A stretch of 64,000 nucleotides of DNA from Pseudomonas sp. MYb118 (GTDB lineage: Bacteria > Pseudomonadota > Gammaproteobacteria > Pseudomonadales > Pseudomonadaceae), in NCBI RefSeq assembly GCF_040947875.1, contig NZ_JBFRXN010000001.1:1-64000 (forward strand). The letters run 5' to 3'. A model generated the notes under the pieces. That model was not told where the DNA came from. It searched no databases and saw only the letters and a program-made list of their open reading frames with translations. This document shows positions 1-64,000 of the stretch, in pieces (position 1 is the stretch's first letter; every line of letters begins with the position of its first letter). The position numbers and the translations under genes are program-made.

Positions 1-57
1 ATATACGCTTGCCCCCTCATTTTCGGGCATTGAGTTGACTAGGGAAGTTGCTATTGC

Positions 58-1534
58 ATGTGGCGTGAAACCAAAATTCTGCTGATCGATGACGATAGCG
101 TCCGCCGCCGCGACCTGGCGGTGATCTTGAATTTTCTTGGCGAAGAAAATTTACCCTGCGGTAGCCATGACTGGCAGCAGGCTGTCGGCTCTTTGTCATC
201 AAGTCGTGAAGTGATCTGTGTCCTCATCGGGACGGTCAATGCTCCTGGCGCGCTTGGGGGCTTGCTAAAGCACACTCGCAACCTGGGATGAGTTCCTTCC
301 GGTTTTGTTAATGGGCGATAATTCTTCCATTGACCTGCCCGAAGACCAGCGCCGCCGTGTGCTTTCGTCCCTCGAGATGCCGCCCAGCTACAGCAAGCTG
401 CTCGATTCGCTGCACCGTGCCCAGGTCTATCGCGAGATGTACGACCAGGCCCGCGAGCGCGGTCGTCACCGTGAACCCAACCTGTTCCGCAGCCTTGTCG
501 GCACCAGCCGGGCGATTCAGCACGTGCGCCAGATGATGCAGCAAGTCGCCGACACCGATGCCAGCGTACTGATCCTCGGCGAGTCCGGGACCGGCAAGGA
601 AGTGGTCGCACGTAATCTGCATTACCACTCCAAGCGTCGCGACGCGCCATTCGTGCCAGTCAATTGCGGGGCGATCCCGGCAGAGCTGCTGGAAAGCGAA
701 CTGTTCGGCCATGAGAAGGGCGCCTTCACCGGGGCAATCACCAGCCGCGCCGGGCGTTTCGAGCTGGCCAACGGCGGCACGCTGTTCCTCGATGAAATCG
801 GCGACATGCCGTTGCCGATGCAGGTCAAGCTTTTGCGTGTGTTGCAGGAACGCACCTTCGAGCGCGTGGGCAGCAACAAGACCCAGAGCGTCGATGTGCG
901 CATCATTGCGGCGACCCACAAGAACCTCGAAAGCATGATCGAGGTGGGCTCCTTCCGCGAAGACCTGTATTACCGCCTGAACGTATTCCCGATCGAAATG
1001 GCGCCGCTGCGAGAGCGTGTGGAAGACATCCCGTTGCTGATGAACGAGTTGATCTCGCGCATGGAGCACGAGAAGCGTGGTTCGATCCGTTTCAATTCCG
1101 CGGCGATCATGTCGCTGTGCCGCCATGGCTGGCCGGGCAACGTCCGGGAGCTGGCCAACCTGGTCGAGCGCATGGCGATCATGCACCCGTACGGCGTGAT
1201 CGGCGTGGTCGAGCTGCCGAAGAAATTCCGCTACGTCGATGACGAAGACGAGCAGTTGGTCGACAGCCTGCGCAATGATCTGGAAGAGCGTGTGGCCATC
1301 AATGGTCATACCCCGGACTTCACCGCCAGCGCCATGCTGCCGCCTGAAGGCCTGGATCTGAAGGATTACCTGGGCGGCCTGGAACAAGGGCTGATCCAGC
1401 AGGCGCTGGACGACGCCAATGGCATCGTTGCGCGCGCGGCCGAGCGTCTGCGTATTCGTCGCACCACCCTGGTGGAGAAGATGCGCAAGTACGGCATGAG
1501 CCGTCGTGAAGGTGATGAACAGGCGGATGATTGA
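58..1534 (+). pseudogene. fleQ: fleQ, master flagellar regulator, disrupted by a one-base frameshift
   Basis: FleQ is the c-di-GMP-responsive AAA+ enhancer-binding protein at the top of the Pseudomonas flagellar cascade; it activates sigma-54 flagellar promoters and controls exopolysaccharide genes. The frame opened by ATG 58 gives the start of the FleQ receiver-like domain, then goes out of frame after Lys at 268-270 and stops at 289-291. Omitting the C at 271 gives a continuous 491-codon protein, the usual FleQ length. The second frame (usable starts TTG 305, ATG 311) carries the c-di-GMP-linked LFRS motif (residues 142-145 of the restored protein), Walker A GESGTGKE near 174, the GAFTGA sigma-54 contact loop and the C-terminal Fis-type HTH. 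A native inactivating mutation and a sequencing error are both possible. Identity is certain; functional state is not. Confidence 0.9.
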
Positions 1535-1545
1535 CGCCTGTTTTT
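1518..1545 (+). terminator. Rho-independent terminator at the end of fleQ
   Basis: An 8-bp inverted repeat AACAGGCG (1518-1525) / CGCCTGTT (1535-1542) encloses the fleQ stop codon and runs into a T tract. It would separate fleQ transcription from fleSR. Confidence 0.7.
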
Positions 1546-1575
1546 CAAGTCCTTCATTTTCGGGTGGTTTTTTTT

Positions 1576-1591
1576 AGGCACGGGTATTGCT
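1576..1591 (+). promoter_or_regulatory. sigma-54 promoter of fleSR
   Basis: AGGCACGGGTATTGCT matches the -24/-12 consensus TGGCAC-N5-TTGCW with one mismatch, GG (1577-1578) and GC (1589-1590) being 12 bases apart. It lies 53 bases before the fleS start. FleQ activation of fleSR through sigma-54 is established in P. aeruginosa. Confidence 0.8.
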
Positions 1592-1644
1592 AAGTCCCTC
1601 GCAACGTTCCGTTTCACTGACGGTCAGCCACGCGAGAGAGCACG

Positions 1645-2868
1645 ATGCCCCAAGCCGCCCAGATGTCTTCTGCCCCTGACACTTCGGGGCACCCGTCGTC
1701 CGTAGAGCAGGCGAGCCGGCAAGGCCTCGAGCAGGCCTTTGCGCTGTTCAATCAGATGTCCAGCCAATTGACTGACTCCTACAGCCTGCTGGAAGCCCGG
1801 GTCACCGAGCTCAAGGGTGAGCTGGCGGTCGTCAGTGCCCAGCGCATGCAGGAACTGGCGGAAAAAGAACGGCTTGCCAATCGCCTGCAAAACCTCCTCG
1901 ACCTGTTGCCCGGTGGCGTGATCGTCATCGACGCTCAAGGCATTGTGCGCGAAGCCAACCCGGCGGCCTGCGAACTGCTCGGCCTGCCCCTGGAAGGCGA
2001 GCTGTGGCGTCACGTGATTGCCCGCTGTTTCGCTCCGCGCGAAGACGACGGCCATGAAATCTCGCTCAAGGACGGTCGGCGCCTGTCGATCGCCACGCGC
2101 TCGCTGGACGCCGAGCCCGGCCAGTTGGTGCTGCTCAACGACCTGACCGAGACCCGCCACCTGCAAGATCAACTGGCGCGCCATGAGCGTCTGTCGTCCC
2201 TTGGACGGATGGTCGCCTCGCTGGCCCATCAAATCCGTACGCCGTTGTCCGCTGCGTTGCTGTACGCCAGTCATCTGACCGAGCAGGAACTGCCGGTCGA
2301 CACGCAGCAGCGCTTTGCCGGACGGCTGAAGGAGCGCCTGCACGAGTTGGAGCATCAGGTGCGCGACATGCTGGTGTTTGCGCGCGGTGAATTGCCGCTG
2401 ACCGATCGCGTCACGCCGAAGATGTTGTTGCAGTCGCTGCAATCGGCGGCCTCGACCCATGTCCAGGGCCTGCCGGTTCGTTGGCAGTGCGACAGCCATG
2501 CCGGCGAGGTGCTGTGTAATCGCGACACTCTGGTGGGGTCCATTCTCAACCTGATCGAGAACGCCATCCAGGCCGGAGCGGGTGACGTTCGCTTGAAAGT
2601 CCATCTCTACACCCGCGACAACAACCTGCGGGTCTCGGTCAGCGATAACGGCAGTGGCATTGATCAAAAGGTGCTGGCGCGTCTCGGCGAACCGTTTTTT
2701 ACCACCAAGGCCACCGGAACCGGTCTGGGCCTGACCGTGGTCAAGGCCGTGGCACGTGCACATCAGGGAGAGTTGCGGTTGCGCTCGCGACCCGGTCGAG
2801 GCACATGCGCGCAGGTCGTCCTGCCGCTGTTCACCGGTGAAAGGCTCAGCGCTCAGGGAGCGGAGTGA
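1645..2868 (+). CDS. fleS: Sensor histidine kinase FleS
   Basis: FleS phosphorylates FleR to switch on class III flagellar genes (MS ring, rod, export apparatus). The 407-residue protein has no clear membrane segment. A coiled-coil-like N-terminus (about 20-80) precedes a PAS domain (about 80-180), a HisKA domain with phosphoacceptor His195 in LAHQIRTPL, and an HATPase domain with N box around 300, G1 SDNGSG at 333-338 and G2 TGTGLGL. ATG 1645 follows a GAGAG ribosome site. It is co-transcribed with fleR, from which it is separated by five bases. Confidence 0.95.
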   Translation: MPQAAQMSSAPDTSGHPSSVEQASRQGLEQAFALFNQMSSQLTDSYSLLEARVTELKGELAVVSAQRMQELAEKERLANRLQNLLDLLPGGVIVIDAQGIVREANPAACELLGLPLEGELWRHVIARCFAPREDDGHEISLKDGRRLSIATRSLDAEPGQLVLLNDLTETRHLQDQLARHERLSSLGRMVASLAHQIRTPLSAALLYASHLTEQELPVDTQQRFAGRLKERLHELEHQVRDMLVFARGELPLTDRVTPKMLLQSLQSAASTHVQGLPVRWQCDSHAGEVLCNRDTLVGSILNLIENAIQAGAGDVRLKVHLYTRDNNLRVSVSDNGSGIDQKVLARLGEPFFTTKATGTGLGLTVVKAVARAHQGELRLRSRPGRGTCAQVVLPLFTGERLSAQGAE

Positions 2869-2873
2869 AGGAC

Positions 2874-4259
2874 ATGGCAATCAAGGTTTTACTGGTCGAG
2901 GATGACCGCGCGCTACGCGAGGCACTGACCGACACGTTGTTGCTCGCAGGGTATGACTACAAGGCTGTCGGTTCGGCGGAAGAGGCGCTGGAAGCGGTGG
3001 GGGGCGAAGCCTTCGGCCTGGTGCTCAGCGACGTCAATATGCCGGGCATGGACGGCCATCAGTTGCTGGGCCTGCTGCGCACCCGTCAGCCGCAACTGCC
3101 CGTATTGCTGATGACCGCCCACGGTGCGGTCGAGCGAGCCGTGGACGCCATGCGTCAGGGCGCGGTGGATTATCTGGTCAAGCCGTTCGAGCCCAAGGCC
3201 CTGCTGGACCTGGTGGCGCGTCATGCCCTGGGCAGTGCGGGAGCAGTCGATCGTGAAGGTCCTGTGGCGGTCGAGCCGGCCAGTGCGCAATTGCTGGAGC
3301 TGGCGGGCAGGGTCGCGCGCAGTGATTCCACGGTGCTGATTTCCGGCGAGTCGGGTACCGGCAAAGAGGTCCTGGCACGCTACATTCATCAGCATTCGCA
3401 TCGCGCCAGTCAGCCGTTCATCGCCATCAACTGCGCGGCGATTCCCGACAACATGCTCGAAGCGACGTTGTTCGGTCACGAGAAAGGTTCGTTTACCGGT
3501 GCCATTGCTGCCCAGGCCGGCAAGTTCGAGCAGGCGGATGGCGGGACCATCCTGCTCGATGAAATTTCCGAAATGCCCCTGGGGCTTCAGGCCAAGCTGC
3601 TGCGCGTGTTGCAGGAGCGCGAAGTCGAACGCGTCGGCGCGCGCAAACCGATCACGCTGGACATTCGCGTGGTCGCAACCACCAACCGTGATCTGGCCAG
3701 GGAAGTGGCGGCGGGGCGGTTCCGTGAGGACCTGTATTATCGGCTGTCGGTCTTTCCGCTGGCCTGGCGCCCGCTGCGCGAGCGTACCGCCGACATCCTG
3801 CCGCTGGCCGAGCGTCTTCTGCTCAAGCACGTCAATAAAATGAAGCATGCGGCGGCAAGGCTGTCGCCCGAGGCCCAGGCGTGCCTGATCGCTTACCCGT
3901 GGCCAGGCAACGTGCGCGAGCTGGACAACGCGATTCAGCGAGCGCTGATCCTGCAGCAGGGCGGCTTGATCCAGCCACAGGATTTCTGTCTCGCCGGGCC
4001 GGTCGCCTGTGCGCCCTTGCCGGCGGCCTCGCCGTTGCCGGTGCGTGCCGTGGAGATCGAGGCGGAGTCGGCGGGGGCGCTGGAAGACGACCTGCGCCGC
4101 CGTGAGTTCCAGATGATCATCGACACGCTGCGCTCCGAGCGCGGGCGCCGCAAGGAGGCCGCCGAGCGCCTGGGCATCAGCCCGCGCACCCTGCGCTACA
4201 AACTGGCGCAAATGCGTGATGCGGGCATGGACGTCGAGGCCTATCTGTTCGCCAGCTGA
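2874..4259 (+). CDS. fleR: Sigma-54 response regulator FleR
   Basis: FleR is the partner of FleS and activates sigma-54 promoters of the fliE, flgB and related operons. It has an N-terminal receiver domain (phosphoacceptor Asp53 in [10 protein letters not shown]), an AAA+ domain with Walker A GESGTGKE near 158 and the sigma-54 contact loop GSFTGA at 205-210 (Ser in place of the usual Ala), and a C-terminal Fis-type HTH. ATG 2874 is chosen over GTG 2865 because family members begin with [11 protein letters not shown] and a GGAG lies upstream. Length is 461 residues. Confidence 0.93.
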
Positions 4260-4267
4260 TTTCTGCC

Positions 4268-4281
4268 GGTGGGAGCGAGCC
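4268..4281 (+). repeat. REP remnant (half element)
   Basis: GGTGGGAGCGAGCC is the left half of the REP sequence seen complete at 10165, but the palindromic right half is missing. It lies between fleR and the fliE promoter. Confidence 0.4.
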
Positions 4282-4318
4282 ATCCAGGTTGGGGAATTGT
4301 TGGTCGCGCCAGCCGAGC

Positions 4319-4334
4319 TGGCACCCTTGTTGCT
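4319..4334 (+). promoter_or_regulatory. sigma-54 promoter of fliEFGHIJ
   Basis: TGGCACCCTTGTTGCT is a perfect match to TGGCAC-N5-TTGCW, 61 bases before fliE. The operon is a known FleR/sigma-54 target in P. aeruginosa. Confidence 0.9.
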
Positions 4335-4394
4335 AACACCTTTGTATCGCTGAGCGAGTGTCAAAAAAACGCGTGCCGCCACTGAGAGTAGAAC

Positions 4395-4721
4395 ATGAGC
4401 CAAGGTATTGAATTTAATCGACTGATGCTGGATATGCGTGCCATGCAAATGGACGCCATGTCTGCGCCGAAGTCGACTGCCGTCCCTGAAGTGGCGGGCA
4501 GCAGCTTTTCCGACATGCTCGGTCAGGCCGTCAACAAAGTGAACGATACCCAGCAGGCCTCCAGCCAATTGGCCACTGCTTTCGAGATCGGCAAGAGCGG
4601 CGTCGATTTGACGGACGTGATGATTGCCTCGCAAAAGGCCAGCGTGTCTTTCCAGGCCTTGACCCAGGTGCGTAACAAGCTGGTTCAAGCCTATCAAGAC
4701 ATCATGCAGATGCCGGTTTAA
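4395..4721 (+). CDS. fliE: Flagellar hook-basal body protein FliE
   Basis: FliE joins the MS ring to the proximal rod and is the first axial protein exported. The 108-residue protein is of normal length, with an N-terminal segment rich in Met and Gln and the conserved C-terminal part ([14 protein letters not shown] to the end) that forms the rod-type helices. It is the first gene of fliEFGHIJ, directly downstream of the sigma-54 promoter at 4319. Confidence 0.96.
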
Positions 4722-4736
4722 GGACGAGATTGAGTC

Positions 4737-6524
4737 ATGGCAGAAGCAGTCGCCGATAACGTTCCGGCCAAGGCCACCCCGATAGACGGCAAACCGCCGT
4801 TGTTCGGCCTGTCCTTCCTGGAAAACCTCTCCGAGATGACCATGCTGCGTCAGGTGGGCCTGTTGGTCGGCCTGGCTGCGAGCGTGGCGATTGGCTTTGC
4901 CGTGGTGTTGTGGTCCCAGCAGCCGGACTACCGGCCTCTGTACGGCAGCCTCGCCGGTATGGACGCCAAGCAGGTCATGGACACCCTGGCTTCCGCGGAT
5001 ATCCCCTATACCGTCGAACCGAATTCCGGCGCCTTGCTGGTCAAGGCCGATGACGTCTCCCGTGCTCGTCTGAAACTCGCGGCGGCGGGCGTGACCACCG
5101 GTGACGGCAACATCGGTTTCGAGATTCTCGACAAGGAACAGGGTCTGGGCACCAGCCAGTTCATGGAAGCGACCCGTTATCGTCGCGGCCTGGAAGGTGA
5201 GTTGGCGCGGACCATTTCCAGCCTGAACAACGTCAAGGGTGCCCGTGTGCACCTGGCCATCCCGAAAAGCTCGGTATTCGTGCGCGATGAGCGCAAGCCA
5301 AGCGCTTCGGTTCTGGTCGAGCTGTACTCCGGTCGTTCGCTGGAGCCAGGCCAGGTGATGGCGATCGTCAATCTGGTGGCGACCAGCGTTCCCGAACTGA
5401 GCAAATCGCAGATCACCGTCGTCGACCAGAAGGGCAACCTGCTCTCGGACCAGGCGGAAAACTCCGAACTGACCATGGCCGGCAAGCAATTCGATTACAG
5501 CCGCCGCATGGAAAGCATGCTGACCCAGCGCGTGCACAATATCCTGCAGCCGGTGCTGGGTAACGACCGTTATAAAGCCGAAGTGTCCGCCGACGTGGAC
5601 TTCAGCGCCGTCGAATCGACTTCCGAGCAATTCAACCCGGATCAGCCGGCGTTGCGCAGCGAGCAGTCGGTCAACGAACAACGTACCGCCAGCAACGGCC
5701 CGCAAGGCGTGCCGGGTGCCCTGAGCAACCAGCCTCCAGCGCCGGCTTCCGCACCACAGACCACCGGCGGCGCGACCGCGCAGGCTGGCATGGTGCAGCC
5801 GGGCCAACCGCTCCTGGACGCCAACGGCCAGCAAATCATGGACCCGGCCACCGGTCAGCCCATGCTGGCACCGTACCCGGCAGACAAGCGTCAGCAATCG
5901 ACCAAGAACTTCGAACTCGACCGTTCCATCAGCCACACCAAGCAGCAGCAGGGCCGTTTGAACCGCCTGTCGGTGTCGGTGGTGGTGGACGATCAGGTCA
6001 AGGTCAACCCGGCCAACGGCGAAACCACCCGTGCGCCATGGAGCGCCGACGAATTGGCGCGCTTTACCCGCCTGGTGCAGGACGCCGTCGGCTTCGATGC
6101 CAGCCGTGGCGACAGCGTCAGCGTGATCAACATGCCGTTCTCGGCCGATCGCGGTGAAGTGATTGCCGACATTCCGTTCTACTCCCAGCCCTGGTTCTGG
6201 GACATCGTCAAGCAAGTGCTGGGTGTGTTGTTCATCCTGGTGCTGGTGTTCGGCGTGCTGCGTCCGGTGCTCAACAACATCACCGGTGGCGGCAAGGGCA
6301 AGCAACTGGCCGGCATTGGCAGCGACGTGGAACTCGGTGGCATGGGCGGCCTGGACGGCGAACTGGCCAACGATCGCGTCAGCCTCGGTGGCCCGACCAG
6401 TATCCTGTTGCCGAGCCCGAGCGAAGGCTATGACGCACAGTTGAACGCAATCAAGAGTTTGGTGGCAGAAGATCCGGGTCGCGTGGCCCAGGTCGTGAAA
6501 GAGTGGATTAACGCAGATGAGTGA
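4737..6524 (+). CDS. fliF: Flagellar MS-ring protein FliF
   Basis: FliF is the inner-membrane MS-ring subunit on which the basal body and the export gate assemble. The 595-residue protein has a cytoplasmic N-terminus, a first membrane helix at about 39-60, periplasmic ring-building motifs, a Pro/Gln/Ala-rich insert at about 325-375, a second membrane helix at about 488-508 and a short cytoplasmic tail that binds FliG. Its last eight bases overlap the fliG start, suggesting translational coupling. Confidence 0.97.
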   Translation: MAEAVADNVPAKATPIDGKPPLFGLSFLENLSEMTMLRQVGLLVGLAASVAIGFAVVLWSQQPDYRPLYGSLAGMDAKQVMDTLASADIPYTVEPNSGALLVKADDVSRARLKLAAAGVTTGDGNIGFEILDKEQGLGTSQFMEATRYRRGLEGELARTISSLNNVKGARVHLAIPKSSVFVRDERKPSASVLVELYSGRSLEPGQVMAIVNLVATSVPELSKSQITVVDQKGNLLSDQAENSELTMAGKQFDYSRRMESMLTQRVHNILQPVLGNDRYKAEVSADVDFSAVESTSEQFNPDQPALRSEQSVNEQRTASNGPQGVPGALSNQPPAPASAPQTTGGATAQAGMVQPGQPLLDANGQQIMDPATGQPMLAPYPADKRQQSTKNFELDRSISHTKQQQGRLNRLSVSVVVDDQVKVNPANGETTRAPWSADELARFTRLVQDAVGFDASRGDSVSVINMPFSADRGEVIADIPFYSQPWFWDIVKQVLGVLFILVLVFGVLRPVLNNITGGGKGKQLAGIGSDVELGGMGGLDGELANDRVSLGGPTSILLPSPSEGYDAQLNAIKSLVAEDPGRVAQVVKEWINADE

Positions 6525-7536
6525 TAACCGAGCCGTTGCCGCCAAACTGACCCGGGTCGACAAAGCCGCGATTCTGCTGCTGTCCCTGGGGTCTACCGAT
6601 GCTGCGCAGGTGTTGCGCCACATGGGCCCCAAAGAGGTCCAGCGTGTGGGTGTGGCCATGGCGCAGATGGGTAACGTGCATCGCGAACAGGTCGAGCAGG
6701 TCATGAGCGAGTTCGTCGACATCGTCGGCGATCAGACCAGCCTGGGCGTCGGTTCCGATGACTACGTGCGCAAAATGCTCACCCAGGCCCTGGGCGAAGA
6801 CAAGGCCAACGGCCTGATCGACCGCATCCTGCTGGGTGGCAACACCAGCGGCCTCGACAGCCTGAAATGGATGGAGCCGCGCGCCGTCGCCGACGTGATC
6901 CGTTACGAGCACCCACAGATCCAGGCGATCGTCGTGGCGTACCTCGACCCCGATCAGGCCGGTGAAGTGCTGGGCAACTTCGACCATAAGGTGCGCCTGG
7001 ACATCATCCTGCGGGTTTCTTCGTTGAACACCGTGCAACCGGCTGCCCTGAAGGAACTCAACCAGATTCTCGAGAAGCAGTTCTCCGGCAACTCGAATGC
7101 CTCGCGCACCACCCTGGGTGGCATCAAGCGTGCGGCCGACATCATGAACTTCCTCGACAGCTCGATCGAAGGTCAGCTCATGGACTCGATCCGCGAAGTC
7201 GACGAAGACCTGTCCGGTCAGATCGAAGACCTCATGTTCGTGTTCAACAACCTGGCCGATGTCGACGACCGCGGTATTCAGGCGCTGCTGCGCGAAGTGT
7301 CTTCCGACGTGCTGGTCCTGGCCCTCAAGGGTTCGGACGAAGGCGTCAAGGAGAAGATCTTCAAGAACATGTCCAAACGGGCGGCCGAACTGTTGCGCGA
7401 CGACCTCGAGGCCAAGGGCCCGGTGCGCGTCAGCGACGTGGAAACCGCACAGAAGGAAATCCTCACCATCGCTCGCCGTATGGCCGAAGCCGGAGAAATC
7501 GTTCTCGGCGGGAAGGGCGGCGAAGAGATGATCTAA
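6517..7536 (+). CDS. fliG: Flagellar motor switch protein FliG
   Basis: FliG forms the upper C ring, contacts FliF with its N-terminal domain and receives torque from the stators with its C-terminal domain. The 339-residue protein shows the three FliG domains, including the EHPQ region in the middle domain and charged stator-facing helices in the C-terminal third (SVALRG-like region, about 255-315). ATG 6517 overlaps the fliF stop. Confidence 0.97.
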   Translation: MSDNRAVAAKLTRVDKAAILLLSLGSTDAAQVLRHMGPKEVQRVGVAMAQMGNVHREQVEQVMSEFVDIVGDQTSLGVGSDDYVRKMLTQALGEDKANGLIDRILLGGNTSGLDSLKWMEPRAVADVIRYEHPQIQAIVVAYLDPDQAGEVLGNFDHKVRLDIILRVSSLNTVQPAALKELNQILEKQFSGNSNASRTTLGGIKRAADIMNFLDSSIEGQLMDSIREVDEDLSGQIEDLMFVFNNLADVDDRGIQALLREVSSDVLVLALKGSDEGVKEKIFKNMSKRAAELLRDDLEAKGPVRVSDVETAQKEILTIARRMAEAGEIVLGGKGGEEMI

Positions 7537-7543
7537 GTTCACT

Positions 7544-8344
7544 ATGCCGTCCAAACATGATGAGTCCCCCTCCGACCTGATCCGCGCCAGGGATGTCGGA
7601 GGTTTTGATGTCTGGTCGCTGCCCAGTTTCGACCCGCATGTGCCGGAGCCCGAGCCTGAGCCGGAACCCGAGCTGCCGGAAATCGAGGAAGTGCCGCTGG
7701 AGGAAGTCCAGCCGCTGACCCTCGAGGAACTCGAAGCCATTCGTCAGGAAGCCTACAACGAAGGCTTCGCCACGGGCGAGAAAGAGGGTTTTCACAGCAC
7801 CACGATCAAGGTCCGTCAGGAGGCCGAAGCCGCCCTCACGCCGAAAGTCGCTGCGCTGGAGCAACTGATGGCCAACCTGTTCGAGCCTATCGCCGAACAG
7901 GACACGCAAATCGAGAAGTCGCTGGTCGACCTCGTGCAGCACATCACCAGGCAGGTGATTCAGCGCGAGCTGGCCATCGACTCGACGCAGATCGAACACG
8001 TCATGCGCGACGCCCTCAAGCTGTTGCCGCTGGGTGTGGGCAACGTGCGCCTGTACATCAACCCGCAGGATTTCGAGCAGGTCAAAGCCTTGCGCGAGCG
8101 CCACGAAGAAACCTGGCGCATCGTCGAGGACGAAGCCCTGTTGCCGGGCGGCTGCCGGGTCGAGACCGAGCACAGCCGTATCGACGCCACGATCGAAACG
8201 CGGGTGGCCCGAGTCATGGACAAACTGTTCGATCAATTGCATGAACAGGCCCTGCACCCGGCCGCGCCTGATCTGAGCCTGGAGCTGCCGGTCGCTGCTG
8301 CACCGGCTGTCGAGCCAGAGCCGGAAGACCCCGATGCGCCTTGA
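7544..8344 (+). CDS. fliH: Flagellar assembly protein FliH
   Basis: FliH regulates the FliI export ATPase and tethers it to the C ring, like the peripheral stalk of F-type ATPases. The 266-residue protein has an acidic, proline-rich stretch of PE dipeptides at about 33-50, a helical middle and a C-terminal YscL/FliH domain (about 110-245). Its end overlaps the fliI start by 11 bases, consistent with coupled synthesis of the complex. Confidence 0.93.
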
Positions 8345-9692
8345 CCGCACCAGCTTCGCCAAGCGCCTGGGCAGCTACGCCGAGGCCACGGAGTTGGCCG
8401 GCGCACCGATCCTCGAAGGTCGTTTGCTGCGCATGGTCGGCCTGACGCTCGAAGCTGAGGGCTTGCGCGCAGCCATGGGCAGTCGCTGCATGGTCATCAA
8501 CGACGACAGTTACCACCCGGTGCAGGTCGAAGCCGAAGTCATGGGCTTTTCCGGCAGCAAGGTGTTCCTGATGCCCGTGGGCAGCGTGGCGGGGATCGCC
8601 CCCGGCGCACGTGTCGTGCCGTTGGCGGACACCGGCCGCTTGCCGATGGGGATGAGCATGCTCGGGCGTGTGCTGGACGGCGCCGGTCGTGCGCTGGACG
8701 GCAAGGGCGGGATGAAGGCCGAAGACTGGGTGCCGATGGACGGCCCGACGATCAACCCCCTCAAGCGTCACCCGATCAGTGAGCCACTGGACGTCGGCAT
8801 TCGCTCCATCAACGGCTTGCTGACCGTCGGCCGGGGCCAGCGACTCGGCCTGTTCGCCGGTACCGGCGTCGGTAAGAGTGTGCTGTTGGGCATGATGACG
8901 CGCTTTACCGAGGCCGACATCATCGTCGTCGGCCTGATCGGTGAGCGGGGTCGTGAGGTGAAGGAATTCATCGAGCACATTCTCGGTGAAGAAGGCCTCA
9001 AGCGTTCGGTGGTGGTGGCGTCCCCGGCGGACGATGCGCCGCTGATGCGCATGCGCGCCGCGATGTATTGCACGCGCATCGCCGAATACTTCCGCGACAA
9101 GGGCAAGAACGTCCTGTTGCTGATGGACTCGCTGACCCGTTTCGCCCAGGCCCAGCGGGAAATCGCCCTGGCCATTGGCGAGCCGCCGGCGACCAAGGGT
9201 TACCCGCCATCGGTGTTCGCCAAGTTGCCGAAGCTGGTGGAGCGCGCCGGTAATGCCGAGAAGGGTGGTGGTTCGATCACCGCGTTCTACACCGTACTGT
9301 CCGAAGGCGATGACCAGCAGGATCCGATTGCCGACTCGGCGCGGGGTGTGCTCGACGGGCACATTGTCCTGTCCCGGCGCCTGGCTGAAGAAGGGCATTA
9401 CCCGGCGATTGATATCGAAGCGTCCATCAGCCGGGTGATGCCGGCGGTGGTGTCGCCGGAGCACATGACCCGTGCGCAGTATTTCAAGCAGCTGTGGTCG
9501 CGCTACCAACAGAGTCGCGACCTGATCAGCGTGGGCGCCTACGTCGCCGGTGGCGACCGGGAAACCGACCTGGCGATCTCCCTGCAGCCGCAACTGGTCA
9601 AGTATCTGCGCCAGGGGCTCAACGACAGCATCAGCCTGGGCGAGAGCGAAGCCTATCTCGGCGCGATCTTCGCGCCGGCGGCCGGCGGGTAA
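8334..9692 (+). CDS. fliI: Flagellum-specific export ATPase FliI
   Basis: FliI is the hexameric ATPase of the flagellar type III export system, related to F1 beta. The 452-residue protein has an N-terminal oligomerisation domain, Walker A GTGVGKS near 177-183, the Walker B region [16 protein letters not shown] and a C-terminal chaperone-docking domain. The start ATG lies inside the end of fliH. Confidence 0.97.
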
Positions 9693-9698
9693 CCGGTC

Positions 9699-10148
9699 AT
9701 GGCCCAGAGTCGGGCAGGGCGCCTTGCGCCGGTGGTGGAAATGGCCGAAAAGGCCGAGAAAACCGCCGTGCAGCGCCTCGGTCATTTCCAGGGCCAGGTG
9801 CGCCTGGCTGAAAGCAAGCTTGCCGACCTGGAGGCGTTCCGTCTCGATTATCAGGAACAGTGGATCGTTCGCGGCAGTGGCGGCGTTTCTGGCCAATGGC
9901 TGCTGGGCTATCAGGGCTTTCTCGCACAGTTGGGCGTGGCGATCGACCAGCAGCGCCAAAGCCTGGTCTGGCACCAGAATAACCTGAACAAGGCGCGGGA
10001 AACCTGGCAGCAGGCGTACGCCCGGGTCGAGGGCCTGCGCAAGCTGGTGCAGCGCTACGCCGACGAAGCCCGGCAACTGGAAGACAAGCGCGAGCAGAAG
10101 CTGCTCGATGAGTTGTCCCAGCGGCTGCCGCGGGAGAATCCGTACTGA
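9699..10148 (+). CDS. fliJ: Flagellar export protein FliJ
   Basis: FliJ is the central-stalk-like coiled coil that links the FliI hexamer to the FlhA gate and escorts chaperones. The 149-residue protein is almost entirely predicted helix with heptad-like charged repeats and no catalytic motifs, as expected. It is the last gene of the fliE operon, starting 6 bases after fliI. Confidence 0.92.
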   Translation: MAQSRAGRLAPVVEMAEKAEKTAVQRLGHFQGQVRLAESKLADLEAFRLDYQEQWIVRGSGGVSGQWLLGYQGFLAQLGVAIDQQRQSLVWHQNNLNKARETWQQAYARVEGLRKLVQRYADEARQLEDKREQKLLDELSQRLPRENPY

Positions 10149-10164
10149 GTCAGTCAATCAGATT

Positions 10165-10191
10165 GTGGGAGCGAGCCTGCTCGCGATGGCG
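10165..10191 (+). repeat. Single REP element
   Basis: GTGGGAGCGAGCCTGCTCGC followed by GATGGCG is a complete REP without an inverted partner. It marks the boundary between the fliJ end and the hsb operon. Confidence 0.85.
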
Positions 10192-10286
10192 TCCTCGATG
10201 ACACCACCATCTTGAGCCTTGCCCCAACCTTCACCAAGTGCTAAACCTTGTACAACATTGTTCAAAAATGACAAGGAAGCCGTCCA

Positions 10287-10592
10287 ATGTCAGTCGTTAC
10301 AGAAGTCTCTCCCAATGGGCAAAAGCTGACGATTTCCATCAAGGGGCGTTTTGATTTCGCCAAGCATCAAGCCTTTCGCGAATCTTACGAACACCTCCAG
10401 CCAAAGCCAGACTTTTTCGAAGTGAACCTCAAGGACGCCACCTACCTCGACAGTTCGGCGCTCGGCATGTTGCTGTTGTTGCGTGATCACGCCGGTGGCG
10501 AGAATGCCGAGATCAGGTTGACCCACGCCAACGCCGATGTGCGCAAGATCCTCGCCATTTCCAACTTCGAACAGATCTTCGACGTGGTGTGA
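10287..10592 (+). CDS. hsbA: Anti-anti-sigma factor HsbA (STAS domain)
   Basis: HsbA is the output of the HptB pathway; in P. aeruginosa its phosphorylation state decides whether it binds FlgM (motility) or the diguanylate cyclase HsbD (biofilm). The 101-residue protein is a single STAS domain with the phosphorylatable serine at Ser56 in YLDSSALGM. It overlaps hsbR by four bases. An inverted repeat CCTTGT (10246-10251) / ACAAGG (10271-10276) covers its ribosome site. Confidence 0.9.
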   Translation: MSVVTEVSPNGQKLTISIKGRFDFAKHQAFRESYEHLQPKPDFFEVNLKDATYLDSSALGMLLLLRDHAGGENAEIRLTHANADVRKILAISNFEQIFDVV

Positions 10593-12304
10593 ACAGCGTG
10601 CAACCGGTGGTGGAGACGCTGACGATACTGATCGCCGAGGACAGTGCGGCCGATCGCATGTTGCTGTCGAGTATCGTCCGGCGCCAGGGGCATCAAGTGC
10701 TCACGGCGGCCAATGGTGCGCAGGCGGTCGAAGCCTTTCGTCAGCAACGGCCGCAACTGGTGTTGATGGACGCGATGATGCCCGTCATGGACGGCTTCGA
10801 AGCGGCGCGGCAGATCAAGGCGCTGGCCGGCGAAACCCTGGTGCCGATCATTTTCCTGACCTCGCTCACTGAGAGCGAGGCGCTGGCCCGTTGCCTGGAG
10901 GCCGGAGGCGACGACTTTCTGGCAAAACCGTACAACCAGGTGATCCTCACCGCCAAAATCAAGGCGATGGATCGCTTGCGCCGGTTGCAGGCCACCGTGC
11001 TCGAGCAACGCGACCAGATTGCCCGGCACCACGATTACCTGTTGAACGAACAGCGGGTGGCCAAGGCGGTGTTCGACAAGGTCGCCCATTCCGGCTGTCT
11101 GAATGCCCGCAATATCCGTTACCTGCAATCGCCCTATGCGCTGTTCAACGGGGACTTGCTGCTGGCAGCGTTCACCCCGGCCGGCGACATGCATGTATTG
11201 CTGGGGGACTTTACCGGCCACGGCTTGCCCGCGGCGGTGGGGGCGATGCCGCTGGCCGAGGTGTTCTATGGCATGACCGCCAAGGGTTATGGTCTGAGCG
11301 AAACCCTGCGGGAGATGAACGCCAAACTCAAGCGCATCCTGCCGGTGGACATGTTCTGTTGTGCGACCCTGCTGTGCCTGAGTTTCCAGCGACGCTCGGT
11401 CGAGGTGTGGAATGGCGGCATGCCCGACGGTTACCTGCACAACATAGCCAGCGGCGAGCGTACGGCGCTCAAGGCCCGGCATTTGCCGCTCGGCGTGCTG
11501 AGCCCGCAGACCTTCGACGACCGTACCGAGGTCTACCCCATGGCGGTGGGCGATCGGGTCTTCCTGCTCTCCGACGGGGTGATCGACACCTGTGACGCCA
11601 ACGAGCACCTGTTCGGCGTCGAGCGCTTGCAGCAAGTGTTCGCGGCCAACCAGGATCCGGACCGGCTGTTCGAAGAGATCGAGCAGGCCTTGCACAACTT
11701 CCGTGGCGAAGCCCGCGACGATGTCAGCATGGTCGAAGTCAGCCTGGTGGAAGCCGCTCAGCTGAGCCCGCCGGCACTGGTCTATTCCGACAGCGGCCAG
11801 TCCTGCCCGCTGGACTGGTCGGTGAGTTTCGAGTTCCGCGCCGCGACGCTCAAGCGCTTCAACCCACTGCCGTACCTGCTGCAACTGCTGCTGGAAGTGC
11901 ATGGTTTGCGCGCGCAGAGCGGGGCGCTGTACAGCGTGCTCGCGGAGTTGTATTCCAATGCCCTGGAGCATGGCGTGCTGGGGCTGGACTCGAGCCTCAA
12001 GCGTGATGCCTCGGGTTTTACCCGCTACTATCAACAGCGCAATGCGCGTCTGGAGGAGCTGCAAGAGGGCTTCGTACGGGTGCATTTGCGGGTCGCGCCA
12101 AAGGAAGGCGGCGGCTGCCTGATGATTCAGGTCGAAGACAGTGGCAAGGGTTTTGATGTCGAAAGGGTCATGGCGCGCCCCGTTGACAGCATCCGTCTGT
12201 CGGGTCGTGGCGTCAGCCTGATTCGCCAGTTGGGCCACAATGCCCACTGGTCTGACGATGGTCGTACCGCCCGCGTGGAGTTTTTCTGGGAGGCTCTGGC
12301 ATAA
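10589..12304 (+). CDS. hsbR: Response regulator phosphatase/kinase HsbR
   Basis: HsbR receives phosphate from HptB and acts on HsbA as a phosphatase or kinase. The 571-residue protein has a receiver domain (about 10-130, Asp61 in LMDAMMPVMDG), a coiled linker, a SpoIIE/PP2C-type phosphatase domain (about 175-385, with GDFTGHGLPAA and the late SDGV and DDVSMV motifs) and a C-terminal anti-sigma-type HATPase domain (about 430-570, with the late G-box VEDSGKGFD). GTG 10589 overlaps the hsbA stop. Confidence 0.9.
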   Translation: MNSVQPVVETLTILIAEDSAADRMLLSSIVRRQGHQVLTAANGAQAVEAFRQQRPQLVLMDAMMPVMDGFEAARQIKALAGETLVPIIFLTSLTESEALARCLEAGGDDFLAKPYNQVILTAKIKAMDRLRRLQATVLEQRDQIARHHDYLLNEQRVAKAVFDKVAHSGCLNARNIRYLQSPYALFNGDLLLAAFTPAGDMHVLLGDFTGHGLPAAVGAMPLAEVFYGMTAKGYGLSETLREMNAKLKRILPVDMFCCATLLCLSFQRRSVEVWNGGMPDGYLHNIASGERTALKARHLPLGVLSPQTFDDRTEVYPMAVGDRVFLLSDGVIDTCDANEHLFGVERLQQVFAANQDPDRLFEEIEQALHNFRGEARDDVSMVEVSLVEAAQLSPPALVYSDSGQSCPLDWSVSFEFRAATLKRFNPLPYLLQLLLEVHGLRAQSGALYSVLAELYSNALEHGVLGLDSSLKRDASGFTRYYQQRNARLEELQEGFVRVHLRVAPKEGGGCLMIQVEDSGKGFDVERVMARPVDSIRLSGRGVSLIRQLGHNAHWSDDGRTARVEFFWEALA

Positions 12305-12334
12305 TCCACGCATTCTTGATCAAGGAGTGAGCAA

Positions 12335-12703
12335 GTGGCTGACACACATCTGGACCGCGACGTGCTCAATGCGTTGCAAGAGGTCATGGAGGATGAGTAT
12401 CCGGCGTTGCTCGATACTTTTCTCATCGACTGCACCGAACGATTGAGCGTGCTGCATCAGGCTGGCGATGCCGAAACGCTGGGTGCCACAGCGCACAGTT
12501 TCAAGGGCAGTTGCAGCAACATGGGCGCCACGCGCCTCGCACGGCTCTGCCATGAGCTGGAGCAGCGCAGCAAACGACCGCCCTTGCAAGGCATCGAGCA
12601 ACTGATCGCCGACATTGATGGCGAGTTCGCCATCGTTCGTCCTATGTACGAAGCGGAGCGCCGACGTTCTCTCGCTGAAAACCAGACCATTCAGCGTTTT
12701 TAA
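12335..12703 (+). CDS. hptB: Histidine phosphotransfer protein HptB
   Basis: HptB relays phosphate from several hybrid sensors (PA1611, ErcS', RetS and SagS in P. aeruginosa) to HsbR. The 122-residue protein is a lone Hpt domain with phosphoacceptor His54 in AHSFKGSCSNMG. GTG 12335 is supported by an AAGGAG site at 12322-12327. It completes the hsbA-hsbR-hptB unit between fliJ and fliK. Confidence 0.92.
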   Translation: MADTHLDRDVLNALQEVMEDEYPALLDTFLIDCTERLSVLHQAGDAETLGATAHSFKGSCSNMGATRLARLCHELEQRSKRPPLQGIEQLIADIDGEFAIVRPMYEAERRRSLAENQTIQRF

Positions 12704-12720
12704 CCGGGGTTGGGCAAAGC

Positions 12721-12736
12721 TGGCTCAACCCTTGCA
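12721..12736 (+). promoter_or_regulatory. sigma-54 promoter of fliK
   Basis: TGGCTCAACCCTTGCA fits TGGCAC-N5-TTGCW with one mismatch and correct GG-N10-GC spacing, 50 bases before the fliK ATG. Confidence 0.8.
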
Positions 12737-12785
12737 GTAATCTGCGCAACTGTACTTACGAATTCCAGTGCGCGGAGACCGCTTC

Positions 12786-14156
12786 ATGCCCGTTACCCCC
12801 AATATTCTTCTTCAGGCCACCGCGCAGGCCAAGACTCAAGCCGCCTCCGCCAATTCAACGGCGCTGACCGCAGAGCCCGGGGACAAGGCGTCCAGCTTCG
12901 CTCAGGTCTATGCCAACCAGGCTCAGAACAAGCCCTTCGCCGCCACTGATGCGCCGGTCAAGCCGACCCGCGACAAGGTGCCGGAAAAGGCGGCGGACAA
13001 CGCCGGCAAGAAGGACGTCAGCGACAACAAGTCTGCCGCCCCCGAGCCGACGGTTGCCGATAGCGGCAAATCCTTGCCCGCCGAAAAACCGGCGTCCGCC
13101 GATGACAAGACTGCCAGTGACGATACCGCGGACGAGGCGGCGACGCCGGTCGCCGGCACGACGCCGACTGATCCTGCCCTCGACCCGGCGCTGCTGCCCG
13201 AGCTGCAACCGGTGGTGACCGAGCCGGTGCCGCAAGCACCTCCCGTTGCCGCTGTCGTGCAGCCGCAGGTTGAAGCCCCGGTTGCCGTCGCCGTGGTTGC
13301 GGCGCAGCCAGCCGTGGCGGCTGACAGCGATTTCGATCCTGAAGCCGATCCGCTCGATGCCTTGCCGGCCGTGCGCATGGCGATGGAGCAGGGCGGTCAT
13401 ATTTCCGCCGCCAGTCAGGCCCAGCCCAAGGCCGCGCCAACCCCTGCGCAGGCCCAGGCTGACGGCGAACCGACTTCGGCACAGAACTTCGCCGCCGGCA
13501 TGGCGAGCATGCTCGACGTCCAGGCTGACAAGGACAGCACCAGTCAGGGTGGAGAAAAGGCCTTCAGCGGGTTGATCAGTGATGGCCTCAAGGACTTGAA
13601 GTCCGCCAGCAGCGACACCCGTGTCGATGACTTCGCCAATCGCCTGGCCGCACTGACCCAGGCGGCCACACCGAAAACCGCCAATGCGGTGCCGGTCAAC
13701 CAGCCGATCGCCATGCATCAGAACGGCTGGACCGAGGAGGTGGTGAACCGGGTCATGTACCTGTCCAGCGCCAATCTCAAGGCGGCCGACATCCAGTTGC
13801 AACCGGCGGAGCTGGGGCGTCTGGATATTCGCGTCAACATGGTGCCGGATCAGCAGACCCAGGTGACGTTCATGAGCGCCCACCCAAGCGTGCGTGAAGC
13901 CCTGGACGGACAAATGCACCGCCTGCGCGACATGTTTGCCCAGCAGGGCATGGGGCAGGTCGACGTCAATGTGTCCGACCAGTCCCGCGGTTCGCAGCAA
14001 GGCCAGGAGCAGGCGCAACAGAGCCAGAGCGGTCGCGCCACTGCCAATGGCGGTCGGATCGACACGCCGGAAGACGAACTCGCCACCAGCATCGCCGAAG
14101 CAGCCGCTACCGCCACCAGCGTGATCGGCACCAGTGCAGTCGATTACTACGCCTGA
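12786..14156 (+). CDS. fliK: Flagellar hook-length control protein FliK
   Basis: FliK measures hook length and triggers the FlhB substrate switch. The 456-residue protein has a long low-complexity Ala/Pro/Lys-rich N-terminal ruler region (about 1-300) and the conserved C-terminal Flg_hook domain (about 325-410, with LQPAELGRLDIRV). ATG 12786 is preferred over GTG 12768 because GGAG sits at 12773-12776. It has its own sigma-54 promoter. Confidence 0.93.
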   Translation: MPVTPNILLQATAQAKTQAASANSTALTAEPGDKASSFAQVYANQAQNKPFAATDAPVKPTRDKVPEKAADNAGKKDVSDNKSAAPEPTVADSGKSLPAEKPASADDKTASDDTADEAATPVAGTTPTDPALDPALLPELQPVVTEPVPQAPPVAAVVQPQVEAPVAVAVVAAQPAVAADSDFDPEADPLDALPAVRMAMEQGGHISAASQAQPKAAPTPAQAQADGEPTSAQNFAAGMASMLDVQADKDSTSQGGEKAFSGLISDGLKDLKSASSDTRVDDFANRLAALTQAATPKTANAVPVNQPIAMHQNGWTEEVVNRVMYLSSANLKAADIQLQPAELGRLDIRVNMVPDQQTQVTFMSAHPSVREALDGQMHRLRDMFAQQGMGQVDVNVSDQSRGSQQGQEQAQQSQSGRATANGGRIDTPEDELATSIAEAAATATSVIGTSAVDYYA

Positions 14157-14176
14157 TTATTCACGCAGGTCACTTG

Positions 14177-14260
14177 TGGGAGCGAGCCTGCTCGCGATGC
14201 GATTTTCAGTCACCGATGGGTGCCTGACTGGCCGCATCGCGAGCAGGCTCGCTCCCACAG
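14177..14260. repeat. REPIN (two inverted REPs)
   Basis: GTGGGAGCGAGCCTGCTCGC (from 14177) is followed after about 40 bases by its reverse complement, ending CTCCCACAG at 14260. It lies between the fliK stop and the fliL promoter and could form a long hairpin. Confidence 0.92.
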
Positions 14261-14287
14261 TGGTTTGTGGTGCCCCGCACAAGGTTC

Positions 14288-14303
14288 TGGCATAACACTT
14301 GCT
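14288..14303 (+). promoter_or_regulatory. sigma-54 promoter of fliLMNOPQR-flhB
   Basis: TGGCATAACACTTGCT fits the -24/-12 consensus with one mismatch, 51 bases before fliL. Confidence 0.82.
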
Positions 14304-14353
14304 CTCCCCTATCCGTGCAACTGTTTACCCCCGAATAGTGACGGATTATTGGC

Positions 14354-14857
14354 ATGGCGAAGAGCGAAGCTGCAGCAGTAAAAGACCCCGCAACCAAAGG
14401 CAAACTCAAGCTGATCATTGCAGGCGTGATAGCGCTGCTGCTGGCGATCGGCTTGTCGGTAGGGGCCACCTGGTACTTCATGCACAGCAGCCAGAGCAAG
14501 CCTGCCGCCCCGGTCGAAGCCGCTCCGGTCGGCAAGCAGGCGGCGATTTTCGAGGCGCTGCTGCCCGCATTCGTGGCCAACTACAACCAGAACGGCCGTC
14601 AGCGCTACATGCAGGTGAGCATCACCATGATGGCGCGCAACCAGGCGGACCTGGATGCCCTCAAAGTTCACATGCCAGTGATCCGCAACAACCTGGTCAT
14701 GCTGTTTTCCGCGCAGGATTTCGCCACCCTGGCATCGCCGGTCGGTCAGGAAATGCTGCGTCAGAAAGCCACTGCCAGCGTCCAGGAAGTGGCGCAGAAA
14801 GAGCTCGGCAAAGTAGTCGTTGAACAGTTGCTTTTCACTAATTTCGTACTGCAGTAG
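14354..14857 (+). CDS. fliL: Flagellar basal body-associated protein FliL
   Basis: FliL is a single-pass inner-membrane protein that rings the stator units and supports torque. The 167-residue protein has a charged cytoplasmic N-terminus, a membrane helix at about 20-40 and a periplasmic domain ending in the conserved VLFTNFVLQ-type tail (LLFTNFVLQ). It is the first gene of the export-apparatus operon. Confidence 0.95.
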   Translation: MAKSEAAAVKDPATKGKLKLIIAGVIALLLAIGLSVGATWYFMHSSQSKPAAPVEAAPVGKQAAIFEALLPAFVANYNQNGRQRYMQVSITMMARNQADLDALKVHMPVIRNNLVMLFSAQDFATLASPVGQEMLRQKATASVQEVAQKELGKVVVEQLLFTNFVLQ

Positions 14858-14866
14858 GAACACGAC

Positions 14867-15835
14867 ATGGCCGTGCAGGACCTGCTGTCCCAGGATGAGA
14901 TCGACGCGCTGTTGCATGGCGTCGACGATGGTCTGGTACAGACCGATACCGCTACCGAGCCCGGCAGCGTCAAAAGCTATGACCTGACCAGCCAGGATCG
15001 CATCGTCCGTGGACGCATGCCGACCCTGGAAATGATCAACGAGCGTTTTGCCCGCTACACGCGCATCAGCATGTTCAACATGCTGCGCCGTTCCGCGGAC
15101 GTGGCGGTCGGTGGCGTGCAGGTGATGAAGTTCGGCGAATACGTGCACTCGCTGTACGTGCCCACCAGCCTCAACCTGGTCAAGATCAAGCCTTTGCGCG
15201 GCACGGCGCTGTTCATTCTCGACGCCAAGCTGGTGTTCAAGCTGGTGGACAACTTTTTTGGCGGCGATGGCCGTCACGCCAAGATCGAAGGGCGTGAATT
15301 CACCCCGACCGAGCTGCGCGTGGTGCGCATGGTGCTGGAGCAGGCCTTCGTCGACTTGAAGGAAGCCTGGCAGGCGATCATGGAAGTGAACTTCGAGTAC
15401 ATCAACTCGGAAGTGAACCCGGCCATGGCCAACATCGTCGGCCCGAGCGAGGCCATCGTGGTCTCGACCTTCCACATCGAACTCGATGGCGGTGGCGGCG
15501 ACCTGCACGTGACCATGCCGTACTCGATGATCGAGCCGGTGCGCGAAATGCTCGACGCCGGCTTCCAGTCGGACCTCGACGACCAGGACGAGCGCTGGGT
15601 CAATGCCCTGCGCCAGGACGTGCTGGATGTTGATGTGCCGATCGGTGCCACGGTCGCCCGTCGCCAGTTGAAGCTGCGCGACATCCTGCACATGCAGCCG
15701 GGGGACATCATCCCGGTGGAAATGCCTGAAGACATGATCATGCGCGCCAACGGCGTGCCGGCCTTCAAGGTCAAGATGGGTTCGCACAAGGGCAACCTCG
15801 CGTTGCAAGTGATCGAGCCGATCGAGCGCCGTTGA
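14867..15835 (+). CDS. fliM: Flagellar motor switch protein FliM
   Basis: FliM forms the wall of the C ring and binds CheY-P. The 322-residue protein begins with the CheY-docking peptide LLSQDEIDALL, followed by the CheC-like middle domain (about 45-230) and a C-terminal SpoA domain. ATG 14867 is 9 bases after fliL. Confidence 0.97.
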   Translation: MAVQDLLSQDEIDALLHGVDDGLVQTDTATEPGSVKSYDLTSQDRIVRGRMPTLEMINERFARYTRISMFNMLRRSADVAVGGVQVMKFGEYVHSLYVPTSLNLVKIKPLRGTALFILDAKLVFKLVDNFFGGDGRHAKIEGREFTPTELRVVRMVLEQAFVDLKEAWQAIMEVNFEYINSEVNPAMANIVGPSEAIVVSTFHIELDGGGGDLHVTMPYSMIEPVREMLDAGFQSDLDDQDERWVNALRQDVLDVDVPIGATVARRQLKLRDILHMQPGDIIPVEMPEDMIMRANGVPAFKVKMGSHKGNLALQVIEPIERR

Positions 15836-15902
15836 GCGGCGCTCCTACCCATTCGCGATTAACTGACGGCAGCTCACCAGGGTTGCCCGCCGAGGACACA
15901 AG

Positions 15903-16361
15903 ATGGCTGACGAAATGAATACCCAGGACGACCAGGCACTGGCCGATGAGTGGGCTGCGGCCCTGGAAGAGACCGGTGAAGGCGGGCAGGCCGATATCAA
16001 TGCATTGCTGGCTGCCGACGCTGCCACTTCGTCGTCCAACCGCCTGCCGATGGAAGAATTCGGCAGCGTGCCGAAAAACACCGACCCGGTGAGCCTGGAA
16101 GGTCCGAACCTGGACGTGATCCTCGACATCCCGGTGTCGATTTCCATGGAAGTCGGCAGCACCGACATCAACATCCGCAACCTGCTGCAACTCAACCAGG
16201 GCTCGGTGATCGAACTCGATCGACTGGCCGGTGAGCCGCTGGACGTGCTGGTCAACGGCACGTTGATCGCCCACGGCGAAGTGGTGGTGGTCAACGAGAA
16301 GTTCGGCATCCGCCTGACTGACGTGATCAGCCCAAGCGAACGCATCAAGAAGCTGCGCTGA
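15903..16361 (+). CDS. fliN: Flagellar motor switch protein FliN
   Basis: FliN forms the base of the C ring and a docking site for FliH. The 152-residue protein has an acidic variable N-terminus and the SpoA domain at about 72-152 (DVILDIPVSISMEVGSTDI and onward). The 67-base gap after fliM contains no recognisable element. Confidence 0.97.
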   Translation: MADEMNTQDDQALADEWAAALEETGEGGQADINALLAADAATSSSNRLPMEEFGSVPKNTDPVSLEGPNLDVILDIPVSISMEVGSTDINIRNLLQLNQGSVIELDRLAGEPLDVLVNGTLIAHGEVVVVNEKFGIRLTDVISPSERIKKLR

Positions 16362-16808
16362 GTGAAAAAGGTTCTGGGTTCCTGGTTGTTGCTGGCGCTT
16401 TCCACGGGCGCGCTGGCGGCTGAGCCGGTGGCAAGCGCTGCTGCCGCGGCGCCGGCTGTCGGCAGCGGTGTGGCGGGGCAGTTGACGCAACTGGTGCTGG
16501 GTCTGCTGCTGGTGCTGGGGCTGATTTTCTTCCTCGCCTGGTTGTTGCGCCGCGTGCAGCAGGCCGGACCGGCCGGCAAGGGGCAGGTGATCGAGCTGAT
16601 CGGCTCGCGCGCGCTCGGCCCGCGTGACCGTCTGATGCTGGTACAGGTCGGCAACGAGCAGATTCTGCTCGGGTTGAGCCCCGGCACTATCACGGCGTTG
16701 CATGTGCTCAAGGAGCCGGTGCAGGTGCCGACCACCGAGAAAGCCACCCCGGAGTTTGCCCAGCGTCTGATGGAGCTGATGGGCAAGGATCAGAAGGATA
16801 AGAAGTAA
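16362..16808 (+). CDS. fliO: Flagellar biosynthetic protein FliO
   Basis: FliO is an assembly factor for the FliP pore of the export gate. The 148-residue protein has a signal-like N-terminal hydrophobic stretch, a membrane helix at about 41-62 and a cytoplasmic FliO domain. It starts at GTG immediately after the fliN stop and ends one base into fliP, as in other Pseudomonas loci. Confidence 0.9.
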
Positions 16809-17566
16809 TGGGTGCGCTACGCATCGTCTTGACGCTGGCTCTGATGCTGGCTGCACCGTTGGCCTTCGCCGCGGATCCGTTGTCGATTCCGGCCATCACC
16901 CTGGGCACCAATGCCGAGGGCGCGCAGGAGTATTCGGTCAGCCTGCAGATCCTGCTGATCATGACTGCGCTGAGCTTCATCCCGGCGTTCGTCGTGCTGA
17001 TGACCAGCTTTACCCGGATCATCATTGTCTTCTCGATCCTGCGCCAGGCCCTGGGCCTGCAGCAGACGCCGTCGAACCAGATCCTCACTGGCCTGGCGCT
17101 GTTTCTGACCCTGTTCATCATGGCGCCGGTGTTCGACCGGGTGAACCAGGATGCCTTGCAGCCGTACCTGGCGGAAAAGCTCACGGCGCAGGACGCGGTG
17201 GCCAAGGCCCAGGTGCCGATCAAGGACTTCATGCTCGCCCAGACCCGCACCAGCGACCTGGAATTGTTCATGCGCCTGTCCAAGCGCACGGACATCGCCA
17301 CGCCGGATCAGGCGCCGCTGACCATCCTGGTGCCGGCGTTCGTCACATCTGAGCTGAAAACCGCGTTCCAGATCGGTTTCATGATCTTCATTCCGTTTCT
17401 GATCATCGACATGGTCGTGGCCAGTGTGCTGATGGCCATGGGTATGATGATGCTCTCGCCGCTGATCATTTCCCTGCCGTTCAAGATCATGCTGTTCGTG
17501 CTGGTGGATGGCTGGGCGTTGATCATCGGGACCCTGGCGAGCAGCTTCGGCGGTGTCTCGCCATGA
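16808..17566 (+). CDS. fliP: Flagellar export gate protein FliP
   Basis: Five FliP subunits form the core of the FliPQR export channel in the MS ring. The 252-residue protein has a cleavable-looking N-terminal hydrophobic segment ending AFAAD and four membrane helices, with family motifs [15 protein letters not shown] and [13 protein letters not shown]. It overlaps fliO by one base and fliQ by four. Confidence 0.97.
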
Positions 17567-17832
17567 CGCCGGAAGTTGCGGTCGATATCTTCCGTGAAGC
17601 CCTGTGGCTGACCACCATGATGGTCGCAGTGCTGGTGATTCCCAGTCTGCTGGTCGGCCTGCTGGTGGCCATGTTCCAGGCCGCTACGCAAATCAACGAA
17701 CAGACCCTGAGCTTCCTGCCGCGTCTGCTGGTGATGCTGGTGACCCTGATCGTGGCCGGCCCATGGCTGGTGCAGACCTTCATGGAATACATCATCCAGC
17801 TGTACCACAACATTCCGATGGTCATCGGTTAA
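17563..17832 (+). CDS. fliQ: Flagellar export gate protein FliQ
   Basis: FliQ wraps the outside of the FliP/FliR channel. The 89-residue protein has two membrane hairpin helices (about 15-40 and 50-75) and the family motif [15 protein letters not shown]. It is coupled to fliP by an ATGA overlap. Confidence 0.97.
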
Positions 17833-17835
17833 GCC

Positions 17836-18621
17836 ATGTCGTCGCTGCTGCAACTGACCGATACCCAGATCAGTACCTGGGTGGCGACGTTCATGTTGCC
17901 CCTGTTTCGCGTCGGCGCGCTGCTGATGGTCATGCCGGTGTTCGGTACGACCCTGCTTCCCCGGCGGATTCGCCTGTATCTCACCGTGGCCATTACGGTG
18001 GCGATTGTTCCTGCCCTGCCACCGATGCCGGCGGTCAACCCGCTGGATTTGAGCGGCCTGCTGCTGATTGCCGAGCAAATTCTCGTCGGTGCGGTGCTGG
18101 GGTTCGCCATGCAGCTGTTTTTCCATGCTTTCGTGGTGGCGGGGCAGATCGTCGCCGTGCAGATGGGGATGGCGTTCGCGGCCATGGTCGACCCGACCAA
18201 CGGGGTGTCCGTGGCCGTGATCGGGCAGTTTTTCACCATGTTGGTGACGCTGATGTTCCTGGCCATGAATGGCCATCTGGTGGTGTTCGAAGTGCTTACC
18301 GAGAGCTTCACCACCTTGCCGGTCGGCAGTGGGTTGATGGTCAATCACTTCTGGGAACTGGCCGGCAAGCTCGGCTGGGTGCTGGCCGCAGCGCTAGTGC
18401 TGGTGCTGCCGGCGATCACCGCGCTGCTGGTGGTCAACATCGCGTTTGGCATCATGACCCGCGCGGCGCCACAGCTGAACATTTTCTCCATCGGTTTTCC
18501 CCTGACCCTGGTGCTTGGCCTGTTCATTGTCTGGGTCGGCCTGGCGGACATTCTCAATCAGTATCAACCGCTGGCCTCCGAGGCCTTGCAGTTTTTACGC
18601 GAACTGGCACAGGCGCGCTGA
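17836..18621 (+). CDS. fliR: Flagellar export gate protein FliR
   Basis: A single FliR completes the FliP5Q4R1 export gate and contacts FlhB. The 261-residue protein is strongly hydrophobic with about six membrane segments and the FliR motif FRVGALLMVMPVFG near the N-terminus. It sits three bases after fliQ. Confidence 0.96.
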   Translation: MSSLLQLTDTQISTWVATFMLPLFRVGALLMVMPVFGTTLLPRRIRLYLTVAITVAIVPALPPMPAVNPLDLSGLLLIAEQILVGAVLGFAMQLFFHAFVVAGQIVAVQMGMAFAAMVDPTNGVSVAVIGQFFTMLVTLMFLAMNGHLVVFEVLTESFTTLPVGSGLMVNHFWELAGKLGWVLAAALVLVLPAITALLVVNIAFGIMTRAAPQLNIFSIGFPLTLVLGLFIVWVGLADILNQYQPLASEALQFLRELAQAR

Positions 18622-18624
18622 GTC

Positions 18625-19764
18625 ATGGCTGAGAGCGAAAGCGGGCAGGACAAAACAGAAGACCCCACGGAGAAAAAGAAAAAGGACGCCCGGGAGAAGG
18701 GCGAAATTGCTCGCTCCAAGGAACTCAACACCCTGGCGATCATGCTGGCCGGTTCCTGTGCGCTGCTGATTTTCGGCGGGGCGCTGGCCCAGGAGCTGAT
18801 GGAGTTGATGCGGCAGAACTTCACGCTGACGCGGGAAGTCATCCTCGACCAGCGTTCCATGAGCACCTACCTGATGAGCTCGGGCCTGAGCGCCTTGCTG
18901 GCCATCCAGCCGATCATGATCACCCTGGTGCTGGCGGCGCTGATCGGCCCGATTTCCCTCGGTGGCTGGCTGTTCGCGGCCGGCTCGCTGGCGCCGAAAT
19001 TCAGTCGGATGAACCCCCTGGCGGGCCTCAAGCGGATGTTTTCGCCCAAGGCGCTGGTGGAGCTGCTCAAAGCTTTCGCGAAGTTCCTGATCGTGCTGAT
19101 CGTGGCGCTGACCGTGTTGTCGGCGGATATCGACGACCTGCTGCGCATCGCCCATGAGCCCCTGGAAATGGCCATCATCCATTGCCTGCAAGTGGTGGGC
19201 TGGAGCACTTTGTGGATGTCTTGCGGCTTGATCGTCATCGCGGCCGTGGACGTGCCGGTGCAGCTGTGGGAAAGCCACAAGAAGCTGTTGATGACCAAGC
19301 AGGAAGTGCGCGACGAACACAAGGACGCGGAGGGCAAGCCGGAGGTCAAGCAGCGGATTCGCCAGTTGCAGCGTGAAGTTTCCCAGCGGCGCATGATGGC
19401 GGCGATTCCCGAAGCCGACGTGGTCATCACCAACCCGACGCACTACGCGGTCGCTCTCAAATACGACCCGGACAAAGGCAGCGCGCCGGTACTGCTGGCC
19501 AAGGGCAGCGACTTCCTGGCCCTGAAAATCCGTGAAATTGCCGTGGCCAACCAGGTGTTGATGCTGGAGTCGCCGGCGCTGGCACGTTCGATCTATTACT
19601 CCACCGAACTGGAACAGGAAATTCCTGGCGGCCTGTACCTCGCGGTCGCCCAGGTGCTGGCGTACGTCTACCAGATTCGCCAGTTCAAGGCAGGCAAGGG
19701 CAAGCGTCCGGATCCGTTGAAGGACGACCTGCCGATTCCGCCGGATTTGCGCCGCGATACCTGA
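18625..19764 (+). CDS. flhB: Flagellar export switch protein FlhB
   Basis: FlhB closes around the export gate and changes substrate class from rod/hook to filament after autocleavage. The 379-residue protein has a charged N-terminus, four membrane helices and a C-terminal cytoplasmic domain with the cleavage motif NPTH (Asn270-Pro271). It is the last gene before a REPIN. Compare the stand-alone FlhB C-domain at 34450. Confidence 0.97.
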   Translation: MAESESGQDKTEDPTEKKKKDAREKGEIARSKELNTLAIMLAGSCALLIFGGALAQELMELMRQNFTLTREVILDQRSMSTYLMSSGLSALLAIQPIMITLVLAALIGPISLGGWLFAAGSLAPKFSRMNPLAGLKRMFSPKALVELLKAFAKFLIVLIVALTVLSADIDDLLRIAHEPLEMAIIHCLQVVGWSTLWMSCGLIVIAAVDVPVQLWESHKKLLMTKQEVRDEHKDAEGKPEVKQRIRQLQREVSQRRMMAAIPEADVVITNPTHYAVALKYDPDKGSAPVLLAKGSDFLALKIREIAVANQVLMLESPALARSIYYSTELEQEIPGGLYLAVAQVLAYVYQIRQFKAGKGKRPDPLKDDLPIPPDLRRDT

Positions 19765-19776
19765 CCCCCCCCTCTC

Positions 19777-19866
19777 TGTAGGAGCGAGCTTGCTCGCGAT
19801 GCGATGTGTCAGGCGACGTATGTATTGACCGGCACGCCATCATCGCGAGCAAGCTCGCTCCTACAG
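19777..19866. repeat. REPIN
   Basis: CTGTAGGAGCGAGCTTGCTC and its reverse complement face each other across about 40 bases. This is the GTAGGAGC variant of the REP. It lies between flhB and the flhA promoter. Confidence 0.92.
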
Positions 19867-19904
19867 GTATCAGCAACCCCTCTATTCCCGCCCTCTGCAA
19901 AAGT

Positions 19905-19920
19905 TGGAAAGCTTCTTGCA
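19905..19920 (+). promoter_or_regulatory. sigma-54 promoter of flhA-flhF-fleN-fliA
   Basis: TGGAAAGCTTCTTGCA keeps GG and GC 12 bases apart and a full TTGCA -12 box; the -24 half is weaker. It lies 61 bases before the chosen flhA start. Confidence 0.7.
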
Positions 19921-19981
19921 GTACCCGCCGTACGCCTGCATCTGGCGTCAAAAGTTTGCTTTAAAGGAACGGGGAAAACCG

Positions 19982-22111
19982 GTGGATCGCTCTCAGTTAC
20001 TCAGCAGTGCCCGCACGAACATGGCAGACCTCAGCCGGGGCAATCTGGGCGTGCCGCTGTTGCTGCTGATCATGCTGGCCATGATGATGCTGCCGGTGCC
20101 ACCGTTCCTGCTGGACGTGTTCTTCACGTTCAACATCGCGCTGTCGATCGTGGTTCTGCTGGTGTGCGTCTACGCCCTGCGGCCTTTGGATTTCGCGGTG
20201 TTCCCGACCATCCTGCTGGTGGCGACGCTGTTGCGACTGGCGTTGAACGTGGCCTCCACGCGCGTGGTGATGCTCCACGGCCAGGACGGTCACGCCGCCG
20301 CGGGCAAGGTGATCCAGGCCTTCGGTGAAGTGGTGATCGGCGGTAACTACGTGGTCGGTATCGTGGTTTTCGCCATCTTGATGATCATCAACTTCGTCGT
20401 GGTGACCAAGGGTGCCGGGCGGATTTCCGAGGTGAGCGCGCGTTTCACCCTCGACGCGATGCCCGGCAAGCAGATGGCGATCGACGCCGACCTCAACGCC
20501 GGCCTGATCGACCAGAACCAGGCCAAGGCTCGCCGTGCCGAAGTCGCCCAGGAAGCCGAGTTCTACGGCTCCATGGACGGTGCCAGCAAGTTCGTGCGCG
20601 GTGACGCCATCGCCGGCCTGCTGATTCTGTTCATCAACCTGATCGGCGGCATGGCGGTCGGTATCTTCCAGCACGGCATGACCTTCGGTGATGCCGGTCG
20701 TGTTTACGCCCTGTTGACCATCGGTGACGGTTTGGTGGCGCAATTGCCATCACTGTTGTTATCTACAGCAGCGGCGATCATGGTGACCCGTGCTTCCGGT
20801 TCGGAAGACATGGGCAAACAGATCAATCGCCAGATGTTCTCCTCGCCCAAGGCCCTGGCCGTGGCTGCCGGCCTGATGGCGGTGATGGGGCTGGTGCCGG
20901 GCATGCCGCACGTTTCTTTCCTGAGCATGGCCGCCCTGGCTGCCGGTGGCGCCTACCTGTTCTGGAGGAAGCAGAACGTCGCCAAGGTGCAGGCCCTGCA
21001 AGAGGTCAAGCGCCAACAGGAACTGCTGCCATCGCCGGCCCGGGCCATGGAAACCAAGGAACTTGGCTGGGATGACGTGACGCCGATCGACATGATCGGC
21101 CTGGAAGTCGGCTACCGTCTGATTCCGCTGGTGGACCGCAACCAGGGTGGTCAGTTGCTGGCGCGGATCAAGGGCGTGCGCAAGAAGCTCTCCCAGGACC
21201 TGGGCTTCCTGATGCCGACCGTGCACATCCGTGACAACCTCGACCTGGCGCCGAGTGCCTATCGCCTGACCCTGATGGGCGTGATCCTGGCGGAAGCGGA
21301 GATTTACCCGGACCGCGAGCTGGCGATCAACCCCGGCCAGGTCTATGGCTCGCTCAACGGCATCACCGCCAAAGATCCGGCTTTCGGGCTGGAGGCGGTC
21401 TGGATCGAAATCAGCCAGCGCGCGCAGGCGCAATCGCTGGGTTACACGGTGGTCGATGCGAGTACCGTGGTGGCAACCCACTTGAACCAGATTCTGTACA
21501 AGCACTCCAGCGAGCTGATCGGTCACGAGGAAGTGCAGCAACTCATGCAATTGCTGGCCAAGGGCTCGCCGAAACTGGCCGAAGAGCTGGTGCCGGGCGT
21601 CGTCTCGTTGTCGCAATTGCTCAAGGTGCTCCAGGCTTTGCTGGCCGAACAGGTGCCGGTGCGCGATATTCGCAGCATTGCCGAGGCGATCGCGAACAAT
21701 GCCGCCAAGAGTCAAGATACCGCCGCGCTGGTGGCGGCCGTGCGCGTCGGCGTATCCCGCGCAATCGTCCAAAGCATTGTAGGTACTGAGTCTGAGCTAC
21801 CAGTCATCACCCTGGAGCCAAGGTTGGAACAAATATTGCTCAATAGTCTGCAGAAGGCAGGACAAGGCTCGGAAGAGGGCGTTCTGCTGGAGCCGAGCAT
21901 GGCCGAGAAGCTGCAGCGTTCGTTGATCGAAGCGGCGCAGCGCCAGGAAATGCAAGGTCAACCGGTCATTCTCCTGGTGGCTGGTCCGGTCCGCGCGATG
22001 TTGTCGCGATTTGGCCGGTTGGCGGTCCCGGGTATTCATGTGTTGGCTTATCAGGAAATTCCTGACAACAAGCAAGTGACCATCGTTGCGACAGTAGGGC
22101 CCAACGGCTGA
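19982..22111 (+). CDS. flhA: Flagellar export gate protein FlhA
   Basis: FlhA forms the nonameric ring that docks substrates and chaperones and uses proton motive force. The 709-residue protein has eight membrane segments in the first half (with the conserved PTILLVATLLRLALNVASTR region) and a large cytoplasmic domain. GTG 19982 is chosen because AAAGGAAC lies just before it and MDRSQLLS matches family starts; the longer frame from TTG 19904 would overlap the sigma-54 promoter. Confidence 0.95.
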   Translation: MDRSQLLSSARTNMADLSRGNLGVPLLLLIMLAMMMLPVPPFLLDVFFTFNIALSIVVLLVCVYALRPLDFAVFPTILLVATLLRLALNVASTRVVMLHGQDGHAAAGKVIQAFGEVVIGGNYVVGIVVFAILMIINFVVVTKGAGRISEVSARFTLDAMPGKQMAIDADLNAGLIDQNQAKARRAEVAQEAEFYGSMDGASKFVRGDAIAGLLILFINLIGGMAVGIFQHGMTFGDAGRVYALLTIGDGLVAQLPSLLLSTAAAIMVTRASGSEDMGKQINRQMFSSPKALAVAAGLMAVMGLVPGMPHVSFLSMAALAAGGAYLFWRKQNVAKVQALQEVKRQQELLPSPARAMETKELGWDDVTPIDMIGLEVGYRLIPLVDRNQGGQLLARIKGVRKKLSQDLGFLMPTVHIRDNLDLAPSAYRLTLMGVILAEAEIYPDRELAINPGQVYGSLNGITAKDPAFGLEAVWIEISQRAQAQSLGYTVVDASTVVATHLNQILYKHSSELIGHEEVQQLMQLLAKGSPKLAEELVPGVVSLSQLLKVLQALLAEQVPVRDIRSIAEAIANNAAKSQDTAALVAAVRVGVSRAIVQSIVGTESELPVITLEPRLEQILLNSLQKAGQGSEEGVLLEPSMAEKLQRSLIEAAQRQEMQGQPVILLVAGPVRAMLSRFGRLAVPGIHVLAYQEIPDNKQVTIVATVGPNG

Positions 22112-22122
22112 GGTAGTGATTC

Positions 22123-23451
22123 ATGCAAGTTAAGCGTTTTTTCGCCGCCGATATGCGTCAGGCCATGAAACTGGTTCGTGATGAATTGGGCGCTGAGGCC
22201 GCCATCATTGGCAACCGCCGGATCGCCGGTGGTGTCGAGCTGACGGCAGCCCTGGATTACAAGCTGTCGGCGCTGGCCCCGCGTGTTCCCAACATGGAAC
22301 TCGAGGACGAGCTGCGCAAGACCCAGTCGCGGATCGTCACCGCCCAGGCCGAGTTGAGCCTGCGCAGCGAAGGCGAGAGCGATCATTCGACCAATCGCCA
22401 GTTGTTCGCCGGCCTGCCGCTCACCGCTGCCGAGCCGCTGATCGAACCGACCTACAGCGAACCGCGTCGTGCCGCACCGGCCCCGGCTCCCGCGCCGGCC
22501 GGTGTCGACCCGCGGACCCTGGATTCGATGCGTTCGGAGCTCAACAGCCTGCGCGAACTGATGGAAGTTCAGCTCGGCTCGCTGGCCTGGAGCCAGATGC
22601 AGGGTAACGCACCGGCCCAGGCCAACCTCTGGCGTCGCTTGCAGCGCATCGGTTTGTCCGGTCCGTTGTCGCGTGATCTGCTGGAAATGATCAGCGACGT
22701 CGAAGAGCCTCGCCAGGCCTGGCGCATGCTGCTGGCGCACCTGGCGCGGATGATCGCCACGCCGGACGTCGAGCCGCTCGAAGAGGGGGGCGTGATTGCC
22801 ATGGTCGGCCCGGCCGGCATGGGCAAGACCACCACCCTGGCCAAGCTGGCGGCCCGCTACGTACTCAAGTACGGCGCGCAGAGCATCGCCCTGGTCAGCA
22901 TGGACAGCTACCGCATCGGTGCCCAGGAGCAGCTCAAGACCCTTGGGCGGATTCTCAATGTGTCGGTGACCCACGTCGATCCGGGCCAGTCCCTGGTGCA
23001 GGCGCTGGAGCCACTGCTGCGCAAACGCGTGGTGCTGATCGACACTGCGGGCCTCCAGGCCAGCGATCCGGCCCTGCGCATGCAGCTCGAAAGCCTGGCG
23101 GGACGTGGCATCCGGGCAAAAAATTACCTGGTATTGGCAACCACTAGCCAGAAACAGGTTCTAACTGCCGCTTATCACAGTTACAAGCGTTGCGGGCTGG
23201 CTGGCTGCATCCTGACTAAACTGGATGAAACGGCAAGTCTTGGCGAAGTGTTGAGCCTGGCAATCAGTCATGAATTGCCGGTGGCTTACCTGACCGATGG
23301 ACCGCGGATTCCGGATGACCTGCATCTGCCGCGTCGTCATCAACTGGTCAGTCGCGCCGTCAGCGTGCAAATGCAGGAAGAACCCAGCGAAGAAGCCATG
23401 GCTGACATGTTCGCTGATATCTACCACAGTCCGTCCAAGCAGGTCGGCTGA
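22123..23451 (+). CDS. flhF: Polar flagellum GTPase FlhF
   Basis: FlhF is an SRP-type GTPase that marks the cell pole and recruits FliF there. The 442-residue protein has a basic N-terminal B domain, a Pro/Ala-rich linker (about 108-130) and an NG GTPase domain with G1 GPAGMGKTT near 230 and the TKLDE motif near 365. It acts with FleN to set flagellar number and position. Confidence 0.96.
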   Translation: MQVKRFFAADMRQAMKLVRDELGAEAAIIGNRRIAGGVELTAALDYKLSALAPRVPNMELEDELRKTQSRIVTAQAELSLRSEGESDHSTNRQLFAGLPLTAAEPLIEPTYSEPRRAAPAPAPAPAGVDPRTLDSMRSELNSLRELMEVQLGSLAWSQMQGNAPAQANLWRRLQRIGLSGPLSRDLLEMISDVEEPRQAWRMLLAHLARMIATPDVEPLEEGGVIAMVGPAGMGKTTTLAKLAARYVLKYGAQSIALVSMDSYRIGAQEQLKTLGRILNVSVTHVDPGQSLVQALEPLLRKRVVLIDTAGLQASDPALRMQLESLAGRGIRAKNYLVLATTSQKQVLTAAYHSYKRCGLAGCILTKLDETASLGEVLSLAISHELPVAYLTDGPRIPDDLHLPRRHQLVSRAVSVQMQEEPSEEAMADMFADIYHSPSKQVG

Positions 23452-23561
23452 GGTGAATAGTTTTTGTACCTACATCGATGGTCTGCCATGCATTGTTCCT
23501 TTTGAGAACGCGCAGCCAGTAATGTGGCCTCCGTCTATGCAAGACAAGGTAAAGAAATAAC

Positions 23562-24392
23562 ATGGGCAGCATGCATCCCGTACAGGTGATCGCGGTGACC
23601 GGCGGCAAAGGTGGCGTCGGCAAGACTAACGTGTCAGTGAACTTGTCCCTGGCTCTAGCTGAGCTCGGCCGGCGCGTCATGCTGCTGGACGCCGATCTGG
23701 GGCTGGCGAACGTCGACGTTCTGCTGGGGCTGACGCCCAAACGTACCCTGGCCGACGTGATCGAAGGCCGCTGTGAGCTGCGCGACGTATTGCTGCAAGG
23801 GCCTGGCGGTATCCGTATCGTTCCGGCGGCTTCCGGCACCCAGAGCATGGTGCACCTGAGCCCGGCCCAGCATGCCGGCCTGATCCAGGCGTTCAGCGAT
23901 ATCGGCGACAACCTCGATGTGCTGGTGATCGACACCGCTGCGGGTATTGGTGACTCGGTAGTCAGTTTTGTCCGCGCCGCCCAGGAAGTCCTGCTGGTGG
24001 TCTGCGACGAGCCGACCTCGATCACAGACGCCTATGCCCTGATCAAGCTGCTCAACCGCGATTACGGCATGAACCGCTTCCGCGTCCTGGCCAACATGGC
24101 CCAGAGCCCGCAGGAAGGGCGCAACCTGTTCGCCAAGTTGACAAAGGTCACGGATCGTTTCCTTGACGTCGCCCTACAATACGTGGGCGCCGTGCCTTAC
24201 GACGAAAGCGTGCGCAAGGCTGTGCAGAAGCAACGCGCCGTGTATGAAGCTTTCCCGCGTTCCAAGTGCTCCCTGGCCTTCAAGGCTATCGCGCAAAAGG
24301 TCGATACCTGGCCACTGCCCGCCAACCCGCGTGGGCATCTGGAATTTTTCGTCGAGCGTCTCGTGCAACAAACGGCAGGACCGGTGCTATGA
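23562..24392 (+). CDS. fleN: Flagellar number regulator FleN (FlhG)
   Basis: FleN is a MinD/ParA-type ATPase that binds FleQ and limits the cell to a single polar flagellum. The 276-residue protein has a deviant Walker A GGKGGVGKT at 14-22, switch I DADLGLANVD and switch II DTAAGI. Its stop overlaps the fliA start (ATGA). With fleQ frameshifted in this sequence, its usual partner may be absent or altered. Confidence 0.96.
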   Translation: MGSMHPVQVIAVTGGKGGVGKTNVSVNLSLALAELGRRVMLLDADLGLANVDVLLGLTPKRTLADVIEGRCELRDVLLQGPGGIRIVPAASGTQSMVHLSPAQHAGLIQAFSDIGDNLDVLVIDTAAGIGDSVVSFVRAAQEVLLVVCDEPTSITDAYALIKLLNRDYGMNRFRVLANMAQSPQEGRNLFAKLTKVTDRFLDVALQYVGAVPYDESVRKAVQKQRAVYEAFPRSKCSLAFKAIAQKVDTWPLPANPRGHLEFFVERLVQQTAGPVL

Positions 24393-25129
24393 CAGCCAGC
24401 GGTTACAACCTCTACAAGAAGTCGGCGCGTGACGCGCAGTACGAGCTGATCGAGCGTTACGCGCCCCTGGTCAAACGCATTGCCTACCACTTGCTGGCGC
24501 GTCTGCCTGCCAGTGTGCAGGTCGAAGACCTGATCCAGGCCGGGATGATCGGCCTGCTGGAAGTGTCGACCAAATACGACGCCAGCAAGGGCGCGAGTTT
24601 CGAGACGTACGCGGGCATCCGCATCCGCGGCGCCATGCTCGATGAAGTGCGCAAGGGGGACTGGGCGCCACGTTCGGTCCACCGCAATACCCGCATGGTC
24701 AGCGACGCAATTCGCTCGATTGAAGCTAAAACCGGCCGTGACGCTAAAGATCACGAAGTTGCGGCCGAACTCCAATTGAGTCTCGATGATTATTACGGGA
24801 TTTTGAACGACACCCTGGGCAGCCGGTTATTCAGTTTCGACGATCTTTTGCAGGACGGCGAACACGAAGGTCTGCACGAGGATGGCGCGAGTGCTCATCT
24901 CGAGCCGTCACGCGATCTGGAAGATGAACGCTTCCAGGCGGCGCTGGCGGACGCGATTGCCAATTTGCCGGAGCGCGAGCGACTGGTGTTGGCGCTGTAC
25001 TACGACGAAGAGTTGAATCTCAAGGAAATCGGTGAGGTCCTGGGAGTCAGCGAATCTCGGGTCAGCCAGTTACATAGCCAGTGCGCAGCCCGTTTGCGGG
25101 GGCGTTTGGGGGAGTGGCGAGCGCGCTGA
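24389..25129 (+). CDS. fliA: RNA polymerase sigma factor FliA (sigma-28)
   Basis: FliA directs late flagellar genes such as fliC and is held by FlgM until the hook is complete. The 246-residue protein has region 2 (RYAPLVKRIAYHLL to GAMLDEVRKGDW), region 3 and region 4 (LPERERLVLALYYDEELNLKEI). ATG 24389 overlaps the fleN stop; the upstream in-frame extension runs inside fleN and is not used. Confidence 0.96.
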   Translation: MTASGYNLYKKSARDAQYELIERYAPLVKRIAYHLLARLPASVQVEDLIQAGMIGLLEVSTKYDASKGASFETYAGIRIRGAMLDEVRKGDWAPRSVHRNTRMVSDAIRSIEAKTGRDAKDHEVAAELQLSLDDYYGILNDTLGSRLFSFDDLLQDGEHEGLHEDGASAHLEPSRDLEDERFQAALADAIANLPERERLVLALYYDEELNLKEIGEVLGVSESRVSQLHSQCAARLRGRLGEWRAR

Positions 25130-25131
25130 AG

Positions 25132-25264
25132 GCAGTGTGGGGACACTGCGAACGTGGCTGGTGTGGTGTTGAACCGCACCGGTCTCGATCTGTTGTGCTC
25201 CAGACAGTCATTGAGTGCTTTGCCAAATTGATTGAAATGGCGCGTCCAGGTGCTGGGCGCGTTT
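25132..25264 (+). terminator. Two hairpins between fliA and cheY, possible attenuator
   Basis: GCAGTGT (25132-25138) / ACACTGC (25143-25149) is a perfect 7-bp stem with a GGGG loop just after fliA. CGCGTCCAG (25241-25249) / CTGGGCGCG (25253-25261) forms a second stem with one G-T pair, followed by only three Ts. Neither has a strong T tract, so partial termination or RNA processing is as likely. No sigma-28 promoter is visible here. Confidence 0.35.
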
Positions 25265-25284
25265 AAGACTGCTTGGAGGTCGAA

Positions 25285-25668
25285 TTGGACAAGAACATGA
25301 AAATCCTCATCGTTGATGACTTCTCAACGATGCGGCGGATCATTAAGAACCTGTTGCGTGACCTTGGGTTCACCAACACGGTCGAGGCCGACGATGGCAC
25401 CACCGCCATTCCGGTCCTCAACAGCGGAAGCATCGACTTTCTGGTAACCGACTGGAACATGCCTGGCATGACCGGCATTGATCTGCTGCGCCACGTGCGC
25501 GCCGATGAAAAGCTCAAGCACCTGCCGGTGCTGATGGTGACCGCCGAAGCCAAGCGCGAGCAGATCATCGAAGCGGCCCAGGCCGGTGTAAACGGCTATG
25601 TGGTCAAACCCTTCACGGCCCAGGCGTTGAAAGAAAAAATCGAGAAGATTTTCGAACGCATCGGTTGA
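25285..25668 (+). CDS. cheY: Chemotaxis response regulator CheY
   Basis: CheY-P binds FliM and reverses the motor. It is a single receiver domain with the phosphoacceptor Asp56 (Asp52 if counted from ATG 25297) in TDWNMPGM, and the conserved Thr and Lys of the active site (MVTAEAK, VVKPF). TTG 25285 is chosen because GGAGGT ends four bases before it; ATG 25297 (123 residues, MKILIVDDF) is the alternative and lies rather far from that site. Confidence 0.93.
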
Positions 25669-25690
25669 GTCACGGCGCCACGGGGGAGCT

Positions 25691-26479
25691 ATGGACCACA
25701 AAGAATCTTCACTGGGTGACTTCGAGTCGACCCTGAAAAAACACGCGGTCGAACTGGTCGAAAGCCTTGAAAAAGGCAAGTTCGGCGACGCGGTGCAATT
25801 GATCCATGAGCTCAATCAGACCCGTGACCGTGGCCTGTATCAGGAAGTGGGCAAGCTCACCCGCGAGTTGCATAGCGCGATCGTCAATTTCCAGATTGAT
25901 CCGCACATGCCGCAAGCCGAAGAGGTGTCCCAGATCACGGATGCCACCGAGCGCCTCGGTTATGTTGTCAAGCTGACAGAGGCTGCCGCCAACCGCACCA
26001 TGGATCTGGTCGAAAGCTCCACACCATTGGTCAACAGCCTGAGCGATGAAGCCCAGGCGCTGAGCACCGACTGGGGGCGGTTCATGCGGCGCGAAGTGGG
26101 GGCTGAAGAGTTCCGCGAGCTGGCGCGGCGTGTCGACGGTTTTCTGGCACGCAGCAGCAAGGACAACCGGGCAGTGTCGAGCAATCTCAACGACATCCTG
26201 CTCGCGCAGGATTACCAGGACCTGACCGGTCAGGTGATCAAGCGTGTGACGCAATTGGTGACGGAAGTCGAAGCCAACCTGCTCAAACTCGTACTCATGG
26301 CCAGCCAGGTGGACCGCTTTGCGGGCATCGAACATGACCGTGAAGCGATGCTTGCAGAAAAAGATCCACAAAAACATCTCTCTCAGGGTGAAGGTCCGCA
26401 GATTCATGCCGATAAAAGAGAAGACGTTGTGTCCGGCCAGGACGACGTGGACGATTTGTTATCCAGCCTGGGTTTCTAA
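25691..26479 (+). CDS. cheZ: CheY-P phosphatase CheZ
   Basis: CheZ dephosphorylates CheY-P. The 262-residue protein is a long helical hairpin with the catalytic-region motif LAQDYQDLTGQVIKRV and a C-terminal CheY-docking peptide, DDVDDLLSSLGF. The docking peptide resembles a motif repeated four times in CheA next door. Confidence 0.95.
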   Translation: MDHKESSLGDFESTLKKHAVELVESLEKGKFGDAVQLIHELNQTRDRGLYQEVGKLTRELHSAIVNFQIDPHMPQAEEVSQITDATERLGYVVKLTEAAANRTMDLVESSTPLVNSLSDEAQALSTDWGRFMRREVGAEEFRELARRVDGFLARSSKDNRAVSSNLNDILLAQDYQDLTGQVIKRVTQLVTEVEANLLKLVLMASQVDRFAGIEHDREAMLAEKDPQKHLSQGEGPQIHADKREDVVSGQDDVDDLLSSLGF

Positions 26480-26533
26480 ATATTCAGGTTTTTAGGTTTT
26501 TGGGTTTTTTGACCTGTTAGGAGCACACCCTTA

Positions 26534-28807
26534 ATGAGCTTCGGCGCCGATGAAGAGATCCTTCAGGATTTCCTGGTTGAGGCCGGCGAGATTCTAGAGC
26601 AACTGTCCGAGCAGCTGGTCGAGCTGGAAAGCCGACCTGATGATGCGGATTTGCTCAATGCAATTTTTCGCGGTTTTCACACTGTAAAAGGGGGCGCCGG
26701 CTTCCTCCAGCTCAATGAGCTGGTGGAGTGCTGTCACATCGCCGAGAACGTGTTCGACATCCTGCGCAAGGGTGAGCGTCGCGTTGACTCGGAACTGATG
26801 GACGTGGTTCTCGAAGCGCTGGACTCGGTGAACAGCATGTTCGGCGAAGTCCGCGACCGCAGCCCGATCACGGCTGCCACACCCGAATTGCTCGCTGCCC
26901 TGGCCCGCCTGGCCGAGCCGCAATCGGCCGATGAAGCTGCGCCTGCGCCGCAAGTGGTGGAAGAACCACAAGCGCCGGTCGCCGAAGCCGAGTCGGGCGA
27001 CATTACCGACAACGAATTCGAACAACTGCTGGACTCGCTGAACGCCGTCAAGGCCGAGGCCGAGGCGCCAGTGGCTGCCGCCTCCGAAGCGACCGACGTG
27101 GCCAGTGATGAAATCACCGATGCCGAGTTCGAGTCCTTGCTCGACCAACTGCATGGCAAGGGGCAGTTCGCTGCCGACGCCGTGGGTGCAGCGCCAGCCG
27201 CACCGGCGGCCGCTGCGGCACCGAAAGAGCCGGGCGACAGCTCCGATATCACTGACGACGAATTCGAGGCACTGCTCGATCAGTTGCACGGCAAGGGCAA
27301 CTTTGCCGTCGACGCACTGGAATCGGCCATCGCGTCGGTTCCGACCCCGGTTGCGCCAGACGCCGCCGCTGCGGGCAGCGACCTGATCACCGATCACGAA
27401 TTCGAATCGCTGCTCGACGATCTGCACGGCAAAGGCAAGTTCACCGATGTGAACAGCGGTGCCGTAGTGTCTTCGGTTGCAGCGCCGGTCGCCAAGGCTC
27501 CGGCTGCGGCTGCCAAGGCACCGGAAGCCAAGGCCGAGACGCCCAAGCCTGCCGCCGCCGCAAAACCGGCCGCTGCACCGGCACCCGCTGCGGCCCGTGC
27601 CCCGGCTGCCGCGCCTGCGGAAAAACCGGCGAGCGAAGCGGAGACCACCGTACGGGTCGACACCGCACGCCTGGACGAAATCATGAACATGGTCGGCGAA
27701 CTGGTGCTGGTGCGTAACCGCCTGGTGCGCCTGGGTGCCAACAGCGCCGATGAAGCCATGTCCAAGGCCGTGTCGAACCTCGACGTGGTGACGGCCGACT
27801 TGCAGACCGCGGTCATGAAGACCCGGATGCAGCCGATCAAGAAAGTCTTCGGGCGCTTCCCGCGCCTGGTTCGTGACCTGGCTCGCCAGCTCAAGAAAGA
27901 GATCAACCTGGAGCTGGTCGGTGAAGAGACCGACCTCGACAAGAACCTCGTCGAAGCCCTGGCCGATCCGCTGGTCCACTTGGTGCGCAACGCCGTCGAC
28001 CACGGTATCGAGTCGCCGGAAGAACGCGAAGCATCGGGCAAGGCCCGTGGTGGCAAGGTCGTCCTCGCCGCCGAGCAGGAAGGCGACCACATCCTGCTGT
28101 CGATCTCCGACGACGGCAAGGGCATGGACCCGAACGTCCTGCGTGCCATCGCGGTTAAACGCGGGGTGATGGACAAGGATGCGGCTGACCGCCTGAGCGA
28201 CACCGAGTGCTACAACCTGATTTTCGCCCCGGGGTTCTCGACCAAGACCGAGATCTCCGACGTGTCGGGTCGTGGCGTGGGCATGGACGTGGTGAAAACC
28301 AAGATTTCCCAGCTCAACGGTTCGATCAACATCTACTCGACCAAGGGCCAGGGCTCGAAGATCGTCATCAAGGTGCCGTTGACCCTGGCGATCATGCCGA
28401 CGCTGATGGTCATGCTCGGCAACCAGGCGTTCGCGTTCCCGCTGGTGAACGTCAACGAGATCTTCCACCTCGACCTGTCGACCACCAACGTGGTGGATGG
28501 CCAGGAAGTGGTGATCGTGCGGGACAAGGCGCTGCCATTGTTCTACCTCAAGCGCTGGCTGGTCAGCTCCGCCGCTCACGAAGAGCAGCGCGAAGGCCAT
28601 GTGGTGATCCTCTCGGTAGGCACCCAGCGGATCGGCTTCGTCGTCGATCAACTGGTGGGCCAGGAAGAAGTGGTCATCAAGCCATTGGGCAAAATGCTCC
28701 AGGGAACCCCGGGCATGTCGGGCGCCACCATCACCGGTGACGGCCGCATCGCACTGATTCTCGATGTTCCGAGCATGCTCAAGCGTTACGCCGCACGGCG
28801 TATTTGA
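26534..28807 (+). CDS. cheA: Chemotaxis histidine kinase CheA with repeated linker motif
   Basis: CheA couples receptor arrays to CheY and CheB. Domains are Hpt with His49 ([11 protein letters not shown]), a linker of about 110-370, dimerisation domain from about 373, HATPase domain (N box near 484, G1 DDGKGMD near 525) and CheW-like domain (about 610-757). No folded P2 domain is evident; instead the linker holds four copies of D-x-ITD-x-EFE-x-LLD-x-L-type sequence starting near residues 156, 192, 238 and 283, three of them followed by HGKG, then an Ala/Pro/Lys-rich stretch. The 757-residue length is normal for the Pseudomonas che-cluster I protein. Confidence 0.95.
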
Positions 28808-28857
28808 TTCAGGGGGAGCGGGGCGACAGCGCCTCGCTCCCGCCTAATGGAGTGTTT

Positions 28858-29988
28858 ATGGTAGTCAAAGTCCTGGTGGTGGACGATTCGGGGTTTTTCC
28901 GCCGCCGCGTCTCGGAAATTCTTTCTGCGGATTCCAATATCCAGGTCGTCGGTACGGCGACCAACGGCAAAGAGGCGATTGATCAGGCCCTGGCCCTCAA
29001 GCCGGACGTGATCACCATGGACTACGAGATGCCGATGATGGACGGCATCACGGCGGTGCGGCACATCATGCAGCGCTGCCCGACTCCGGTGTTGATGTTC
29101 TCTTCGCTGACGCACGAAGGCGCCCGGGTGACCCTGGATGCGCTGGATGCCGGCGCGGTGGATTTCCTGCCAAAGAATTTCGAAGACATCTCGCGTAACC
29201 CCGAGAAGGTCAAGCAACTGCTGTGCGAGAAGATCCTCAGCATTTCGCGCAGCAATCGTCGCGTCAGCGCCTACAGTACGCCGGCTCCGTCGCCGGCCCC
29301 GACGTCCGCGTCGTCCGCCAGCGCCAGCCATGGCAGCAGTGCGCCTGCCCGTGCCGCCGTCGCGCCTTCCCGCGCACCGGCGCATGCGCCAGCTCACGCG
29401 CCGTCTTCGCCTGCGCCGAAACGCAAATCCTACAAACTGGTGGCCATCGGTACATCCACGGGCGGCCCGGTTGCCCTGCAGCGCGTATTGACCCAACTGC
29501 CGGCCAACTTCCCGGCCCCCATCGTCCTGATCCAGCACATGCCGGCGGCCTTCACCAAGGCGTTCGCCGAACGCCTGGACAAGCTGTGCCGCATCAGCGT
29601 CAAGGAAGCCGAGGATGGCGATATCCTGCGTCCGGGCCTGGCGCTGCTGGCTCCGGGTGGCAAGCAGATGATGATCGACGGCCGTGGCGCGGTGAAAATC
29701 CTGCCGGGCGACGAGCGTCTGAACTACAAGCCGTGCGTGGACATTACCTTCGGTTCGGCGGCCAAATCCTACGGTGACAAAGTTCTGGCGGTGGTCTTGA
29801 CCGGCATGGGCGCGGACGGTCGTGAAGGCGCGCGCCTGCTCAAGCAGAGCGGCAGTTCGATCTGGGCCCAGGATGAAGCCAGCTGTGTGATCTACGGCAT
29901 GCCGATGGCCATCGTCAAAGCTGAACTCGCCGACGCGGTCTATGGCCTCGACGATATAGGTCGGCACCTGGTCGAGGCGTGTGTCTGA
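28858..29988 (+). CDS. cheB: Protein-glutamate methylesterase CheB
   Basis: CheB demethylates chemoreceptors when phosphorylated by CheA. The 376-residue protein has a receiver domain (Asp55 in [11 protein letters not shown]), an Ala/Pro/Ser-rich linker (about 140-190) and a methylesterase domain with the catalytic Ser in [11 protein letters not shown] 28858 follows GGAG at 28849-28852; the in-frame upstream extension lacks homology. Its stop overlaps the motC start. Confidence 0.95.
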
Positions 29989-30728
29989 TGGACGTTCTCA
30001 GTCTGATCGGGATCATCATGGCGTTTGTCGCCATCATTGGCGGCAACTTCCTCGAAGGCGGGCACCTCGGCGCCCTGGCCAACGGCCCAGCGGCACTCAT
30101 CGTGCTCGGTGGCACCATCGGCGCGGCGCTGCTGCAGTCGCCCATGAGCGCCTTCAAGCGCGCCATGCAGATTCTCGGCTGGATCCTGTTCCCGCCGCGC
30201 GTGGACCTGGCCGGCGGCATTGATCGCGTGGTGAACTGGAGCCTGACCGCTCGCAAGGAAGGCCTGCTGGGTCTAGAAGGGGTGGCCGACGCCGAACCCG
30301 ACAGCTACTCGCGCAAAGGCCTGCAACTGCTGGTCGACGGTGCCGAGCCGGAAGCGATCCGCAGCATCCTGGAAGTGGATTTCTACACCCAGGAAGCCCG
30401 CGACATCGAAGCCGCCAAGGTTTTCGAAAGCATGGGCGGCTATGCGCCGACCATCGGCATCATCGGCGCGGTCATGGGCCTGATTCACGTCATGGGCAAC
30501 CTGGCAGATCCGGCGAACCTGGGTAGCGGCATCGCCGTGGCGTTCGTCGCCACCATCTACGGGGTGGCCAGCGCCAACCTGGTGTTGCTGCCGATCGCCG
30601 CCAAACTCAAATCCGTTGCGCTGCGTCAGTCGCGTTATCGCGAGATGTTGCTGGAAGGCATTCTGTCGATCGCCGAAGGTGAAAACCCTCGCTCTATCGA
30701 GTTGAAGCTCCAGGGCTTCATGGACTGA
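29988..30728 (+). CDS. motC: Flagellar stator protein MotC
   Basis: MotC is the MotA-type subunit of the second Pseudomonas stator, which supports swarming. The 246-residue protein has four membrane helices and a large cytoplasmic loop with the charged FliG-facing residues (about 85-110). ATG 29988 overlaps the cheB stop (TGATG). Confidence 0.95.
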   Translation: MDVLSLIGIIMAFVAIIGGNFLEGGHLGALANGPAALIVLGGTIGAALLQSPMSAFKRAMQILGWILFPPRVDLAGGIDRVVNWSLTARKEGLLGLEGVADAEPDSYSRKGLQLLVDGAEPEAIRSILEVDFYTQEARDIEAAKVFESMGGYAPTIGIIGAVMGLIHVMGNLADPANLGSGIAVAFVATIYGVASANLVLLPIAAKLKSVALRQSRYREMLLEGILSIAEGENPRSIELKLQGFMD

Positions 30729-30743
30729 TGGGGGTAATGGAGC

Positions 30744-31634
30744 ATGGCGCGTCGCCGACAACATGAAGAGCATGTGAACCATGAACGTTGGCTGGTTTCC
30801 TACGCCGACTTCATTACCCTGCTGTTCGCCTTTTTCGTGGTCATGTACTCGATTTCCTCGATCAACGAAGGCAAGTACAAGATCATCTCGCAGGCGCTGG
30901 TCGGCGTGTTCACCGATGCGGATCGTTCGCTCAAGCCGATCCCCATCGGTGATGAGCGTCCCAAGACCGTGACCCCGGCCAAACCGCTGGTCAAGGACAG
31001 TGACCAGGTCGACGCCGGGATCGCTGGCACCAGTGATCCTTTGAAAAGCATTGCCGATGACATCAGTGCGGCGTTCGGCGACCTGATCAGTTCCAATCAG
31101 ATGACCGTGCGCGGCAATGAGCTGTGGGTCGAGATCGAACTCAACTCCAGCCTGCTGTTCGGCAGTGGCGATGCGATGCCCAGCGACGTCGCGTTCAACA
31201 TCATCGACAAGGTCGCGGCGATCCTGAAACCGTTCGACAACCCGATTCACGTCGAAGGCTTTACCGACGACCAGCCGATCCGTACCGCGCAGTACCCGAC
31301 CAACTGGGAGCTGTCCTCGGCGCGTTCGGCGAGCATTGTGCGCATGCTGGCGATGCAGGGCGTCAATCCGGGGCGGATGGCTTCGGTGGGTTATGGCGAA
31401 TTCCAGCCTGTGGCCAACAACGCCACGGCAGAGGGCAGGGCGCGTAACCGCCGCGTGGTGCTGGTGGTGTCACGTAATCTCGATGTGCGCCGCAGCCTGA
31501 CCGGCACCGGAAGCGCCAATGCGCAACCGGACGCAGCGTTGAAGCGTGCTGGCACACAAACTGCACCGGCACCGGTCAAACCGCCGGTACGTGAGAGCTC
31601 CGTCAATTCTCCGTCACCCGTATTAACACGTTGA
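30744..31634 (+). CDS. motD: Flagellar stator protein MotD
   Basis: MotD is the MotB-type partner of MotC. The 296-residue protein has one membrane helix with the proton-binding Asp in VSYADFITLL, followed by an OmpA-like peptidoglycan-binding domain (about 135-255, VEGFTDDQP) and a disordered tail. Confidence 0.95.
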   Translation: MARRRQHEEHVNHERWLVSYADFITLLFAFFVVMYSISSINEGKYKIISQALVGVFTDADRSLKPIPIGDERPKTVTPAKPLVKDSDQVDAGIAGTSDPLKSIADDISAAFGDLISSNQMTVRGNELWVEIELNSSLLFGSGDAMPSDVAFNIIDKVAAILKPFDNPIHVEGFTDDQPIRTAQYPTNWELSSARSASIVRMLAMQGVNPGRMASVGYGEFQPVANNATAEGRARNRRVVLVVSRNLDVRRSLTGTGSANAQPDAALKRAGTQTAPAPVKPPVRESSVNSPSPVLTR

Positions 31635-31677
31635 GCTATTTCTCGGTCGACCGGTGCGGCCGGGAGGAACATTTCGA

Positions 31678-32466
31678 ATGAGAGTCTGGGCAGTTGCCAA
31701 TCAAAAGGGTGGTGTTGGTAAAACCACTTCCTCCATCGCGTTAGCCGGGTTGCTGGCTGATGCGGGCAAGCGCGTGGTCGTGGTCGACCTCGACCCCCAC
31801 GGCTCGATGACCAGCTATTTCGGTTACGACCCGGACAGCCTGGAGCACAGCAGCTACGACCTGTTCCTGCACAAGGGCAGCGTGCCGCAAGGCCTGCCCG
31901 GTCAGTTGCTGTTACCCACCAGCCACGCGAGCATTTCCCTGTTGCCGTCGAGCACCGCGCTCGCCACTCTGGAGCGCCAGTCGCCGGGGCAGAGCGGCCT
32001 GGGCCTGGTGATCGCCAAGAGCCTTGCGCAACTGTGGCAGGACTTCGATTACGCGGTGATCGACAGCCCGCCGTTGCTCGGCGTGCTGATGGTCAATGCC
32101 CTGGCGGCCAGTCAGCAACTGGTCATCCCGGTACAGACCGAGCATCTGGCGGTCAAAGGCCTGGAGCGGATGGTCAACACCCTGGCGATGGTCAACCGCT
32201 CGCGCAAACAGCCGCTGGCTTTCAACATCGTGCCGACCCTGTTCGACCGGCGCACCCAGGCGTCCCTCGGCACCTTGCGCGTCTTGCGTGACAAGTACCC
32301 GGACGAAATCTGGCAGGGCTACATTCCGGTCGATACGCGCTTGCGCGATGCCAGCCGTGCGGGCGTCACCCCTTCGCAATTCGACGGCAAGAGCCGAGGC
32401 GTCATGGCCTACCGTGCGTTGCTCAAGCAACTGCTGGCACAGCAGTCCGTGGCGCAGGTGGCGTGA
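31678..32466 (+). CDS. parC: ParA-like ATPase ParC, chemotaxis array positioning
   Basis: ParC-type ATPases place chemotaxis arrays at the flagellated pole (shown in Vibrio; the Pseudomonas homologue is next to cheW). The 262-residue protein has deviant Walker A KGGVGKTTS near 10-18 and the switch motifs DLDPHG and DSPPLLG. ATG 31678 follows GGGAGGAAC. It is one base from parP. Confidence 0.9.
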   Translation: MRVWAVANQKGGVGKTTSSIALAGLLADAGKRVVVVDLDPHGSMTSYFGYDPDSLEHSSYDLFLHKGSVPQGLPGQLLLPTSHASISLLPSSTALATLERQSPGQSGLGLVIAKSLAQLWQDFDYAVIDSPPLLGVLMVNALAASQQLVIPVQTEHLAVKGLERMVNTLAMVNRSRKQPLAFNIVPTLFDRRTQASLGTLRVLRDKYPDEIWQGYIPVDTRLRDASRAGVTPSQFDGKSRGVMAYRALLKQLLAQQSVAQVA

Positions 32467-32467
32467 G

Positions 32468-33373
32468 ATGAATCGCCCGGTCAAAGTGACGTCCCGTCCG
32501 CAACTGGCACTGCAGTCCTATCTGGACAATCTGCTGATGGACGCGACAGAAGAGCTGTCCGCAGAAGATGAAGTGATTGCCACGGTGGTCGAGGTCGAGG
32601 CCGCCCTGGACGAATTCCAGGCCGCGGTGCTGGAAGAGCAGGCGCGTGACGCGCACAAGGCAGTCGAGCGACCCGCCGCCACACCAGTCGCTGCGCCGGT
32701 CGCCGCCCCTGTGGTGAAAGCCCCGGTGGCGCTGGCCGATGCGCCCGCCCCGGTATTGGCTCCGGTATCGACCATCGCACCCCTGCTGCAAGCCTTGGTG
32801 CCGCCGGTCGTCGAAGTGCATCTGCCGCCGAGCAATACGCCGCCACCGGTGGAGACCGACGATCGTCCCACCTGGGCCGCCGAGCCGTTCGAATGCCTGT
32901 TGTTCGATGTCGCCGGGTTGACCCTGGCCGTGCCGCTGGTGTGCCTGGGTTCGATTTATTCATTGGCCGGCCAGGAGCTGACGCCGTTGTTCGGCCAGCC
33001 GGAGTGGTTCCTCGGGATTCTGCCGAGCCAGGCGGGCAACCTGAAAGTGCTCGATACCGCCCGTTGGGTCATGCCGGACCGGTATCGCGACGACTTCCGC
33101 CAGGGCCTGCAATACGTTATTTCGGTGCAGGGCTACGAGTGGGGGCTGGCGGTGCATCAGGTCAGTCGCTCGTTGCGCCTGGACCCGAACGAAATCAAAT
33201 GGCGCACGCATCGTGGCCAGCGGCCGTGGCTGGCAGGCACGGTCATTGAACACATGTGTGCGTTGCTCGACGTGGCCGCGCTGGCGGAGCTGATTGCCAG
33301 TGGCGGAGCGAAACACATGGGCGCCAGCAAGCCGGCTGCACAAACCAACATAAAAACACGCGACGGCAAATAA
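32468..33373 (+). CDS. parP: CheW-like array protein ParP
   Basis: ParP links ParC to the CheA-receptor array. The 301-residue protein has an N-terminal segment (about 1-50), a Pro/Ala/Val-rich linker and a C-terminal CheW-like domain (about 137-285, starting near FECLLFDVAGLTLAVPL). ATG 32468 is used because everything upstream in frame lies inside parC. Confidence 0.88.
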   Translation: MNRPVKVTSRPQLALQSYLDNLLMDATEELSAEDEVIATVVEVEAALDEFQAAVLEEQARDAHKAVERPAATPVAAPVAAPVVKAPVALADAPAPVLAPVSTIAPLLQALVPPVVEVHLPPSNTPPPVETDDRPTWAAEPFECLLFDVAGLTLAVPLVCLGSIYSLAGQELTPLFGQPEWFLGILPSQAGNLKVLDTARWVMPDRYRDDFRQGLQYVISVQGYEWGLAVHQVSRSLRLDPNEIKWRTHRGQRPWLAGTVIEHMCALLDVAALAELIASGGAKHMGASKPAAQTNIKTRDGK

Positions 33374-33413
33374 GTTGCCGTCGCACCGAACACACACCGC
33401 CAGGGCGGTTTTT
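33360..33413 (+). promoter_or_regulatory. Tandem hairpins between parP and cheW
   Basis: A perfect 10-bp stem GCGACGGCAA (33360-33369) / TTGCCGTCGC (33375-33384) contains the parP stop codon in its loop. A second stem ACCGC / GCGGT (33396-33409) is followed by TTTTT. The second resembles a weak intrinsic terminator; together they could reduce read-through or act as a processing site so that cheW is expressed differently from parP. Confidence 0.5.
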
Positions 33414-33427
33414 CGAGGGGTCAGGGT

Positions 33428-33913
33428 ATGAATGATAAGGCGTCGACTGCAAAGGGTTCCGAAGATCCGATCCTGCAATGGGTAACCTTCAAGCTGGACA
33501 ATGAAACCTACGGCATCAACGTGATGCGCGTTCAGGAAGTCCTGCGTTACACCGAGATCGCCCCGGTTCCGGGTGCGCCAAGCTACGTGCTGGGCATCAT
33601 CAACCTGCGCGGCAACGTGGTGACCGTGATCGACACCCGTCAGCGCTTCGGCCTGATGAATGCCGAGATCAGCGACAACACCCGGATCGTCATCATCGAA
33701 GCCGACAAGCAAGTGGTTGGCATCATGGTCGACAGCGTGGCCGAAGTGGTTTACCTGCGTCAGTCGGAGATCGAAACCGCACCGAACGTCGGTAACGAAG
33801 AATCCGCCAAGTTCATTCAAGGCGTGTGCAACAAGAACAACGAGCTGCTGATCCTGGTCGAACTGGACAAGATGATGAGCGAAGAGGAATGGTCGGAACT
33901 GGAGAATATCTGA
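33428..33913 (+). CDS. cheW: Chemotaxis coupling protein CheW
   Basis: CheW bridges chemoreceptors and CheA. The 161-residue protein is a single CheW domain with the family motifs TYGINVMRVQEVLRY and GIINLRGNVV. It begins 54 bases after parP, downstream of two RNA hairpins. Confidence 0.96.
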   Translation: MNDKASTAKGSEDPILQWVTFKLDNETYGINVMRVQEVLRYTEIAPVPGAPSYVLGIINLRGNVVTVIDTRQRFGLMNAEISDNTRIVIIEADKQVVGIMVDSVAEVVYLRQSEIETAPNVGNEESAKFIQGVCNKNNELLILVELDKMMSEEEWSELENI

Positions 33914-34306
33914 TTGATTCTCGAGGTTGCGGTCATTGTCCTGTTCCTTTTCTGGGCAGGCACGCTGGCAATGTTCCTGGCGTACATTCGTGGTCAGCGG
34001 CAGATCGCCGCGCAACAGGCCCAGGGCGATGCGCTGCGCGATCAGCGCATCAAGGAACTGGCCAGGCTGGTTGAGAACTACCAGAGCGGCAACGTGCGCA
34101 TGGGTGAAGACCTGCATGAGCTGCGCGCGGTCGTCGCGCCCCTGCCGGACAAACTGGCCCAGCTCGAGCAGCGCGACCCCTCAAGCCTGTCGTTCGCCCA
34201 GGCGGCACGACTGGTGGGCATGGGTGCGAGCGTCGACGAACTCACCCAGTCCTGCGGCCTGACCCAGGCTGAGGCGGAGTTGATGAGCAAGTTGCACAGA
34301 AGCTGA
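33914..34306 (+). CDS. DUF2802 membrane-anchored protein
   Basis: This conserved gene closes the chemotaxis operon in Pseudomonas. The 130-residue protein has an N-terminal membrane helix (about 2-24), a coiled-coil stretch (about 30-85) and a small C-terminal domain typical of DUF2802 (LVGMGASVDELTQSCGLTQAE), which looks like an HTH-type helix pair. TTG 33914 directly follows the cheW stop. Its function is not known to me. Confidence 0.8.
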   Translation: MILEVAVIVLFLFWAGTLAMFLAYIRGQRQIAAQQAQGDALRDQRIKELARLVENYQSGNVRMGEDLHELRAVVAPLPDKLAQLEQRDPSSLSFAQAARLVGMGASVDELTQSCGLTQAEAELMSKLHRS

Positions 34307-34345
34307 TTACAGGCACACCCCTGCAATCAGGCGATGAAGATCAAA

Positions 34346-34435
34346 TGTGGGAGCGGGCTTGCTCGCGAAGGCGTCGGCACATCCAGCATGGGTGTGACTG
34401 TTGAACCGCTTTCGCGAGCAAGCCCGCTCCCACAG
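34346..34435. repeat. REPIN
   Basis: TGTGGGAGCGGGCTTGCTCG (from 34346) and its inverse (to 34435) face each other between the convergent DUF2802 and flhB-like genes. This is the same REP type that the IS110 element interrupts at 57043. Confidence 0.92.
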
Positions 34436-34449
34436 AAATCTGCAATACC

Positions 34450-34779
34450 TCAGTAATCATCCCCACGCTCGGTCACATCCTTCTCGACCATCGGCGCTTC
34501 CGGGTCGTGCCCCTCAGGGAACTTGCCCTTCAGGTTCCACGCAAACGCAATGATCTCGGCGATCGTGCGGTACAGCTCTTCCGGAATGCTGTCCCCCAGT
34601 TCCAGGCGCGCCAGCAATCTCACCAATTCGGCGTTTTCGTAGATCGGCACTTCGTAGTCGCGGGCGATCCGCAGGATTTCTTCGGCCAGCTCTTCGTCAC
34701 CCTTGGCGGTCAGGGTCGGGGCCTGTCTGCCGTCGTACTTGAGGGCGATGGCCTGGCGTGGGGTGGTGGTGTCATTCAT
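34450..34779 (-). CDS. FlhB-like C-terminal domain protein (FlhX-type)
   Basis: The 109-residue protein aligns with the part of FlhB that is left after autocleavage: TPRQAIALKYDG matches NPTHYAVALKYD of FlhB, and the rest follows the FlhB C-domain. It has no membrane helices and lacks the NPTH motif, so it resembles a ready-cleaved FlhB C-fragment. It overlaps the upstream FliK-like gene by four bases (ATGA). In other bacteria such proteins can partly replace the FlhB C-domain; that role here is inference. Confidence 0.85.
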   Translation of the reverse strand: MNDTTTPRQAIALKYDGRQAPTLTAKGDEELAEEILRIARDYEVPIYENAELVRLLARLELGDSIPEELYRTIAEIIAFAWNLKGKFPEGHDPEAPMVEKDVTERGDDY

Positions 34780-36350
34780 GCGGTTTCATCGACCCAGCGT
34801 TGTTCCAGACGGGTTTGCGGCCCTTGGGGTGGTGTGCCCTGGTGGCAATCGAAATCGCCGACATTGAGGCCCGAGTCCAGCAGGCGCTGGCGCAGCGCAG
34901 CCAGGTTGCTTTCGATCAGGCTGGCGGTATACGGGCGTTCGGCCCAAAGCTGGCTGGACAGGCTGCCGGCAATCAGTTGCGCCTGGACTTGCAGCGGCCC
35001 CAGCGGTTCCATGTCGAACGCCAGGTCGACGCGCCATAATTGCTGTTTGGGTTCGCGTTCGTCACGACGTTCCTGGGGTTGTTCTTTCTCCGGCGCATCC
35101 TCGCGCTGAAACTTGACCTGCAACGGCACGATGTCCTGCATGTTGCGCATCGGGATTTCCAGCTGCCAGGTGCTCATCAGGCGGCCATCGCTGGTCACGC
35201 CGGTCTGCTCCAGGCTCGACAACTGATGGCTTTGCAGGCGCGAAACCGCTGCGGCAGCCAGGCGCAGCAGATGTTCCAGATCGCCTTCGCCTTCAGCGCT
35301 CTGCAACAGGCGTTCGGGGATGGGGAAACTGGTCGGCGACGGCTTGGCGCTGACCTGGCCGAGCATGCCCAGGGCATTGCGCACGAAGCTCGGCATGGCC
35401 TGGGCCAGGGTGTTGGCGGCAATGATCGCGCCCAGGCTGGTGTTGGCCGGCAACCCCTGGCTGACCTGTGCGATCAACCGGAGCAGGTCACCTTTCATGT
35501 CGGGTGCCAGGGCCGGGTTCTGGCCACCCAGCAGTTTCGATTCGAGGAAGGCACCGCTGCCGGCCAGGGCCAGCGCCAGGCCTTTGGGCGTACTCAGCTG
35601 CTGCACGTCCGGCAGGCCGGCGAGCAGCTTGTTCACCGCGGCCCGCAAGTCGCTGGAGGTCTGGTCGGACGCCGGCAGGTTCTGCAACAGTTTGAGCAAG
35701 CCGTCCAGCGAGCCCTGGCGGCTCTGTTGGCTGGCCAACTGCTGGGTGACCGCCAGTTGTTCGTGGCGGCTGCTCAGGGGGACGAATTTCAGGGTCTGGC
35801 TGTCTTGCACCTGGGCGCTGAGCAACGTGCCAATGCGCAACGGCGTCGGGCTGTCGATGGTCAGCGTCTTGCCGCTCAACGCGGTGTTGAGCAGGCTCAC
35901 CAGTGAACGGAAGACCGTCGGCTGACCCGGCACCTGCGGCAGCACCTGGGCGGTCAGTACCTTGCCCTGCAACAGCGTGCCCACGGGCAATTGGGCCGTG
36001 TCGATGCGGGTGAGGGCGGCCACGCTGGAGGCGATCGCCTGCTGCACCGTGACGGCCAGGTTGCCCGCCGAGGGCTGGGTGATCGCCAGGTACGTCCCCT
36101 GGGGCAGGGGCTGGCTGCTGGTGGCCTGGACGGTGGTCTGCCGGCCACTTTCAAGGGTGACCTTGAGCAGCAACTGAAAGGTCTGGTCCGCCTGCTTGAG
36201 CGACAGCACTTCGGCCCTGGCCGACTGCCCGGCTGTGATCAGGCCTTCGATCGGCGTCAGCAACTTGAGCAGTTCACCACTGACCACCAGCGGGCGTGAG
36301 GTCGCCGAGGTGGGCTGCGGGAGCGGGAGGATGTTCATTTCGCCTGTCAT
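34776..36350 (-). CDS. FliK-like flagellar hook-length control family protein
   Basis: The 524-residue protein is rich in Gln, Leu and Ser, without signal peptide or membrane helices. Its C-terminal part (about 370-490, MSTWQLEIPMRNMQDIVPLQ region) fits the Flg_hook domain seen in FliK. It is a second, divergent FliK-family gene, paired with the FlhB-like gene. ATG 36338 is an alternative start. Whether it controls hook length or another export event cannot be read from the sequence. Confidence 0.75.
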   Translation of the reverse strand: MTGEMNILPLPQPTSATSRPLVVSGELLKLLTPIEGLITAGQSARAEVLSLKQADQTFQLLLKVTLESGRQTTVQATSSQPLPQGTYLAITQPSAGNLAVTVQQAIASSVAALTRIDTAQLPVGTLLQGKVLTAQVLPQVPGQPTVFRSLVSLLNTALSGKTLTIDSPTPLRIGTLLSAQVQDSQTLKFVPLSSRHEQLAVTQQLASQQSRQGSLDGLLKLLQNLPASDQTSSDLRAAVNKLLAGLPDVQQLSTPKGLALALAGSGAFLESKLLGGQNPALAPDMKGDLLRLIAQVSQGLPANTSLGAIIAANTLAQAMPSFVRNALGMLGQVSAKPSPTSFPIPERLLQSAEGEGDLEHLLRLAAAAVSRLQSHQLSSLEQTGVTSDGRLMSTWQLEIPMRNMQDIVPLQVKFQREDAPEKEQPQERRDEREPKQQLWRVDLAFDMEPLGPLQVQAQLIAGSLSSQLWAERPYTASLIESNLAALRQRLLDSGLNVGDFDCHQGTPPQGPQTRLEQRWVDETA

Positions 36351-36427
36351 ACGCGGTCACAACCTGAGGAAATAGCCCTCATTAGAGTAGGGCATCGCAT
36401 GTATAATGCCGCCCGTCTTTCAGAGAG

Positions 36428-36443
36428 TGGCAAAAACATTGCA
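36428..36443 (+). promoter_or_regulatory. Possible sigma-54 promoter upstream of ccmA
   Basis: TGGCAAAAACATTGCA keeps GG (36429-36430) and GC (36441-36442) 12 bases apart with a full TTGCA box. It points toward ccmA, 103 bases before its start. A TATAAT box without a clear -35 lies at 36402-36407. Confidence 0.45.
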
Positions 36444-36546
36444 ATTGTTTGACGCAGCTCTCTAGAACAGGCCGCCAATGCGACTATGCTGCACCACTTT
36501 AGCGGCCGCTGTGCTGCCGACTTGAACCGTAAAGGCCCGTGATCTC

Positions 36547-37182
36547 TTGACCAGTCCTGTCCTGCAAACCGTCGCACTCGCCTGTGAGCGAGACCTTCGA
36601 CTGCTGTTCGAAAATCTCGATTTGAGACTGGCCAGTGGCGAAATGGTGCAAATCAGCGGCCCCAACGGCAGCGGCAAGACCAGCCTGCTCAGGCTGTTGT
36701 CCGGGCTGATGCAGCCGACGGCCGGGCAGATCCTGCTCAATGACCAGCCGCTCAACGAACAGCGCAGCGAACTGGCGCGCAACCTGTTGTGGATCGGCCA
36801 TGCCGCCGGCATCAAGGATTTGCTCACGCCGGAAGAAAACCTCAGCTGGCTGTGCGCGCTGCATCACCCCGCCAGCCTTGAGGCGATCCAGGACGCGCTC
36901 GCCCTGGTCGGACTGCGCGGTTTCGAGGATGTTCCCTGCCACACCCTGTCCGCCGGCCAGCAACGTCGCGTGGCGCTGGCACGCTTGTACCTGGACAGTC
37001 CACCGCTGTGGATCCTCGACGAACCGTTCACCGCCCTCGACAAGCAGGGTGTGGCGCAGCTCGAATCCCACCTGGCCAGCCATTGCGAGCGCGGCGGCAT
37101 GGTGGTGTTGACCACTCACCACACGCTGACCCGCAAGCCGGCCAGCTATCGCGACATTGATCTGGGGAATTGGGCCGTATGA
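36547..37182 (+). CDS. ccmA: Heme export ATPase CcmA
   Basis: CcmA is the ATPase of the CcmABCD complex, which releases holo-CcmE during cytochrome c maturation. The 211-residue ABC domain has Walker A GPNGSGKT (38-45), signature LSAGQQRR and Walker B LWILDEP. It starts at TTG 36547 and overlaps ccmB by four bases. Confidence 0.95.
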
Positions 37183-37847
37183 GTGTGTTCGGTCTGCTGG
37201 TGGCCCGTGAAGCCCGTCTGTTGTTCCGCCGCCCCGCGGAATTGGCCAATCCGCTGGTGTTCTTTGCAATAGTGGTATCGCTGTTCCCGTTGGCGGTCGG
37301 TCCCGAGTCTCAATTGTTGCAAACCTTGTCTCCGGGACTGGTCTGGGTAGCGGCCCTTTTGTCGGTCCTGCTCTCGCTGGACGGGCTTTTCCGCAGTGAT
37401 TTCGAGGACGGTTCCCTCGAACAGTGGGTCCTTTCGTCGCACCCCCTGCCTCTTCTGGTTTTGGCCAAGGTACTGGCACACTGGGCCTTCTCTGGCCTGG
37501 CCCTGGTTTTACTCGCTCCACTGCTGGCGTTGATGCTCGGTTTGCCAACCGCCTGTCTACCGGTGTTGCTGCTTTCCCTGCTGCTGGGTACACCGGTGCT
37601 GAGCCTGCTCGGTGCGGTGGGCGCAGCGCTGACAGTGGGCTTGAAGCGCGGTGGCCTGTTGCTGGCACTGTTGATTCTGCCGCTGTACATCCCGGTGTTG
37701 ATCCTCGGCAGTGGCGCCTTGCAGGCAGCCCTGATGGGCATGCCGGCGACCGGTTATCTCTTGTGGCTTGGCAGCCTGACCGCCCTGGCGATAACCCTGA
37801 CACCGTTTGCAATCGCCGCTGGCCTGAAGATCAGCGTCGGCGAATAA
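37179..37847 (+). CDS. ccmB: Heme export permease CcmB
   Basis: CcmB is the six-helix membrane partner of CcmA. The 222-residue protein has the CcmB family length and is hydrophobic throughout after the basic N-terminus [20 protein letters not shown] 37179 sits within the ccmA stop. Confidence 0.95.
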
Positions 37848-37939
37848 TAATGAGGTCTGATCAAAATTTGATCACTTCTTTTGACCGAAGAATGACCCAC
37901 GCCGCTCGTTGACGTGCGGCAACCGTGATGGAAACAGCA

Positions 37940-38695
37940 ATGAACTGGACCTGGTTTCATAAGCTCGGCTCACCCAAGTGGTTCTATGGCATCAGCGGCA
38001 GAATGCTGCCCTGGCTGAGCATCGCCGCGGTGTTGCTGATCGGCATCGGCGCCGTCTGGGGCCTGGCCTTCGCGCCACCGGACTATCAGCAAGGCAACAG
38101 CTTTCGCATCATCTACATCCACGTGCCCACCGCCATGCTGGCCCAGTCCTGCTACGTGATGCTCGCCGTGTGCGGGGTCGTCGGGCTGGTGTGGAAAATG
38201 AAGCTGGCCGATGTCGCCCTGCAATGCGCGGCCCCCATCGGTGCCTGGATGACCGCCGTGGCGCTGGTCACCGGTGCAATCTGGGGCAAGCCGACCTGGG
38301 GCTCATGGTGGGTCTGGGATGCACGACTGACGTCCATGCTGATCCTGCTTTTCCTGTACTTCGGTCTTATTGCACTGGGCAACGCCATCAGTAATCGTGA
38401 CAGCGCGGCCAAGGCCTGCGCCGTGCTGGCGATCGTCGGCGTGATCAACATTCCGATCATCAAGTACTCGGTGGAGTGGTGGAACACCTTGCACCAGGGC
38501 GCGACCTTCACGCTCACGGAAAAACCGGCGATGCCGGTGGAAATGTGGCTGCCACTGCTGCTGATGGTGCTGGGTTTCTACTGCTTCTTTGGCGCCGTGC
38601 TGTTGCTGCGCATGCGCCTCGAAGTGCTCAAGCGCGAGGCCCGCGCCAGTTGGGTCAAGGCAGAAGTGCAGAACAGCCTGGAGGCCGCTCGATGA
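37940..38695 (+). CDS. ccmC: Heme transporter CcmC
   Basis: CcmC presents heme to CcmE. The 251-residue protein has six membrane helices, the WWD-domain motif [13 protein letters not shown] and flanking periplasmic histidines. ATG 37940 ([10 protein letters not shown]) is preferred over GTG 37925 and ATG 37928 by family starts and the nearby GGAAA. Confidence 0.94.
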
Positions 38696-38868
38696 GTTTT
38701 GCTTCATTCGGCGATTTCCTCGCCATGGGCCATCATGGCCTGTATGTCTGGTCGGCCTATGGCATTTGCCTGGCGGTGCTGGTTTTGAACGTGGCGGCGC
38801 CGGTCCTGGCCCGCAAGCGGTATCTGCAACAAGAGGCGCGTCGTCTGCGCCGGGAGAGCGGCAAGTGA
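38692..38868 (+). CDS. ccmD: Heme exporter protein CcmD
   Basis: CcmD is a 58-residue protein with one membrane helix (about 18-40) and a basic cytoplasmic tail; it helps release holo-CcmE from CcmC. It overlaps ccmC (ATGA) and ccmE (GTGA), and its position between the two is diagnostic. Confidence 0.92.
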
Positions 38869-39320
38869 ATCCGTTGCGCAAAAAGCGTCTGATCATCATT
38901 CTGGCGATTCTGGTCGGGGCCGGCGCTGCCGTCGGCCTGGCCCTGAGCGCCCTGCAACAGAACATCAACCTGTTTTACACGCCCACCCAGATCGCCAATG
39001 GCGAAGCACCGCTGGACACGCGCATTCGCGCTGGCGGCATGGTCGAGGCCGGCTCGCTGCAGCGTTCCGGCGATTCGCTGGATGTGAAATTCGTCGTCAC
39101 CGATTTCAAGAAATCCGTCACCGTCACTTATCGCGGCATCCTGCCGGACCTGTTCCGTGAAGGGCAGGGCATCGTCGCCCTGGGCAAACTCAACGCCGAC
39201 GGCGTGGTGGTGGCCGATGAAGTGCTGGCCAAGCACGATGAAAAATACATGCCGCCCGAAGTGACCAAGGCCCTGAAAGAAAGCGGTCAATCGGCTCCAA
39301 CGCCCGCGAAGGAGGGTTGA
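38865..39320 (+). CDS. ccmE: Heme chaperone CcmE
   Basis: CcmE binds heme covalently in the periplasm and hands it to CcmF. The 151-residue protein has an N-terminal membrane anchor (about 8-30), a beta-barrel domain and the heme-binding His124 with Tyr128 in [13 protein letters not shown] 38865 overlaps the ccmD stop. Confidence 0.95.
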
Positions 39321-39324
39321 TCGA

Positions 39325-41313
39325 ATGACTTCCGGTCTGTTTATTCCCGAGCTGGGTCATCTGGCGATGATCCTGGCGTTGTGTTTCGCGCTGTTCCAGG
39401 CCGTGGTGCCGTTGCTCGGCGCCTGGCGCGGTGATCGCCTGTGGATGAGCCTGGCGCAGCCGGCAGCCTGGGGCCAGTTCGCCTTTCTGGTGTTCTCCTT
39501 CGGCTGCCTGACCTACGCGTTCATGACCGACGATTTTTCCGTCGCCTACGTCGCCAGCAACTCCAACAGCGCGTTGCCGTGGTACTACAAGTTCAGCGCC
39601 GTGTGGGGCGCCCACGAAGGTTCGTTGCTGCTGTGGGCGTTGATCCTCGGCGGCTGGACCTTCGCGGTGTCGGTGTTCTCCCGTCAGTTGCCGCAAGTGA
39701 TGCTGGCGCGGGTGCTGGCGGTGATGGGCATGATCAGCAGCGGTTTCCTGATGTTCCTGATCCTGACCTCCAACCCGTTCTCGCGCATCCTGCCGCAGAT
39801 TCCCGCCGATGGTCGTGACCTCAACCCGTTGCTGCAGGACATTGGCCTGATCGTGCATCCGCCAATGCTGTACATGGGGTACGTCGGTTTCTCCGTGGCG
39901 TTCGCCTTTGCCATCGCCGCCTTGCTCGGTGGTCGCCTCGATGCCGCGTGGGCACGCTGGTCGCGTCCGTGGACAATCGTCGCCTGGGCGTTCCTCGGTA
40001 TCGGTATCACCCTCGGCTCCTGGTGGGCCTACTACGAACTCGGCTGGGGTGGCTGGTGGTTCTGGGACCCGGTGGAAAACGCGTCCTTCATGCCATGGCT
40101 GGTGGGCACCGCGCTGATTCACTCGCTGGCGGTCACGGAAAAACGCGGCGTATTCAAGAGCTGGACCGTGTTGCTGGCCATCGCGGCATTCTCCTTGAGC
40201 CTGCTGGGTACATTCCTGGTGCGTTCCGGTGTGCTGACCTCGGTCCACGCGTTTGCTGCCGATCCGGAGCGCGGCGTGTTCATCCTGATGTTCCTGCTGG
40301 TGGTGGTCGGTGGTTCGCTGACCCTGTTCGCCCTGCGCGCACCGGTGGTCAAGAGCCAGGTCGGCTTCAACCTGTGGTCGCGCGAAACCCTGCTGCTGGG
40401 CAACAACCTGGTACTGGTGGTCGCGGCTTCGATGATCCTGCTGGGCACCCTGTACCCGCTGGTCCTCGATGCCTTGAGCGGCGCCAAGCTGTCGGTCGGC
40501 CCGCCGTACTTCAACGCCCTGTTCATTCCGTTGATGGCGGTGTTGATGGTGGTGATGGCGATCGGCGTGCTGGTGCGCTGGAAAGACACCCCGGTCAAAT
40601 GGCTGGTGAGCATGCTCACCCCGGTACTGCTCGGCACTGCCGCGCTGGCCGTGATCGCAGGCGTGGCCTATGGCGATTTCAACTGGGCGGTGATCGCGAC
40701 CTTCGTGCTGGCGGCGTGGGTGTTGCTGGCCGGCGTGCGTGACATCTTCGACAAGACGCGCCACAAGGGCCTGATCAAAGGCTTGCCGACCCTGACCCGC
40801 AGCTACTGGGGCATGCAGGTCGCGCACCTGGGCATCGCCGTGTGTGCGCTGGGCGTGGTGCTGTCGAGCCAGAACAGCGCCGAGCGCGACTTGCGCCTGG
40901 CACCGGGCGAGTCCATGGACCTGGGCGGCTATCAGTTCGTGTTCGAAGGCGCCAAGCACTTCGAAGGGCCGAACTTCACCTCCGACAAGGGCACCGTGCG
41001 GGTGATCCGCGACGGTCGCGAAATCAGCGTGCTGCACCCGGAAAAACGCCTGTACACCGTGCAAGGCTCGATGATGACCGAAGCCGGCATCGACGCCGGT
41101 TTCACCCGTGACCTCTATGTGGCCCTGGGCGAGTCCCTGGGTGATGGCGCCTGGGCCGTGCGCGTGCACGTCAAACCGTTCGTGCGCTGGATCTGGTTCG
41201 GCGGCCTGCTCACCGCATTCGGCGGGTTGCTGGCGGCGCTGGATCGACGCTATCGGGTCAAGGTAAAAAGCCGCGTGCGTGAAGCACTGGGTATGAGCGG
41301 AGCCACTGCATGA
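39325..41313 (+). CDS. ccmF: Cytochrome c heme lyase subunit CcmF
   Basis: CcmF ligates heme to apocytochrome c with CcmH and CcmI. The 662-residue protein has about fifteen membrane helices and the WWD-domain motif GGWWFWDPVENASFMPW. It overlaps ccmG by four bases. Confidence 0.97.
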   Translation: MTSGLFIPELGHLAMILALCFALFQAVVPLLGAWRGDRLWMSLAQPAAWGQFAFLVFSFGCLTYAFMTDDFSVAYVASNSNSALPWYYKFSAVWGAHEGSLLLWALILGGWTFAVSVFSRQLPQVMLARVLAVMGMISSGFLMFLILTSNPFSRILPQIPADGRDLNPLLQDIGLIVHPPMLYMGYVGFSVAFAFAIAALLGGRLDAAWARWSRPWTIVAWAFLGIGITLGSWWAYYELGWGGWWFWDPVENASFMPWLVGTALIHSLAVTEKRGVFKSWTVLLAIAAFSLSLLGTFLVRSGVLTSVHAFAADPERGVFILMFLLVVVGGSLTLFALRAPVVKSQVGFNLWSRETLLLGNNLVLVVAASMILLGTLYPLVLDALSGAKLSVGPPYFNALFIPLMAVLMVVMAIGVLVRWKDTPVKWLVSMLTPVLLGTAALAVIAGVAYGDFNWAVIATFVLAAWVLLAGVRDIFDKTRHKGLIKGLPTLTRSYWGMQVAHLGIAVCALGVVLSSQNSAERDLRLAPGESMDLGGYQFVFEGAKHFEGPNFTSDKGTVRVIRDGREISVLHPEKRLYTVQGSMMTEAGIDAGFTRDLYVALGESLGDGAWAVRVHVKPFVRWIWFGGLLTAFGGLLAALDRRYRVKVKSRVREALGMSGATA

Positions 41314-41846
41314 AACGTTGGTTGATGCTGTTGCCACTGGCGATTTTTCTGGTGGTCGCTGTTTTCCTGTATCGCGGTCTGTACCTGGACCCGGCCGAGT
41401 TGCCTTCGGCGATGATCGGCAAGCCGTTCCCCGAGTTTTCCCTGCCGGCGGTGCAGGGCGACAAGACCCTGAGCCGTGCCGACATCCTCGGTAAACCGGC
41501 GCTGGTCAACGTCTGGGGGACCTGGTGCATTTCCTGCCGGGTCGAGCACCCGGTACTGAACAAGCTGGCCGAGAAGGGCGTGGTGATCTACGGCATCAAC
41601 TACAAGGACGTCAACGCCGACGCCTTGAAGTGGCTGGCGGAGTTCCACAATCCGTATCAACTGGACATCCGTGACGACGAAGGCACCCTGGGGTTGAACC
41701 TGGGCGTGTACGGCGCGCCGGAAACCTTCTTCATCGACGCCAAGGGCATCATTCGCGACAAGTACGTCGGGGTGATCGACGAGCAGGTCTGGCGAGAAAA
41801 ACTGGCGGCCAAATATCAGGCCCTGGTGGACGAGGCCAAGCCATGA
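41310..41846 (+). CDS. ccmG: Thiol:disulfide oxidoreductase CcmG (DsbE)
   Basis: CcmG keeps apocytochrome CXXCH thiols reduced. The 178-residue protein has an N-terminal membrane anchor and a thioredoxin fold with active site WCISC (Cys73, Cys76) and the cis-Pro region GVYGAPETFFI. It overlaps ccmF and ccmH. Confidence 0.96.
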   Translation: MKRWLMLLPLAIFLVVAVFLYRGLYLDPAELPSAMIGKPFPEFSLPAVQGDKTLSRADILGKPALVNVWGTWCISCRVEHPVLNKLAEKGVVIYGINYKDVNADALKWLAEFHNPYQLDIRDDEGTLGLNLGVYGAPETFFIDAKGIIRDKYVGVIDEQVWREKLAAKYQALVDEAKP

Positions 41847-42316
41847 AGCGCTGGATTGCCGCGGCCATCCTCGGTTTGAGCATTGCGGGTGTGGCGCATG
41901 CCGCCATCGACACCTACGAGTTCGCCAAGGAAGCCGATCGCGAACGCTTTCGCGAGTTGACCAAGGAACTGCGTTGCCCCAAGTGCCAGAACCAGGACAT
42001 CGCCGACTCCAATGCACCGATCGCTGCCGACCTGCGCAAAGAGATTTTCCGCATGCTGGGCGAGGGCAAGGACAATCAGCAGATCATCGACTTCATGGTC
42101 GACCGCTACGGTGATTTCGTTCGCTACAAACCCGCCCTGACGGCCAAGACCGCATTGCTCTGGTTCGGCCCCGCCGGCCTGTTGCTGGGCGGCGTGGTGA
42201 TCATCGCCGTGATCGTCCGCCGCCGTCGCGTACAACGCGTTGAGGACCGTGCCGAGCTTTCCTCTGATGAGCGTGAGCGTCTCGACCACCTGTTGGATAA
42301 AACCAAGAATGATTGA
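41843..42316 (+). CDS. ccmH: Cytochrome c maturation protein CcmH
   Basis: CcmH is the thiol protein of the heme lyase complex. The 157-residue protein has a signal peptide (to about residue 20), the motif LRCPKCQNQ with Cys45 and Cys48, and a C-terminal membrane helix (about 103-125). Confidence 0.96.
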
Positions 42317-43541
42317 TTTCTGGCTCGCAGCAGGTCTGCTGCTACTGGTTGCCCTGAGTTTCCTGCTGATTCCCGTATTGCGTGGTCGCCGCGCCCAGCT
42401 CGAAGAGGACCGCACCGCGCTGAACGTCGCGCTGTATCAGGAGCGCGTGGCCGAACTGCAGACTCAACAGCAGGAAGGTGTTCTCGACAGCGCGCAAATG
42501 GACAGCGGCCGCGCCGAAGCGGCCCGTGAACTGCTGGCCGACACCGAAGGCGCCGACAGCTCGCGGGTTTCGCGCCTGGGCAAACCACTGCCGTTGCTGG
42601 CAGCGATCCTGGTGCCGTTGCTGGGGCTGGGGCTGTACCTGCACTTTGGTGCCAGCGACAAGGTCGAACTGACCCGGGAATTCTCCCACGCACCGCAGTC
42701 GATGGAAGAAATGACCCAGCGTCTGGAACGCGCGGTGGCTGCACAGCCGGATTCGGCGGAAGGCATCTACTTCCTCGGCCGTACCTACATGGCCCAGGAT
42801 CGCCCGGCCGACGCTGCCAGGATGTTCGAGCGCGCGGTGAACCTGGCCGGTCGTCAGCCCGAGTTGCTGGGCCAGTGGGCGCAAGCCCAGTACTTCGCCG
42901 ATGGCAAACAGTGGTCGGACAAACTCCAGGCCCTGACCGACGAAGCCCTGAAGGCGGATCCGAAGGAAGTCACCAGCCTCGGCCTGCTGGGCATCGCCGC
43001 CTTCGAGGGCGCGCGCTACCAGGATGCCATCGACTACTGGACGCGCCTGCTCGCGCAACTGCCGCCCGAAGATAACTCCCGTGCGGCCTTGCAGGGCGGC
43101 ATCGACCGGGCGACCGAGAAACTCAAGGCCAGCGGCGGCACTGTCGCCGAGGCTCCGGTGGCTGCGGCATCCACTGCCAAGGCGCCGGCGGCCCATGCGA
43201 CCGCGTTGCTCAAGGTCAGCGTCGATCTGGCGCCGGAACTCAAGGCCAAGGTCCAGCCGGGCGACAGCGTGTTTATCTTCGCTCGCGCGGTTTCCGGTCC
43301 ACCGGCACCGCTGGCGGCCAAGCGCCTGACCGTGGCCGACCTGCCGGCGACCGTCGAGCTGGGCGATGCCGATGCAATGATGCCGCAGTTGAAACTGTCG
43401 AACTTCCCTGAAGTCCAACTGGTTGCACGCATCTCCCGCGCCGGTCAGCCGATGACCGGTGAGTGGATCGGTCGCAGCCAGCCTCTGGCCAGCAGCACCA
43501 CCGCGGCGCAGAAACTGACCATCGACAGCCCGGACAAATAA
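42309..43541 (+). CDS. ccmI: Heme lyase apocytochrome chaperone CcmI
   Basis: CcmI holds apocytochrome c for heme attachment. The 410-residue protein has two N-terminal membrane helices (about 3-21 and 95-115), TPR repeats (about 140-280) and a C-terminal periplasmic domain. ATG 42309 overlaps the ccmH stop; in-frame sequence upstream is inside ccmH. Confidence 0.93.
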
Positions 43542-43554
43542 CAGGAACGCCGCC

Positions 43555-43959
43555 ATGACCGCTATCGCACGTATCACCCTGCTCACGCTGGTAATGGGGT
43601 TAAGCGCGTGTGCGGTCCAGCGACCCGAGCCGACACCGCTGCCGCCGATTCCGCCCTCGCAGCCCAGCCCGACGCCTTCGACAAGCCCGGCGCCCGGCAA
43701 ACCGAGCGTGCCCGCCAAACCAGCCAAGCCGGTGCCACGCACCTCCGCCAGCTTCGCTCCGCCACCGGGGGGTAACAGCCACTGGGATCAGAAGATGGGC
43801 GTGTATGTGCTGGATGACCAGCCCAACACCTTCTATCGCCAGCGCACCTATTACCGCTGGAACAACGGCTGGAGCCGCTCGATCAGCCCCAATGGGCCCT
43901 GGGAAGACACCGACATCCAGGGCGTTCCGGGTGGTTTGGGACGGCAATTCGGACAGTAG
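43555..43959 (+). CDS. Proline-rich lipoprotein, unknown function
   Basis: The 134-residue protein has a signal peptide with a lipobox LSAC (Cys about 19), a Pro-rich linker (about 24-60) and a short C-terminal domain rich in Trp, Tyr and Asn (SHWDQKMGVYVLDDQP). Being last in the ccm transcript and followed by a strong terminator, it is probably co-expressed with ccm. I do not recognise a function. Confidence 0.8.
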   Translation: MTAIARITLLTLVMGLSACAVQRPEPTPLPPIPPSQPSPTPSTSPAPGKPSVPAKPAKPVPRTSASFAPPPGGNSHWDQKMGVYVLDDQPNTFYRQRTYYRWNNGWSRSISPNGPWEDTDIQGVPGGLGRQFGQ

Positions 43960-43960
43960 G

Positions 43961-43989
43961 AAAAGGCGACCTTCGGGTCGCCTTTTTTG
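43961..43989 (+). terminator. Rho-independent terminator of the ccm operon
   Basis: AAAAGGCGACC (43961-43971), loop TTCG, GGTCGCCTTTT (43976-43986), then further Ts. An 11-bp stem with a UUCG tetraloop makes this a strong terminator. Confidence 0.93.
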
Positions 43990-44065
43990 TGCCTGGGTGG
44001 GGCGGGCTTCACACTCGGCAACACAACCGGACGTCGTGATTCCAGTTTTTGTGCTTGAGTAAAGG

Positions 44066-44079
44066 TAACTCTGGAGTTA
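44066..44079. promoter_or_regulatory. Palindrome upstream of hicA, candidate HicB operator
   Basis: TAACTCTGGAGTTA is a perfect 6-bp inverted repeat with a 2-base spacer, 30 bases before hicA. HicB has a ribbon-helix-helix domain that binds such short palindromes in the hicAB promoter. Confidence 0.5.
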
Positions 44080-44109
44080 TTTTTATCAAGCCGAAGCAAG
44101 GAGGCGTTG

Positions 44110-44322
44110 GTGCAGAGCAGGTTATTGATCAAGGAGCTGGAGGAGGCCGGCTGGAGGCTGGATCGCGTCACCGGCAGTCATCATTTGTTCATCCACCCCT
44201 ACAGCCCGTTCACCGTCCCGGTGCCGCATCCGAAAAAGGATTTGCCAACGGGAACGGTCAAGAGCATACGAAGGCGCGCCGCTCTGCACCGCCCGCCAGC
44301 CAGTTACGCAGGAGATCCATAA
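44110..44322 (+). CDS. hicA: HicA-type toxin (mRNA interferase)
   Basis: HicA toxins cleave mRNA through a dsRBD-like fold with one catalytic His. The 70-residue protein has the family core LIKELEEAGW and GSHHLFIHP, with the catalytic His in the SHH motif, and a Lys-rich IRR tail. GTG 44110 follows GGAGG at 44100-44104. Its stop overlaps the hicB start by one base, so the two are translated together. Confidence 0.9.
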   Translation: MQSRLLIKELEEAGWRLDRVTGSHHLFIHPYSPFTVPVPHPKKDLPTGTVKSIRRRAALHRPPASYAGDP

Positions 44323-44726
44323 TGCAATATCCCATCTGTATCGAGTGGGGCGACGAGAACACCGCCATCGGTATTCAGATCCCCGATATTCCGGGGGCCA
44401 TCACCGCCGGGGACACCTTCGAGGACGCCTACAACGCGGCCATCGAGATTGCCCACATCATGCTTCAGGAAATCGCCGCCGATGGCGAGGCGATTCCAAT
44501 GCCGACGTCGGCCGCCGCCCACCGCAGCAATCCGGACTTCGCCGACATGGGCTGGGGCATGCTCGAGCTGGACATCGCGCCGTACATGGGCAAGACCGAG
44601 AAGGTCAACGTGACCTTGCCCGGCTATGTCATCCAGCGGATCGACCGCTACGTGCGCGAGCACAACGTGAAGAGCCGCTCTTCCTTCCTGGCCGATGCCG
44701 CGCTGGAGAAGCTGGTCCGGCAATGA
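44322..44726 (+). CDS. hicB: HicB-type antitoxin
   Basis: HicB neutralises HicA and represses the operon. The 134-residue protein has an N-terminal partial RNase H fold (CIEWGDENTAIGIQIPDIPG) and a C-terminal ribbon-helix-helix domain (KVNVTLPGYVIQRIDRYVRE to the end). ATG 44322 is preceded by GGAGAT. Confidence 0.92.
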   Translation: MQYPICIEWGDENTAIGIQIPDIPGAITAGDTFEDAYNAAIEIAHIMLQEIAADGEAIPMPTSAAAHRSNPDFADMGWGMLELDIAPYMGKTEKVNVTLPGYVIQRIDRYVREHNVKSRSSFLADAALEKLVRQ

Positions 44727-44737
44727 CATCAGCGGGA

Positions 44738-44764
44738 CACTGGCGGTTCATGCCGCCGCCAGTG
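44738..44764. terminator. Hairpin between convergent hicB and MFS gene
   Basis: CACTGGCGG (44738-44746) / CCGCCAGTG (44756-44764) is a perfect 9-bp stem with a 9-base loop. It overlaps the end of the MFS gene. There is no T tract, so termination is only a possibility. Confidence 0.4.
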
Positions 44765-45953
44765 AACGCTCCCGCGAAACGCTCAAAAAGCGCAGCAATG
44801 CCAACAGCGGAAACGCGCTGCCGACGATCACGATCCACAGCCAGCCACCGTGCTCGTAGACCGCGCTGGCCACCGACGAGCCGAATGCACCGCCGATGAA
44901 GATGCTGGTCATGTACAGCGCATTCAGGCGGCTGCGACTTTTGCTGTCGAGGGCGTAGACCGCGCGCTGGCCCAGGACCATGTTCATCTGCACGCAGAAG
45001 TCGAGCACCACCCCGGTAACCGCCAGGCCAATGACGCTATAGGCCGGGTGGATGAACGCGGGCAGGAAGCTCAGGCTGGCGAACAGCAGGGCCAGCAGCG
45101 AGGCGATGCGTGTGTGCCCGGCATCAGCCAGCCGTCCGGCAATGGGGGCGGCGATGGCACCGATGGCGCCGACCAGGGCGAAAATCGCGATCTGACTCTG
45201 CGACAGCCCATGATGACGCGCCAACTCGAGGGGCGCGGCCGTCCAGAACAGGCTGAAGGTGGCGAACATGCAGCCCTGGTAAAACGCCCGCTGGCGCAGG
45301 ACCGGTTGTTGGCGTAGCAGCGTCCACAACGATCCCAGCAACTGGCCGTAGGAGGCGCTGTGGTCAGGTTGACGTTTGGAGATGGTGAAGGCCAGCACCA
45401 GGCTGATCGCCGCCATCAACGCGGCGGCAATGATGAACATCGCGCGCCAGCCAAAATGGTCGGCGACGACGCTGGACACCGGTCGTGCCAGCAGAATGCC
45501 CAGCAACAGGCCGCCCATGATGCCGCCGACCACCCGTCCACGGGTTTCCTCGGGTGCCAGGTGGGCGGCGAGGGGGATCAGGATCTGCACCGACACCGAG
45601 CTGAAGCCCACCAGCAGCGAGATCAGCAGGAACACGTTCGGTTGCTCGGTGAAGGCCGCGCCCAGCAGGCTGGCAATCGCCACCAGCGTGGTGAGGATCA
45701 TCAACCGGCGGTTCTCCAGCAGATCGCCCAACGGCACCAGGAAGAACAGGCCCAGGGCGTAACCGATCTGGGTCAGCGACACGATCAGGCTGGCCAGGGT
45801 GCTGCTCAGGCCGACGTCCGGCGCGATCAGCTCGATGATCGGTTGCGCGTAATAGATGTTGGCGACAATGGCGCCGCAGCAGAAGGCAAACAGCAGCACC
45901 ATGCCTTTGGTCATTGTCGCGGCACCTTGGGGCACCGGGTTCACAGGGGTCAT
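44748..45953 (-). CDS. MFS transporter (YnfM/arabinose-efflux type)
   Basis: The 401-residue protein has the twelve-helix MFS pattern, with GDLLENRR in the loop after helix 2 (motif A) and a second half that repeats the fold. The substrate cannot be read from the sequence; relatives export sugars or drugs. ATG 45953 gives MTPVNPVPQ; ATG 45914 (MTKGMVLL), preceded by AAGGTG, is a plausible shorter start. Confidence 0.85.
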   Translation of the reverse strand: MTPVNPVPQGAATMTKGMVLLFAFCCGAIVANIYYAQPIIELIAPDVGLSSTLASLIVSLTQIGYALGLFFLVPLGDLLENRRLMILTTLVAIASLLGAAFTEQPNVFLLISLLVGFSSVSVQILIPLAAHLAPEETRGRVVGGIMGGLLLGILLARPVSSVVADHFGWRAMFIIAAALMAAISLVLAFTISKRQPDHSASYGQLLGSLWTLLRQQPVLRQRAFYQGCMFATFSLFWTAAPLELARHHGLSQSQIAIFALVGAIGAIAAPIAGRLADAGHTRIASLLALLFASLSFLPAFIHPAYSVIGLAVTGVVLDFCVQMNMVLGQRAVYALDSKSRSRLNALYMTSIFIGGAFGSSVASAVYEHGGWLWIVIVGSAFPLLALLRFLSVSRERSLAAA

Positions 45954-46115
45954 GAGGTTTCTCGCTGGACAAGATGGAATGCGCGCAGGCCGGAAAAATA
46001 GGGCCAAACGGGTTCTGGCTCAATATTTTTTTCCGCTTGCCGATAGTCTGGGGGCGTGGGTACGATTTCTCGTTTTTTTTTCAGATGATGCCTGGCTCGG
46101 GGATTTGGAGTTGAT

Positions 46116-47042
46116 ATGAAAGTGCAGGGTATGGCGTTGGCCAGCAAGTATTGTCAGGGCTCGGGTCTGGAGGTCGGTGCCGCTGCGCATAATTCCTTTT
46201 ACCTGCCCGATTGCATCAACCTGGGGCCCAGCGATGGCGAAGCCTTCCTGTATCCGCAGGATCTTGTGGACTACGGTCACTACAAAAAGGAACAGGCGAA
46301 CTACAACGTCGCGTCCGCCAAGGTCGATGCGCTGGGTGACTTCATGGCCATCCCGTTTCCTGATGGCCATTTCGATTACCTGATCAACTCCCATGTGATC
46401 GAACACGTGCCCAACCTGTTCGCCGCTTACATCGAGTCTTCCCGTGTAGTGAAGGACGGTGGCGTGTTCTTCTGCATCTTCCCGAAAAGGAATGCCGAGC
46501 CCACCGATCGACCGCGAGCGCTGACCACCCTGGACCAGATGATCGACAGCTACGAAAAGCGTGTCGACATGAACTCCGTGGACCTGGAAACGTGGAGATG
46601 TCACTACCTGGTGTTCTCTTTGCAGAGCATGCTGCGCGCAATCAACATGATGAACACGGTGGGCCTGGGTCACTGGCTGATCGAATGCATTGAAGAGACA
46701 GACACCAAAGTCGGCAACGGCCACACGGTGGTTCTGCGAAAACAGCTCGGCTTGTCCGGTTCTGTTTACAAGGACATCAATCAGTTCAATGAAGTGTTCA
46801 ATGCGCACCTGACGGCCCAGGAGCTCGACAAGGCGCTGCACATGGTCAAGGTGGCCCTGTCGTTCGACTTCTTCAATGCGCACTTCCTGTACCTGGCGTT
46901 TGCCCTCAACTGTCAGTTGGACAACATCCAGGAAGGCCTGGAGTTCTTGCGTCAGGCCTTGATCATCAACCCGGAGAACGAAGAGTATCGTCGCTTGTTC
47001 ATCCAGTTCACGGGCGGCCCGTACATCAATCCTGTGCACTGA
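46116..47042 (+). CDS. SAM-dependent methyltransferase, orphan
   Basis: The 308-residue protein has a class I methyltransferase fold, with a glycine-rich SAM site GLEVGAAAHN (about 17-26) and a post-I region with FPDGHFDYLINSHVIEHVPN (about 83-102) typical of Methyltransf_11/23. The last 90 residues are helical and TPR-like (EVFNAHLTAQELDKALHMV onward), unusual for this family. The substrate is unknown. Upstream TTGGAG supports ATG 46116. Confidence 0.75.
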   Translation: MKVQGMALASKYCQGSGLEVGAAAHNSFYLPDCINLGPSDGEAFLYPQDLVDYGHYKKEQANYNVASAKVDALGDFMAIPFPDGHFDYLINSHVIEHVPNLFAAYIESSRVVKDGGVFFCIFPKRNAEPTDRPRALTTLDQMIDSYEKRVDMNSVDLETWRCHYLVFSLQSMLRAINMMNTVGLGHWLIECIEETDTKVGNGHTVVLRKQLGLSGSVYKDINQFNEVFNAHLTAQELDKALHMVKVALSFDFFNAHFLYLAFALNCQLDNIQEGLEFLRQALIINPENEEYRRLFIQFTGGPYINPVH

Positions 47043-47085
47043 GACGGTCGGGTGGCCACAACGCTGGCGCCCGATACACGGACGA

Positions 47086-47117
47086 AAAAAAGGCGACCTT
47101 CACGGTCGCCTTTTTCA
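47086..47117. terminator. Bidirectional terminator
   Basis: AAAAAGGCGACC (47087-47098), loop TTCAC, GGTCGCCTTTTT (47104-47115). Runs of A before and T after allow function on both strands, fitting the convergent methyltransferase and sbp genes. The stem matches the ccm terminator at 43961 (GGCGACC). Confidence 0.9.
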
Positions 47118-47131
47118 TGGCCAGAAAACCC

Positions 47132-48127
47132 TTACTGGGCGTAGATCTGATCGAAAACCCCGCCATCGTTGAAGTGGGTTTTCTGCACGGTGCGCCAGTC
47201 GCCGAAGGTCTTCTCTACCGACAGGAAGTCCACTTTAGGGAAGCGGTCGGTGTACTTGGCCAGCACGGCCGGGTCACGCGGACGCAGGTAGTTGGCGGCG
47301 GCAATTTCCTGGCCTTGCGGCGACCACAGGAACTTCAGGTATTCCTCGGCCGCAGCGCGGGAGCCTTTCTTCTCGACCACCTTGTCGACCACTGACACCG
47401 GCGGCTCGGCTTCGGCGGAGACACTTGGGTAGATGACTTCGAACTGGTCGCGACCGAACTCGCGGGCAATCATTTCCGCTTCGTTCTCGAAGGTCACCAG
47501 CACGTCGCCGATCTGGTTGGTCATGAAGGTCGTTGTCGCGGCGCGGCCGCCGGTGTCGAGCACAGGCGCCTGCTTGAACAGCTTGCCGACGAACTCCTTG
47601 GCCTTGTTCTCGTCGCCGCCGTTTTTCAGCACGTAGCCCCAGGCGGACAGGTAGGTGTAGCGGCCGTTGCCCGAGGTTTTCGGGTTGGGCACGACCACTT
47701 GCACGCCATCCTTGAGCAGGTCTGGCCAGTCTTTCAGGGCTTTCGGGTTGCCCTTGCGCACGATGAACACGGTGGCCGAAGTGAACGGCGCGCTGTTGTT
47801 CGGCAGGCGGGTGACCCAGTTGTCCGGAACCAGTTTGCCGTTGTCCGCCAGGGCGTTGATGTCGGTGGCCATGTTCATGGTGATCACGTCAGCCGGCAGG
47901 CCGTCGATGACCGAACGTGCCTGTTTGCTGGAACCGCCGAAAGACATCTGTACGGTGATGTTTTCGTTGTGCTCGGCTTGCCAGTGTTTCTGGAAGGCAG
48001 TGTTGTAGTCCTTGTAGAAATCGCGCATCACGTCGTAGGACACGTTGAGCAGGGTCGGTGCGGCCTGAGCCACGCTGGTCAGGGCCAGGCCAGCGGCCAG
48101 AAGTGAGGCGCCAAAGAGTTTTTTCAC
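47132..48127 (-). CDS. sbp: Sulfate ABC transporter substrate-binding protein
   Basis: Sbp delivers sulfate to the CysTWA importer. The 331-residue protein has a signal peptide (cleavage after about Ala22) and family motifs SYDVMRDFYKDYN, FGGSSKQARSVIDG and NPKTSGNGRYTYL. The cysTWA genes are not adjacent, so it is a stand-alone binding protein here; sulfur limitation is the expected signal. Confidence 0.93.
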   Translation of the reverse strand: MKKLFGASLLAAGLALTSVAQAAPTLLNVSYDVMRDFYKDYNTAFQKHWQAEHNENITVQMSFGGSSKQARSVIDGLPADVITMNMATDINALADNGKLVPDNWVTRLPNNSAPFTSATVFIVRKGNPKALKDWPDLLKDGVQVVVPNPKTSGNGRYTYLSAWGYVLKNGGDENKAKEFVGKLFKQAPVLDTGGRAATTTFMTNQIGDVLVTFENEAEMIAREFGRDQFEVIYPSVSAEAEPPVSVVDKVVEKKGSRAAAEEYLKFLWSPQGQEIAAANYLRPRDPAVLAKYTDRFPKVDFLSVEKTFGDWRTVQKTHFNDGGVFDQIYAQ

Positions 48128-48220
48128 TGCGCATTCCTTGTTCGATGTTAAAGGTGAGGCATTGTGCCAGCGACTATAACCGCCGCCGCATAGGCCTTTA
48201 AAGATTAAAAAGCACTTTGC

Positions 48221-49045
48221 TTATTCCAGTTTCTTGAACAACGCATTGCCACAGCGCGAACAGAACGCCGCGCCATGTTCGTGGCTGTTCTTTTTGCACA
48301 CCGGGCAATCGTGTTGCAGTTGCTCACCGCGCAGGGCATTGGCCAGTTCGGCGGTGAAAATACCGGTGGGCACGGCGATGATCGAGTAACCGGTGATCAT
48401 CACCAGCGACGAAATAACCTGGCCCAGCGGCGTCTTCGGCACGATGTCGCCGAAGCCCACGGTGGTCAGGGTCACGATAGCCCAATAGATGCCCTTGGGA
48501 ATGCTGGTGAAACCATGTTCGGGGCCTTCGATCACGTACATCAAGGTGCCGAACACCGTGACCAGGGTGCAGACGCTGACCAGGAACACCACGATCTTCT
48601 GCTTGCTGCCGCGCAGCGCCGACATCAGGTAGTTGGCCTGCTTGAGATAGGGGCTGAGCTTGAGCACCCGGAAAATCCGCAACATGCGGATGATCCGGAT
48701 GATCAGCAGGTACTGGGCATCGGAGTAATACAGCGCGAGGATGCCGGGTACGATGGCCAGCAGATCCACCAGCCCGTAGAAACTGAAGGCATAGCGCAAC
48801 GGCTTGGGCGAGCAGTACAGGCGCAGGATGTATTCACCGAGGAAGATGATGGTGAAGCCCCACTCGATGTATGCCAGCACATCGGCGTAGTTTTTGTGCA
48901 CGGTGTCGATGCTGTCGAGCATCACGATCACCAGGCTGGTGAGGATGATCAACAGCAGAATGCCGTCGAAGCGCCTGCCGGCCCGGGTGTCGGTCTGGAA
49001 AATCATGACGTAAAGCTGTTCACGCCAGTTTTTGCTGCTGTCCAT
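48221..49045 (-). CDS. Voltage-gated potassium channel with C-terminal zinc ribbon
   Basis: The 274-residue protein has six membrane helices: S4 carries regularly spaced Arg residues (RIIRMLRIFRVLK), and the pore loop has the K+ filter TTVGFGD. After S6, a short tail carries two CxxC pairs (CPVC and CSRC, about 23 residues apart) that form a zinc-ribbon-like knuckle. ATG 49045 is preferred over TTG 49063. It follows the urea transporter gene by 21 bases. Confidence 0.88.
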   Translation of the reverse strand: MDSSKNWREQLYVMIFQTDTRAGRRFDGILLLIILTSLVIVMLDSIDTVHKNYADVLAYIEWGFTIIFLGEYILRLYCSPKPLRYAFSFYGLVDLLAIVPGILALYYSDAQYLLIIRIIRMLRIFRVLKLSPYLKQANYLMSALRGSKQKIVVFLVSVCTLVTVFGTLMYVIEGPEHGFTSIPKGIYWAIVTLTTVGFGDIVPKTPLGQVISSLVMITGYSIIAVPTGIFTAELANALRGEQLQHDCPVCKKNSHEHGAAFCSRCGNALFKKLE

Positions 49046-49066
49046 GGATAACGCCTGACTCAAAGA

Positions 49067-49981
49067 TCAGCGCAGCCTAGGTTGATTGTCCCCGTGAGCG
49101 CAAGGCGCGTTATCCACCGACGGTTTGCCGAACATTTGAATGCCGGCGCGGATCAGCCAGCAGGCGAGGATGAACGGTGCCGTGAGCGTGGCCAGGCCGA
49201 TGGCGGCGAACAGCGGCGTGAGCAACAACGCCATGACGATGCCCAGTAGTGGCAACCAGGGTTGCTGGCGCTGCGGGCTGAAGGCCAGGGCCGCCAGCAC
49301 CGCGTTGTAGCCGCCCAAGCCCTGCAGCGCCGTCGCGGATTCGTGGTGCAGCAGGCTCGAGCCCAGGCCCAGCAGCGAAGCCGTCAATGCCCAGGCGCAG
49401 GCCCGGCGATCGGCGATCAGCAGGCCGGTGGCGATCATCGCACCGGCCAGCGGGTGGTCGAGGAACATCACCTGGCCGAATCCCTTCAGGGATGCCGCCA
49501 GCAGGTTCATCGTGTTCATGTCCACTGGCGTTGCCGGGGCAGCCGGTTCGGCGAAACACAGCAGCAACCAGGCCAGGCCCACGAACGGCGCGGTGTAGGC
49601 CGGCACGCACCGATTGACCCGCGCACGCTTGAGCCACTGTTGGGTGATCATCGCGCTCAGGCCGCCGGCGGCCAGGATCAGCAGCGGCATCATCGCCGAC
49701 CAGGGGAAATACAGGCTCAGCAGCAGGCCGAGCAGCACGCCGTTGTAGCTGAACAACCCGGCCTGGCGATCGGCCTTGGCGTAGTTGCGCCGTTGCGCGG
49801 TGAGCAACCCGGCGACGCCTCCCAGCAGCGCCCCGCCAAGCAGGGCCGGCGCGGTGAACAGAATGGCGCACAGGCACAGCAGGCCGCACAGTGGATGACG
49901 CTGGAGGAAAATCTGGCTGAAGCCGTTGAGCAGGGCTTCGGCCCAGTCGGGGCAGTGGGTGTTGAAGTGATGGGCAGGCAT
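49067..49981 (-). CDS. Urea transporter (UT family)
   Basis: The 304-residue protein is hydrophobic, with about ten membrane segments and the two-fold UT pattern; the repeated LxGFGQVMFLDHPLAG-type motif (LKGFGQVMFLDHPLAGAM and, earlier, LNGFSQIFLQRHPLCGLL) marks urea channels. No urease genes are in the window. Confidence 0.85.
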   Translation of the reverse strand: MPAHHFNTHCPDWAEALLNGFSQIFLQRHPLCGLLCLCAILFTAPALLGGALLGGVAGLLTAQRRNYAKADRQAGLFSYNGVLLGLLLSLYFPWSAMMPLLILAAGGLSAMITQQWLKRARVNRCVPAYTAPFVGLAWLLLCFAEPAAPATPVDMNTMNLLAASLKGFGQVMFLDHPLAGAMIATGLLIADRRACAWALTASLLGLGSSLLHHESATALQGLGGYNAVLAALAFSPQRQQPWLPLLGIVMALLLTPLFAAIGLATLTAPFILACWLIRAGIQMFGKPSVDNAPCAHGDNQPRLR

Positions 49982-50027
49982 GGCAGTTCAAAAAGTCAGG
50001 GAGACCGGATGGCCTGTCACAGAACTA

Positions 50028-50116
50028 CTGTGGGAGCGAGCCTGCTCGCGATGAAAACACCGCGGTGTTTCAGGTACTGCGCAGTGATTTCATCGCGAGC
50101 AGGCTCGCTCCCACAG
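50028..50116. repeat. REPIN
   Basis: CTGTGGGAGCGAGCCTGCTC (from 50028) and its inverse (to 50116) flank about 37 bases. It lies between the urea transporter start and the glxR stop. Confidence 0.92.
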
Positions 50117-50133
50117 GGAGGGTGAGGCGGGGC

Positions 50134-51027
50134 TTACTTCTGATCGCGAATCGAGAAATTGGCCATGTGCTCCAGGCCCTTGATCAGCGCCGAGTGGTCC
50201 CAGTTGCTGCCACCGATGGCCGCGCAGGTGCTGAACACTTGCTGGGCGTTGGCGGTGTTGGGCAGGTTGATGTTCAGCTCCTTGGCACCTTGCAGGGCCA
50301 GGTTGAGGTCCTTCTGGTGCAGGCTGATGCGGAAGCCCGGATCGAAGGTGCCCTTGATCATGCGCTCGCCGTGCACTTCGAGGATCTTCGACGACGCGAA
50401 GCCACCCATCAGGGCTTCACGCACCTTGGCCGGGTCGGCACCGTTTTTCGAGGCGAACAGCAGGGCTTCGGCCACGGCCTGAATGTTCAGCGCGACGATG
50501 ATCTGGTTCGCCACTTTCGCGGTTTGCCCGTCACCGTTGGCGCCGACCAGGGTGATGTTCTTGCCCATGGCCTGGAACAGCGGCAGGGCGCGTTCGAACG
50601 CGTCGGCATCGCCGCCGACCATGATGCTCAGGGTCGCAGCCTTGGCGCCGACTTCGCCGCCGGATACCGGTGCGTCGAGGTACTGCGCACCTTTTTCGTT
50701 GATCTTGGCGGCGAAGGCCTTGGTGGCGGTCGGCGAGATCGAGCTCATGTCGATCACCACCTTGCCCTTGCCAACACCGGCGGCCACGCCGTCGGCGCGG
50801 AACAGCACGTCATCGACCTGCGGGGTGTCCGGCACCATGACGATGATGAATTCGGCTTCCTGAGCGACTTCCTTCGGGTTGGCCAGGGCGATGGCCCCCG
50901 CGGCCACCAGATCAGCCGGGGCGGCGTCGTGATGCGCCGACAGGAACAGGCTGTGACCGGCTTTCTGCAGGTTCGCCGCCATTGGGTGGCCCATGATGCC
51001 GGTGCCGATGAATCCGATTTTAGCCAT
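50134..51027 (-). CDS. glxR: Tartronate semialdehyde reductase
   Basis: GlxR reduces tartronate semialdehyde (2-hydroxy-3-oxopropionate) to D-glycerate with NAD(P)H. The 297-residue protein has the beta-hydroxyacid dehydrogenase motifs: GFIGTGIMGHPMA at the N-terminus and the catalytic Lys in GQTAKVANQ. ATG 51027 is used; the longer frame runs into a REPIN. It is the last gene of gcl-hyi-glxR. Confidence 0.94.
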   Translation of the reverse strand: MAKIGFIGTGIMGHPMAANLQKAGHSLFLSAHHDAAPADLVAAGAIALANPKEVAQEAEFIIVMVPDTPQVDDVLFRADGVAAGVGKGKVVIDMSSISPTATKAFAAKINEKGAQYLDAPVSGGEVGAKAATLSIMVGGDADAFERALPLFQAMGKNITLVGANGDGQTAKVANQIIVALNIQAVAEALLFASKNGADPAKVREALMGGFASSKILEVHGERMIKGTFDPGFRISLHQKDLNLALQGAKELNINLPNTANAQQVFSTCAAIGGSNWDHSALIKGLEHMANFSIRDQK

Positions 51028-51070
51028 GAGAAATTCCTCTTGTTTTAATAAGTCGCAACGCGCGCGCCCC

Positions 51071-51162
51071 CTGTAGGAGCGAGCTTGCTCGCGATAGCGG
51101 TGTGTCAGATATGCACTGGGTGACTGAACCACCGCCATCGCGAGCAAGCTCGCTCCTACAGG
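51071..51162. repeat. REPIN inside the gcl operon
   Basis: CTGTAGGAGCGAGCTTGCTC (from 51071) and its inverse (to 51162) fill the hyi-glxR gap. Confidence 0.92.
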
Positions 51163-51170
51163 GGAGGGGG

Positions 51171-51953
51171 TTAGATCGCGTTATGGGTTTTCAGCCAGCC
51201 AAGCCCTGCTTCGGTGGTGGTCAGCGGCTTGTATTCGCAACCCACCCAACCCTGATAACCGATGCGGTCCAGGTGTTCGAACAGGAAGCGGTAGTTGATT
51301 TCACCGGTACCCGGCTCGTTGCGCCCGGGGTTGTCGGCCAGCTGGATGTGGTTGATCTCGCCCAGGTGCGCGGCCATGGTGCGGGCCAGGTCGCCCTCCA
51401 TGATTTGCATGTGGTAGATGTCGTATTGCAGGAACAGGTTGGCGCTGCCCACCTGCTCGCGAATCGACAGGGCCTGCGCCGTGTTGTTCAGGTAGAAACC
51501 GGGGATGTCACGGGTGTTGATCGCTTCCATCACCAGTTTGATGCCCGCCGCTTGCAGCTTGTCGGCGGCGTACTTGAGGTTGGCGACGAAGGTCTTCTCC
51601 ACGGTGGCATCGTCCACGCCCTGCGGGCGAATGCCGGCCAGGCAGTTGACCTGGGTGTTGCCCAGTACCTGCACATAGGCAATGGCCAGGTCGACCCCGG
51701 CGCGGAATTCTTCAACGCGGTCCGGCAGGCAGGCCAGGCCGCGCTCGCCCTTGGCCCAGTCACCGGCCGGCAGGTTGAACAGCACCTGGGTCAGGCCATT
51801 GGCATCGAGTTGGGCCTTGATCTCGGCGGAGCTGAAGTCATAGGGGAACAGGTACTCGACACCCGTGAAGCCGGCCTTGGCGGCCGCTTCGAAACGGGCG
51901 AGAAAATCCTGCTCGGTGAACAGCATGGACAGGTTGGCTGCGAAACGCGGCAT
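51171..51953 (-). CDS. hyi: Hydroxypyruvate isomerase
   Basis: Hyi interconverts hydroxypyruvate and tartronate semialdehyde. The 260-residue TIM-barrel protein shows metal-site motifs ending VMEAINTRDIPGF and QLADNPGRNEPGTGEINY. ATG 51953 (MPRFAANLSMLF) is chosen because upstream sequence is REP. Confidence 0.94.
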   Translation of the reverse strand: MPRFAANLSMLFTEQDFLARFEAAAKAGFTGVEYLFPYDFSSAEIKAQLDANGLTQVLFNLPAGDWAKGERGLACLPDRVEEFRAGVDLAIAYVQVLGNTQVNCLAGIRPQGVDDATVEKTFVANLKYAADKLQAAGIKLVMEAINTRDIPGFYLNNTAQALSIREQVGSANLFLQYDIYHMQIMEGDLARTMAAHLGEINHIQLADNPGRNEPGTGEINYRFLFEHLDRIGYQGWVGCEYKPLTTTEAGLGWLKTHNAI

Positions 51954-51985
51954 GGTGGTCTCCTGTGAATCTTGTGAGGATCCCA

Positions 51986-52079
51986 ACTGTGGGAGCGAGC
52001 CTGCTCGCGATAGCGGCGTGTCAGTCAACATTGATGTTGAATGTGCCGGCCTCATCGCGAGCAGGCTCGCTCCCACAGT
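51986..52079. repeat. REPIN inside the gcl operon
   Basis: ACTGTGGGAGCGAGCCTGCT (from 51986) and its inverse (to 52079) fill the gcl-hyi gap. Confidence 0.92.
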
Positions 52080-52094
52080 GGGAACAGTGAACAG

Positions 52095-53870
<1,776 letters not shown>

Positions 53871-53897
53871 GGTTTTGTGCCTCTTTACGTTTTGTAA

Positions 53898-53907
53898 TTG
53901 TATACAA
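53898..53907. promoter_or_regulatory. Operator palindrome 1 (gcl side)
   Basis: TTGTATACAA, a perfect 10-bp palindrome, 28 bases before the gcl ATG. It is identical to the copy at 54036. The pattern TNGTNNACNA is typical of FadR-type GntR regulators. Confidence 0.65.
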
Positions 53908-54027
53908 GTGGCTTTGCGACGAGTTTATTCACGACTGGCTGCGCAGGTCAATCCATTTTCTCAAGCGCCTGTTTCATTCGTCGGAAGGCCGATTTACTGT
54001 GGCGTTTCGTCGCATGTGGCGTTTTCG

Positions 54028-54054
54028 TTGATTTATTGTATACAAAAATATAAT
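54028..54054 (+). promoter_or_regulatory. Promoter of the glcG-like gene with operator palindrome 2
   Basis: TTGATT (54028-54033) and TATAAT (54049-54054) are spaced by 15 bases, and the spacer holds the perfect palindrome TTGTATACAA (54036-54045). A repressor bound here would block the polymerase. Confidence 0.6.
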
Positions 54055-54138
54055 TCATTGTGTTCTATTTGTTGCATGCGGCTGCGCTACAAACGCGCAG
54101 CCCGACCGCTTTCCCTATAACAAAATGAGGACGGCACC

Positions 54139-54579
54139 ATGAGCGCTTTAACCTTGAAAGTGGCAGTCAACCTGGTCAACGAGGCCATCAACGCCGGGCG
54201 GGCCATTGCGGCCGCCCCCCTGACCATCGCGGTGCTCGACACCGGCGGACACCTGATCACCCTGCAACGCGAAGACGGCGCGAGCCTGCTGCGCCCGCAG
54301 GTCGCCATCGGCAAAGCCTGGGGCGCCATCGCCCTGGGCAAAGGCTCACGCCTGCTGGCCCTGGACGCCCAACAACGCCCGGCGTTCATCGCCGCCCTGA
54401 ACACCCTGGGCCAGGGCAGCGTCGTACCCGCGCCCGGCGGCGTGCTGGTGCGTGATCAGGAAGGCAATGTGCTGGGAGCGGTGGGGATCAGCGGGGATTT
54501 GTCGGATGTCGACGAACAGTGCGCGATCAACGCGATCGAGGCGCTGGGGTTGCGGGCGGATGCGGGGGTTGTGGCTTGA
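54139..54579 (+). CDS. GlcG/HbpS-type heme-binding family protein
   Basis: The 146-residue protein is a single GlcG (DUF336) domain: AVLDTGGHLITLQREDGA near the middle and GAVGISGDLSDVDE at the C-terminus. Such genes lie beside glycolate/glyoxylate operons, and this one is divergent from gcl under a shared operator. The biochemical role is not settled. Confidence 0.88.
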   Translation: MSALTLKVAVNLVNEAINAGRAIAAAPLTIAVLDTGGHLITLQREDGASLLRPQVAIGKAWGAIALGKGSRLLALDAQQRPAFIAALNTLGQGSVVPAPGGVLVRDQEGNVLGAVGISGDLSDVDEQCAINAIEALGLRADAGVVA

Positions 54580-54603
54580 TTTGATTTGCAGGGCCTGAAC
54601 TGA

Positions 54604-54701
54604 CGCTATCGCGGGCAAGCCCGCTCCCACACTGTTCAGGGGTATGCAGATGATCTGTGTACAGCATCAATCACTGTGGGAGCGGGCTTGCCCGCGATGG
54701 C
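54604..54701. repeat. REPIN flanking the RAYT gene (left)
   Basis: CGCTATCGCGGGCAAGCCCG and its inverse, ending at 54701, form a pair of the GGGC-stem REP type. The same type flanks the transposase on the other side. Confidence 0.92.
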
Positions 54702-54792
54702 TGTCTAACTGACACATCCAGCTAAAGGTTTGAATCATCTCCAGGCATTTTCATAACTAGCCTTCCCAGTACTTCATCAGGAGGGCAATGGA

Positions 54793-55251
54793 ATGCCTGA
54801 TTTGCCTGCTTCACATCGCTTGCGAATGGGGCGGTATGCCGAACCCCACCGGGTCTACTTGTTAACCACCAATACAATTGATCGGGAGCCCATTTTTAAA
54901 GATGTCAGATTGGGCAGATTGGTCGTGCATCAATTTCGCCGGGCTCAGAATTTCGGGTGGGCGAATTCGCTGGCTTGGGTCGTCATGCCGGACCACTTCC
55001 ATTGGTTAGTCGAGTTGGACAATTGTTCACTTAGCAATTTGATGCGAAGAACCAAATCGTTGATTGCTCGAGAGGTGAACCTTGCCAGCAGTAGAGTCGG
55101 GCCGCTTTGGCAGCAGGGCTATCACGATCGCGCTTTGAGGCGAGAAGAGGATCTGGTGAAAATGGCGCGGTATGTTGTCGCCAATCCGTTGCGGGCTGGA
55201 TTGGTGGAGCGTCTTGGCGACTATCCGCTGTGGGATGCGATTTGGCTTTGA
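54793..55251 (+). CDS. REP-associated tyrosine transposase (RAYT)
   Basis: RAYTs are single-copy Y1/HUH enzymes thought to spread REPINs. The 152-residue protein has the HUH-type metal motif HFH (His68-Phe69-His70 in PDHFHWLVE) and the catalytic Tyr127 in MARYVVANPLRAGL. It is full length and flanked on each side by an inverted REP pair of one type, the usual arrangement. Confidence 0.93.
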   Translation: MPDLPASHRLRMGRYAEPHRVYLLTTNTIDREPIFKDVRLGRLVVHQFRRAQNFGWANSLAWVVMPDHFHWLVELDNCSLSNLMRRTKSLIAREVNLASSRVGPLWQQGYHDRALRREEDLVKMARYVVANPLRAGLVERLGDYPLWDAIWL

Positions 55252-55270
55252 CGTCTGAAACTGAGTCGTT

Positions 55271-55350
55271 CCCATCGCGGGCAAGCCCGCTCCCACAGGA
55301 TCTTTTGAGCTCACAAATCCATTGTGGGAGCGGGCTTGCCCGCGATAGGG
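55271..55350. repeat. REPIN flanking the RAYT gene (right)
   Basis: CCCATCGCGGGCAAGCCCGC and its inverse (to 55350) form a close pair of the GGGC-stem REP type. Confidence 0.92.
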
Positions 55351-55361
55351 TCAATGAGATT

Positions 55362-55967
55362 TCAGTCCAGCTCACACCCCTTGAGCACCAACCGGATGAT
55401 CGTCTGCGCCGCCGCTTCATAGTCGGCTTCGTCGAGTTTTTCCTTGCCGGTGACGGCGGTGATTTGCCAGTCGAAGTCGGCGTAGGTCTGGGTGGCGGCC
55501 CAGATGCTGAACATCAGGTGGTTGGGGTCGAGGGGGGCGATCTGGCCGCGGTCGATCCAGGTCTGGATGCAGGCGATGTTGTGCTTGGCCTGGCTGTTGA
55601 GCTGTTCGATCAGGTCGCTGCTCAGGTGCGGGGCGCCGTGCATGATTTCGCTGGCGAACACCTTCGAGGCGTAGGGCAGGTCGCGGGAGATGCGGATCTT
55701 CGAGCGGATGTAGCCGCTGAGCACCTCATGGGGTTCGCCCTCGGGGTTGAAGGGGGTCGAGGCCTGCAGGATCGGCTCGATGATGCTTTCCAGCACCTCG
55801 CGGTAGAGGTTTTCCTTGGTCTTGAAGTAGTAGTAGACGTTGGGCTTGGGCAATCCGGCCTTGGCGGCGATGTCGCTGGTCTTGGTCGCAGCGAAGCCCT
55901 TGTCGGCAAATTCTTCACTGGCGGCACGCAGTATCAGTTGTTTGTTGCGCTCGCGGATCGTGCTCAT
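55362..55967 (-). CDS. TetR-family regulator (RutR-like)
   Basis: The 201-residue protein has an N-terminal TetR HTH (ILRAASEEFADKGFAATKTS to PKPNVYYYFKTKENLYREV) and a ligand domain of the RutR/YcdC type. In P. aeruginosa a regulator of this kind lies close to the gcl genes. ATG 55967 is used; upstream sequence is unrelated. The ligand is unknown. Confidence 0.85.
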   Translation of the reverse strand: MSTIRERNKQLILRAASEEFADKGFAATKTSDIAAKAGLPKPNVYYYFKTKENLYREVLESIIEPILQASTPFNPEGEPHEVLSGYIRSKIRISRDLPYASKVFASEIMHGAPHLSSDLIEQLNSQAKHNIACIQTWIDRGQIAPLDPNHLMFSIWAATQTYADFDWQITAVTGKEKLDEADYEAAAQTIIRLVLKGCELD

Positions 55968-56102
55968 AAACCAGGGGGTTCCTTGCCTGTTCTGGCGGTT
56001 GCGCATGGTAGCACCGGCCTTTGGCAGCGCTCAAGAATGCTCCGTGCGCCGCGCCGCCGCGCTATGCTGCTTGGCATCCACCCAAAGAAGGAAACGTGAT
56101 TC

Positions 56103-57017
56103 ATGGCAGGAAGCAGCTTGCTGGTGCTGATCGACGACATTGCCGCGGTGCTCGACGACGTCGCGTTGATGACCAAGATGGCCGCCAAGAAAACCGCTGG
56201 CGTGCTGGGTGATGACCTGGCACTCAACGCCCAGCAGGTCAGCGGCGTGCGCGCCGAGCGGGAAATCCCCGTGGTCTGGGCGGTGGCCAAGGGCTCGTTC
56301 ATCAACAAGCTGATCCTGGTGCCGTCGGCCTTGGCCATCAGCGCATTCATCCCGTGGCTGGTTACGCCCCTGTTGATGGTCGGTGGCGCTTACCTGTGCT
56401 TCGAAGGCTTCGAAAAGCTGGCGCACAAATTCCTCCACAGCCACGCCGAGGACCAGGCGGAACACGCCGAACTGGTCGAGGCGGTGGCGGACCCGGCGGT
56501 GGACCTGGTGGCGTTCGAGAAGGAAAAGATCAAGGGCGCGATCCGCACTGACTTCATCCTCTCGGCGGAAATCATCGCCATCACCCTGGGCACCGTGGCT
56601 GGCGCCGCGCTGACCCAGCAGGTGCTGGTGCTGTCGGGCATCGCCATCGTCATGACCATCGGCGTCTATGGCCTGGTGGCCGGGATCGTCAAGCTCGATG
56701 ACCTGGGGTTGTGGCTGACGCAAAAGCCCGGGCAAATGGCGAAAAGCATCGGCAACGGGATTCTGCGCGCGGCGCCGTACATGATGAAGAGCCTGTCGGT
56801 GATCGGCACGGCGGCGATGTTCCTGGTCGGCGGCGGCATCCTGACCCATGGTGTGCCGGTGGTGCATCACTGGGTCGAGGGCGTCAGCACCGGGGCTGGT
56901 GGGGCGGGGTTTGTCGTGTCGATGTTGCTTAATGGCGCGGTGGGGATAGTGGCGGGGGCGGTGGTGCTGGCGGTGGTGACGGTGGTTGGCAAAATGTGGA
57001 AGTTGCTGAAGGGCTGA
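56103..57017 (+). CDS. DUF808 membrane protein (YedI-like)
   Basis: The 304-residue protein starts [20 protein letters not shown], the family hallmark, and has about five membrane segments in the second half. Function is unknown. An IS110 element lies 25 bases after its stop. Confidence 0.88.
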
Positions 57018-57066
57018 ATGAAACACTGAACCAATGTGGGAGCAACTGTCTTACCCATACCGCTCA

Positions 57067-57996
<930 letters not shown>

Positions 57997-58003
57997 TTAC
58001 ACT

Positions 58004-58168
58004 CAGAAGTGAGAGTGCTCTGGCTTTGCCCACGCTTGTGATTCGAGTGGCGCTCGTCTAACTGTTCGGGCTTATGGGCCAGAGTGGAAAGGTGGATGGC
58101 AGCTCGGCTCCCCCACGTGCTTCAAGCACCGCGGACTCACAGCTTGCCATCCACCCCTCTCACCTCTG
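58004..58168 (-). ncRNA. Predicted IS110 bridge RNA
   Basis: Read on the minus strand, the region folds into three stems. A closing stem pairs 58157-58168 with 58004-58015 (12 bp, one G-U). The target loop is closed by an 11-bp stem GGUGGAUGGCA / UGCCAUCCACC (58145-58155 with 58091-58101) and has an inner hairpin at 58117-58129. The donor loop is closed by CUCUGGC / GCCAGAG (58078-58084 with 58018-58024). Guides: AGUCCGC (58131-58137) and GUGGGGG (58110-58116) fit the REP target; ACAGUU (58060-58065) and CACAAG (58035-58040) fit the element ends. Order (target loop then donor loop) matches known bridge RNAs. Confidence 0.8.
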
Positions 58169-58192
58169 ATTTTATTCCCTGATCAAGACACA

Positions 58193-58278
58193 AGCGGGCT
58201 TGCTCGCGAAAGCGGTGTGTCAGTCACCATCAAAGTCGACTGACACACCGCTTTCGCGAGCAAGCCCGCTCCCACAGG
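58193..58278. repeat. REPIN interrupted by the IS110 element
   Basis: AGCGGGCTTGCTCGCGAAAG at the left is the rest of a REP whose first bases (TGTGGGAG) lie at 57035-57042, on the other side of the element. The inverse partner ends at 58278 (CTCCCACAGG). Confidence 0.88.
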
Positions 58279-58295
58279 TTTTGGTTTTGTTTGAC

Positions 58296-59084
58296 CTATT
58301 CGGCAATCTGCAACTTGCGCGACTCGGTGTACACGTAGCGCACCTTCTCATACTCGAACGGCGAGTTCAGCTGGCCATAGCGGAAGCTGGTCTGGTAACG
58401 CTTGTCCACGGCCCGCAAGGCCCACACTTCCGGATGGTTGGAGCTGACTTCGGCGACGTTGAGGAAGTTGATTGCGTTCTCGGCGCTGAAGTCCACCAGC
58501 AACCCGCCGGTATCGCGCAGGTTCGACGGTCCGAGGATCGGCAGCACGAAGTAGGCGCCGGCCGGCACACCATAGAAGCCCAGGGTCTGGCCGAAGTCTT
58601 CGCTCTGGCGCTTGAGCCCCATGGCGGTCGCCGGGTCCCACAGGCCGGCGATGCCGATGGTGGTGTTGAGCAGCAGGCGCCCGGTGATTTCCATCGAGCG
58701 TTGGCCCTTGAACTGCAACAGGCTGTTGAGCAGGTTCGGTACGTCGCCGATGTTGTTGAAGAAGTTGCTGACCCCGGTGCGCACGAAGCTCGGGGTGATG
58801 TAGCGATAACCATCGACCACCGGCAGGAACACCCACTCATCGAAGCGGTAGTTGAAGTGGTAGACGCGGCGGTTCCACTCCTCCAGCGGGTCATAGACGT
58901 TCAGTGCGCTCAGCGTCGAGCGTTCGAACTCGCGCTGGTCCAGGCCCGGGTTGAACTTGAGTTTGCTCAGCGGTTCCTTGAAGCCATCGCTGTCGATGAC
59001 CACGGGCGCGTTGGCCTTGCTGTTGTCGGCATTGGCGGTGGTTGCACAGAGTAGCGCGGCGATAAGCAGGAGGTATTTAGCCAC
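58296..59084 (-). CDS. mlaA: Outer-membrane lipid asymmetry protein MlaA (VacJ)
   Basis: MlaA removes misplaced phospholipids from the outer leaflet of the outer membrane with porins. The 262-residue protein has an N-terminal signal (to about Ala19), then the VacJ core YDPLEEWNRRVYHFN and GDVPNLLNSLLQFKG. Cys13 lies in a poor lipobox (LLCA), so lipidation is uncertain. It overlaps the preceding hydrolase gene by eight bases. No mla transporter genes are near. Confidence 0.93.
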   Translation of the reverse strand: MAKYLLLIAALLCATTANADNSKANAPVVIDSDGFKEPLSKLKFNPGLDQREFERSTLSALNVYDPLEEWNRRVYHFNYRFDEWVFLPVVDGYRYITPSFVRTGVSNFFNNIGDVPNLLNSLLQFKGQRSMEITGRLLLNTTIGIAGLWDPATAMGLKRQSEDFGQTLGFYGVPAGAYFVLPILGPSNLRDTGGLLVDFSAENAINFLNVAEVSSNHPEVWALRAVDKRYQTSFRYGQLNSPFEYEKVRYVYTESRKLQIAE

Positions 59085-60375
59085 GGAAGAACTCCAGCAT
59101 GGCGTCGCTGTTGACGCGGTAGTTAAGGTTGCCGCAGTGGCCGCCCAGTGGGTAAACGGTCAGGCGATCGCCGAAGGTACGGCGCAGGAAACCGAGGTCC
59201 CCAGGGCCCAGGATCACGTCGTCGGCGTTGTGCATCACGGCGATTTTCGGGCTCTTGCGCAGGTAGTCCTCCAGCGCGTACATGCTCACCTGGTCGATCA
59301 GTTGCAGCAGGCTGCCGCCGTCGGTGCGCGCACGCCACATCGGGATCACCTGTTCGGTGATGTAGCAGTCGAAGTCGCACTGCAAGGCCCGCTTGAGGTA
59401 CGGCGTAAGGCTGGTGCCTTCGGTGATCGGGGTCTTCGGCGGGGTGATCAGGCCGCGACGGTTGATCAGGTCCGAGGTGAAGGCGATGTCGGCAGCCGAG
59501 AAGCGGAACGAGGTGCCGATCAGCATGGCCATCTGTTCGTTGCTCAGGTGCTGCTTGGACTGCTGGAAGTCGTAGAGCAGGGCGTCGTTGAGGTCGATGT
59601 AGCCCTTCTGCTGGAAGTAGCGGGTCAGCTTGTTCAGCACCAGCTCATAGAAGGTGGTGGTGTTGTTGATGCCCTTGACCTCGGTCTGTACCAGCTTGTC
59701 GAGGTTGGTGATCGAGGTGTAGAGGTTGACCGGCGGGTTGAGCAGCAGGACTTTCTTGAAGTTGAAGCTGCGCCGGGTTTCGTCCAGGTGGGCGATGAAC
59801 GCCGCGTCCAGCGCACCCAGGCTGTAGCCCGACAGGTAGTAATCGGTGACCGGCAGTTTCGGGTTCTGCGCGCGCACGGCCTGCATTACCCGGTACATGT
59901 CCTCGGCGTCGTCCTTGGTGATACCGGGGGTGGCGAAGCGCGAGGCGGCGCTGATGAAGTCGAAGCTGGTCGGCGACGACAGCTGCACCACGTGGTAGCC
60001 GGCCTTGTAGTAAAGCTTCTTCAGGTATTCGTTCAGGGTGCTGTCATAACGCGCACCGGTGCCGGCGATCAGGAATATCAGCGGCGCGGCTTTGTCCTGG
60101 GTGGCGATGCGATAGGTGAGCTTCTTGACCGGCCAGAAGTTGTCCGGCAACTGGAACTCGCGCTCCGGACGCAGGGTGAGGGTGTGGTCCGATTGGTCGA
60201 TGTCGTCGTCCAGCGGCAATTCCGGGCGCAAGTCCGGAGGCGTCGTGGCGATGGTCGCTTCAAACGGGTTGGTCAAGGGGTAGCCATAACTGGCGGGGTC
60301 GACATCTGCCGCCAGTGCGGACGCACTCAAGATAAGGCCGCTAAACAGGGCGGCGAAGCGCAAGGAACGGAGCAT
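59077..60375 (-). CDS. Secreted alpha/beta-hydrolase family protein
   Basis: The 432-residue protein has a signal peptide (to about Ala23) and an alpha/beta-hydrolase core with nucleophile elbow SGYSLGA, a late Asp (MHNADDVIL) and His (PLGGHCGNL) suitable for a triad. It is coupled by overlap to mlaA, hinting at a lipid-related role in the envelope. The substrate is unknown. Confidence 0.82.
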   Translation of the reverse strand: MLRSLRFAALFSGLILSASALAADVDPASYGYPLTNPFEATIATTPPDLRPELPLDDDIDQSDHTLTLRPEREFQLPDNFWPVKKLTYRIATQDKAAPLIFLIAGTGARYDSTLNEYLKKLYYKAGYHVVQLSSPTSFDFISAASRFATPGITKDDAEDMYRVMQAVRAQNPKLPVTDYYLSGYSLGALDAAFIAHLDETRRSFNFKKVLLLNPPVNLYTSITNLDKLVQTEVKGINNTTTFYELVLNKLTRYFQQKGYIDLNDALLYDFQQSKQHLSNEQMAMLIGTSFRFSAADIAFTSDLINRRGLITPPKTPITEGTSLTPYLKRALQCDFDCYITEQVIPMWRARTDGGSLLQLIDQVSMYALEDYLRKSPKIAVMHNADDVILGPGDLGFLRRTFGDRLTVYPLGGHCGNLNYRVNSDAMLEFFRG

Positions 60376-60600
60376 GACTGAATCCCTTAAGAAAAGGTGC
60401 CGAATGAAGTTCGCAGGCTATGACCACGGGATTTGCGCCAAAGTGCCACGCATCGGCACCAAACAGGCCTGATTTCGGAGTAATAGTAGCTGGACGATAC
60501 ACTTTGCAGCGATTGGATGGCCAGTTAACAGTTGTTAGCGTTTTGCTTAACGCAGCCCTGCGATTAAGCTGGCCGCCGTTTTCGATGATTGGAGCGCTTC

Positions 60601-60960
60601 ATGTCCCGCCGCTTGCCCGTGATATTTCTGCTCGTTCTGCTGCCGTTATGGCTGGCCGCCAGCTATGGCGCGCGTTACGGCTTCATGGAAGATGCGCAGT
60701 GGGTGGGCATCTGCGTCGATGAGGCGAGTCGCTGGGAATGCCAGGTCCGTTCGAACCTGGGCTTGATGATTCATTTCAAGGTGCTGGGCTGGGGCGCATT
60801 GGCCGCCGCGGTGCTCGGCTTTGTGCTGCCGGGCCGGGCAGGGTGGTGGCTGGCGGTGCTGGCGCTGGCACTCGGGTTTCCGGCGCTGGCGTTGTACAAC
60901 ACCACGCTGGCGGTGTTTGCGGTGGTGATTGCAGGGTTGCGGTTGGTTCGCGGCGCCTGA
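60601..60960 (+). CDS. Small inner-membrane protein, unknown function
   Basis: The 119-residue protein has three hydrophobic segments (about 6-24, 58-80, 88-112). Two cysteines in the first periplasmic-like loop (ICVDEASRWECQ) could form a disulfide. ATG 60601 follows TGGAGCG. I recognise no family function. Confidence 0.75.
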   Translation: MSRRLPVIFLLVLLPLWLAASYGARYGFMEDAQWVGICVDEASRWECQVRSNLGLMIHFKVLGWGALAAAVLGFVLPGRAGWWLAVLALALGFPALALYNTTLAVFAVVIAGLRLVRGA

Positions 60961-60966
60961 TAGATC

Positions 60967-61036
60967 GCCATCGCGGGCAAGCCCGCTCCTACAGTGAGGG
61001 GCGAAAACCTCTGTAGGAGCGGGCTTGCCCGCGATG
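60967..61036. repeat. REPIN, short spacer
   Basis: GCCATCGCGGGCAAGCCCGC and its inverse (to 61036) are separated by only about 16 bases. This is the GTAGGAGC/GGGC type. Confidence 0.9.
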
Positions 61037-61059
61037 AGGTCAGTGAATTCAGCGAAGAT

Positions 61060-62613
61060 TCAAGCCTTGCGCACCCGCAACGACCGCCACAACGCCACCA
61101 CCATCAACCCGCTCACCAGCGCCCAACCCCACGCCTGCTGATTCTGCAGCCCTTCACGGAACAATTGCGGTGCAATGCCGGCGCCGACAATGAATGTCAG
61201 TAGGGCAATCTCCCGACGCGGCACGCTGACCGGGCGGCACAGGTAGACCAACGCCGGCACGATGAACGCCACGCTCGGGAAGCTGCGATAGCGTGGGTCG
61301 AACACCAGTTCGAGCATCGACACCGCCGCCGCGAACCCGATCAATGCCAACAACAGGCCCGCGCGCCGCTCCAGCACATTGAAGCCTCGTCCGCGCCAAC
61401 CGGTGCGCGGGCTCAAGGCCAGGGCCGCATGGGCCAGCGCCGCCAGGTTCAACACCGTCAGCAAGCCCACCCACAACCACTCGCTGGTGAAGCGCGTGGT
61501 CACCCGGGCCAGATCCCCCCAGGCTCCCAGTGAACAAGCCGCCAGCGCACCCAGCAGCGGCAACACCAACGCTGCCCGGGTATCGCGCACACGACCGCCG
61601 AGGATCAGCGTGCCCAGGAAGATCACGCCGCCGACCATCAGCCATTGCGACCAGTACGGCACATTCGTGACGGGGCCGGCCAGTACGCCCTTGTCCTGGC
61701 GATCAGCATCGAACAGCCCCCAGTAACCGCCGACTGCACCTTCACTGGCACGTTTCCATGGCTGGTCGAACGCTTCGATCAGGTTGTAATGCCAGCCCTG
61801 CTGTTCGGCCATGGCGACAAAACCACGGATGAACTTGGCCTCGTTGACCCGGCTGGGCAGGGCCGTTTCCCGCTGACGGCCTTCGCTTGGCCAGCCGGTT
61901 TCGCCAATCATCACGTCCTTGGGCGCGAACTTGTTGCCGAACAGCTGGCGCACTTCGGCGACATGCTGCAGGGCCGCGTCGATGTTGGAAGGATCGTCTT
62001 CCCAGTACGGCAGCAGATGGATGGTCAGGAAGTCCACTGCCGGAGCGATTTCCGGGTGTTTGAGCCAGAACTCCCAGACGTCGGCGTAAGTGACGGGTTG
62101 CTTGACCTGGCTTTTGACCTTGGTGATCAGCCTGGCCAGTTGCGGGCCGGTGACCTCTTTGCGCAGCAGTGCTTCGTTGCCGACGATCACCGCGCTGACC
62201 ACGTCCGGGTTGGCGTTGGCCGAAGCGATCAGCAGGTCGACCTCTTTCTCGGTGTCCACCGGGTTGCTGTTGACCCAGGCGCCGATCATCAGCTTCAGGC
62301 CGTGTTTACGCGCCAGGTCCGGCAGCGCGTCAAGGCCGGTCATCGAGTAGGTGCGGATGCATTCGAAGCGGGTAGACAACAACGCGAGGTCAGCGTCCAT
62401 GCGCTCCGGGCGCAGCTTGAAGGGCTGGTCGAACGGCGATTGGTCCTTGTCGAACGGCGTGTAGGAGGCGCATTGCAATTTATGGGTGGCGCTGGCCACG
62501 TCCGGCAGAATCACCGGTTGGCCGATCCCGTACCAGAAACCGCCCAGGGCAAACAGGCCCAGCAGGCAGGCGAACAGATAGGCCAAAAAAGGAAAGCGGG
62601 GTGTCACGGGCAT
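61060..62613 (-). CDS. GH17-type beta-glucan enzyme with membrane domain
   Basis: The 517-residue protein has an N-terminal anchor (about 7-28), a GH17-like catalytic domain (about 45-310) with acid/base Glu in VIVGNEALLR and nucleophile Glu in IGETGWPSEG, and a C-terminal region with about seven membrane helices. Related Pseudomonas proteins are glucanosyltransferases or beta-glucan synthesis factors. ATG 62613 is chosen; ATG 62643 is an alternative. Confidence 0.82.
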   Translation of the reverse strand: MPVTPRFPFLAYLFACLLGLFALGGFWYGIGQPVILPDVASATHKLQCASYTPFDKDQSPFDQPFKLRPERMDADLALLSTRFECIRTYSMTGLDALPDLARKHGLKLMIGAWVNSNPVDTEKEVDLLIASANANPDVVSAVIVGNEALLRKEVTGPQLARLITKVKSQVKQPVTYADVWEFWLKHPEIAPAVDFLTIHLLPYWEDDPSNIDAALQHVAEVRQLFGNKFAPKDVMIGETGWPSEGRQRETALPSRVNEAKFIRGFVAMAEQQGWHYNLIEAFDQPWKRASEGAVGGYWGLFDADRQDKGVLAGPVTNVPYWSQWLMVGGVIFLGTLILGGRVRDTRAALVLPLLGALAACSLGAWGDLARVTTRFTSEWLWVGLLTVLNLAALAHAALALSPRTGWRGRGFNVLERRAGLLLALIGFAAAVSMLELVFDPRYRSFPSVAFIVPALVYLCRPVSVPRREIALLTFIVGAGIAPQLFREGLQNQQAWGWALVSGLMVVALWRSLRVRKA

Positions 62614-62941
62614 GGTCAGCCGTCCGGGAGCAAAGCGGCGCATGTTACCTGCATTTGCCCTGTGCTTGGTGGCCTGCACGATTTTGACATGCAAAGTTCA
62701 GGCAGATTGCCCGAGGCATTTATATGGCGCGTGGTTAATGGCGTTCTGATGTCGTTTCTCGATGCCTTGAGGTCGCAGGCAGCACAGGTTCCGGTTGGCG
62801 TCAGGTTGATGATCGAAGCGTCAGTACTCCGCTGATGTTCGAACGAGTTTGCGGTGAGGCGTGATGGGGGCGCCGCGCACCATAACAATACGTTGACGCG
62901 GCTCGGCACCCGTCGAGCGCAGCACTTTCGGGGAAGTAACG
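62614..62941. other. Intergenic region between divergent genes
   Basis: This 328-base gap separates the GH17 gene from the binding-protein gene. A TTGACG box at 62893-62898 could be a -35 but no convincing -10 follows. I see no coding potential, repeat or RNA structure beyond that. Confidence 0.5.
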
Positions 62942-63793
62942 ATGAAGATGCGACGACTTTTAGGCGCAGGTGCCGCTCTGGTACTTGCGATGGGCTCGAC
63001 ATTCGCCAACGCAGAAAAACAGACCCTGAGCATCGGTTACGTTGACGGCTGGTCCGACAGCGTCGCGACGACTCACGTGGCAGCAGAAGTGATCAAGCAG
63101 AAACTCGGTTATGACGTGAAGCTGCAAGCCGTCGCCACCGGGATCATGTGGCAGGGCGTGGCCACCGGCAAACTGGACGCCATGCTGTCGGCCTGGCTGC
63201 CGGTGACCCATGGTGATTACTGGGCGAAGAACAAGGATCAGGTCGTCGACTACGGTCCGAACTTCAAGGACGCGAAAATCGGCCTGATCGTGCCGGAGTA
63301 CGTCAAGGCCAAGTCGCTGGAAGACCTGAAGACCGATGACAGCTTCAAGAAACGCATCGTCGGCATCGACGCCGGTTCCGGCGTGATGCTCAAGACCGAA
63401 CAGGCGATCAAGGACTACGACCTGACCGGCTATCAACTCAAGGCCAGTTCCGGCGCCGGCATGATTGCCGAGCTGACTCGCGCCGAGAAGAAGAACGAAT
63501 CCATTGCCGTGACCGGTTGGGTGCCGCACTGGATGTTCGCCAAGTGGAAACTGCGCTTCCTCGAAGACCCGAAAGGCGTGTATGGCGCGGCTGAAACCGT
63601 GAACAGCATCGGCAGCAAGGAACTGGATGCCAAGGCACCGGAAGTGGCCAAGTTCCTGAAGAACTTCCAGTGGGCTTCGAAAGACGAAATCGGCGAAGTC
63701 ATGCTGGCCATCCAGGAAGGCGCCAAGCCGGACGCTGCCGCGAAGGACTGGGTCGCCAAACACCCGGATCGCGTGGCGGAGTGGACCAAGTAA
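62942..63793 (+). CDS. Glycine betaine/choline-type ABC substrate-binding protein
   Basis: The 283-residue protein has a signal peptide (cleavage after about Ala24) and an OpuAC domain with the aromatic residues of the quaternary-amine box: GYVDGWSDS, LSAWLPVTHGDYW and VTGWVPHWMF. No permease or ATPase gene is in the window, so it may serve a transporter encoded beyond 64000 or elsewhere. The exact ligand (betaine, choline or carnitine) is not decided by sequence. Confidence 0.88.
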   Translation: MKMRRLLGAGAALVLAMGSTFANAEKQTLSIGYVDGWSDSVATTHVAAEVIKQKLGYDVKLQAVATGIMWQGVATGKLDAMLSAWLPVTHGDYWAKNKDQVVDYGPNFKDAKIGLIVPEYVKAKSLEDLKTDDSFKKRIVGIDAGSGVMLKTEQAIKDYDLTGYQLKASSGAGMIAELTRAEKKNESIAVTGWVPHWMFAKWKLRFLEDPKGVYGAAETVNSIGSKELDAKAPEVAKFLKNFQWASKDEIGEVMLAIQEGAKPDAAAKDWVAKHPDRVAEWTK

Positions 63794-63822
63794 GCGGTTG
63801 ATTTAATCAGGCGCACTGTCCC

Positions 63823-63911
63823 CTGTGGGAGCGAGCCTGCTCGCGATGATGGCATTGCAGACACCGAACGGGTGACTGTCAGGCCGCCATCGCGAGCAGG
63901 CTCGCTCCCAC
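63823..63911. repeat. REPIN
   Basis: CTGTGGGAGCGAGCCTGCTC (from 63823) and its inverse (to 63911) follow the binding-protein gene. Confidence 0.92.
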
Positions 63912-64000
63912 TTTTATTTGCCAATGCTTGAAATTGGCGATTCTGTCACGTAGCTCTAAGACTAAGGTCGTCTGGAACCCGGCTCGCAGCCGAATAAAGT
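63912..64000. other. Intergenic end of window
   Basis: A 6-bp inverted repeat GCCAAT (63920-63925) / ATTGGC (63933-63938) is present. No gene start is visible before the window ends. Confidence 0.4.

Follow-up and report, generated by a model that had tools for sequence, protein, structure and literature searches.

Introduction

Elements of the IS110 family encode a bridge RNA with two loops, and this RNA, the covariation of IS110 guides with their targets and the targeting of REPs by IS621 have all been published (PMC11208160), together with a structure (PMC11208158), as far as the available parts of these papers describe them. For ISPa11 of P. aeruginosa, a member of the IS1111 group, the accessible text of PMC11187229 reports a seekRNA that pairs with both target strands and picks a Pseudomonas REP. 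The presence of ISPpu9, ISPpu10 and ISPa11 in REPs was described in 2006 (PMC1525189, available in part), and for ISPpu9 the available section of PMC8450116 gives a direct repeat AG (CT on the other strand) and a leader of 244 nt.

Bridge RNAs can be programmed in the laboratory, while the reprogramming of guides in nature is less clear. Here we describe an IS110-group element in 64,000 nucleotides of Pseudomonas sp. MYb118 (the whole stretch is called the window below). Very probably, insertion at one REP variant, with exchange at CT, is guided by a bridge RNA from the stretch that separates its left end from its transposase gene. At the level of sequence, this reading draws on the fold, on how and in which register the guides pair, on an insertion position that does not vary, on the covariation of guides with targets and on the choice of one REP variant.

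Results

An IS110-group element within a REP

The element occupies positions 57043 to 58192 on the minus strand; its ends were set by comparing seven copies at seven places in the host genome, and it measures 1150 bp in six of these and 1149 bp in the other (L005). The transposase gene (57067 to 57984, minus strand; 305 amino acids plus stop codon) carries both IS110 Pfam domains, PF01548 and PF02371, and thus the DEDD RuvC-like and Tnp pair, and it scores above the cut-off of the NCBIfam model NF033542, 'IS110 family RNA-guided transposase'. A profile made from the transposases of 13 relatives matches the solved transposases of ISCro4 (3.4e-45) and IS621 (E 3.8e-43), and residues D8, E52, D94, D97 and S231, whose roles are taken from the available part of the IS621 work (PMC11208158), are invariant across 13 relatives and align with the ISCro4 chain. 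In the window copy 208 nt separate the left end from the start codon and 24 nt the stop codon from the right end, which is the IS110-group layout of a long noncoding stretch upstream and a short one downstream; the downstream stretch reaches about 80-170 nt in several relatives. Assignment to the IS1111 group, with its long noncoding stretch downstream, was rejected for the window copy on those 24 nt.

On the minus strand, junction comparison places one copy of a CT core at 58193 to 58194 (left) and another at 57041 to 57042 (right), the flanks being AAGCCCG, the 3' half-stem of a REP, at 58195 to 58201 and CCCACA, the REP tail, at 57035 to 57040. These flanks bear out the target AAGCCCG-CT-CCCACA that an earlier sequence-only reading of this DNA had rebuilt on the element strand, with CT at 58194-58193 and 57042-57041. 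CT flanks both ends in 94/94 copies of the survey described below and so forms a shared dinucleotide core, a uniformity that is partly built in, since the end search patterns included a left-hand T and a right-hand CT; no complete copy was discarded for want of either. The copies in G018 and G363 (L027, L029 and their sisters) end in GACAGTTGG before CT, with one G more than the rest.

All seven copies in the host genome share one REP position and one orientation; in seven different places the left junction reads AAGCCCGCT and the right one CTCCCACA. The check that the earlier reading had proposed on other copies therefore came out in its favour, CT standing at the crossover in all seven, and no copy at an unrelated site was found among the 94 copies from 31 genomes. 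The joined target AAGCCCGCTCCCACA is a palindromic repeat found intact 381 times in the 6.58-Mb genome (its reversed letters, as a control, not once), which agrees with the claim that the repeat is present in hundreds of copies. Across all genomes, 78 of 88 testable sites have an inverted half within one mismatch, compared with 7% of control CT sites. The possibility that the flanking letters are part of the element was rejected, the 15-mer being intact 381 times and the flanks differing in other hosts.

Some 2 kb from the element, at 54793-55251, lies a gene for a REP-associated tyrosine transposase (NF047646, 1.1e-44) flanked by target-type REP pairs (54617-54689 and 55283-55337). Enzymes of this kind are thought to spread REPs, according to the part of PMC8450116 that is available, and because such a gene lies nearby, framed by target-type REPs, the element may live on a repeat family that is maintained by another mobile gene.

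A predicted bridge RNA and its donor loop

The leader upstream of the transposase gene is predicted to fold into two loops (z = -3.73), and an alignment of the RNA over 23 relatives gives a two-loop structure of 43 consensus pairs, 12 of which are altered on both sides with pairing kept in at least one sequence. The predicted bridge-type RNA, its extent taken from the alignment, runs from 58010 to 58162 (minus strand). Fold and alignment put the target-binding loop, with its closing stem and inner hairpin, at 58091 to 58155 on the same strand; this first loop consists of ten bases including the left guide, then the inner hairpin, then the right guide. Judged by complementarity, loop 1 would recognise the target and loop 2 the donor.

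In the second loop (minus strand) the left donor guide ACAGUU (58060 to 58065) is identical to the element's right end, and the right donor guide CACAAG (58035 to 58040) complements the core plus the left end, CTTGTG. ACAGTT and ACAAG were present in this loop in 94/94 copies; the element ends were located by pattern, which partly builds in the uniformity of the ends and does not build in the presence of the donor guides. Over the 94 copies the donor half of the RNA is constant and the target half variable. A C follows both the right guide and the donor ACAAG in 94/94 copies; at target position -1, 81 copies have G and 13 have C. In IS621 the handshake guides occupy the corresponding positions (PMC11208158), which by analogy may favour REPs that end in G before CT.

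Rfam family sX15 (RF02234, 'Xanthomonadaceae sRNA') matches the reverse complement of the bridge RNA end to end at 58008-58169 of the window (plus strand) with 51.9 bits (cut-off 55). Matches to sX15 were found in 12/16 element loci, five of them above the cut-off and all 12 opposite the transposase strand, and in 2/369 genomes of the class. The strongest (120 bits; G709, L132 1501-1662) lies just upstream of an IS110-type gene, and this sX15-bearing relative (L132, about 1400-1800, reverse strand) has the loop GATAACGCCT and the left flank GCTAACGCCT, which we take to resemble an integron attC end. A further Rfam match, to the nitrogen-regulated small RNA NrsZ (131 bits), lies at 764-979 of L018 in G218, some 300 bases from the left end of the element there. 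Probably sX15 is an antisense RNA of the IS110 bridge RNA, comparable to Asr9 of ISPpu9 in the portion of PMC8450116 available, or else a family defined on the wrong strand.

Target guides and their register

The left target guide, AGUCCG with a C opposite the core (58131 to 58137, minus strand), pairs with 58195-58200 and the core. The sequence-only reading had found AGUCCGC in the target loop and had paired it with AGCCCGC, and rightly so, these letters lying at 58137-58131 within a loop of about 58091-58155 and the U facing a bottom-strand G. It had also named GUGGGGG as the right guide, pairing with CTCCCAC through one G-T pair; the letters are indeed in the loop (58116-58110), but they do not form that guide. 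The right guide lies at 58108 to 58115 (minus strand), pairs with CTCCCACA and reads UGGGGGAG in this copy, the usual form being UGUGGGAG, a perfect Watson-Crick partner of CTCCCACA that also covers the core. The register proposed earlier is 2 nt off and pairs in 78% of cells over the 94 copies compared with 97% for the usual one, though in the window copy it still pairs at 7/7 positions with one wobble.

The target loop reads GUGUGGGAG in 70/94 copies, and in 5/7 in the host genome. The window copy and its identical sibling L007 (2/7 genomic copies) carry a U-to-G change at 58113, and the window copy pairs at 7/8 right positions in the usual register (58115-58108). The base concerned is U in 91/94 copies and A in one, where it fits that copy's own target; only the window copy and L007 have G. 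These two are identical over 1150 bp, differ from L001 at 24 positions and, despite the change, both lie at the standard REP position. Two target-loop guides do meet at CT as had been claimed, and by their letters both fit the REP variant that holds the element. Of the proposal that guide RNA explains why such elements choose REPs, the core idea stands; the guides would specify one REP variant, not REPs generally.

A scan of the 64-kb window with the guides of the window copy (CT core, six left pairs of six and at least seven right pairs of eight, wobbles counted as pairs) returned 10 sites, nine of them intact REPs, compared with a mean of 1.69 in Markov-1 sequences of the same length. REP forms beyond the counted k-mers were estimated from samples of one contig and not from whole genomes; in such a 400-kb sample of the host the main forms were AGCTCG-CTCCTAC (65), GGCTCG-CTCCCAC (40), AGCCCG-CTCCCAC (16) and AGCCCG-CTCCTAC (16). 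All seven copies lie in AGCCCG-CTCCCAC, which makes up 16/137 of these, and the chance of this is 3e-7 if the four forms are equal targets and 1.6e-4 if only the two CTCCCAC forms are considered. The left guide has two mismatches to GGCTCG and one to AGCTCG. With 7/7 copies in one form and these mismatches to two of the others, the choice speaks for the predicted guide and not for the REP hairpin as such, though the sites are strongly palindromic.

Guides and targets across genomes

Relatives were found as matches at a set E-value in 26/398 genomes of the genus and 21/398 of the family. The survey covers 94 copies in which both ends are present and the loop can be read, from 31 genomes (the host of the window, 29 others of the genus and family, and P. 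laurylsulfatiphila), drawn from the best five or fewer candidates per genome, the total thus being at least 94. Three copies without a left end (L031, L033 and L047, incomplete) were left out, and the target set excludes distant IS110 elements (G472, G458, G401, G399, G338 and a second lineage in G187) and partial ones (G228, G689 and G474), whose ends differ or which run into the end of a contig; L032 (G264) and L014 (G227) were kept despite an N and a doubled right end. All 94 insertion sites are distinct, and 89 are fully readable, the left flank of the other five being cut by a contig end or an N before -6.

Over positions -6 to -1 the left guide forms 452 Watson-Crick and 46 wobble pairs in 552 cells (90%), and over eight positions the right guide forms 727 and 2 in 752 cells (97%), compared with at most 57% (left) and 78% (right) in registers shifted by 1 to 3. 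Per copy, the left guide pairs at 6/6 positions in 53 copies, five in 28, four in 4, three in 1 and two in 3 (n = 89), and the four sites with two or three pairs (G666 and one G684 copy) fit better with a 1-nt guide slip. The right guide pairs at 8/8 positions in 71 copies and at 7/8 in 23 (n = 94).

Thirteen types of left guide were found. Guide AUUCG stands with target AATTCG (G018, five copies), GCCCC with GCCCC (G308, G607), AACCCG with AACCCG (G264), CGCCGG with CGCCGG (G684, 2/4 copies), GGUCCG with GGTCCG (G420, 2/3) and GGGCCG with GGGCCG (G494, 3/3); a further type is GGCCCG (G532). On the right side, GUAGGAG accompanies CTCCTAC (G363, G127, G420, G532, G494) and UUAGGAAG accompanies CTTCCTAC (G160). 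A slip of 1 nt is needed for one type (G127, G666) to fit, and six others have wobbles or mismatches at their commonest target. When the 13 guide types were permuted over the targets, each type being represented by its commonest target, the observed 71/78 pairs were reached in 0/200,000 permutations (permuted mean 56.9); the types are related by descent, so that this P is not a phylogenetic test. A chance match of guide and target was rejected on the window scan against Markov-1 sequences, the register scan and the permutation.

The REPs of the hosts vary along with the guides. Among 24 genomes counted, the 13-mer AGCCCGCTCCCAC occurs 391 times in the genome of the window, seven times in G308 and not in G018; AATTCGCTCCCAC occurs 134 times in G018, twice in G362 and in none of the other 22; and AGCCCCCTCCCAC occurs 1065 times in G308, 1126 in G187, 521 in G157, 343 in G164 and once in the genome of the window. 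In 16/17 genomes (those counted whose guides end in GUCCG, GCCCG or GCCCC), the final base of the guide matches whichever of two REP types is commoner, the exception being G164. Among 12 genomes, CGCCGGCTCCCAC was found 28 times in G684 and at most twice elsewhere, GGGCCGCTCCTAC 72 times in G494 and at most six times elsewhere, and RGTCCGCTCCTAC 118 times in G420 and at most seven times elsewhere. These counts suggest that guide and host REP type mostly change together among the relatives. That the target is always an abundant REP of the host was rejected, as the 14-mer target in G160 has one further exact match in its genome; no clear repeat was seen at this site in a 400-kb sample, and the neighbouring letters recur on both sides.

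Discussion

How the element may choose its target, and other explanations

In the mechanism that we propose, a bridge RNA would be encoded between the left end of the element and the transposase gene. Its donor loop (ACAGUU, CACAAG) would recognise the joined element ends. Its target loop would recognise AGCCCG-CT-CCCACA through AGUCCG and the right guide, UGUGGGAG in its usual form; this target comprises the 3' half-stem of one REP variant together with the tail. The recombinase would exchange strands at CT. That the RNA is made, bound, held in a synaptic complex and directs strand exchange would follow by analogy with IS621. The mismatch in G164, the slip in G127 and G666, the six types with wobbles or mismatches and the mismatched right guide of the window copy count against this reading.

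Direct recognition of the REP hairpin by the transposase protein, with the RNA match as a by-product such as a REP fragment captured in the leader, would suit the strongly palindromic targets (78/88 sites, 7% of control CT sites), and the available part of PMC1525189, from before the bridge-RNA work, ascribes target choice to transposases. We hold it to be highly improbable, however, as guides vary along with targets on a single protein scaffold that is conserved, and the element avoids the commoner and likewise palindromic forms GGCTCG-CTCCCAC and AGCTCG-CTCCTAC, both of which fit the guide worse. Shared descent alone, in which elements and REPs diverged together with no selection for fit, would agree with guide types that follow the transposase tree with the minimum of 12 changes, and the permutation test ignores the kinship of the types; but nothing would make two separate loci such as guide and REP change alike, and types that differ at several positions nevertheless fit (AUUCG with AATTCG, GGGCCG with GGGCCG), which makes this explanation very unlikely.

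For the window copy and L007, a doubtful though still plausible account is that they guide themselves poorly, owing to the U-to-G change in the right guide, and were moved by the RNA of sibling copies. G at 58113 is confined to these two among the 94, and because they are identical over 1150 bp and 24 bases away from L001, the changed form appears to have multiplied recently. Against help from siblings, 7/8 right pairs remain, as in 21 other copies, some 7/8 forms are found in several copies per genome (G362, G010), the register shifted by 2 nt pairs too, and gene conversion could have copied the changed form. The changed right guide may have spread through tolerance, sibling help or gene conversion.

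How guides may change in nature

We lean slightly towards the view that one bridge-RNA lineage tracks the diverging REPs of its hosts, tolerance of wobbles and mismatches admitting a new variant and the guide mutating afterwards. A transposase tree with one row for each of the 31 genomes requires 12 changes of guide type, which is the minimum. In G164 the old guide GCCCG is found with 3/3 copies at AGCCCC, a mismatch at -1. New-type REPs outnumber old-type ones in this host by 343 to 18. G164 branches beside four lineages with the new guide GCCCC with weak support (84/59); together with G121 and G174, in both of which guide and target are of the old type, these five make up a well-supported group of seven (100/99). 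The mismatched G164 may be an evolutionary intermediate. In G307 and G288, with guide AGCCCG, 5/7 fully readable sites are AACCCG, reached through a G-T wobble, and G264, the sister of G307 (99/95), bears the exact guide AACCCG. In the 400-kb sample of G307, AACCCG precedes CTCCCAC 18 times, AGGCCG 14 and AGCCCG 10, and over the whole sample AGGCCG-CTCCTAC (37) is commoner than AACCCG before CTCCCAC. Both cases fit a target that changes first and a guide that follows, though two cases are few and the guide may instead have changed first.

The family thus combines a single recombinase scaffold with 13 types of left guide, each found next to its target, and includes possible intermediates, which makes the order of target-first or guide-first change directly testable. 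It also supplies natural guide-target pairs for a repeat with hundreds of copies per genome. Among the open-access literature searched, no paper was found that tracks guides along species-specific REPs; the supplement of PMC11208160, outside that scope, may hold such pairs.

Comparison with known systems

Like ISPpu9 and ISPpu10 of P. putida, also of the IS110 family, the element uses one REP position and has a 2-bp direct repeat, a comparison by description only and with the part of PMC1525189 that is available. With ISPa11 it shares a Pseudomonas REP chosen through RNA, reported for ISPa11 in the accessible text of PMC11187229 and here read from complementarity; the RNA of ISPa11 lies downstream of the gene, whereas that of the window element lies upstream, with only 24 nt after the stop codon. 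The likeness to IS621, an IS110-group element of E. coli, extends to an RNA upstream of the gene with two loops of two guides each (PMC11208160, PMC11208158), to the CT core and REP target (PMC11208160), as far as the available parts of these papers describe them, and to the transposase profile (E 3.8e-43). Unlike IS621 it has another REP and other guide letters, and many natural guide types are found on one lineage, here from sequence comparison. We regard the element as a well-supported further member of the bridge-RNA IS110 elements, with unusually clear data on natural reprogramming; the mechanism is already known.
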